A stretch of DNA of 39,858 nucleotides, taken from Candidatus Gottesmanbacteria bacterium. GTDB lineage: Bacteria; Patescibacteriota; Microgenomatia; UBA10105. This document shows, piece by piece, positions 1 to 39,858 of the stretch. The notes beneath the pieces are model-generated. The model had not been told where the DNA came from, searched no databases, and saw only the letters and a program-made list of their open reading frames with translations. Every line of letters starts with the position of its first letter. Position 1 is the first letter of the stretch. The stretch is from NCBI GenBank assembly GCA_023245415.1, contig JAHFKJ010000014.1:1-39858 (forward strand), given 5' to 3'. The position numbers and the translations under genes were made by a program.

Positions 1-19
1 TCATAGACGTTTCGTTTGC

Positions 20-58
20 TTAGGGAGCGTCCCAAAATAACCTTTAGGGTTATTTTGG
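20..58. repeat. Strong hairpin/inverted repeat downstream of purD
   Basis: CCCAAAATAACC-TTTAG-GGTTATTTTGGG is a 12-bp perfect stem; outer GGGAGCGT / ACGACCCC can extend it. No clear U-tract. Confidence 0.6.
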
Positions 59-94
59 GTTACGACCCCTTGTGCCGCATCTTTCCTTTAAATA

Positions 95-1360
95 TTATTT
101 GTAAGATGCGGCCTTACCAATATCGGTTCTATACTGCATGCCTTCAAAGCTAATTGACTCCCCAATCACCGAATACACTTTTTCCCGAGCTTTTTCTAAA
201 GAATCAGCGGTTGCTGTAATATTTAATACACGGCCACCATTCGTATGAATTTGGTTATCAATTAGTCTTGTCCCTGCATGGAAAACCGTCACCCCATTTT
301 GTCGGTGAAGTCCGTTAATTGGCATGTCTTTCTTGTATGTTCCAGGGTATCCCCCTGATGCAAGCACCACAGACAACGATGTTTGCTCACTGAATTTCAC
401 GAGATCCGGAGTCATCTTTCCCTCAATACACGCTTCTAAAATAGCAAGTAAATCAGATTCTAAAAGAGGTAATTGAACTTGTGTTTCCGGATCACCCATC
501 CGGCAGTTGAATTCCAAAACATACACCTCACTCCCCACTATCATAAATCCGCCATACAAAACTCCGATGTAAGGCATGTTCTTCTCCGCCATCCGATCAA
601 CCACCAGTGTCAAAAGCCGCTGCATCTTTTTCAAAACCGTCACTCGGATCTTTGATGGCGCATATGCCCCCATTCCTCCTGTATTGGAACCCCGATCACG
701 ATCATAAATCCGTTTATAATCTTGCGCGGCAATGATGGGAATTGCGACTTTTCCGTCACAAAATGCCATTACTGAGACTTCGCGCCCGACCAACTTTTCC
801 TGAATCACTACCGTCTCACCAGCACTACCAAACACTCTACTTATCATAATTTCTTTAAGCGCTTTTTCAGCCTCAGATAAAGTATTACACATATATACAC
901 CTTTTCCCGCTGCCAACCCGTCCGCCTTAACCACACATTCTCCTTTGAGTTTTTCAATATAAGAAAATGCCGAAGAAACATCGGTAAAAATTTCAGATTT
1001 CGGATGAGGAATTTTATTTTCTTCCATAAATCTGACTGCCCAGGCTTTACTTGATTCAAGTTGGGTAGCAGCCTTCGTCGGGCCGAATATTCGTAGACTC
1101 TTTTTGACAGACTCGTCAACAATCCCCAATGCCAGTGGTACTTCAGGTCCGACTACTATCAAATCAATCTGTTTTTCCTCAACAAATTGCAAAATGTCTT
1201 TGATTGCTTCCACGTTGATCGAAATATTTTCGCCTAAACCCAATGTCCCTCCATTTCCGGGTGCAAAATACAGTTTTCCCACTCTCGATGACTTCGCTAA
1301 TTTCCATCCAATTGCATGTTCTCGACCCCCCGACCCAACGATCAATATACGCTTTTTCAT
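95..1360 (-). CDS. purD: Phosphoribosylamine--glycine ligase (GARS)
   Basis: ILIVGSGGREHAIGWKL N-terminus, FGPTKAATQLESSKAWAVRFM, EFNCRMGDPETQ ATP-grasp motifs. Confidence 0.96.
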   Translation of the reverse strand: MKKRILIVGSGGREHAIGWKLAKSSRVGKLYFAPGNGGTLGLGENISINVEAIKDILQFVEEKQIDLIVVGPEVPLALGIVDESVKKSLRIFGPTKAATQLESSKAWAVRFMEENKIPHPKSEIFTDVSSAFSYIEKLKGECVVKADGLAAGKGVYMCNTLSEAEKALKEIMISRVFGSAGETVVIQEKLVGREVSVMAFCDGKVAIPIIAAQDYKRIYDRDRGSNTGGMGAYAPSKIRVTVLKKMQRLLTLVVDRMAEKNMPYIGVLYGGFMIVGSEVYVLEFNCRMGDPETQVQLPLLESDLLAILEACIEGKMTPDLVKFSEQTSLSVVLASGGYPGTYKKDMPINGLHRQNGVTVFHAGTRLIDNQIHTNGGRVLNITATADSLEKAREKVYSVIGESISFEGMQYRTDIGKAASYK

Positions 1361-2136
1361 AAATAGCCTGCGGGAAACAATTGTATCGCGATATCTTTTG
1401 CCGGTTGTAATAAATGTAAGTAACGTGAAGAAATAAGCGGTTGAGTACGTTTGAAACCTGTTGTCTGCGGTTCTTGTATCAACATTTTAATAGTCTTGAT
1501 AACATTTTCATGTTCTAATGGCAAGAGTTGACTTTGTAGTTGACATGAAATTTCTCTTAACTTTTCGCTCTGTGCAAGAATGTCGGCTGGAGAAGGAGTT
1601 TTTCTGACTGATGCAAATGGTAATTTTATAACTCGCAAAAGGTTTCCTTGATCATACTCCGCAGTTACAATATGTGTAGTAGCTTCAATCCAGGGATTTT
1701 GTTCACCGGTTAACCATGCAAAGGCAACTCGAGCACACGTCACTCGGATCCCATACATTCCCTTTCCCCCAAAATCAGACCGTCCAGGGTCTAATGGCCC
1801 TGGATGTTGGTTAATAATTTTCCCGGCATACGACCTAACCACCGTAACTGGAGTATGCGGCAACCATCCGTTTTGGGAAATAATATCCGGTTGAAGAAAT
1901 TGAAACAAAGTATGGAGATTTTCGGCTAACTTCGCCTGTGATTTAACTACTTCATTCTCAAGTGCAAAAGTCCGAATCCCCAATAATTGTGCCTTAGCAA
2001 TGCCTGGTGCATCATTGCGACTTGCAATTACACCGACGATCTCAACCTGATCGATTTTACCCTGTTGCACCGCTTTAATGACTGCTTCAGCTGTTGTTCC
2101 TCCACCTGATATGAGCAATACAGTCCGTTTTTTCAT
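1357..2136 (-). CDS. purN: Phosphoribosylglycinamide formyltransferase-like protein (divergent)
   Basis: VLLISGGGTTAEAVIKAV, INQHPGPLDPGR, HIVTAEYDQGNLL resemble GART; between purF and purD; internal ATG at 2136 fits the fold better than 2169. Confidence 0.8.
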   Translation of the reverse strand: MKKRTVLLISGGGTTAEAVIKAVQQGKIDQVEIVGVIASRNDAPGIAKAQLLGIRTFALENEVVKSQAKLAENLHTLFQFLQPDIISQNGWLPHTPVTVVRSYAGKIINQHPGPLDPGRSDFGGKGMYGIRVTCARVAFAWLTGEQNPWIEATTHIVTAEYDQGNLLRVIKLPFASVRKTPSPADILAQSEKLREISCQLQSQLLPLEHENVIKTIKMLIQEPQTTGFKRTQPLISSRYLHLLQPAKDIAIQLFPAGYL

Positions 2137-2140
2137 ATTT

Positions 2141-3646
2141 TTATAAGTTGCTTTCATACGCTGTACCATCTTTTGCTACAGGAAATCGACCGGTTAAACA
2201 ACCACCGCATCCGCCATTTACTAAAAAAATGTCCAACTCGTCTTTGGGGTAAATGATTTTATTGCTGCCAAATTTCGCCTGGATAAATCCTTTTGGGCTA
2301 ATATAGTTTACGCTGGTTGCACCTATAGCCTTAGCAATCTTTATTGGATCTGAATTATTCTCACGGGCAATAAGTTCTTTTCCCGTACGCATACTCACTC
2401 CTAAGTGGCACGGATATGTAACGGGTGGGAACCCCACAATCCAGTGCACTTCGCGAGCTCCTAACGCAAACACAGCCCCTGTAATTTTTTCTGACACATT
2501 ACCCCGAACTATCGAATCGTCTCCTAGAACCACAACAGCATCTTTCCAAATGGATTTATCAGGAACGAACGAAATTTTTCCCAGAACTTTGGTTTTGATA
2601 TGTGACATATCATCATCGCGCATAAATAATCGCTGATCACCATTGATGTCAAAATGATCACGTAGAAGCACCTGACGATAAGGCAACTTCAAAGCCTTGG
2701 CATACCCTATCGCCACATTCACTCCCGAATCCGGCACACCAACTATAAAATTAGCTTTGGGAAGAGGCGCTTCTTGCGCCAAAATCTCACCACACCGCTC
2801 TCTAAAAACTGCAGTTGATAGCCATTCGACAGAATCAGCAGCTTTATTTTTGTCAATATTTACCGGAAAAAGAGAGTCAGGCCTGGAAAAATATGCCCAT
2901 TCAAAATCGCAAAAATTACCGAGACCTGGTGTACCTTTTCGAATTCGAGTTATCCTTTTTTTGTCAATTTTGATGATTTCACCTTTATTTACTTCACGTA
3001 AAACTTGTGCATGTACTTTTTCAAACGCGTGCGTTTCGGATGCAATCAGATAACCCTGGTTCTTCAATTTTCCTATAAATAACGGTCGAATACCATGCGA
3101 ATCACGGATGATATACAATACATCACCAATTCCAATCATCATGCTAAATGCTCCACTGACTTCTGAAACTGCGGACATGATTTTTCTATCCCAATCTGTT
3201 CCGGGAAATTGTGCAAGCATCTGTGTAAATAAGTATGTATCGCTTGCGTCTTCCGGAATTTCACCTCTGATTTTCATTCGAATTTTTGGAATCGCAGCAA
3301 ACTCACCATTGTGTACTACGGCCAGCATTTCCTTGGATTTCGTCTTAATTATGCATGGTTGTAAATTTCTCGATAAATATCCACCGTAAGTACCGTATCG
3401 GCAATGAACCAATGTCCACAAACTCGGAAAATCAAACGCTTTAATACGTTGAGGAGTAAAAACTATTTTTAGTATTCCGTCTCCGACGTGTTTTTTAAAA
3501 CCCGAAGTTGTTTTCATTACAATACCAGCCCCCTGCTGTCCGCGATGCTGTACACCACTCGCCATTGCCAAAGCTGTTTGCAGCTGTTTGCGATAACCTG
3601 GCGCAAAAATTCCTACGATTCCGCATTTTTCCTGTAAAAGAGTCAT
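2141..3646 (-). CDS. purF: Amidophosphoribosyltransferase
   Basis: CGIVGIFAPG N-terminal nucleophile Cys after a 7-aa leader, VQHRGQQGAGIV, VVLGDDSIVRG PRPP loop, four Cys at the B. subtilis-type Fe-S ligand positions. Confidence 0.95.
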   Translation of the reverse strand: MTLLQEKCGIVGIFAPGYRKQLQTALAMASGVQHRGQQGAGIVMKTTSGFKKHVGDGILKIVFTPQRIKAFDFPSLWTLVHCRYGTYGGYLSRNLQPCIIKTKSKEMLAVVHNGEFAAIPKIRMKIRGEIPEDASDTYLFTQMLAQFPGTDWDRKIMSAVSEVSGAFSMMIGIGDVLYIIRDSHGIRPLFIGKLKNQGYLIASETHAFEKVHAQVLREVNKGEIIKIDKKRITRIRKGTPGLGNFCDFEWAYFSRPDSLFPVNIDKNKAADSVEWLSTAVFRERCGEILAQEAPLPKANFIVGVPDSGVNVAIGYAKALKLPYRQVLLRDHFDINGDQRLFMRDDDMSHIKTKVLGKISFVPDKSIWKDAVVVLGDDSIVRGNVSEKITGAVFALGAREVHWIVGFPPVTYPCHLGVSMRTGKELIARENNSDPIKIAKAIGATSVNYISPKGFIQAKFGSNKIIYPKDELDIFLVNGGCGGCLTGRFPVAKDGTAYESNL

Positions 3647-3690
3647 AATAGTGATTAAGATTTAATTATTTAGAATAAATTCTATAAATA

Positions 3691-3716
3691 CGCAAAATCC
3701 CGCTATTAGCGGGACT
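3691..3716 (-). terminator. Intrinsic terminator-like hairpin between nfo and purF
   Basis: Minus strand TCCCGCT-AAT-AGCGGGA followed by TTTTGCG; 7-bp stem. Confidence 0.65.
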
Positions 3717-3861
3717 CTATCAATTCGCCAAAGACTAAGAGATTAAATCTCATGCTGTCTTGTTTTTGGATTCTAAATTTACAATTTATGCATCTACACT
3801 AAGTCTTTTGTAAATTCCTGTCAAGGAAATATTTGTTAATTCACGTGTTAATATTTTTCGT

Positions 3862-4764
3862 CTATATTGAGATTAAAGATTTGAGAATTTCGAGATTTTT
3901 TTTATCCGGACCTTTTTGGTCGAATCCCGGAGTTTCCAAAATCAGCGGTAAATTGCTAAATTTAGGATTACGCAACAGTAACTTGAATGCTTCTTTTCCT
4001 ATAAATCCCCCGCCTATGTTTTCATGCCGATCGCGTGTACTTCCAAATTCACCTTTACTATCATTTGCATGCATACATTCAATTACTCCCCAACCAATAG
4101 TTGATTCAATTTTCTTGGTTAATTCGTCAACTTGAGCTTGAGTATTGAATCCATAACCACCAACAAACATATGACAAGTATCTAAACAAACGCCCAAGCG
4201 CACATCTTTTACCTCAGCGAGTAACTTCTGTAATTCTTCAAAAGTTGAACCGATTTTACCATTTCCTCCGGCTGCAATTTCTAGATACAATTTAGTGGTT
4301 TTAGGCGTATTAGCAAGAACTAGTTTGATAGAATCAGTTACCGTTGACAAAACGTTCGTAAACCCCTTACCTTTGTGACTTCCTGTATGAACGATTGTAC
4401 CCAAAGCGCCAATTTTCGCAGCAAAACTCAAATCATCAATCAAACTCTGAACGGAAAGTTTGAGTAGCCTAGCCTGATCGGAAGCAAGATTTATTAGATA
4501 ACTCGCATGGATAAATATGGGCTTGATACTCATCTCAATCGCTTTTTTTTTAAATTCTGAACACTCAGTATCGGCAAATTTCGGCGGAACAAATGCTTGA
4601 GGTGGAGAAGAAAAAATTTGCATGCAGTTCGCACCCATTACCTTTGCTCTATCAAGTGCGAATATTAATCCTTTAGCAATACTTACATGGACGCCAATCC
4701 GCTGCAGATTCTTTCCATTTATATTATCGTAGAGATTTTTGGACTTCATTTTCCAGCTGCGCAA
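3862..4764 (-). CDS. nfo: Endonuclease IV (AP endonuclease); start may be internal ATG at 4749
   Basis: RIGVHVSIAKGL, CLDTCHMFVGGYGF, MHANDSKGEFGSTRDRHENIGGGFIG, LILETPG. Confidence 0.95.
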   Translation of the reverse strand: MRSWKMKSKNLYDNINGKNLQRIGVHVSIAKGLIFALDRAKVMGANCMQIFSSPPQAFVPPKFADTECSEFKKKAIEMSIKPIFIHASYLINLASDQARLLKLSVQSLIDDLSFAAKIGALGTIVHTGSHKGKGFTNVLSTVTDSIKLVLANTPKTTKLYLEIAAGGNGKIGSTFEELQKLLAEVKDVRLGVCLDTCHMFVGGYGFNTQAQVDELTKKIESTIGWGVIECMHANDSKGEFGSTRDRHENIGGGFIGKEAFKLLLRNPKFSNLPLILETPGFDQKGPDKKNLEILKSLISI

Positions 4765-5350
4765 AATTTAATAAATTTAGCTTTTTGCCATTTAAATAAA
4801 AGGTCGGGGTAGAATTAATACCAATGGCGTTGCCATCATTTATATCTTTTTGAATTTTATCTTTATACGAATTTTCTGCAAGGGCCTGTGTAAATTTTTC
4901 TGAATCCAGGTTTAACTCTTTTGCTAATTTTTGATATGTATCTTGCGACAACTTTGTCTGGTTTTCGAAAAGCTTATCGTGCATTTCCCAAAACTTACCC
5001 TGGACACCAGCCGCTTCGGCCGCATTTGCTGCTTCTCGTGCATGAGTGTGTTGGTCCAACGGATAATGCCGGTAGACAAATTTAAGTTGATCTTTGTGTT
5101 TAGATACTATTTTATTTACTAGAGGATAAGCAGCTCCGCACGCTGGACATTCAAAATCTGAAAATTCAACTAGCGTCGCTTTTGGAGTAGCTGACCCGGT
5201 TGCCCAGGCATCTTTCGGGATTAGCTGTTCTAAAGAAATTTCAGGAGGAGGTTTAGCGAATAAGATTATTGCTCCTATTAAAATTATGAATGTGACAACG
5301 ATCACACTTATGAAAAATTTGGTTTCACCTGTCAGTTTCATATTTAGCAA
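4724..5350 (-). CDS. Membrane-anchored DsbA-family thiol:disulfide oxidoreductase
   Basis: N-terminal TM, EFSDFECPACGAAYPLV (CPAC), GINSTPTFYLNGKKL cis-Pro region. Confidence 0.9.
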   Translation of the reverse strand: MLNMKLTGETKFFISVIVVTFIILIGAIILFAKPPPEISLEQLIPKDAWATGSATPKATLVEFSDFECPACGAAYPLVNKIVSKHKDQLKFVYRHYPLDQHTHAREAANAAEAAGVQGKFWEMHDKLFENQTKLSQDTYQKLAKELNLDSEKFTQALAENSYKDKIQKDINDGNAIGINSTPTFYLNGKKLNLLNFAQLENEVQKSLR

Positions 5351-5393
5351 AAATATAGCTTACCAAAATGACCAGCGCATTGCAACGTAAAAT

Positions 5394-5633
5394 CTATAAT
5401 CCTGTAGCTGGCAATATACCATTTTGAAGCAGTAAAGGAGAAGCTGAAGGAATCGGCATTGGAGAAGAAATATTAGTTGAATTTAGATTAGATCCACTTT
5501 TTCCAGATGGAGAAGGTGAAGTATATTGGGGTAATAAATTTTTTATCTGCAGTATAGATGATTTACGCCAGACGTAGAAAAACGCAATTGCCAAAACAAT
5601 AATTAAAATAAGACCCATGATAAATCTATTCAT
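5394..5633 (-). CDS. Small single-TM hypothetical protein with Ser/Pro-rich tail
   Basis: 79-aa ORF with N-terminal TM (FIMGLILIIVLAIAFFYVW), collinear with neighbours. Confidence 0.5.
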   Translation of the reverse strand: MNRFIMGLILIIVLAIAFFYVWRKSSILQIKNLLPQYTSPSPSGKSGSNLNSTNISSPMPIPSASPLLLQNGILPATGL

Positions 5634-5693
5634 ATTTTCTATCAGAGCGAAATATACTTCATTTATTAAAAATCGTCAATCTTACCATCGTTT

Positions 5694-7847
5694 TTAAATT
5701 CTCAGTTGAAATACTTGATTAAATAAATTATTTATTAGATCAACGAATTTATCTTTCCAGAGATAGACCAAACTTAAAACAATTTGGGTTTTATCCCGAA
5801 TAATAATTCTCAAGTACCCCTGAAATTGCTTCCAATTTGTAATACATATCCAAAATTCTCTCCGACAGTCAATGTAAAAGTTAATCGATTGGGACAATAC
5901 AGGATTTCCACTTGTACTAACTGTAAGAGTTGATTGTGCGCTGTTACTGGCAGAGAAGTCAATAAAAAATTCTTCCATCGAAACTTCCGGGTCTTGCGAT
6001 GGATTTATAAGTATTTCAGGGTCAGTAGACGTAATTTTTAGATTTTTAATTGGCACAGGCCGCTCAAATATATTTCGTGGATCGATATACAATCGCGCTG
6101 AACTTCTGCCAGCAATGGCTTCAGTGTTATGCCAATAAAATGTGGATATTTGTTTATCGAAACCATATGTAGAAAAATCAGGCTGAAAAATTACCGCCAG
6201 TGAGTCGATTTCTTCCTGTTTCAAATCTATATTTGGGACTATTAACCATTCATTTTCACGATTTATAACAGATGCCATTACTACTTGTTGCAACTTAATA
6301 TTTTCCCAACCTAAAAAAAGTTGATGCTTATCTTTTTCAGGTCGAATGAAGAATCGTGGGTGACGCTTAAATAAATAATATTGTTCTGTATTTGCAGTTA
6401 AGATATCACTAAAACTCAAAGATATAGGTTGCGACAGCCGTGGGGAAGTTTGCGATTTTACGGTTATTTTTTCCGGATCTAATATAATTTCTGCAGTTTC
6501 ATTTTTAAGTATAATTTTTCCTTCCTGAATATCCAGCCCGGTTATTGAGTTTGGGCTCAGTTCAATTCCGAAGCGATCCACACTATTGTCTCGCCTCACC
6601 GGATTACCTCTATAAATGTCTCTGCTTTCTTTTACTACAGTGTATTGTTGTGAACTATCTAGGAGATAAGGTATCACCCAATATGCCCGATTTGTCGAAA
6701 CACTGACGTTAGTATATCGATCTGATTGATTTGTAAAAATACGCAAATCACTCAAAATAATTTTATCGCCGCGTCTTTCCAATAAGATACGGTATCTTTC
6801 TCCAAAAAACCAGAACACGCCTTGTTTTGGAAATTCGGGACTCTTTAAATAATGATATTGACCAGTAGCTCTAGCTTGTCTAGAAACTGTATTATAGTAT
6901 TCAAGAGGTGAGTATGTCTTGAGATTTCCCTGGTGTTTTTGCTCGTATACATAGTCGAGTTGTTTGATAAATTCGTCTTTATTACTCACCCACTCTTTCG
7001 AATTTTCGAGTCCCAAAAGAGCGAACTTATTACCATCAGCCTGACTGCGAGCCTGATCAATAAGTTTGGTAAAATAATTAAAGTTTCCTAGCTTTCGACT
7101 CAAATAATCATTTGGTTGTGAAGTGTAGAAACTTTGGTACGAACCGTAACTCTCCTCGATATCGCTGATAGTTTGTCTAAATATCATCACTTGTGATGTA
7201 TCGGTAGAAGGAATTAAAGGATGTAATATTGAAGCATAATAAGGTATATTAAATATTCCTCCATATAATGTGTAATCATCGGTTTCATACTGCTCTTTGG
7301 TAATTTCATGAATATTAACTCCAAAATTTTTGTGAATATAATCAAGCGACCAGCTATCTATCATCCAGGCCACTGTAAACTCAGGATAACGATTAAATCT
7401 TTTTTTGAAAATCTCAAAAACAGTATCGAGCAGGTGTTTCCTTTCTGCTTGAGTATAACCAATTAAAAAGGCGTTTCGAGCAGCGTACCAGTCTTCTCCA
7501 TTTATTTTTCCTTTATATTTTACCCCACTTGCTAAAGCAAGTTTCGGTGTTATTTCTAGCAGAATTCCTAAAGTTTGTTCGCCTGAAGTTTTGATCTTTT
7601 CAACTTGCGTTTTATCATTCAAAACATCAAACCGTATAGCCCATGCCAATGGTAAATCTTTAATTTGTGCGTGAGAATTCAGTTTTGTAAACATATCCGG
7701 GTCACCAGAATCACAACAACTTTCAGACCCTCGAAGTTGATTTATAATAACAACTGGCAAAGTTTCTTGCGCATATGTTTTTTTATAGAAGAACATACAC
7801 CCTAAAAGACTTATGCACACTGATAAAATATAGTATCGTTTATTCAT
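5694..7847 (-). CDS. Large secreted hypothetical protein (possible polysaccharide deacetylase/TIM-barrel-like N-terminus)
   Basis: MNKRYYILSVCISLLGCMFFYKKTYAQE signal peptide at an internal ATG (7847); long intact ORF; fold assignment tentative. Confidence 0.65.
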   Translation of the reverse strand: MNKRYYILSVCISLLGCMFFYKKTYAQETLPVVIINQLRGSESCCDSGDPDMFTKLNSHAQIKDLPLAWAIRFDVLNDKTQVEKIKTSGEQTLGILLEITPKLALASGVKYKGKINGEDWYAARNAFLIGYTQAERKHLLDTVFEIFKKRFNRYPEFTVAWMIDSWSLDYIHKNFGVNIHEITKEQYETDDYTLYGGIFNIPYYASILHPLIPSTDTSQVMIFRQTISDIEESYGSYQSFYTSQPNDYLSRKLGNFNYFTKLIDQARSQADGNKFALLGLENSKEWVSNKDEFIKQLDYVYEQKHQGNLKTYSPLEYYNTVSRQARATGQYHYLKSPEFPKQGVFWFFGERYRILLERRGDKIILSDLRIFTNQSDRYTNVSVSTNRAYWVIPYLLDSSQQYTVVKESRDIYRGNPVRRDNSVDRFGIELSPNSITGLDIQEGKIILKNETAEIILDPEKITVKSQTSPRLSQPISLSFSDILTANTEQYYLFKRHPRFFIRPEKDKHQLFLGWENIKLQQVVMASVINRENEWLIVPNIDLKQEEIDSLAVIFQPDFSTYGFDKQISTFYWHNTEAIAGRSSARLYIDPRNIFERPVPIKNLKITSTDPEILINPSQDPEVSMEEFFIDFSASNSAQSTLTVSTSGNPVLSQSINFYIDCRREFWICITNWKQFQGYLRIIIRDKTQIVLSLVYLWKDKFVDLINNLFNQVFQLRI

Positions 7848-7917
7848 TTTTCGTTTCTTATGTTCGTACAAATTCTGATAGGTTTTATTTAAATATTTAT
7901 TAAGTCGAATCAATATA

Positions 7918-7948
7918 TTGACAGAAGGGAAAAAACAATGTCTAATAG
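7918..7948 (+). promoter_or_regulatory. Candidate promoter of the cohesin/dockerin gene
   Basis: TTGACA (7918-7923), 19-nt spacer, TAATAG (7943-7948). Confidence 0.35.
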
Positions 7949-7972
7949 ATTTATCATAGTTTGTCCCGTCGT

Positions 7973-9400
7973 ATGAATAATTCTACACGTCTTAAAAAGA
8001 ACTACTCGTCACAGTTTTTACCCTTAGGAATTATACTTTTCCTGGGTTTGGCAACTATATTTACTTTTATTGTCTCACAACGGCGTCAGGAATTACGCTC
8101 CAAAGCTCTTTCTGATAACGCAATCTTGTCTTTTTCTCCTACAACAGTAAATATTACTTCAAACGGCACTTTTAATGTAGCAACAATTCTTAATACTACT
8201 CCTCAAGCTGCAGTTGGAACGGATATTTTAGTCCAGTTTGACTCGAACAAATTGACACTCACTAATGTAACAAAAGGAAGTAACACTGTATTAAAAACTT
8301 TCGCACCTATTGTTGCCAATGATGCAAATGGTACATTCGACATTCAACGCGTTAAAGATTGTGCCAACTTGGGATCGTTTAATAATAGTACCCAAAATTG
8401 TCCAAGTGGATCGGGAATTGCTGAATTCGGGGTTGTTGCTTTTGACTGGGTAAATAATAGCCTAACCGGCTCCTTTGCTGGAATAGCAAGCCCGCTTGCC
8501 ACTCTCACTTTTCAAGCAAAACCGAATATTAGCGGAAATACAACAATTTCATATAAATATATAGATGCCAACAGCACTACTGACTCTAATGTCGTAGCAA
8601 ACCCAACAGCTGGAGCAAGTCCGGAAGACATCTTGGTTGCACCGACATCCATAGTTGCTATCACTATTACAACTATCAGCGCTTCACCTAGTCCCACACC
8701 TTCACCTAGTTCGAATCCTAGCCCAACCCCAACACGAAGTCCAAGTCCAACGCCAACCAGAAGCCCATCACCAACCCCAACACGAAGTCCAAGTCCAACG
8801 CCTTCTACGACTCCAAGCGTATCGCCAAATCCCAGTGTCAGTCCAACTCCAGGTACAAATCCCAGTCCCTCCGCCAGTCCAGCAAACCCGCAGATAATTC
8901 TTGAGTTGAATCTGGAAGGCACTATAGGTACAACTACACAAAAACCCGACAAACAATTTATCGTCACCTTTAAGAAAACCAACACAGCTGATCAAGTCCA
9001 AACTGTTACTTTCACAGCTAATAACACTGCTACGTATAGTAACCTGGCATCTCCTATAGTATTAGCTTCACCTGGAGCTTATTCTATAACGGTAAAAGCT
9101 CCTTCTTATTTATCTCATACATTCCCCGATAAACAAATTAATCAAGGCCTACAAACCATATCTTTAGTTAACGATTTCACTCTTTTGGCAGGCGATGCAG
9201 TCGAAACGACTCTGAACAAAATTGATATTTACGACTATAATAATGTAGTAAGCAACTTTGGCTGTAAATCAACTGCCAATGCATCGCCTCCTCCCGGTAA
9301 AAGCTGTATATCTTTCAAATCTGATTTGGATTATGATGGAGATATAGATATTTACGATTACAGCTTCATGGTGGGAAACTTTGGCAGCACCGGTAACTAA
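7973..9400 (+). CDS. Secreted/anchored protein: cohesin-like domain, Pro/Ser/Thr linker, C-terminal dockerin type I-like repeats
   Basis: N-terminal [25 protein letters not shown]...[26 protein letters not shown] linker; [20 protein letters not shown] calcium-binding dockerin repeat. ATG at 7973 preferred over TTG at 7961. Confidence 0.8.
8723..8802 (+). repeat. In-frame tandem repeat (48-bp period) coding the SPTPTR linker
   Basis: Identical 32-bp segments ccaaccccaacacgaagtccaagtccaacgcc at 8723 and 8771. Confidence 0.85.
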
Positions 9401-9493
9401 TTCTTCTAATTTACTTATTTATTTTTCTTCTGTTTTTTTACGTGTATTTTTATACTGATATTTTTTGTATTTTTTTGATACAGTTTACAAGAA

Positions 9494-9523
9494 TTGACAT
9501 ATGCAGTTGTCGCGCTATATGAT
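9494..9523 (+). promoter_or_regulatory. Candidate promoter of the orf86-polY unit
   Basis: TTGACA (9494-9499), 18-nt spacer, TATGAT (9518-9523). Confidence 0.55.
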
Positions 9524-9532
9524 TTTATTCGG

Positions 9533-9552
9533 TTATTGTTCGGTAACAATAA
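9533..9552. promoter_or_regulatory. 8-bp inverted repeat just downstream of the -10 (operator or leader hairpin)
   Basis: TTATTGTT-CGGT-AACAATAA, perfect arms, before ATG at 9566. Confidence 0.5.
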
Positions 9553-9565
9553 ATTTAATAGGCTT

Positions 9566-9826
9566 ATGATTGAGAAAATTGGAGAAAAAGTTTCGGTTAG
9601 TTTTCTATTTAACCACATAAATGGACTCGTTATGCCTCGCTGCATTGAATGGAAAAATACTGTACGTACCATCAAAAAAGTCGGCCTTCACTACACACTT
9701 TATCGGGGAAATAAGCTGATCCACATGTTTTCAGTATGTGATGCCCACCAGTTTTTCCTGCTGTCTCTGGATACCGAAAATTTACATTGGACTCTGGAAG
9801 AAATAGCAGACGGAATGACTAATTGA
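9566..9826 (+). CDS. Small hypothetical protein upstream of Y-family polymerase
   Basis: 86-aa ORF (MIEKIGEKVSVSFLFNHINGL...); longer 9494 start lies in the candidate promoter. Confidence 0.55.
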   Translation: MIEKIGEKVSVSFLFNHINGLVMPRCIEWKNTVRTIKKVGLHYTLYRGNKLIHMFSVCDAHQFFLLSLDTENLHWTLEEIADGMTN

Positions 9827-9955
9827 AGCTCTCACGACCTAACGGTCGGAGAATCTTAATCTGCGCTTCGTCCAGAGCTGAAATCCGGCCGAAGCGGAAT
9901 CCGCTCTACATCTCGCGATCTGACGATCGGGGAATTCCGCGGAGGCGGATTAAAT
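9825..9955. repeat. Composite palindromic (REP/BIME-like) element, two hairpin units
   Basis: CGACC-TAAC-GGTCG (9835-9848) and CGATC-TGAC-GATCG (9916-9929), plus GGAATTCCGCGGAGGCGGATT. Confidence 0.65.
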
Positions 9956-9957
9956 TC

Positions 9958-10052
9958 TAAATGTCAAAAATCTAATTTCAAATCAAGCACGAAGTTCAAA
10001 GATTATTTACTATTTTGATTTTGGATTTGATTTGGCATTTGAGCTTTTAAAT
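9958..10052. repeat. Imperfect long inverted repeat upstream of polY
   Basis: AAATGTCAAAAATCTAATTTCAAATC opposite GATTTTGGATTTGATTTGGCATTTGAG. Confidence 0.5.
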
Positions 10053-10066
10053 TTCGAATTGACAAC

Positions 10067-11395
10067 ATGATTAAAAAATCTCAAATGTTTAACTTATCTC
10101 CTTCCGCTTGGATGCATATTGACCTTAACTCCTGTTTTGCTACTATTGAACAACAAGCCAATCCTCTGCTTCGCAATAAACCCATCGCCGTTGCAGCTTA
10201 TACAACGCCCCGCGGGTGTATTCTCGCACCTTCCATTGAAGCCAAACGCTATGGCGTCAAAACCGGTATGCAGGTGCAAGAAGGAAAACAATTATGTCCA
10301 CGCCTCATCATTTTGCCTTCGGATCCAGCGAAATACCGGTTTGTTAATCGGGCGCTTTTGAAACTGTTTCAACAATATTCCCCTTTTGTAACAGTTAGAT
10401 CAATTGATGAAATGCTTATAGATTTTAGCGATTTATTCATTGCAAATGAAGTCAGGAATCCCCGCAATTATGCTCAAATAACCTCATTAATAAAAATAGG
10501 GCAAGAAATTAAATCACGGATAAAAAAAGAGATTGGTGAATGGTTAACTGTGTCAATCGGGATCTCTACGAATCCTTATTTGGCCAAATTTGCAGCCGGA
10601 CTCCACAAGCCTGATGGGCTTGACGAAATTAATGCCGTCAACATTCAACAAATTTTGGCAAAACATAGTTTAGTTGAGTTGCCATATATCAAGGAAAAGA
10701 ACCAAATCCGTTTATTATGTACAGGTGTAAGAACTCCGCTTGATTTTTATAACGCTTCACTTCAGCAGCTCAAAGCCGCTTTTCGATCTATCAACGGATA
10801 TTACTGGTACCTGCGTCTCCACGGGTTTAGAATTGATGAGGTAGAATGGCAAAGGCGTTCTATTGGCCATTCATACGCTCTACCAAAAGCTACCGATAAC
10901 CTTCAAGAAGTAGAGCAGCTTTTATACAAACTCGTAGAAAAAATGGGCAGGAGACTTCGGAGCAATCACTTGACTGCGCAAGGCATTCACTTAGCGTGCA
11001 ATTTTGTAGACGGAAGTTTCTGGCACCACGGTCAGTCAACATCAATACGCATGTATGCCAGCAGTGATTTGTTTTCGAAAGCTTGTCATGTATTAACGAA
11101 TATTCAGCCGCTTAAACCTGTACGAATTTTAGCAGTGTCTTGCTTTGCACTCCAGCAAGATTTGTATAACCAGCAAACTCTTTTTGCAAATGAAGAAAAG
11201 AAGCGCAGTCTTGTACAGGCACTTGATGAAATAAATGACCATTGGGGCGAATTTTCCGTCATGCCAGCTGCCATGTTAACCGTTCAAAAACAAAATAAAA
11301 TCCTCGACCGGATTGCGTTTGGACGTGTCCTTGACATGCAGGACGTAATCTTGCAATCAGAAAATAAATGGGAACGGGAATTGTATATTGAATAA
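10067..11395 (+). CDS. Y-family DNA polymerase (DinB/UmuC-like)
   Basis: WMHIDLNSCFATIEQQANPLLRNKPIAV, SIDEMLIDFSDLF, SIGISTNPYLAKFAAGLHKPDGL. Confidence 0.93.
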   Translation: MIKKSQMFNLSPSAWMHIDLNSCFATIEQQANPLLRNKPIAVAAYTTPRGCILAPSIEAKRYGVKTGMQVQEGKQLCPRLIILPSDPAKYRFVNRALLKLFQQYSPFVTVRSIDEMLIDFSDLFIANEVRNPRNYAQITSLIKIGQEIKSRIKKEIGEWLTVSIGISTNPYLAKFAAGLHKPDGLDEINAVNIQQILAKHSLVELPYIKEKNQIRLLCTGVRTPLDFYNASLQQLKAAFRSINGYYWYLRLHGFRIDEVEWQRRSIGHSYALPKATDNLQEVEQLLYKLVEKMGRRLRSNHLTAQGIHLACNFVDGSFWHHGQSTSIRMYASSDLFSKACHVLTNIQPLKPVRILAVSCFALQQDLYNQQTLFANEEKKRSLVQALDEINDHWGEFSVMPAAMLTVQKQNKILDRIAFGRVLDMQDVILQSENKWERELYIE

Positions 11396-11399
11396 CTAT

Positions 11400-11447
11400 G
11401 AAGCTCCCACGGGCTTGAGGCCCGGGGTTTTTCGCGAAGGGGGATAA
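11400..11447. repeat. Third copy of the palindromic hairpin family
   Basis: GAAGCTCCCA-CGGGC-TTGAG-GCCCG-GGGTTTTTCGCGAAGGGGGAT. Confidence 0.6.
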
Positions 11448-11498
11448 AAATTAAACATCTGGAAGTAGTTTACTCTGTAAATCTCTAAAATAATTAAC

Positions 11499-12113
11499 TT
11501 ATTTTATATCAAGACTTGCCCATAAGTAGCGGCAAGCCCAGCTTCTGTACGGCTTCCATTTCGCTGATATTTTATCAGCCTGCTTTGGTGTAGGGTGTTT
11601 ACGAAATTTATATAATTTTTTCATCGCATTACGCAGACCCAAATCACCATAAGAAAACACGTCTTCGCGTGCTAAAGTAAAAATCAAAAACATTTCGGCG
11701 GTCCATACCCCAATTCCTTTAACTTCGATTAACTGCTGTGTCACTTGTGCATCGGTAAAATCATGAATTCTTTCAAACTGCAGCTGCTTATTTATTGTTT
11801 TTTGCGCTAAATTCTTGATATAAGAAATTTTGGCATAAGAAATACCTGCCTTTCGAATTTGATCATCGTCTATCTTGAGTATTATCTCGGGTACAATCTT
11901 TTTATCATGAAAAATATTCAGAAACCTCGCAAAAATAGTATCAGCTGCTTTTTCTGATAATTGCTGATTAACAATTTGTTCGACAAGAGCTCGAAAATAA
12001 TCCTGTCTCTTTTGCCATTTGGGACGGGGTAAAATATTAATCACCGTTGCAAGCACTGGATCAACTGACGTTAAATAGGCCACCGGATCAACTGACTTTT
12101 GATATTGTTCCAT
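11499..12113 (-). CDS. DNA-3-methyladenine glycosylase II-like HhH-GPD protein
   Basis: EQIVNQQLSEKAADTI, IEVKGIGVWTAEMFLIF HhH, VFSYGDLGLRNA catalytic Asp region. Confidence 0.9.
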   Translation of the reverse strand: MEQYQKSVDPVAYLTSVDPVLATVINILPRPKWQKRQDYFRALVEQIVNQQLSEKAADTIFARFLNIFHDKKIVPEIILKIDDDQIRKAGISYAKISYIKNLAQKTINKQLQFERIHDFTDAQVTQQLIEVKGIGVWTAEMFLIFTLAREDVFSYGDLGLRNAMKKLYKFRKHPTPKQADKISAKWKPYRSWACRYLWASLDIK

Positions 12114-12124
12114 AAGAAAGGAGA

Positions 12125-12616
12125 CTATAAGTTGTCAGGATAATAATGGTTTTGTTGGGCAGTTTGAATTAATTTCAGAGCTTCTTTTTCGTAAATTCCA
12201 TGTTTAATAAAAATCTCTCCAGGGTGACTTGTTAAGTAGTCCAATAGACTATAGCGGATTTTATTATATCGATGTGACACCGAAGTTTTATTTATACACC
12301 ACACAAATCGTTTGATTCCCGACCATAGGGCAGCATCAAATCCCAGGATGGTTGGTTCCATCAGGGAATACAAAGAACAACGCGATAACTCTTTGATTTC
12401 AAGTGCGACTAACGCTTGTCTTGTCGCAACTACTTCTGCTTGTTGCGAAATATCTCCGTTATCTAATTCCTGTCCCACGGTGGTCCGATTAAACCCTTTT
12501 GAAATAATGACATTATTTTTCACCACAAATGAAACATATGGATAAATTTTATATTTGTCCATTATTTCTTGACCAAATTTCAATAACTCTTGAATGATTG
12601 TTTCTTCACCATCCAT
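12125..12616 (-). CDS. Cytidine deaminase-like fold protein lacking the zinc ligands (putative pseudoenzyme)
   Basis: Collinear with the 12606-13076 product (FVVKNNVIISKGFNRT; SLYSLMEP...FDAALWSGIKRFVW), but HGE->QAE and PCLAC->PTILG. Confidence 0.75.
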   Translation of the reverse strand: MDGEETIIQELLKFGQEIMDKYKIYPYVSFVVKNNVIISKGFNRTTVGQELDNGDISQQAEVVATRQALVALEIKELSRCSLYSLMEPTILGFDAALWSGIKRFVWCINKTSVSHRYNKIRYSLLDYLTSHPGEIFIKHGIYEKEALKLIQTAQQNHYYPDNL

Positions 12617-13076
12617 ACTTATCTTTCGCTGTTTTAAAAAGTCTAATTCCTTCCTCATGTAAAACATCTCTCACCACCATAATTTCATTTGGATTATCAT
12701 TTTGATAATCTTTGATTGAATAGGGGTGGTCATTAAAGTACTCAGGAAAATCATTGTGTGATACCGAAAAAACAAATCTATTTATTTGTGACCATAAAGC
12801 ACTATCAAAACAGGCTAGACACGGCTCACACGTCGAATATAAACTATATCCTTTTAATATTATTCCTGAATGCAATTCGATGCAGGCTTTCTTCATAGCC
12901 TCCATCTCACCATGAGTAGTTTTGTCCCCGTAAGAGTTAATTCGATCATTAAATCCCTTGCTGATTATTACACTATCTTTGACAATAAACGCACAGAATG
13001 GATACGCGTGGTTATTTTCCATTTTTTCATAGCTATACATTATGAGTTCTCTGATTATTTGTTCATCTTCAAACAT
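12606..13076 (-). CDS. Nucleoside/nucleotide deaminase (CMP/dCMP/guanine deaminase superfamily)
   Basis: THGEMEAMKKA and STCEPCLACFDSALW zinc motifs. Confidence 0.88.
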   Translation of the reverse strand: MFEDEQIIRELIMYSYEKMENNHAYPFCAFIVKDSVIISKGFNDRINSYGDKTTHGEMEAMKKACIELHSGIILKGYSLYSTCEPCLACFDSALWSQINRFVFSVSHNDFPEYFNDHPYSIKDYQNDNPNEIMVVRDVLHEEGIRLFKTAKDKYGW

Positions 13077-13099
13077 AATCTTAAATAACTAATATTATT
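12971..13099. repeat. 129-bp direct repeat, copy 1 (deaminase 5' end / transporter 3' end)
   Basis: Ungapped match to 15135-15263 with about 7 mismatches by eye. Confidence 0.9.
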
Positions 13100-13944
13100 A
13101 AACCGATCGTTACACCAACAATGCCTAGCAATTTCTTCTTCGTAAGTTCATCCTTAAATATGAGTGCAGAAAATAGAGTTACTGCTGAAATAGATGAAGC
13201 GTTAATTGCATTTACATAACCGATGTTCGGAGCTGATATAAATCCTACCTGCATAAAATAATTAAATCCCGCAGAAAATATACCGATGAAAAGAAGAGTC
13301 AGGATTTGTGCGGAGTTGAGAATTTTCCATCTTATGCTCTTTCGATTCATTTCAAAAACAATAATCAGAGACACGATTGCCATAGTATAAATGAGTCGGG
13401 GAACAATACTGACACCAATGATAATAAGATATTTTGACGTCAGCGCAAGCATTCCCCAGCATAAAAATGCGCCAATTGCAAGCGGTAACCAGGAGGCGCG
13501 GACATGGCTTATATTTTGAAGATTTTTGTTAATCATGATCAGCGCCGAAGCTCCAACGATGAAAAATATAGCTAAGGCTGCTTTAAAGGTAAGTGTTGAA
13601 TGAAATAAGAATAGGGAGGCAATGGAAGTAAAAACTACATAACTTTTTGAAATTATTAAGCTATACCCTGGATTTGGCGCATACTCTATGCTTTTGAGGG
13701 AGAATTTGTTTCCTAAATAACTAAAGAAGATCGCGGAAACAATAATTATTAGAAGTTGATGTGTATTTATCTTTAAGCTGATTTTCGAAGTTAAAACAAA
13801 TGGGAGGTAAATTATAACCGGGATTGCAAACATGGCAAAATTGTTAAACACTGTAGGTGTTTCAAGTAACGAACTTTTACGAATTAACAAATACAATATT
13901 ACAGAACTAACAAACATCAAAAAACTCGCAAATATCCAGTTCAT
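13081..13944 (-). CDS. EamA/DMT-superfamily transporter
   Basis: About 10 hydrophobic segments; C-terminal VNAINASSISAVTLFSALIFKDELTKKKLLGIVGVTIGLIILV typical of EamA. Confidence 0.85.
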   Translation of the reverse strand: MNWIFASFLMFVSSVILYLLIRKSSLLETPTVFNNFAMFAIPVIIYLPFVLTSKISLKINTHQLLIIIVSAIFFSYLGNKFSLKSIEYAPNPGYSLIISKSYVVFTSIASLFLFHSTLTFKAALAIFFIVGASALIMINKNLQNISHVRASWLPLAIGAFLCWGMLALTSKYLIIIGVSIVPRLIYTMAIVSLIIVFEMNRKSIRWKILNSAQILTLLFIGIFSAGFNYFMQVGFISAPNIGYVNAINASSISAVTLFSALIFKDELTKKKLLGIVGVTIGLIILVI

Positions 13945-14053
13945 AATTCATAATAACTATATCGCTTAAGTCGCATTGATAACTTCAGTACCTATCTCTA
14001 CTTTATTAGATATGGAAATTATACCACGTAAAGTAATCTACATGATCGCTTAG

Positions 14054-14110
14054 ATTGATAAATTAAACATTGATCTGCGGATAATGACACTTTTTAAAAT
14101 GTCATACATA
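14054..14110. repeat. Short dispersed repeat, copy 1
   Basis: ATTGATAAATTAAAC...TCTGCGGATAATGACACTTTTTAAAA, similar to 15261. Confidence 0.55.
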
Positions 14111-14192
14111 TAGGATACTGCACACATTTCATTAAGAGCTCTATACTTGTGATTCAGGATCATATAGTCTAGGGTCGTCTTACCAATCTAAT

Positions 14193-14987
14193 CTAAAAGT
14201 TCCGTGCAAGTATTTGGATATTATCTCCTAACTTATTTGCAAAGAGGTAGTTCTTAAAAGGCAAATGCCCTAAATAGAGTATTTTATTGAGTACTTTACT
14301 CAGAATTACATTTCCCAAGCGGCACCATTGTGTAAACGTGTCGGTTTGCACGTCAATTGTAGTGAAACCTACCTTTTCTATGAGCTGTTTTATGGAATGT
14401 GGGTTGAAAAGCACAAGATGATCCTGTGGCCCTAACACCCACCACCGTTTCTTTAATAACACAGCGGAGATCCCACAAATATTTGGTGTTGTTAGCATTA
14501 GTAAACCGTTCTTCTTCAAGATTCGTTTAATCTCAACTAATAAAGCATTTGGGTCAAGTGTATGTTCTATAACGTCGAAGCAGGTGACAATATCAAAGCT
14601 GTAGGGTTTAATGTTACTTAAAGATTCATGTGATGTGATGCCTTGGCTACGGATATATTTCACAATTGCTCGCGATTTATCCATTGCTGACAGCTCAAAT
14701 TGAGCCTCTCGAGCAGCTTTGAGAAAGTCTCCATTACCGCAACCGACATCGATGAGTTTACTTTTTTCTGGTGCGTACTGTCTGAGAAGTGTTGCCCGTG
14801 CTAAGCTCGTTTCTGAAATTGGCAGTTGTTCCAAATTTCTTGCGAAATTATTTCCCCAGTGTTCGATTCTTTGGTTAATCTCTCTATCTTGAGGAAAATA
14901 GTTCACATATAGCGAATAACACTTTGCGCATCGATTATATTCGTCAATAACTTCTTTAATTTTTGTATATTTGCAAACAGGACACAT
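14193..14987 (-). CDS. Class I SAM-dependent methyltransferase with N-terminal zinc-ribbon
   Basis: MCPVCKYTKI...NRCAKC, KLIDVGCGNGDFLKAA, FDIVTCFDVIEHTLDP. Confidence 0.92.
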   Translation of the reverse strand: MCPVCKYTKIKEVIDEYNRCAKCYSLYVNYFPQDREINQRIEHWGNNFARNLEQLPISETSLARATLLRQYAPEKSKLIDVGCGNGDFLKAAREAQFELSAMDKSRAIVKYIRSQGITSHESLSNIKPYSFDIVTCFDVIEHTLDPNALLVEIKRILKKNGLLMLTTPNICGISAVLLKKRWWVLGPQDHLVLFNPHSIKQLIEKVGFTTIDVQTDTFTQWCRLGNVILSKVLNKILYLGHLPFKNYLFANKLGDNIQILARNF

Positions 14988-15119
14988 ACGGCTATTATAC
15001 TTTTCGAGGCTAGATATAGTGAGTAAAGATGTGGAGTAATTCTACTTGAATAAGTTATCTATCTCACTTTTCATATCTGCGCCTTTTAGTTCTTTTCCAC
15101 CAATTTTAGACATTAATCC

Positions 15120-15240
15120 ATTAGCTAATAACTACTCCATCTTTGACAATAAACGCACAGAATGGATATGCGTTGTTCTTTTCCATTTTTTCATAGCTAT
15201 ACATTATGAGTTCTCTGATTATTTGTTCATCTGCAAACAT
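15120..15240 (-). pseudogene. Truncated duplicate of the deaminase N-terminus
   Basis: MFADEQIIRELIMYSYEKMEKNNAYPFCAFIVKDGVVIS followed by TAA, near-identical to the 12606-13076 product. Confidence 0.8.
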
Positions 15241-15263
15241 AATCTTAAATGACTAATATTATT
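15135..15263. repeat. 129-bp direct repeat, copy 2
   Basis: See 12971-13099. Confidence 0.9.
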
Positions 15264-15317
15264 GATAAATTAAACTGAATTCTGCGGATAATGAGACTTC
15301 TTGAAAAACCATCTTAA
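15261..15317. repeat. Short dispersed repeat, copy 2
   Basis: ATTGATAAATTAAAC...TCTGCGGATAATGAGACTTCTTGAAAA. Confidence 0.55.
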
Positions 15318-15384
15318 TAGGGATCCAGATAGCCTAAACCAGATTCATATACCTGCCATTTACCCCTTAACCTAATTCTTCCAT

Positions 15385-16854
15385 CTATAATAACAATTTT
15401 GCTGAAGAATTCACCTGTAAAATTAAATCTTTGACGTCAGGTCTTGAAACATCAATAGGTTCAGAAAACCCGATAGCTATCAATACCCATGATTTCTTAG
15501 GATTTTTTACTTCTTCCCAAACTCGTTCTGAATAGTCTAACAAGTTTTTATCTTTTCCTACGAACCAATATATCGCAGTCGCTTTATTATCATCAAGGCT
15601 TAATTTTCTGACTCGAAAGTCATTTATTTGGAATATCTCACTATTGCTAATAGTATGCCCTAATCCCTGTAAACAAATTTCTGGATCATGATGTGTGCGT
15701 GCAGATTTACTTGAGACAACTAGTAACGAGAATTGAATACCGTCTTTGGTTTGACCTGTAAATTTTTTACTAAATTCTACATCACTATTTACAAAATAAG
15801 ACTCTTCAGCTCTACTAAAAGCAAGATCACTAAGGATAATACTATTTAAGGTGATTGAGTAAGCTGTTTGTTGTTTATACGTATTAACTATGTCTGTATC
15901 TTTTATGAAAGCAACTTGCAGTAGTAAAAAGAATGAAAAGAAGATTATGGAAAACAATTTTACGTTTCCTTTTAACCAAGTTGGTTTTACTTCATTTAAT
16001 GTTTTTCTGGATGTCAAAGAAGGCACATATTTATTAGTTAGATACCACAGCGAAATGCAACTGGCTGTAAATCCCAATATACCTAGAACAAGATGAATTG
16101 CGTCTCCAGCCCATTTCATATCAAGAACGTCATAAATATAAATTAAGCTAAATACTCTCCATGTATTAAAAAAGAGCAAGGATATAAAAAATAAAACCGT
16201 AATAGCGATTAGTTTTACTGAAAGACGCACATTTTGTAAAAAATATGTACTTAGCATAAAAAGTCCACCTGTATAAATACTCTTCACACCGCTACAGGGT
16301 AAATCTATGCTTGTTGCATGATTTTCAGTGACAATGACAGCTGAATTTGATACATTCCCAATACCGGTAATCTGTAATATTGATCTGACAATATTTGCAG
16401 TAGCAAGCCGTATCGGAAAACCTAAAAACTTCTGGACTCGTTCTAAAAGAGGTAGGGTGAAGATAAGAATTAAAAAAACATAAATACTTCGTTTCCAGAA
16501 TTGTCGCTCAAGATAAAAACCAAGGAGGCAGTATACTCCAAGGAAAAATAATATCGCTGGAACAATGCTAAGCTTAAAGATCACTGCATTAACGATATAT
16601 AATATTAAAACTCCAGTAAGAGAAATAAAGGGAATGGTTTTGTTTTTAGGAGAAATTAATTGTTCTTTCTTAAGAACTGAGATAATAAATATAGTAGAAA
16701 CAAGAATAAAGCCAATACCATTTTCGTAAAATTCACGACTTGTAAACGTGTGCCAAATGTAAACAATCGCTTGTCTGAAAAATAAAATGAAGAGAAGTAT
16801 TAAGAGGAAGTCATACCAATTAAAATTTTTTAGTCTTTCGGATACTTTGTTCAT
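15385..16854 (-). CDS. Exosortase/archaeosortase-family transpeptidase fused to a C-terminal EpsI-like domain
   Basis: Polytopic; DLPCSGVKSIYTGG (Cys187), NTWRV (Arg233), DAIHLVLG (His254); C-terminal THHDPEICLQGLGH resembles the EpsI motif. Confidence 0.88.
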   Translation of the reverse strand: MNKVSERLKNFNWYDFLLILLFILFFRQAIVYIWHTFTSREFYENGIGFILVSTIFIISVLKKEQLISPKNKTIPFISLTGVLILYIVNAVIFKLSIVPAILFFLGVYCLLGFYLERQFWKRSIYVFLILIFTLPLLERVQKFLGFPIRLATANIVRSILQITGIGNVSNSAVIVTENHATSIDLPCSGVKSIYTGGLFMLSTYFLQNVRLSVKLIAITVLFFISLLFFNTWRVFSLIYIYDVLDMKWAGDAIHLVLGILGFTASCISLWYLTNKYVPSLTSRKTLNEVKPTWLKGNVKLFSIIFFSFFLLLQVAFIKDTDIVNTYKQQTAYSITLNSIILSDLAFSRAEESYFVNSDVEFSKKFTGQTKDGIQFSLLVVSSKSARTHHDPEICLQGLGHTISNSEIFQINDFRVRKLSLDDNKATAIYWFVGKDKNLLDYSERVWEEVKNPKKSWVLIAIGFSEPIDVSRPDVKDLILQVNSSAKLLL

Positions 16855-19819
16855 AGATCGGTTGCAAAACTACTTGAAGTTTCTTTCGATAAAGATAGCA
16901 CAATAACAATGAACCTATGATAATAAGAAGCCATTCGTGAGGTTCAGGAACTGCACCAACTTCTAATATACCCTTACCAGATGGATCAGCGAGTCGTTCT
17001 TCACCAATATCAAAAGCTATTTGATACCGATTATTTGCTTTCATAGCTGCTGCTAATTGCCTCTTTTGTTCTTCGGTAACAAGTACGATCATTGAGGAAT
17101 ATGGTGTTACAACTGAAGATAATTCAGAAAGACGATTGAGACTATCAAGAGTTGCAATATCTGATGTGTCTTTTTTCCTTATGCCATCAATAATAATTTT
17201 TTTATATGCCAATTGATTAAATGGGTTAGCAGGATCGCTTATCAGACCCACAGTAATTATTGGCTGCAGTACCCAAGTTCCATATTCATTCACATCAAGA
17301 ATAATCCCACTCGTTTCCCCTTCTCTTATTTTCTTCTGTAACCATAAATCTTCAACTGCATCATATCCATTCTCAACGACTTTTCCGCCACTTTGTAAAA
17401 TGGTTGTGGCAAGAGGATCATTATAGATCGGTATATGATTTTCAGGTTGAATAAGATAGATTGGAGCATTTGAGGTTATTGAAAAATTTTCTGGTTTTCC
17501 ATCAAAAGAACCACTATCAGTTACCATAAATATTGCATAATAGGAATTTGGTAATTGCAGCAAAGCACCTAGTCGATCTGTTTTTCCTATGGGTATGACT
17601 TTCAAGCCTTGATTTAGTGAACTATCTGTCAGTGAAATTTTTTGACTTATCTTATCGTTAAAAAAGAAAAGATCGACTGTATTATTCTTAAGTAAATAAT
17701 CTATAGGAAAGTTTTGCTTAAGGTATGAAGTCCAATCCCTTTGTTTATTGCTATAAGAGCTATCAAGTAATATGGCAATATGTTGCCCTTGTATTATTTC
17801 ATTAGCTTTAGAAAAATGATCCTGGCATGAATAGAGACCAGCCAATTTTTGATTAGTTGCATGTGGGATAAAGATAACCTGTCCACTAAATGTTTGAGTC
17901 GAAATAGGAGTTTTTGGACAAGGTTGTGCGGTAGTTGTTATATATTGATTATTTGATGCCGGTTGGACATTTTTTCCTTCAAATATATATTTTGTAGTTG
18001 GATTGTTAAGAATATTTCTTTGCTCTTGGACTACAGGAAGTTGTATGCCTTGAGTATTAATGACAGTTACATAAGAGTATCTAACCTTTTGATTCTTATC
18101 TAAAATAAACTCAGGATTACCAATTTGAGGTCTCCCATCCTGCATTCGTGGCTTAACAGGTATTGGGAATACTCGTAGCTTATATTGACGAGGTCCAGCT
18201 TGTTCAAGAAGTGCAGGATCTTGTCTATATAAGATTTGATTTTCATAGGTTTTGTTTGCTGCACCTTTTGGTGCAACTACTGTATTGTTGCCTTGTTCAG
18301 ATGTTGTAATTTGCTGGAAAGAAGATGGTGTTTGATTACTTTGAGATTGTCGAGAAGGAATAGGTTTATCTGCTGCATTAGCACCAAATTGCAAATCTGG
18401 TCCTAACTTTAACTCTGTTAGCGCTGAATCATCTGGTAGAGAAAATTCGTAGTAAACTTCTTGAGGTTGATCGGTTGTATTTTCATATTCTTCCTCAATC
18501 GTTACTTTGGCAAGTAATCCATCATTGTAGAGGGTTACATTTACTACTCGATTAACAACTTTAACGGATTTCTTATTAAGATCAAGAATGCCCGCTTTTA
18601 ATTGATCTTGTGTATTTGTAGCTTTAAGAGTATTAGAAATTTCATTAAGTTCTCCTTTTTGGATAGAGTTATCAAAAATTTCTTTATAATCCTCTACTGA
18701 TTTTTTAATCTCATCTTCAAAAGCCCCTCTATACACAAAAGGCAATGCAAGGTTATTAAATGTACGTTGAAAAAACTGTGCTGTAGATTCATTTGCTCCA
18801 AGCTCATTTTTATATCCAATCTGGATAATATTCATTTTGTTATCGCTCAAATAGCGATACTGTGCAAGATAGGAAGAAACTAGGTTATTTCTAATTTCCT
18901 TATCACTGTTTAATAACTCTTGTGCTACTTTTTGTCTGTCTTCAAACGTAGCTGCATTACGATACTGTGATATTACGTTTGTGTACCGATTCGCACTAAC
19001 CTGAATAGAAAGAATAAGAACAACGATTATAAAAACGGCACTAGTTCCATATCGTAATAATCTGGAATAGTTCAAACCATAGTGATGTACCAGCTGCTTA
19101 TAAAGGAAACTACATGTTTTCCAAAAAGTAATAAATGCTCCAATTGGGCCAAGTATAAAGAAGCTTGCTGTCAAAAGAAAAAGCATTATGGCAAATAAAG
19201 ACAGCAAAAATATTAAAATTCCACTATGCACTAATGTATCTCCTAGATCTTGGAACATATTTCGTATACCAATGTAATCTTTAAGCAGGTAGGCTATAAC
19301 AATTGGTAGAAAAAAGAAGGCTAAAAGGTAAGCGTAACTTGTCAATATGAGAGCTATTTGTTGAGAAAGCATAAGCAATGTCTGTTTAGGTTTTGACATT
19401 ACTTTGGGATAGAGAAGATGAATAAGTAATCCTACAACACTCACTACAATACTAATGAAGAAAATCCAAACGATAGGTGTGACTTGCCTTAAGAAGATAA
19501 TTCGAATTAGCACTAAACCCATTAACGGTATTTGAAATCCGAAGAAGAGTTTTATTAAATTTTCTGGTTGCCGCCGTATTTTCGTGAAGAAACCTAATGC
19601 CATGGTAATAAATGGTAGAAAAACTAACCCATAAATCATCACTAATACATTTGTAGGCGCATGACCAAAAGTAAGAATATCTGTAAAATTGGGCCGGCGT
19701 AACGAAGTGGTAAGAATATTTAAGAGAACTAAAATCAAAAAGATAGAAAAGATAAGGTTATAGCCCCAAAAGATTACATAGGAGACTTTTCCCGATAATA
19801 TTTTTCTTACATTTTCCAT
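16820..19819 (-). CDS. Multi-TM VIT/vWA-like protein with C-terminal PEP-CTERM-type sorting signal (putative dedicated exosortase substrate)
   Basis: N-terminal TM segments; VVNRVVNVTLYNDGLLAKVTIEEEYENTTDQPQEVYYEFSLPDDSALTEL (VIT-like); AILLDSSYS (MIDAS-like); C-terminal VPEPHEWLLIIIGSLLLCYLYRKK. Confidence 0.85.
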   Translation of the reverse strand: MENVRKILSGKVSYVIFWGYNLIFSIFLILVLLNILTTSLRRPNFTDILTFGHAPTNVLVMIYGLVFLPFITMALGFFTKIRRQPENLIKLFFGFQIPLMGLVLIRIIFLRQVTPIVWIFFISIVVSVVGLLIHLLYPKVMSKPKQTLLMLSQQIALILTSYAYLLAFFFLPIVIAYLLKDYIGIRNMFQDLGDTLVHSGILIFLLSLFAIMLFLLTASFFILGPIGAFITFWKTCSFLYKQLVHHYGLNYSRLLRYGTSAVFIIVVLILSIQVSANRYTNVISQYRNAATFEDRQKVAQELLNSDKEIRNNLVSSYLAQYRYLSDNKMNIIQIGYKNELGANESTAQFFQRTFNNLALPFVYRGAFEDEIKKSVEDYKEIFDNSIQKGELNEISNTLKATNTQDQLKAGILDLNKKSVKVVNRVVNVTLYNDGLLAKVTIEEEYENTTDQPQEVYYEFSLPDDSALTELKLGPDLQFGANAADKPIPSRQSQSNQTPSSFQQITTSEQGNNTVVAPKGAANKTYENQILYRQDPALLEQAGPRQYKLRVFPIPVKPRMQDGRPQIGNPEFILDKNQKVRYSYVTVINTQGIQLPVVQEQRNILNNPTTKYIFEGKNVQPASNNQYITTTAQPCPKTPISTQTFSGQVIFIPHATNQKLAGLYSCQDHFSKANEIIQGQHIAILLDSSYSNKQRDWTSYLKQNFPIDYLLKNNTVDLFFFNDKISQKISLTDSSLNQGLKVIPIGKTDRLGALLQLPNSYYAIFMVTDSGSFDGKPENFSITSNAPIYLIQPENHIPIYNDPLATTILQSGGKVVENGYDAVEDLWLQKKIREGETSGIILDVNEYGTWVLQPIITVGLISDPANPFNQLAYKKIIIDGIRKKDTSDIATLDSLNRLSELSSVVTPYSSMIVLVTEEQKRQLAAAMKANNRYQIAFDIGEERLADPSGKGILEVGAVPEPHEWLLIIIGSLLLCYLYRKKLQVVLQPIYEQSIRKTKKF

Positions 19820-19831
19820 TTATTGCTTCGA

Positions 19832-19860
19832 ATTTTAGCATAAATAGGTCAAAATGTAAA
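19832..19860 (-). promoter_or_regulatory. Candidate promoter of the VIT/exosortase operon
   Basis: Minus strand TTTACA - 17 nt - TAAAAT, with ATG only about 12 nt past the -10. Confidence 0.55.
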
Positions 19861-19976
19861 AAAACGTATCAGTCGAGGATTTATGCAGTGCTGATGAAAA
19901 ATTCAACAATTTTGAGCTTTAAATTAATTCTATCATCTATTTGAATCCTTCGACGCACTCATGATTGAAACACTTA

Positions 19977-22748
19977 TTATCCAATTTGTGGATAATGGCA
20001 TTTTTTCCATTTCTTTCCAGAGCCACAGGGACAAGGATCATTTCGTCCTAATTTCTGATTAGAGACTATCGTTGACTGTAAACGCTGACTAAGTTGGGAC
20101 CGCGATGCTTTCACCAGTTTCGAATCTTTATTTACAAGACTCGTAAGTAAATCTGTCGGTGATTTTTTTACTGAAAGAGATTGCGGTTTTTCGTTTGACA
20201 AATCTTTTAATTTAGCAAACGAATCGAGTGTATTGACATTTGTTTCAAGTTTTGGCCGTGGCATCGGACCAGAAACTTGCACTTGGGCTCTAAATATCCG
20301 CTGTGCTATCTCTTTATCAATTTCATCAATTAACCGTTCAAACATACTAAACGCTTCATTCTTATATTCAATCAACGGATCGCGCTGCCCATAACCGCGA
20401 AGCCCAATCCCCTCTCTCAAATCATCTATCGCATCTAAATGACTCATCCACAGATTATCTATAGCTGTTAGACTCACCCACTGCTCGATCTGTCGCATGA
20501 TTTCTTCACCAAATTGATTCTCTCTTTGTGAATATAGATCTGTGCTCAAATGATTTAAGAATTCTTCAATTTCAGAATTAGTATGTAATTGCTCAAGTTG
20601 TATAACGAGCTGTTTCTGCGAAGGTTCGTCAAATGGAACCATGCCGGCAAATTCCTGGACAATTTTCTCGCGTTGAATTTCTCCTTTTTCAAATGCATAA
20701 AGACTCAGAATAATATTAATTTGCTGTTTAAATATATCGATTATTTTCTGTTTAATATCAATGCCTTCCAAGATGCTGTGTCTGCGCTTATAAACAATTT
20801 CCCGCTGTTTATTGAGAACATCATCATATTCAACCAAATGTTTTCGCGAGTCAAAATGAAAACCTTCGACTTTTATTTGCGCCTGTTCAATTGCTTTCGA
20901 AACCATTCCGTGTTCGAGTGGTATATCGTCGGGCAATTTGAATATAGTCATGAGTTTTGCAACTTGATCCCCACCAAATAGTCGCATCAAATCGTCTTCT
21001 AATGACACAAAAAATCGTGAAGAACCCGGGTCGCCCTGTCTTCCAGATCGACCTCTTAGCTGATTATCAATACGTCTTGATTCATGACGTTCAGTCCCAA
21101 TAACATGAAGCCCGCCTAAACTGACTACTTTATCATGTTTTTTCTGCCAATCTGCTAAATTCTTTTTATAACCTGCATCTGAAACTACCGGCATAGCTCC
21201 GCCTAATATAATATCCACACCTCTTCCAGCCATATTGGTTGCTACGGTAACTGCTCCCTCTTTTCCTGCTTCCGAAATAATGAGAGCCTCCTTTTCGTGA
21301 TTTTTGGCATTTAATACTTCATGTGGTACACCTTTTTTTAGAAGCAATTCAGATATTAGTTCATTTTTTTCTATAGAAGTTGTACCGACCAAAACTGGAG
21401 TACCTGCTTTATTTAGTTCCAATACTTCATTGGCAACCGCCATATATTTGGCTTTGGTGGTTTTATAAACCATATCCGCGTGATCTTTTCTTATCATCGG
21501 ACGGTGCGTGGGAATTACCACAACGTCAAGGTTATAAATTTTATGAAATTCCTCTGCTTCAGTAACTGCAGTCCCAGTCATACCTGCTAATTTTTTATAC
21601 ATCCGAAAGTAATTTTGGAGTGATACTGTGGCTAACGTCCGAGATTCCTGTTGAATCGGAACTCTTTCTTTAGCTTCTATCGCTTGATGCAGTCCCTCGC
21701 TATACCGGCGTCCGGGCAATAAACGACCAGTAAATTCATCAACAATGACGACTTCGTTGTCTTTAACTATATAATCTTTTTCTTTATGATAAAGAGATCT
21801 TGCCTTTAATGCAGCTTCTAGTAAATGTACGGTTTCAAAATCTTTCTCATAGAGATTTGATATTCCCAGTATATTTTCAACTTGTGTTATGCCGTGTTCA
21901 TTTAGGTGAGCAGTTTTCAACTTTTCATCAATAGTGAAGTCAGTTTCAGGATTAAGTCGTCCGACCAATCGTGAAATATCATAATAAGTATTAGTAGGTT
22001 CAGTATCAGGAGCGGAGATAATGTGTGGAGTCCGCGCCTCATCAATCAGAACCGAATCAACTTCATCAACAATGGCAAAATTGTGTTCCCGCTGGACGGT
22101 CTGATCCTTATTCGAAATCATATTATCCCGTAAATAATCAAAGCCGTATTCAGAATTTACACCATAAACAATATCGGCCTGATAAGCTTCTTTGCGATTA
22201 ATTGGTTTTAAATGACGTAGTCTCCAATCTTGGGCAACTGCATCTAAATAAAGTGGATCGTAAATATACGATTTATCATGAATAATTGCGGAAACGCTCA
22301 GCCCGAGAATTTGATAAACAGAACCCATCCAACCTACACCTACGCGGGCCAGATAATCGTTAACGGTAACTAGGTGTACACCTTTTTTAGTTAATGCGTT
22401 TAAATAAAGCGGAAGAGATGCAGATAATGTTTTGCCTTCCCCGGTTTTTTGTTCAGCCACCTTACCTTGATGTAAAACTATACCAGCAGTGAGCTGAACA
22501 TCATAATGACGTTCGTTTATAGTTCTTTTTGCAGCTTCTCTAACTAAAGCATAAGCTTTGGGCAGTAACTCATCTAACGATTTGCCTTGTTGTAGCGACA
22601 ATACAAGGTTTTCTGTTTGTTTTTTAAATTCTGTATCTTTAAGTCTTGAAACCTCTGCTTCTAATTCATTAATTCTATTTACTACAGACCGCAATTTTTG
22701 AATCTGCTTTTCGTTAGAATCCAGCAGATTGGCTAAAAATTTCAACAT
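19977..22748 (-). CDS. secA: Preprotein translocase subunit SecA
   Basis: MAGRGVDIILGG, QLRGRSGRQGDPG, C-terminal GRNDPCPCGSGKKWKKCH; start at MLKFLANLLDSNEKQ (22748). Confidence 0.97.
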   Translation of the reverse strand: MLKFLANLLDSNEKQIQKLRSVVNRINELEAEVSRLKDTEFKKQTENLVLSLQQGKSLDELLPKAYALVREAAKRTINERHYDVQLTAGIVLHQGKVAEQKTGEGKTLSASLPLYLNALTKKGVHLVTVNDYLARVGVGWMGSVYQILGLSVSAIIHDKSYIYDPLYLDAVAQDWRLRHLKPINRKEAYQADIVYGVNSEYGFDYLRDNMISNKDQTVQREHNFAIVDEVDSVLIDEARTPHIISAPDTEPTNTYYDISRLVGRLNPETDFTIDEKLKTAHLNEHGITQVENILGISNLYEKDFETVHLLEAALKARSLYHKEKDYIVKDNEVVIVDEFTGRLLPGRRYSEGLHQAIEAKERVPIQQESRTLATVSLQNYFRMYKKLAGMTGTAVTEAEEFHKIYNLDVVVIPTHRPMIRKDHADMVYKTTKAKYMAVANEVLELNKAGTPVLVGTTSIEKNELISELLLKKGVPHEVLNAKNHEKEALIISEAGKEGAVTVATNMAGRGVDIILGGAMPVVSDAGYKKNLADWQKKHDKVVSLGGLHVIGTERHESRRIDNQLRGRSGRQGDPGSSRFFVSLEDDLMRLFGGDQVAKLMTIFKLPDDIPLEHGMVSKAIEQAQIKVEGFHFDSRKHLVEYDDVLNKQREIVYKRRHSILEGIDIKQKIIDIFKQQINIILSLYAFEKGEIQREKIVQEFAGMVPFDEPSQKQLVIQLEQLHTNSEIEEFLNHLSTDLYSQRENQFGEEIMRQIEQWVSLTAIDNLWMSHLDAIDDLREGIGLRGYGQRDPLIEYKNEAFSMFERLIDEIDKEIAQRIFRAQVQVSGPMPRPKLETNVNTLDSFAKLKDLSNEKPQSLSVKKSPTDLLTSLVNKDSKLVKASRSQLSQRLQSTIVSNQKLGRNDPCPCGSGKKWKKCHYPQIG

Positions 22749-22948
22749 AAGATTTATTTTACCACAGTCGAGGCTATAAATCCGGCGAATTTGAAGATAT
22801 CGACCCACCAACGATCATTGTTGATGAGTAGAGCAGGCATTTAATTTTTAAATTAATAAGACTTAATTTATAGTGAATTATATTAAAATAATTGTCAAGT
22901 TATTCACAGTATTAGATAAAAAATATCACATAATATGGCACATATCTC

Positions 22949-22976
22949 TTGACAATAGCTTCAGAGATCGTATGAT
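22949..22976 (+). promoter_or_regulatory. Candidate promoter of the Ddl-like gene
   Basis: TTGACA (22949-22954), 16 nt, TATGAT (22971-22976). Confidence 0.5.
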
Positions 22977-23073
22977 ACCTTATGAATTTAAGTTGAATAA
23001 TTACAAAGATTAATTCTTCTTTAATAAGCCTGCTTCATTCATATTTTTATAAGCTGCTGTGCGTAAATAATTC

Positions 23074-24141
23074 ATGCATAAAAAATTAGATAATCATAAG
23101 TCGAACGGAAATAATACTAATGGGTTCCTGCCGAAAATTACCGGCATTATATATAGCGACGTAAAAAGATCTTATTTTCCCACGGATTCCCAATATTTGA
23201 CTGAGAAAAACGCGCTTCATGATGCACAGGGAATTTCCAATTACCTGAATAAGTTAGGCATCAAAACGATTCTTTATCCTGGAAATTCGCTATTAGCTCA
23301 AAAATTACGACGAGATAAACCTGAAGTCGTTCTAAACCTCGTGGGGTCTGTAAAGGGGAATGAATATTTAGCTTCAAGTATCCCCGGCATATTGGAATTA
23401 TTAGAAATTCCATACACAGGTGCGAGTATTTTAGGTGAATCGCTCTCGTATAACAAATTTCTAGTAAAAAAGCTGCTTGAACAAAATGGCGTACCTGTAC
23501 CTGATTACCAATTATTTAACACGTCGGTTGACCCACTCAATTCGACTCTTCGTTATCCGTTGATTTCAAAATTAAATGAGATTCACGGCTCAGTGGAAAT
23601 CACTCAAGATTCTGTTTCAGAAAATGAAAAACACTTACGTAGAAGACTCAAATACTTAATCAAGACGTACCAGCAGCCAGTTCTAGTTGAGGAATTTATT
23701 GTCGGCAGAGAAATAACTGCAATACTTTTGGAAGGATTAAATAAAAAAGTTTATTTGGCAGAAAAAATTATCAAACGCGATATGAAAGAAAAGTATCTAT
23801 TCGCTTCATTTGAACATCAGTGGTTAGACCACAGAAAAAATTCTATCACATATAGAAAACATACCGATTCTATTCTTAAAGAGTACGTAAAGAGAGCATT
23901 TGAAATCACTGACATGTTTGATTATGGAAAATTTGACATTAGACTGGATAGCTCAGGCAGATATTATTTCCTGGACTCCAATAGTAATCCATTTTTAGGG
24001 TCAAAAGAAATGGAATCAGCACTTGGAAGTATATTAGATCTATATGGAATCTCTTTCATACAAGTACTGAAAAGACTGTTGATGAATACCGTACGTGATG
24101 CAGCGGGTAAAAAGCTTCTTCCGATTACGGGCACCATGTGA
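23074..24141 (+). CDS. D-alanine--D-alanine ligase-like ATP-grasp protein
   Basis: LELLEIPYTGASILGESLSYNKFLVKKLLEQNGVPVPDY; GKFDIRLDSSGRYYFLDSNSNPFLG. Confidence 0.8.
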   Translation: MHKKLDNHKSNGNNTNGFLPKITGIIYSDVKRSYFPTDSQYLTEKNALHDAQGISNYLNKLGIKTILYPGNSLLAQKLRRDKPEVVLNLVGSVKGNEYLASSIPGILELLEIPYTGASILGESLSYNKFLVKKLLEQNGVPVPDYQLFNTSVDPLNSTLRYPLISKLNEIHGSVEITQDSVSENEKHLRRRLKYLIKTYQQPVLVEEFIVGREITAILLEGLNKKVYLAEKIIKRDMKEKYLFASFEHQWLDHRKNSITYRKHTDSILKEYVKRAFEITDMFDYGKFDIRLDSSGRYYFLDSNSNPFLGSKEMESALGSILDLYGISFIQVLKRLLMNTVRDAAGKKLLPITGTM

Positions 24142-24145
24142 ATTT

Positions 24146-24191
24146 TTTGTAGCTATTTCCGATAAAGATTAACCTACAAATATCGGGAATA
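24146..24191. repeat. Interleaved inverted repeats in a convergent intergenic region
   Basis: TTTGTAG(24146-24152)/CTACAAA(24174-24180) interleaved with TATTTCCGAT(24154-24163)/ATCGGGAATA(24182-24191). Confidence 0.55.
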
Positions 24192-24206
24192 TTATCAACT
24201 ATAAGC

Positions 24207-25487
24207 TTACAACGGTTTCTTAACTATCTTATCTTTGCCTATGTAAGGTTGCAAAACTTGAGGAATAGTAATGGATCCATCTGCATTTTGGTAATTTTCT
24301 AAAATAGGAATTAGTATTCTGGGCGAAGCAACGGCTGTGTTATTGAGAGTATGGCAAAAAAGAGTTTTTCCATTTTTTGTCTTATAACGAATTCTTAACC
24401 TTCGTGCTTGAAAATCTCCCATTACCGAATTTGACATAGTTTCCCCATAATTACCTAATCCCCTATCCCCTGGCCCGAGTCGACATGGAATCCATGTTTC
24501 TATGTCATATTTTTTTACCTGTGGTTCACCCATGTCACCGGTGCACATGAGTAGCACACGGTATGGTAATTTCAAATCCTTGAGAACTTCTTCAGCATTT
24601 TGCAGTAACTCCTCGTGGAGACTAAAAGAGTGTGCCATAACATTATCACTAATAATTACCTGTTCAATTTTACTGAACTGATGAAGACGGTATACTCCTT
24701 TTGTATCCTTTCCGTAACTTCCGGCTTCGCGTCGAAAACAGGGAGAAAAAGCCACAAACTTTTTTGGCAGATCTTTTTCGTTAAGGATTTCATCAGAAAA
24801 ATAAGCTGTCACCGGAACTTCGGCGGTTCCTGCCAAGTACATTTGATCTTTATTTAACTGGTAAACTTCTTCTTTTCCCCATGGGAATTGTCCATTACCA
24901 AATAGCGTAAATTCTTTTACTAAACTCGGTGCGATAAGAGGTATATAACCCTTATTGATAAGCTTCTGAAATGTGAAAAAAAGTACGGCAAATTCAAGTT
25001 GGGCTGCAGCATTTTTTAAGAAGTACCCGCGATAACCACCTACTTTTGCCCCACGTTCAAAATCAATTAAATCCAACTCTTTTGCAAGCTGAATATGATC
25101 TTTTTGCGGAAAGTCGAATAAACGGATTTCGCCCCATTTTTTTATTTCCACATTACCGCTGCTATCTTTGCCGATCGGCACACTCGGATCTGGGACGTTA
25201 GGAACAGTATACATAAGTTCGTTGAACTCTTTTTCAACATTCCTTAAATCTTCGTCCACCTTTTTCAGGTTTAATCTTATCTCTTTTCCCTTTAGGTGTT
25301 GACTATCAGCTGTACGCTGTTGACTCACTTTATTTCGTTCTTCTCTTAACACTCCACTTTTTTGAATTAACCGGCGCCGATCTTCATCTAACCTTAATAA
25401 TTTGTCCCAATCAACGGTACGATTTTTGTTTATCGCAGCTTGCTTACAGATTTCCAGATTTTCTTTGATAAATTTAATGTCTAACAT
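24207..25487 (-). CDS. serS: Seryl-tRNA synthetase
   Basis: MLDIKFIKENLEICKQAA; TAEVPVTAYFSDEIL; FSPCFRREAGSYGKDTKGVYRLHQFSKIEQ. Confidence 0.97.
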   Translation of the reverse strand: MLDIKFIKENLEICKQAAINKNRTVDWDKLLRLDEDRRRLIQKSGVLREERNKVSQQRTADSQHLKGKEIRLNLKKVDEDLRNVEKEFNELMYTVPNVPDPSVPIGKDSSGNVEIKKWGEIRLFDFPQKDHIQLAKELDLIDFERGAKVGGYRGYFLKNAAAQLEFAVLFFTFQKLINKGYIPLIAPSLVKEFTLFGNGQFPWGKEEVYQLNKDQMYLAGTAEVPVTAYFSDEILNEKDLPKKFVAFSPCFRREAGSYGKDTKGVYRLHQFSKIEQVIISDNVMAHSFSLHEELLQNAEEVLKDLKLPYRVLLMCTGDMGEPQVKKYDIETWIPCRLGPGDRGLGNYGETMSNSVMGDFQARRLRIRYKTKNGKTLFCHTLNNTAVASPRILIPILENYQNADGSITIPQVLQPYIGKDKIVKKPL

Positions 25488-25522
25488 AAAGGAGTGAACA
25501 ATTATTAATACCGATCATACTT

Positions 25523-26161
25523 TTATAAGGCATGAATTGCAAGATTTGCTTGCAACTCACCTAAATGACTTGCGTCATTCAACGAAAGCAATTTTGGTTG
25601 ATTATCTTTCATCTCGATAATAGTTACTGATGTAGGTTGCAAATGAAACTTCCAAATCCGATTTAATTTCATATTTAAAACTGCGGCAATCAGAATTCGT
25701 ATGATATTATCATGTGTAATCACAAGTACGTGTTTTTCGCCTTTAAAATCTAGTCCTCTCCACCAACCAACAACCCTTTTTTGAGTATCGAGAAAATGCT
25801 CGCCTTGAGGAAAACGCACAGTCGACGGAAACTTTTGCCATTTTTTATAAATTTCAGACCAATCTTTTGCAATAATGTCTTTATGCTTTCCTTCCCACAA
25901 CCCGTGATTTGTTTCAATAATCTGCATTTCGGTTTCAACTTTTATATCTTTTTTATACCCAACGGCTTGAGCCGTTTGTAAAGTGCGCTTCAGGGGACTC
26001 GCCAAAATTCTGTAAATCGGTATTTTGTAAAACCGGTCTGCCAATCTCCTTACTTGTTGGAATCCAAATGGAGATAAATCGGTATCATATGTTTGACCCT
26101 GATAGATACTCTGGGTATTAGCAATCGATTCACCATGCCTTATTAAAAATATTTTTGACAT
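25523..26161 (-). CDS. Histidine phosphatase family protein
   Basis: FLIRHGESIANTQSIYQGQTYDTDLSPFGFQQ; ASPLKRTLQTA; VITHDNIIR. Confidence 0.9.
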   Translation of the reverse strand: MSKIFLIRHGESIANTQSIYQGQTYDTDLSPFGFQQVRRLADRFYKIPIYRILASPLKRTLQTAQAVGYKKDIKVETEMQIIETNHGLWEGKHKDIIAKDWSEIYKKWQKFPSTVRFPQGEHFLDTQKRVVGWWRGLDFKGEKHVLVITHDNIIRILIAAVLNMKLNRIWKFHLQPTSVTIIEMKDNQPKLLSLNDASHLGELQANLAIHAL

Positions 26162-26177
26162 AATTTGGAAAAATAGT

Positions 26178-26798
26178 TTAACAACTTAATAATGTCTTAA
26201 CCAGTATCGGCTTTAAACTTTCTACTGCTCGTCTACGGTGATTGAATTTAAAATTTTCTTCATCGGTAAGAAGATCATAATTATAAAATTTCCCAATTTC
26301 TGGAATAATCATGAGTCTTCTAAATGGAAAGCCTTCATACGCATGACCCTGGGGTTTCTGTGCCACCTCTCCGCGGATTTTATCCTGAGCGGTATAGACA
26401 GTTCCACCCGGAAATTTAAGAGCTAAGACTAAACTAAGTTGCATACCTCGTTTTTCCTTTGGTACTCCTTGAAGCCGTTTAAGCGTATAATCAATCAATT
26501 CCTGATCAGTACTATCACGGTCACCAAAAATCCACCGCCGAGTCTTTACTCCCGGTTCGCCATTTAATACATCTATTTCGGCCCCTCCATCATCAGCAAG
26601 CGTCGGTAAACCAGAAATTTGGCAATAGTACTTTGCCTTTATTAATGCGTTCTCTTCAAACGTTTTTCCTGTCTCTTCAACTACTTGTGTAATGCCGTTA
26701 TCTTTTAAACTAACGAATTTGAGCGGTAAATCGATCAGAAATTTTGACAGTTCAGCAAATTTTCCCGGGTTAGATGTTGCAATTAACAACTTTTTCAT
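26178..26798 (-). CDS. rdgB: Non-canonical purine NTP pyrophosphatase (Ham1/RdgB-like)
   Basis: LLIATSNPGKFAELSKFL; EETGKTFEENALIKAKYY; LADDGGAEIDVLNGEPGVKTRRW. Confidence 0.9.
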   Translation of the reverse strand: MKKLLIATSNPGKFAELSKFLIDLPLKFVSLKDNGITQVVEETGKTFEENALIKAKYYCQISGLPTLADDGGAEIDVLNGEPGVKTRRWIFGDRDSTDQELIDYTLKRLQGVPKEKRGMQLSLVLALKFPGGTVYTAQDKIRGEVAQKPQGHAYEGFPFRRLMIIPEIGKFYNYDLLTDEENFKFNHRRRAVESLKPILVKTLLSC

Positions 26799-26799
26799 T

Positions 26800-27372
26800 T
26801 TATAATCCGAGCTCTTCGTGATGATTTTGCATAGCAGAAAGAGAAATTTGGATAAATTCGTGAAGTGGAATTTTTAATTTCTCCTCGCATTGGGCAATTT
26901 GCGTGCGATCAACAGCTTTCGCAAATTCTTTCGTTTTCCATTTTTTGAGTATAGATTCAATTTTGACGCTGGCTATTTTTTTATCAGGCATTACCAGTGT
27001 GACCGCAACAATAAATCCAGTTAATTCATCACAAGTCTCCAATGCCCACTCCATCTTTCCCTCAAGTTCAGCCAGGTAAGTAAACTTGCGATTATGCGAC
27101 ATAAGCGCATGCACAATTGGTCCTTCGGAAATTCCTATTTCTTTTAACCAATTGAGAGTATGTTTAGTATGCTCGTTTGGTTTATCTTTGGTCTCTTCCC
27201 AATCTGCGTCATGAAGTAGTCCCAATACTTCCCATTCTTGAGGATCATATCCAAGTTTTTGTGCTAATGCTTTCATTGTTACTCCAACAGCAAACATATG
27301 CCGGCGCAAGTTTTGATTTAGTGTGTGTTTATGAAGTAATTCTAATGCCTGATCTTTAGTTAACATATTCAA
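26800..27372 (-). CDS. HD-domain phosphohydrolase
   Basis: RRHMFAVGVTMKALAQ; EVLGLLHDADWEE; ALMSHN. Confidence 0.88.
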   Translation of the reverse strand: MNMLTKDQALELLHKHTLNQNLRRHMFAVGVTMKALAQKLGYDPQEWEVLGLLHDADWEETKDKPNEHTKHTLNWLKEIGISEGPIVHALMSHNRKFTYLAELEGKMEWALETCDELTGFIVAVTLVMPDKKIASVKIESILKKWKTKEFAKAVDRTQIAQCEEKLKIPLHEFIQISLSAMQNHHEELGL

Positions 27373-29666
27373 GATACTATTCCCTGAAATTCAACGTTTC
27401 CTCCGCAGTACTTAACTATTTTCTCGACAGATTCCTGAAGTGATCGGTAAACTTGTTCTGGTGTTATATCGAATACTCCATCTACATTGATCCAGATATT
27501 TTTTGTCTTTTCCGTCACCATGGTTCTTTGTGCATCGCGAAAATTAAAGTCAATGTTATATCCCCCAATTTGGTCATAGTAGGCAATCTCCCTAGCCGTA
27601 TATAGTGTAGGTTCCTCGTCCCCCAATAATATTATTTTGTCGCCTTCTTCTGCATAACGCAAAACGGTCGGAAAATTTACTCTATCCGCATCAAAAGCAC
27701 CAACAGACACGCGATGTTTCAGCACAACTAGATTGTACGCATCAACACAGGTATTTATAGAATAAAGTCCTTTTCCGAGCACCACACGACGCAGCAAGGC
27801 CTCTGGTGAAGGCCGGCGCGAATGCCAATCGACACCCATTTCTTTATATAATTTCCGATAACTCACAATTTCCGGAAATTTTCCCATTTGTTCAGTCGTC
27901 AAATTCAAAAGCGATGAAAAAAGTTCCTTCTTTTCTTTCTCTAGATCCGCTTTGGTATGAAGTATTTTGACTCCATTAATTATGGCAATTCCGATAGAAA
28001 TATGCGGATATTTTGTCTTAAGTGTAGAGTCAACCGTAATAAATTGAGGTTTTTGTATAGTTTTTATGTTAAATACATTCTTCTGCGGTTGCTGAGACTT
28101 ATTGAGAAGCAAACGCTCAATTACCATATCAAGTGGAAATTTCTTGAGTAACCAACCGGCCCGAGGACCGTGAGATCTATCAAGCACAACTGTATACAAA
28201 GCTTTAAATGCATCCAAAAGATCAATGTTTAGTGCTTGGGCCAACAGAAAAATTTCTGATTGCAATTTTTCAGGCTCCTTAGCTTGCATCCATATCTTTG
28301 CCAGATCATTTAAAAATTCCCATTGGTTTTCAGATATATTAATTTCATTATATGGTTTTATTGATATTTGATATCGGTATTCATCCGGTGCATATTTACC
28401 TAACCAGATAAATGAATATGTCAATCGTTCTTTTACGATGTTTTTCTCTAAAAGAGTTAGTTTCGCTCCTTTGATTTGTTCAAATCTATCAAGTAATTTC
28501 ACATTTGGCAGTTGGGCGAAATTTGCGACATCGCGAAAGCGAGGTATAAATATTTTTTCTTTTGAATGATTTCCACTAATCTGGGCCATCTCAAAAGCCC
28601 GAGACAAATTTTCATTTGAACCGTTGAAATATGCCTGCCAACACCGGTCGTATTCATCGAACAAATCCGAGATATACATATTCCCTACCGGATCGAAATT
28701 GATCGCCTGATTATAGTCAGTCCGCGTAAATAGAAATCGCAGTAAATAAGGAGGCAAAATTTCTGATATTTCTTTTGCGGATGATCCTAACCCTTTACTC
28801 GATGACATTTTTTTACCTCCGACAAGGAAAAATTCATAAGCCACAGGATAAGGAATTGGGTAGTGAAGAACTTTTTCACATACCAGCTTTGCTACATCAT
28901 GTGACCCGCCGGCACTCATATGATCCTTACCGGCTCCTTCAATCGTCACTCCAATTACTTTCCATTTTACCGGCCATTCTACTTTCCAGGGTAACTTTCC
29001 GGCATATTTCCCATTTCCACTAAAAGGAGAAACTTTCCCTTCTGTTCCACACCCTTTTGTCCAATTTACTGCATCAACGTTGCATACAAATGTCACATCG
29101 TTCCCATCCCAAGCAGATATTTTCGTAGTTGATTCTTTACCACAAGTTGGACATACTACCTGAAACGGGTACCAATTATCGGGCAATTTTTTCTTGTACA
29201 TTTTTTCATATATCTTACGGATTTCAGAAGCATTATCTAAGCACATTTTTACTGCACTATTCATTTTGCCTGATTTGTATATTTCACTCATCCAGATGAT
29301 ATCGGGATAACAACCTATTTTATTAAATACTTTTTTAAATTCTTGTGCATAATACTGACCAAAATGTGCAGATTTTCCATCGGGAGAAGGAATTGTAAAT
29401 AAAGGTTGACCTAAATATTGATTCCAGATTGTCTTATCTAAGTATTGTGGCAAAGCATCCATCGGATCATGATCTTCAAACACATATGTAAAAGTTGCTT
29501 TTTGTCCGGCAGAAACTAAAGCTTTAAATATCAAGTCATGTATGACTATACCTCGCAATGAACCGACATGAATTCTGCCAGATGGCGTTTTCATGTCGTC
29601 TACCCAATACGGTTGGTATTTACCGGAATTTATTATTTTTTTAACTATCTTATCTGCCCAAAACAT
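27369..29666 (-). CDS. lysS: Class I (archaeal-type) lysyl-tRNA synthetase with C-terminal B3/4-like domain
   Basis: TPSGRIHVGSLRG, CPTCGKE, VGGKKMSSSKGLG; C-terminal ~225 aa (YRKLYKEMGVDWHSRRPSPEALLRRVVLGKGLYSINTCVDAYNLV) B3/4-like. Confidence 0.92.
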   Translation of the reverse strand: MFWADKIVKKIINSGKYQPYWVDDMKTPSGRIHVGSLRGIVIHDLIFKALVSAGQKATFTYVFEDHDPMDALPQYLDKTIWNQYLGQPLFTIPSPDGKSAHFGQYYAQEFKKVFNKIGCYPDIIWMSEIYKSGKMNSAVKMCLDNASEIRKIYEKMYKKKLPDNWYPFQVVCPTCGKESTTKISAWDGNDVTFVCNVDAVNWTKGCGTEGKVSPFSGNGKYAGKLPWKVEWPVKWKVIGVTIEGAGKDHMSAGGSHDVAKLVCEKVLHYPIPYPVAYEFFLVGGKKMSSSKGLGSSAKEISEILPPYLLRFLFTRTDYNQAINFDPVGNMYISDLFDEYDRCWQAYFNGSNENLSRAFEMAQISGNHSKEKIFIPRFRDVANFAQLPNVKLLDRFEQIKGAKLTLLEKNIVKERLTYSFIWLGKYAPDEYRYQISIKPYNEINISENQWEFLNDLAKIWMQAKEPEKLQSEIFLLAQALNIDLLDAFKALYTVVLDRSHGPRAGWLLKKFPLDMVIERLLLNKSQQPQKNVFNIKTIQKPQFITVDSTLKTKYPHISIGIAIINGVKILHTKADLEKEKKELFSSLLNLTTEQMGKFPEIVSYRKLYKEMGVDWHSRRPSPEALLRRVVLGKGLYSINTCVDAYNLVVLKHRVSVGAFDADRVNFPTVLRYAEEGDKIILLGDEEPTLYTAREIAYYDQIGGYNIDFNFRDAQRTMVTEKTKNIWINVDGVFDITPEQVYRSLQESVEKIVKYCGGNVEFQGIVS

Positions 29667-29754
29667 ACGCTTGTTGTGATATTAGCTCTTATTATAATAG
29701 TATTTTGAACTATTCGCATAGTTTTAAATAAAATTTACAGATATTTTAAATCAT

Positions 29755-29781
29755 TAAAAAACCCCTCTTCTGGAGGGGTGT
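29755..29781 (-). terminator. Intrinsic terminator downstream of greA
   Basis: Minus strand ACCCCTCCAGAAGAGGGGTTTTTT. Confidence 0.85.
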
Positions 29782-29867
29782 TCGTGGCTCTTTTCAAACT
29801 ATTTCACGCAATAAACTCCCCCCTTATTAAGGATAGTTTTTTGAATTTTTTGCTTATTAGATTCATA

Positions 29868-30335
29868 TTATTCAATACTGACTATTTTATACTTAAGTTT
29901 CCCTACAGGAGCTTCCACTTCAATTTCCTCTCCGACTTTTTTACCTAAAAGGGCTTTTCCTAACGGAGAGGAGTGGGATATCTTTTTTTCTTTTGGATTT
30001 GCTTCCCATTCTCCAACTATTGTATACATATCCCTTTTACCGTTACTGTGCAGTTCTACTTTGCACCCTACATCCACAACAATTTTTGAGTGCTTAGAAG
30101 ATATGAGCTTGGCTTTGTGAAGAATTTCTTCCAATTCTTGAATACGACCGTCAATAAAAGATAGATCTTCACGAGCCGCCGCGTATTCACTATTTTCGGA
30201 TAAATCTCCTTGTTCACGTGCAGCAGCGATTCTTTTCACAGCTTCTGCTCGCTTATCACTAACTAAAACATCATATTCTTTTTTTAATTCTTCAAGTCCT
30301 TCTTTTGTCAACAATACATCACTTTGATTATTCAT
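29868..30335 (-). CDS. greA: Transcription elongation factor GreA
   Basis: LTKEGLEELKKEYDVL; RIAAAREQGDLSENSEYAAAREDLSFIDGRI; SPLGKALLGKKVGEEIEVEAP. Confidence 0.97.
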   Translation of the reverse strand: MNNQSDVLLTKEGLEELKKEYDVLVSDKRAEAVKRIAAAREQGDLSENSEYAAAREDLSFIDGRIQELEEILHKAKLISSKHSKIVVDVGCKVELHSNGKRDMYTIVGEWEANPKEKKISHSSPLGKALLGKKVGEEIEVEAPVGKLKYKIVSIE

Positions 30336-30375
30336 AAAAAAATTCCTTCTTCTTTTATTGTGAAGAGTAATTAAT

Positions 30376-30414
30376 AAAAACAGCCCCGATTAAATATCCG
30401 TGGGGCTTTTTATG
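30376..30414 (-). terminator. Terminator-like hairpin in the greA 5' leader
   Basis: Minus strand AGCCCC-ACGGATATTTAATC-GGGGCT followed by GTTTTTATT, upstream of the greA ATG. Confidence 0.7.
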
Positions 30415-30441
30415 TCTGTTTACTTTACCAAGGCGACAGTC

Positions 30442-30469
30442 AGTATATCAAGCCTATTTTTCTTGTCAA
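30442..30469 (-). promoter_or_regulatory. Candidate greA promoter
   Basis: Minus strand TTGACA - 16 nt - TATACT. Confidence 0.6.
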
Positions 30470-30492
30470 GTGAGGTGTATTTATCCTATAAT
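30463..30492 (+). promoter_or_regulatory. Candidate tRNA-Glu promoter
   Basis: TTGTCA (30463-30468), 18 nt, TATAAT (30487-30492); -35 overlaps the divergent -35. Confidence 0.6.
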
Positions 30493-30635
30493 CACATATA
30501 CCTATAGATACTCATCGGAACATTAAAGTTGCACGCATTCAAAAATAGGCACGTACGTCTCGTAATCCAAAACAATTGGATCCATGTCTACGATTGTGTG
30601 TATAACATAGACGTAGTAATCATAATTAAGTTAGA

Positions 30636-30709
30636 GCCGCCATCGTCTAGAGGTCTAGGACGTCAGGTTCTCAACCTGAAAATCGCGGGTTCGAATCCCG
30701 CTGGCGGTA
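30636..30709 (+). tRNA. tRNA-Glu (anticodon CTC)
   Basis: Acceptor GCCGCCA/TGGCGGT, anticodon arm TCAGG-TTCTCAA-CCTGA, T arm GCGGG-TTCGAAT-CCCGC, discriminator A; no encoded CCA. Confidence 0.95.
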
Positions 30710-30929
30710 CAAACGCATTGGGAACGGAATACAAGTCAACCAACAAATCACCTGCATCATTTACGGTACGCGATTGATTACTTCTAAATATCATATCTGA
30801 ACCAGGAATAAGATTAGTTGCTGATGAAAACGATGACTGTGTAACTCGTAAAAATTCTCAACCTCCACAGCTTTTTAGCTGATACTATACCAATTGACTT
30901 TGTTAAACATCTTATTGAAAATATGACCC

Positions 30930-31868
30930 ATGAGTTACTATACAAAAAAGCGCAAAAGCAACTGGATTATTCATATACTTCTAACCTGGTCATTAGTAAT
31001 CTTCACCATAAATACCTGGCTGTTTTTGTCAGATAGGTTTCTTATCACTTCTCCTACTCAAGAAACGGTCAAGATTCATAATGAAAACAATTTAGCGGTT
31101 TTAAAATCCCAATCAAAAGATTTCAATGAATTATCTCAGTCAATTAAATCATATCTTGATAAACAAAAAGGTGTTTATTCAGTATATGTTTACGATATAA
31201 ATAAAAACCAAAGCCTCGGCATTCATGAAGCTACGATCTATACCGCTGCTTCTATAAATAAAATACCCATATTAGCTGCGCTTTATTACGAAACACAACG
31301 AGGTGTAATTGATCTTGATAAACGGATTACAATACAGCAAAGTGATTTGCAGGATTATGGCACCGGTATTTTGCGCAATGAAGGACCCGGAGGTGTTTAT
31401 TCATTCAAAACTCTTGCCCAGTTTATGATGGAAAAAAGCGATAATACCGCAGCCTTTATCATAACTCAAACTGTAGGCGACGCAAGAATCCAGGAACTCA
31501 TAAATAGCTGGAATATGCTTCAAACTGATTTTGAAAATAATAAAACTTCAAATAAAGACATGGCTGCATTACTTATTAAGATGTACCAGGGAAAAATAGC
31601 AAACCAGGCACTTTCTCAAGAAATGATAGGCTTTTTAGATAATAGTGACTTTGAAAATAGATTACCTCGATTACTTCCTAAAGACGTTAAAATCTATCAT
31701 AAAATCGGAAATGAAACTGGGTTTGTACACGATGTCGGCATTGTCGCATTACCCAATAGTCCTTATTATATTGGAGTTTTAAGCAGTGAAATTACTGTTG
31801 AAGAAGAAGCTGAAGAAACTATTGCTCAAATTTCGAAGTTAACTTACGATTTTATGATCAATCGTTAG
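30930..31868 (+). CDS. Membrane-anchored class A beta-lactamase-like serine hydrolase
   Basis: N-terminal TM; AASINKIPILAALYYE (SxxK); MEKSDNTAAFII (SDN); YHKIGNETGFVHDVGIV. Confidence 0.88.
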   Translation: MSYYTKKRKSNWIIHILLTWSLVIFTINTWLFLSDRFLITSPTQETVKIHNENNLAVLKSQSKDFNELSQSIKSYLDKQKGVYSVYVYDINKNQSLGIHEATIYTAASINKIPILAALYYETQRGVIDLDKRITIQQSDLQDYGTGILRNEGPGGVYSFKTLAQFMMEKSDNTAAFIITQTVGDARIQELINSWNMLQTDFENNKTSNKDMAALLIKMYQGKIANQALSQEMIGFLDNSDFENRLPRLLPKDVKIYHKIGNETGFVHDVGIVALPNSPYYIGVLSSEITVEEEAEETIAQISKLTYDFMINR

Positions 31869-31872
31869 TATT

Positions 31873-34272
31873 TTAATAACGGCTTTTCAAAGGTTTTACA
31901 AGAGCAATTTTAAGTACTTCGTCAATATTTTCTACAAATTCGAATTTTAATTCTTTTAAAACATAATCCGGTATATCTTCCAGATCTTTTTTATTTTCCT
32001 TCGGCAATAATACCGTAGTTAATTGTGCCCGATGCGCCGCAATAATTTTTTCCTTTACTCCACCGATTTCCAAAACTCTCCCCCGTAAAGTTACTTCACC
32101 TGTCATGCCTATAAATCGGTTTACAGGAATTTTCGTAAGTGCTGAAACAAGCGCAGTTGTAATTGCGATACCGGCACTCGGACCATCTTTTGGCACTGCT
32201 CCTTCCGGAACGTGAACATGCACATCAGTTGTTTCGTAAAATTTTTCGGGAATTCCCAACATTTGCCATCGACTTCTAACGTAAGAAAGCGCTGCGTGAC
32301 AAGACTCTTTCATCACATCACCTAAATGTCCAGTCAATGTCAAATGTCCTTTACCCGGCATCAGCGCCACCTCAATAAACAGAATATCTCCACCTGCTTC
32401 CGTCCAGGCCAAACCTGTAGACATACCGGCTTCATCTTTCTTTTCTCTGAAATAAGACGTGAATTTGGCCGGTCCCAAATATTTTTGCAGATTTAAACTT
32501 GATACCTTCGTTAATCCTTTTTTTCCTTCGGCAATTAACTTCGCGATTTTTCTGAAAATTGTAGATATTTCCCTTTCAAGACTGCGTACACCTGCTTCCC
32601 GCGTATACTTGCGAATTATTTCTTTAACTGCTTCATCAGTTATTTGTGCTAGTTCTGTATTTAAACCATTGTTTTCCAACTGTTTTTTAATCAAAAAGTC
32701 ATCGGCGATGTGAAATTTTTCATCTTCTGTATAACCTGGAAAATGAATTATTTCTAGTCTATCCCTAAGTGCTGGTGGAATTGTATCTAATATGTTGCAG
32801 GTCGTAATAAAGAAAACGTCCGACAAATCAAAGGGAACTTCCAAATAATGATCCGAGAAAGCATGATTTTGTTCCGGATCTAATGCTTCAAGAAGCGCCG
32901 AAGACGGATCACCTCGAAAGTCTGTACCAACTTTATCAATTTCATCAAGCATAAAAACTGGATTTTTAGTACCCGCCTGTTTTACGCCTTGAATTATTCT
33001 TCCCGGTAAAGCTCCTACATATGTACGTCTATGACCTCTGATTTCAGCTTCGTCACGAATTCCACCTAACGAAACTTTGACAAACTTGCGTCCCAAAGAA
33101 TTGGCAATAGATTTACCCAATGATGTCTTTCCAACACCTGGCGGTCCTACAAAACACAATATTGTTGGACTAGATACCTGCTTTTTAACTTCTTTTTTGT
33201 CTTTTGTCTGAGTATCTGAACTTTTTTCTTTTGCGGATTCAGTTTTTAATTTCATAACAGCTAAATACTCAACTATCCTCTCCTTCATTTTCTTTAGTCC
33301 ATAATGTTCATCATCAAGAATCTTTTGAGCGCTTTTGATATCGACATTGTTATCACTTTTGATACTCCAAGGTAACTCTACTAACCAATCCAAATAGGTT
33401 CGTACATATGAGGCTTCGGGGTTATATTGCGACATTTGGGTTAAACGCCGTAATTCCTTTTCAGCTTTATCCTCCGTCTCAGGAGACATTTTTGCATCTT
33501 TAATTTTTTGGGATAAAAGTTTAGTTTCTTTATTATCATCCTCACCTAATTCTTTCTCTATAGTTTTTAACCGTTCCCTAAGCACTGACTCTCTAACGCT
33601 CTTGTCAAATCGTTCCTGGGTTTTCGTAGATATTTTACGTTCCAGCTCCAGTATTTTGACTTCATGAGCCAACAACATGTCGACTTTTTCAAGTCTTGCT
33701 TTAACATCAGTAATTTCAAGTAATTCCTGTTTTTCAGAAGGTTTTATATCAAGAATATTTCCTACTTGATTTGCCAGTTCCGGAGGAGGAGGGGAAGACA
33801 TTATATTCATAAAAATTAAAAAATCCACAGATTTACCTAAGTTAACAGCTTTCCTGAGTTCATTGATTATGTGATTTGATAAAGCTTTAATTTGATCAGT
33901 AATTTCACCTGTATCAGGTGCAGAAACAACTTTGCCTAAGAAGTAAGGTTCAAAAACGGTAACTTCTTCAATTCTTACTCGCTCCAGCCCGCGAACTAAG
34001 GCATTAATCTCACCCTCATGCTTGAACATCCGTTCAATCTCTGCTCTCGTTCCAATATTAAATAAATCTTTAGGAGATGGATCATTTACGTTAGGATTTT
34101 TCTGCATCACGAGTATTACTTGTCTATTGAATGTAGCTGAAGCCTCAATCGCTGAAACTGATCTTTGTCGGCCAAATGTAAGCACTACTTCAGTGCCAGG
34201 AAATACTACGCCATCACGAATAGGAATAATAGGTATTAACTCTTGAGATTTTGGTATAATTTGTTCAACCAT
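31873..34272 (-). CDS. lon: Lon ATP-dependent protease
   Basis: CFVGPPGVGKTSLGKSIA Walker A; FMLDEIDKVG; VPEGAVPKDGPSAGIAITTAL catalytic Ser; MTGEVTLRGRVLEIGGVKEKIIAAHRA. Confidence 0.98.
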   Translation of the reverse strand: MVEQIIPKSQELIPIIPIRDGVVFPGTEVVLTFGRQRSVSAIEASATFNRQVILVMQKNPNVNDPSPKDLFNIGTRAEIERMFKHEGEINALVRGLERVRIEEVTVFEPYFLGKVVSAPDTGEITDQIKALSNHIINELRKAVNLGKSVDFLIFMNIMSSPPPPELANQVGNILDIKPSEKQELLEITDVKARLEKVDMLLAHEVKILELERKISTKTQERFDKSVRESVLRERLKTIEKELGEDDNKETKLLSQKIKDAKMSPETEDKAEKELRRLTQMSQYNPEASYVRTYLDWLVELPWSIKSDNNVDIKSAQKILDDEHYGLKKMKERIVEYLAVMKLKTESAKEKSSDTQTKDKKEVKKQVSSPTILCFVGPPGVGKTSLGKSIANSLGRKFVKVSLGGIRDEAEIRGHRRTYVGALPGRIIQGVKQAGTKNPVFMLDEIDKVGTDFRGDPSSALLEALDPEQNHAFSDHYLEVPFDLSDVFFITTCNILDTIPPALRDRLEIIHFPGYTEDEKFHIADDFLIKKQLENNGLNTELAQITDEAVKEIIRKYTREAGVRSLEREISTIFRKIAKLIAEGKKGLTKVSSLNLQKYLGPAKFTSYFREKKDEAGMSTGLAWTEAGGDILFIEVALMPGKGHLTLTGHLGDVMKESCHAALSYVRSRWQMLGIPEKFYETTDVHVHVPEGAVPKDGPSAGIAITTALVSALTKIPVNRFIGMTGEVTLRGRVLEIGGVKEKIIAAHRAQLTTVLLPKENKKDLEDIPDYVLKELKFEFVENIDEVLKIALVKPLKSRY

Positions 34273-34277
34273 AGGTT

Positions 34278-34304
34278 TTAGCAGTCTATCATATACAGTG
34301 CTAA
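34278..34304. promoter_or_regulatory. CIRCE-like (HrcA operator) element upstream of lon
   Basis: TTAGCAGTC-N9-CAGTGCTAA versus CIRCE TTAGCACTC-N9-GAGTGCTAA: 16/18 positions, exact spacing. Confidence 0.75.
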
Positions 34305-34316
34305 AATGTCAAAGCA

Positions 34317-35171
34317 TCAAACTAAGTCATCTATAAGACTTTCTAAATTTTGATAGTTTAAATCTTGCTCAACTAACGATTTTACATCTAATTGAGGGGT
34401 TTGTTCTTCGTATGTTGGCTTTTCAACTTTATAAAACACACCAGTCGGAACTTTTGGTCCCCATTCAAGCGCTTTTTCAAAGGCTTTGGCACGATTTTCT
34501 ACATCATGATTCTCGTCAAGATCGTATATATGCTGTCTATACCAGGCATAGGTATTTACATGATTAAACGTCACACAAGGCTGTAAAATATCAATAAATG
34601 CAAAGCCTGGGTGATTCAATCCTTCAAGTATCAGTTTTGAAAGCTTTGGTATATCTCCTGCAAATCCGCGAGCCACAAATGTAGCACCAGCCGCTAAGGC
34701 GATCGCAATTGGATTAACCGCTTCTTCTAGAACTCCGGAAGGTGTTGATTTAGTTTTGAAGGATTTTGGTGCAGTTGGCGCTGTCTGACCGGTAGTTAAA
34801 CCATATACCTGATTATCGTGAACGAGCATCGTTGCTTTAACATTACGTCGGGCAATGTGCACCAGATGATTGGTGCCTTCCCCAAACGTATCCCCATCTC
34901 CAGCTACAATGATTACGGGCAACTTATGGTTCCCTAGACGAATTCCCTGGGCTACTGGTATTGGCCGACCGTGTAGTGTTTCTATGGCATATGACTTCAC
35001 AAAATTTACCATGTGTCCATGACAACCAATTCCATATACCAAACAAAAATCTGTAGGACCCCAGCCTTTTTCTACAAGCGCATTTTTAAGCGATCCCCAA
35101 ATCCCAAAATCACCACATCCCGGACACCAATTTGGCATAAACGCAGTTTTAAAATCAGCAATTGTTGACAT
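34317..35171 (-). CDS. 2-oxoacid:ferredoxin oxidoreductase, beta (TPP) subunit
   Basis: PNWCPGCGDFGIWGSLKNAL; GIGCHGHM; GDGDTFGEGTNHLVHIARRN. Confidence 0.93.
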   Translation of the reverse strand: MSTIADFKTAFMPNWCPGCGDFGIWGSLKNALVEKGWGPTDFCLVYGIGCHGHMVNFVKSYAIETLHGRPIPVAQGIRLGNHKLPVIIVAGDGDTFGEGTNHLVHIARRNVKATMLVHDNQVYGLTTGQTAPTAPKSFKTKSTPSGVLEEAVNPIAIALAAGATFVARGFAGDIPKLSKLILEGLNHPGFAFIDILQPCVTFNHVNTYAWYRQHIYDLDENHDVENRAKAFEKALEWGPKVPTGVFYKVEKPTYEEQTPQLDVKSLVEQDLNYQNLESLIDDLV

Positions 35172-35247
35172 ACATGTAATGATATTACGATACAAAGATA
35201 CTTAGATATTAAGAAGAAACAATAAAATATTGTATTATCTTAACACG

Positions 35248-36993
35248 CTAATAACTGAGTATCTCTTCAATTATTTCACTCGGAAAAAAGGGTCGGCCAT
35301 CATATTTGTTGATTTTATCTTTAATAGTTATTCCTGTTTTTAATAAAATCCAGTCAGCCATTGGAGAATTATGGTTGCCTTCGATATCAACTATATGTTT
35401 AGCCTTAGACAATAAGGCCTTAAGTGAATCTACCGGAAAAGGATTAATCCAGGAAATCTGAATATAATTTACCAGTCCTTTTTGTCCTGCAAGATCTAAT
35501 TGTCTCATTGCCTCAAGTACTACTCCTTTAGTTGATCCCCAACCAACAAGCGTATGTTTAGCGTCTGGATCACCATACAGAATAACATCGCGGTCTTCCT
35601 TTTGGGCTGCAATAAGCTTTTTCATCCGTTTTTCAATCATGGATTTTGTCACTCTAGCTTCTTCAGTTGAGTAACCAAACTCGTCATGTTCATCAGAATT
35701 GGAATGAAAAATGCCATTTTTACGTCCAGGTATTGGCCGTGGAGATATACCATCTTCAGTAAGCAGATACCGTTTAACCTCCTCTTGAGCTGATTGTTCT
35801 GCCTCAGTCATGATTTTTCCGCGTTCAATTGGTATTTTTTTCTGGAAATGGTCAAAATCAATACTAAAATATGATTCGCAGATGTATTTATCAACAAGAA
35901 CAACAACAGGCGTCTGGTATTTGTCGGCCAAATTAAAAGCTACTTGGGTCAGATAATATGCTTCCTCGATATCACCTGGAGCAAGCACTAGGCGCGGAAA
36001 TTCTCCCTGAGAAGCATTTAGGACAAAATGAAGATCGCCTTGAGTAGTCCAAGTAGGCAGACCGGTCGCAGGTCCCGGTCTTTGGCCATAAATTATTACT
36101 ACTGGCTGTTCAATCATTCCGGCTAGTGATACTCCCTCAGTCATTAAACAAAAACCGCCTCCGGATGTGGCTACCATAGACCGTACACCCGCAAATGAAG
36201 CTCCTATTGCCATGTTTATACCGGCAATTTCATCTTCAGGTTGTTTATAGACATAACCTACCTTCTCAGCCTTGTCTGCCATGTAAAATAAAAGGCCGTT
36301 TATGGGAGTCATGGGATATGCAGCAATAAACTTCATTCCAGCTGCGATTGAACCTAGGCCTATTGCTTCATTTCCTGTCAATACTACTTGTTTTTGGGAT
36401 TTCATCTTAGGCTTTAGTTTCTTATAGTAACCGTGGGGGTGGTATGATTGAATGTAATCATAACCTGCTTGAGCTAACTTAATATTTGTATCAATTATTT
36501 CCTGACCCTTAGATTTAAACTGATCTTCGATAACTCTTTTAAGATAAGAAAAATCGTAATCCACAAGTGCTACTGTTGCACCAAGGGCAACGGTATTTCG
36601 CATAAGCACGTCACCGCCTAATTCTTTGGTGAGTTTCATAAGAGGTACTGCAAATAGCGAAACTTTTCTGGAGAAGTCATTCTCTTTCACATCAAAACTC
36701 TCATTATCGTATATGATTCCTGCGTTATCGGTCACTTCGGATTTGTGAATGTCGATTGTTTCACGGTTTAATGCGACTAAAATATCCACAACGTCATCTG
36801 TTGCGAAAATTTCATGACTTGCAACACGGACTAAAATAACGTTATGTCCTCCGCGAATAAGTGACGGATAATCATTGATGGATATTGCTTTTAAACCTCC
36901 ACGGGAAAATGTCCGAATTAGAAGAAGACCTGAAGCCATTATTCCAAACCCTGCTTCTCCACCGACTTTGATAGTTAAACTTACATTATCCAT
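35248..36993 (-). CDS. 2-oxoacid:ferredoxin oxidoreductase, fused gamma-alpha subunit
   Basis: VGGEAGFGIMASGLLL gamma domain; GNEAIGLGSIAAGMKFIAAYPMTPINGLL alpha domain; ATSGGGFCLMTEGVSLAG. Confidence 0.93.
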   Translation of the reverse strand: MDNVSLTIKVGGEAGFGIMASGLLLIRTFSRGGLKAISINDYPSLIRGGHNVILVRVASHEIFATDDVVDILVALNRETIDIHKSEVTDNAGIIYDNESFDVKENDFSRKVSLFAVPLMKLTKELGGDVLMRNTVALGATVALVDYDFSYLKRVIEDQFKSKGQEIIDTNIKLAQAGYDYIQSYHPHGYYKKLKPKMKSQKQVVLTGNEAIGLGSIAAGMKFIAAYPMTPINGLLFYMADKAEKVGYVYKQPEDEIAGINMAIGASFAGVRSMVATSGGGFCLMTEGVSLAGMIEQPVVIIYGQRPGPATGLPTWTTQGDLHFVLNASQGEFPRLVLAPGDIEEAYYLTQVAFNLADKYQTPVVVLVDKYICESYFSIDFDHFQKKIPIERGKIMTEAEQSAQEEVKRYLLTEDGISPRPIPGRKNGIFHSNSDEHDEFGYSTEEARVTKSMIEKRMKKLIAAQKEDRDVILYGDPDAKHTLVGWGSTKGVVLEAMRQLDLAGQKGLVNYIQISWINPFPVDSLKALLSKAKHIVDIEGNHNSPMADWILLKTGITIKDKINKYDGRPFFPSEIIEEILSY

Positions 36994-37141
36994 TTTAGTT
37001 TTCAAGCATATCATACCATGATATGCCACACCAGATATATTTTTGTCTTCACAAATAGATTAAATCATTCTTACAATGTATTTGTTGAATCTACGTTATC
37101 CGGGAAATTCCGAGTAGACAGATTAAAATAATTATTTATCA

Positions 37142-37321
37142 TTAATCATTACAACACGGATCTTTGTATCCGCAATTTTTACAAACGGAGTCTCGACCAC
37201 CAGGCATACCAAAGAAGTCTTCACCACACAAAGGACAAGGACGAAGATTGAAAATGCGAGGATTGATTTCTCTATGTGGACTAATTTGAATTACAGAATA
37301 AATTTTATTATTTGTCTTCAT
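37142..37321 (-). CDS. Small zinc-ribbon protein (59 aa; absent from the ORF track)
   Basis: MKTNNKIYSVIQISPHREINPRIFNLRPCPLCGEDFFGMPGGRDSVCKNCGYKDPCCND*; CPLC...CKNC. Confidence 0.75.
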   Translation of the reverse strand: MKTNNKIYSVIQISPHREINPRIFNLRPCPLCGEDFFGMPGGRDSVCKNCGYKDPCCND

Positions 37322-37403
37322 GTCATCCTGAACTTGCCTGCCCGGCTTAGGACTATTTCAGGATTTTTAATTTATAAGATGCCCAAACAGATATAACATG
37401 ACA
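37321..37403. repeat. Degenerate palindromic intergenic element
   Basis: TGTCATCCTGAAC...TTCAGGAT...AAGATGCCCAAAC...CATGACA nested inverted arms. Confidence 0.5.
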
Positions 37404-37410
37404 GTTATAA

Positions 37411-37632
37411 TTATGGATATGTTTGCTTTCCTGCATCATCGACTAAAATTATCGCAGCCACTGGACAGGCTTTTGCAGACTCTAATACTGTATTTTCATC
37501 TTCATTGGAAGCACTGTCTAAAACAATCGCTTTGGCTTCGTTATCGAGTGCAAATGCTTGTGGCGCTATCGCAACACACGTTCCAGCCCCTATGCATAGA
37601 TTTCTATCTACGGTAATTTTATATTTTGCCAT
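37411..37632 (-). CDS. Single-cluster ferredoxin (possible [3Fe-4S] type)
   Basis: ITVDRNLCIGAGTCVAIAPQAF...SAKACPVAAIIL; middle cluster Cys replaced by Ala (C-x2-A-x2-C). Confidence 0.88.
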   Translation of the reverse strand: MAKYKITVDRNLCIGAGTCVAIAPQAFALDNEAKAIVLDSASNEDENTVLESAKACPVAAIILVDDAGKQTYP

Positions 37633-37678
37633 AGCTTAAAATTTCTAACCGCTAGTAGCCTGACTAATTTCTAATTAT

Positions 37679-38053
37679 CTAAGTCAGCTGATTTAGTGTT
37701 TTATGTAATACCTCTAACGATAAAAGTGCACATTTTACCCGTGTTGGAGATAATTCAATACCTAGCATAGTCAAAATATCATTCTTACTTAAATTTTTCA
37801 AGTCACCAATTTTTTGACCTTTAACAGATTCAGTTAGCATTGAGGCACTCGCTATACTAATCGCGCAACCTGAACCTTGAAATTTAATATCAGCTACAAG
37901 ACTGGATTTATTCTTTACTAAAACCTGCATCGACAGAGAGTCGCCGCAGGAAACTATGTTATCACTAGCCTCAGAGGACGGATTATCCAATACTCCGAAA
38001 TTAAATGGATGTTTATAATGCTCAAGAATTTGTTCGCGATATATTAAGTCCAT
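37679..38053 (-). CDS. sufU: SufU/IscU-type Fe-S scaffold protein
   Basis: MDLIYREQILEHYKHPFNFGVL; SCGDSLSMQV; GSGCAISIASASMLTE; TRVKCALLSLEVL. Confidence 0.9.
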   Translation of the reverse strand: MDLIYREQILEHYKHPFNFGVLDNPSSEASDNIVSCGDSLSMQVLVKNKSSLVADIKFQGSGCAISIASASMLTESVKGQKIGDLKNLSKNDILTMLGIELSPTRVKCALLSLEVLHKTLNQLT

Positions 38054-38060
38054 GTATTGT

Positions 38061-39278
38061 TTAAGAAAAAGTTTTTTGTACAAACTTTAGTCCTTCCACT
38101 AATGCATCGACATCTTTTTCAGTTGAATAAACATAAAATGAAGCTCGAGCAGTAGAAACTAAATTAAGACTCAAGTGCAACGGCATAGCGCAATGATGTC
38201 CAGCTCGAATACAAATATTCCTCGAATCCAATATCTGTGCGATATCATGAGCATGGATCTTCTCAATAGTAAAAGAGATTACTCCACCTCTATCTTCCAT
38301 TTGAGTAGGACCGTATATAGTTATTCCGTTAATTAGTTTAAGTTTTTCGAAAGCATATGTTGTTAACTCAATTTCGTGACGACGTACATTTTCCATGCCT
38401 AAATCTTTAAGATAGTCGATAGCAGCTCCCAATCCTATCACACCTGCGATATGCGGAGTCCCGGCTTCAAATTTATGTGGTGTATCTTTGAAATCTGTAT
38501 GGTCAATATATACTGCCTGTATCATATCTCCGCCGTACTGATACGGATGCATTTCATGAAGTAACTCATAACGCCCCCAGAGTACGCCAACGCCGGTTGG
38601 ACCCAGCATCTTATGGGATGAAAAAACGTAAAAATCGCATCCTAAATCCTCAATATCGACCTTCATATGAGGCACTGCCTGAGCTCCATCTATGAGTACT
38701 AAAGATTCTGGTATTCTCTTTTTTATTGTAGCAACGAGTTTTTTTATGGGATTTATGGTGCCTAATACATTAGATACTGCAGTTATTGCAACTAATCTAG
38801 TTCGTGACGACATTAATTTTTCTAGCTCCAACAAATTAAGCATGTAATCCCTACCCGTGTTCCAAATCTTAAAATTAGCATTCTTTTTCAATGATCTCTG
38901 TTGCCATGGTACGAAATTGGAATGATGCTCCATAATTGAAACAATTATTTCATCTCCTGGCTTAAGCGTTTTTCCTATCCCCGCAGCGACTAAGTTGACA
39001 GCTTCAGTTGCATTTCTTACGAATACTATCTCCCGACTATTTTTTGCGCCAATAAAGTGTGCAACTTTCCCTCGTACTGCTTCATATTCTGCAGTTGCTT
39101 TTTCGGATATTTTATAAATTCCTCGAAATATATTAGCGCTATATTTGTGGTAATATTCGTTTTCTTTTGCGATTACCTGCCGAGGCTTTAATGAAGTCGC
39201 ACCGGAATCAAGATACACTAAATCTTTAATGTGTGAAAAAATTGGAAAATCATTTTTTAATTCATCAGTATCTAACAT
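38061..39278 (-). CDS. sufS: Cysteine desulfurase (SufS type)
   Basis: YLDSGATSLKPRQVI; FVRNATEAVNLVA; SSHKMLGPTGVGVLWGR; IRAGHHCAMPLH. Confidence 0.96.
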   Translation of the reverse strand: MLDTDELKNDFPIFSHIKDLVYLDSGATSLKPRQVIAKENEYYHKYSANIFRGIYKISEKATAEYEAVRGKVAHFIGAKNSREIVFVRNATEAVNLVAAGIGKTLKPGDEIIVSIMEHHSNFVPWQQRSLKKNANFKIWNTGRDYMLNLLELEKLMSSRTRLVAITAVSNVLGTINPIKKLVATIKKRIPESLVLIDGAQAVPHMKVDIEDLGCDFYVFSSHKMLGPTGVGVLWGRYELLHEMHPYQYGGDMIQAVYIDHTDFKDTPHKFEAGTPHIAGVIGLGAAIDYLKDLGMENVRRHEIELTTYAFEKLKLINGITIYGPTQMEDRGGVISFTIEKIHAHDIAQILDSRNICIRAGHHCAMPLHLSLNLVSTARASFYVYSTEKDVDALVEGLKFVQKTFS

Positions 39279-39282
39279 AGTA

Positions 39283-39858
39283 TTAATAAACTAATGTATT
39301 AATCTCATTTAATATTCGTTTTTTTAAAATTGCACTCTTTATGTGACTTAGAATTGGATCAAAAAATCCCTCGATCACCATATTGCTTGCTGCTACTGTA
39401 CTAATTCCTCGACTTTCTAAGTAAAAAAGTTCTTCGCAGTTAATTTTACTAATCGTAGCACTATGTGTACAGCGTACATCATTTGCCAAAATTTCCAGAG
39501 CCGGTTTACTTTCAGTTTTAGCTTCACTTGACAACATTAGGTTTTCATTTCGCTGATAAGCATCCGTCCTTTGAGCAATCGGATCTACTGATATAAAACC
39601 TTCAAAATTCAGCGAACTCTTATCAGATAATACACTTTTTACAAGTAAGTTGCTGCGTGTACGCGGTGCCTGGTGATTTTGAATTGTATGTAGAATTATC
39701 TGGTCATTTTTTTTGCCAATTATTATCCCATATATATCCGCCTCTGAATCTGCGCCAGTTAGATTTACTTCTAGAGAATAGGCAACTGAACAATTAGCTA
39801 TTAAAATCAGTATTAAACGTTCAGAACTCTCAACCAAATAACGATCCTTCGTGGAAGA
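39283..39858 (-). CDS. sufD: SufB/SufD-family protein, partial (runs off right edge)
   Basis: APRTRSNLLVKSVLSDKSSLNFEGFISVDPIAQRTDAYQRNENLMLS...ALEILANDVRCTHSATI; frame open to window end. Confidence 0.85.
   Translation of the reverse strand, partial: SSTKDRYLVESSERLILILIANCSVAYSLEVNLTGADSEADIYGIIIGKKNDQIILHTIQNHQAPRTRSNLLVKSVLSDKSSLNFEGFISVDPIAQRTDAYQRNENLMLSSEAKTESKPALEILANDVRCTHSATISKINCEELFYLESRGISTVAASNMVIEGFFDPILSHIKSAILKKRILNEINTLVY

Follow-up and report, generated by a model that had tools for sequence, protein, structure and literature searches.

Exosortase O (XrtO; TIGR04489) and the integral-membrane PEP-CTERM protein family TIGR02921 are both already catalogued in NCBIfam. One three-member PEP-CTERM family was described as exceptional because it is integral to the membrane (Haft 2006, PMC1569441), and the name given to TIGR02921, PEP_integral, suggests that the two correspond. 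A comparable arrangement of one exosortase and one VIT protein is found in the XrtN system (TIGR04476/TIGR04477). Searches of open full-text literature for exosortases together with Patescibacteria or CPR returned nothing on point, and no literature naming XrtO, TIGR02921, XrtN, or MSEP-CTERM was found in these searches.

The window (the whole stretch of 39,858 nucleotides that was analyzed) contained a target ORF of 999 aa at 16820..19819 (minus strand) and an xrtO ORF of 489 aa at 15385..16854 (minus strand), both where the preliminary description had placed them. The 3' end of the target gene and the 5' end of xrtO overlap by 35 bp (16820..16854, minus strand), which implies cotranscription; the pair is real and conserved, and the homologous genes in a second genome also overlap. 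The two genes most likely form an operon encoding exosortase O and one dedicated substrate (probability of about 0.85). The gene secA was found upstream of the pair, with further housekeeping genes nearby (serS, lysS, and lon also lie on the contig) and a methyltransferase gene downstream. No polysaccharide cluster was found around the pair in the window neighborhood, unlike most exosortase loci, which such a cluster surrounds (PMC12188702). Genomes of the same class ranged from 0.5 to 1.7 Mb in size, consistent with the small-genome, CPR-like organism proposed from the sequence. Elsewhere in the window, an ORF adjoining the Lon gene (30930-31868, plus strand) was annotated as encoding a beta-lactamase-family protein (PF13354, 162 bits) that may be peptidase-like instead of a resistance determinant. 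The ORF at 27369-29666 (minus strand) was annotated as encoding an archaeal-type lysyl-tRNA synthetase (TIGR00467, 350.8 bits; cutoff, 147.55) with approximately 245 additional C-terminal residues outside the model match.

The window enzyme, with 8 predicted transmembrane (TM) segments and a C-terminal EpsI-like domain, is XrtO based on its match to TIGR04489 (293.1 bits; cutoff, 250) and PF09721 (88.9 bits; gathering threshold, 25.7), and peptidase/transpeptidase activity is predicted from its sequence. The next-best subfamilies, XrtT (77 bits) and XrtN (62.9 bits), scored far under their cutoffs. The predicted catalytic residues were Cys187 (codon at 16294..16296), which begins the C-S-G of LPCSGVKS; Arg233 (16156..16158), which ends NTWR; and His254 (16093..16095), which begins the HLVL of AIHLVLG, all on the minus strand. 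The EpsI-like domain (DUF3485/TIGR02914 type) spans residues 313 to 489 (15388..15918, minus strand) and contains the motif THHDPEICLQGLGH (15655-15696, minus strand), with HDPEIC starting at residue 389. Matches to PF11984 (DUF3485/EpsI) were under the cutoff of 26.1 bits for both the window copy (16.7 bits) and its homolog in G051, a genome of the same class but a different order (24.2 bits). The domain was assigned because of the HHDPE.C motif, the match to the XrtO model over model positions 11 to 447, and the TIGR02914 match in the G051 homolog (E = 1.4e-4). The residue numbers of the triad stand as they were originally read, and the fused C-terminal domain is probably EpsI-like. An AlphaFold model of XrtO built from two sequences (pLDDT 46) was too poor for judging the active site.

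The target ORF was annotated as encoding a TIGR02921-family integral-membrane PEP-CTERM protein (374.5 bits; cutoff, 200). The scores of the two proteins against their family models greatly exceed what chance would give. Its polytopic N-terminal membrane region (residues 22 to 272; 19004..19756, minus strand), identified by hydropathy and an AlphaFold model, contains approximately 7 TM helices (7 to 8 segments in a simple Kyte-Doolittle scan and 7 helices in the model). A VIT-like domain at about residues 433 to 610 (17990..18523, minus strand) was supported by PF08487 (39.0 bits; gathering threshold, 26.5), which covered the start of the VIT region, and by Foldseek similarity to inter-alpha-inhibitor heavy chain. 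A vWA-like domain (17420..17794, minus strand) was found as an alpha/beta segment with pLDDT mostly of 70 to 79 and Foldseek vWA matches; of the MIDAS signature (DxSxS with a distal Thr and Asp), DSSYS was seen at residue 686 (17750-17764, minus strand), and the domain itself is suggested by the fold match. With the low-confidence model of the whole target (mean pLDDT, 52), the top Foldseek match was inter-alpha-inhibitor heavy chain 1, which contains VIT and vWA (E = 9e-8); the matches ranked after it were vWA domains with less significant values. A TPYSS motif, presumably akin to a motif in VIT/vWA proteins, was nearly invariant across all 6 aligned relatives.

The C terminus of the target (residues 957 to 985; 16865..16951, minus strand) forms a PEP-CTERM-like tail consisting of VPEPHEW, a TM helix, and YRKK. 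These three parts were visible and conserved, although the match to the generic PEP-CTERM model TIGR02595 was under the cutoff (12.7 bits; cutoff, 16). All of the features that had been read from the target sequence were present. Of the models proposed for checking both proteins, exosortase and VIT scored above their cutoffs and DUF3485 and TIGR02595 scored below theirs. Further TIGR02595 matches in the genome (contigs C40 and C43) were ruled out as PEP-CTERM proteins, as they were without a PEP motif. A tail profile built from two sequences gave the window tail 92 bits and the next sequence 12.6 bits, and no second VPEP-type tail was found in this assembly. As far as these profile searches extend, the target would be the one substrate of XrtO.

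Five frames in this genome passed the TIGR04178 exosortase signature cutoff; the four besides XrtO were short and arranged in pairs on contigs C25 and C8. The idea of a one-substrate module thus held for XrtO but not for the organism. XrtO could instead act more generally and process further substrates, such as proteins with VPEA or VPE tails encoded elsewhere in the genome; a 654-aa protein on contig C25 carries the tail APVPEAALLLVPAALLAPKL. The gene for that protein, however, has its own pair of short exosortase-like genes beside it, its tail differs from VPEPHEW, and the VPEPHEW profile matched the window protein alone, so that a general role for XrtO appears unlikely.

In G051, the pair recurred in the same gene order at 42% and 33% identity, and the catalytic Cys, Arg, and His, the HHDPE.C motif, and AVPEPHEW were all identical. 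Conservation of both the triad and the gene adjacency agrees with what the preliminary description had expected of the pair. The G051 enzyme homolog scored just under the TIGR04489 cutoff (236.8 bits; cutoff, 250). The genome G632, from another class of this phylum, encodes a TIGR02921-like protein ending in SMPESETHVILL, a TM helix, and K; an exosortase domain is encoded approximately 5 kb away from it and an EpsI-like gene, separate from the former, approximately 1 kb away. XrtO was the best match of each of the latter two (38 and 26 bits). This split enzyme has NWIH where N..R was expected, and its EpsI part is without HHDPE.C, so that this copy may be inactive, judging from these motifs. 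The G632 locus (L080:4584-13740, contig C23), with its divergent split XrtO, tailed target, and nearby PadR-like gene, is possibly a decaying or altered system.

TIGR02921 relatives without an adjacent exosortase included a second copy on another contig of this genome (G000 C6), along with those in G037, G158, G187, G354, and G051 C150. None of these 6 had a tail with a PEP motif beside the helix; they instead had stretches rich in Gly along with a TM helix and basic residues. The tail was present in 2/2 targets adjacent to XrtO versus 0/6 orphan relatives (Fisher test, P = 0.036) and in 3/3 versus 0/6 when the divergent G632 locus was added (P = 0.012), in small tests comprising two clear XrtO loci, one divergent locus, and orphans that are mutually related and not independent. 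Tail presence tracked the adjacent enzyme, which supports dedicated pairing. Several tailless relatives (L055:7068-10415 [G000 C6], L060:763-3996, and L061:7283-10618) had an N-terminal extension like the NusA N-terminal domain (PF08529 in L060, 25.8 bits; cutoff, 23.8; weaker in L055 and L061; PDB NusA, E = 0.0017), so that these membrane proteins would carry a domain resembling that of a transcription factor.

An XrtN or MSEP-CTERM type of system had been suggested from the sequence, and XrtK is a further candidate of this kind. Weak matches to the XrtN system were found for both the target (32.3 bits; cutoff, 250) and the enzyme (cutoff, 200), yet XrtO and TIGR02921 passed their own cutoffs, with the enzyme at 293 bits for XrtO versus 63 bits for XrtN. 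For MSEP-CTERM (TIGR04286; cutoff, 150), no match to the window protein was listed at E values up to 10. These scores refuted an XrtN, XrtK, or MSEP-CTERM identity, leaving it a negligible probability. The pair could also be a foreign or misbinned fragment, as XrtO exceeded the cutoff in only 1/380 genomes of the phylum, the window enzyme being the sole copy, and the GC content of the pair (32 to 34%) is under the window mean (37%). This origin is nevertheless very improbable, given the ordinary housekeeping genes on the contig, the second TIGR02921 copy carried by a different contig of this genome, and the same-class genome in which the pair sits on a contig carrying a ribosomal protein cluster. 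More broadly, PF09721 was above the cutoff in 9/351 genomes of the class and the TIGR04178 signature in 25/374 genomes. Profile scans of plasmids and viral contigs found no XrtO relatives. In an XrtO scan of genome contigs, the sole matches were EpsI-like genes standing alone in Chthoniobacter and Lentisphaerales, whose genomes gave no TIGR02921 match.

The four short exosortase-like genes belong to a separate, apparently undescribed system with VPE-type tails, represented in this genome by L053 (G000 C25; 1188-2685 and 3415-5379) and L054 (G000 C8; 14-2012) and in others by L065, L066, L069, L070, L119, L121-L123, L126-L129, L132, L134-L136, L142, and L143. Members of this family are about 180 to 220 aa in length with the pattern WNC[IVL]GWQ[ST]...N..R...H. 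Those scanned matched the general signature only and reached no NCBIfam subfamily cutoff. Their genes often directly adjoined those for large proteins tailed with VPE[KNRY], a TM helix, and basic residues. Tails were found in 19/217 ORFs located up to 4 kb from an exosortase versus 2/145 farther off (P = 0.002), counts that include the two XrtO loci and mechanically called ORFs and use a pattern partly derived from the same loci. Longer exosortases (305 to 321 aa) with small proteins tailed VPEFS, a TM helix, and basic residues were present in L062 (9625-10901) and L063 (9017-9979 and 17158-17622), the two genes being adjacent in L062 and approximately 7 kb apart in L063. These loci may represent a third type of sorting in this class.

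For the XrtO pair, we infer the topology, the cleavage, and the acceptor as follows. The substrate would insert via its N-terminal helices, and 7 helices with the N terminus inside would place the ectodomain outside, with the VIT/vWA domain on the outer face and the C terminus tethered by the VPEPHEW-TM-RKK signal. By the positive-inside rule, the C-terminal helix with RKK would turn back inward. XrtO, with Cys187, Arg233, and His254 on the outer membrane side, would cut near the PEP motif, and the new C terminus would be left free or handed to a putative lipid or glycan acceptor. The VIT/vWA domain may be adhesive or sensing. Because the N-terminal helices already hold the protein, processing would modify, activate, or link the ectodomain and probably hardly serves as primary anchoring. 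Surface sorting, as originally proposed, is doubtful as a mechanism, because approximately 7 TM helices already embed the target. One tentative and rather improbable extension is that the organism is a small-genome bacterium, probably dependent on a host, whose XrtO matures the membrane-held VIT/vWA surface protein by joining its C terminus to a putative acceptor. The product would be a surface device with two attachments, perhaps used in cell contact, and giant proteins with VPE tails would be handled in that cell by the second, undescribed exosortase family.

A dedicated exosortase-substrate pair is now placed in a rare, little-studied lineage, and from it a wider system of short exosortases and VPE tails was found within this class. 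Tailed targets with XrtO and tailless relatives without it provide a natural comparison in which the pairing is testable. Compared with described exosortase O, the window enzyme matches near full length, with the triad and a putative C-terminal EpsI-like domain, and differs in its host lineage. The target passes the TIGR02921 cutoff along both halves and shares the polytopic N terminus, VIT region, and PEP-type tail of that family, whereas the additional copy encoded by this genome, like relatives elsewhere, is without the tail, and several of these proteins carry the NusA-like extension. The target ectodomain, judged by Foldseek, has the VIT plus vWA architecture of inter-alpha-trypsin inhibitor heavy chain, a eukaryotic plasma protein that differs in having neither a polytopic membrane region nor a sorting tail. 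The XrtN system, far under whose cutoffs the window pair falls, is a good analogy rather than a matter of membership.
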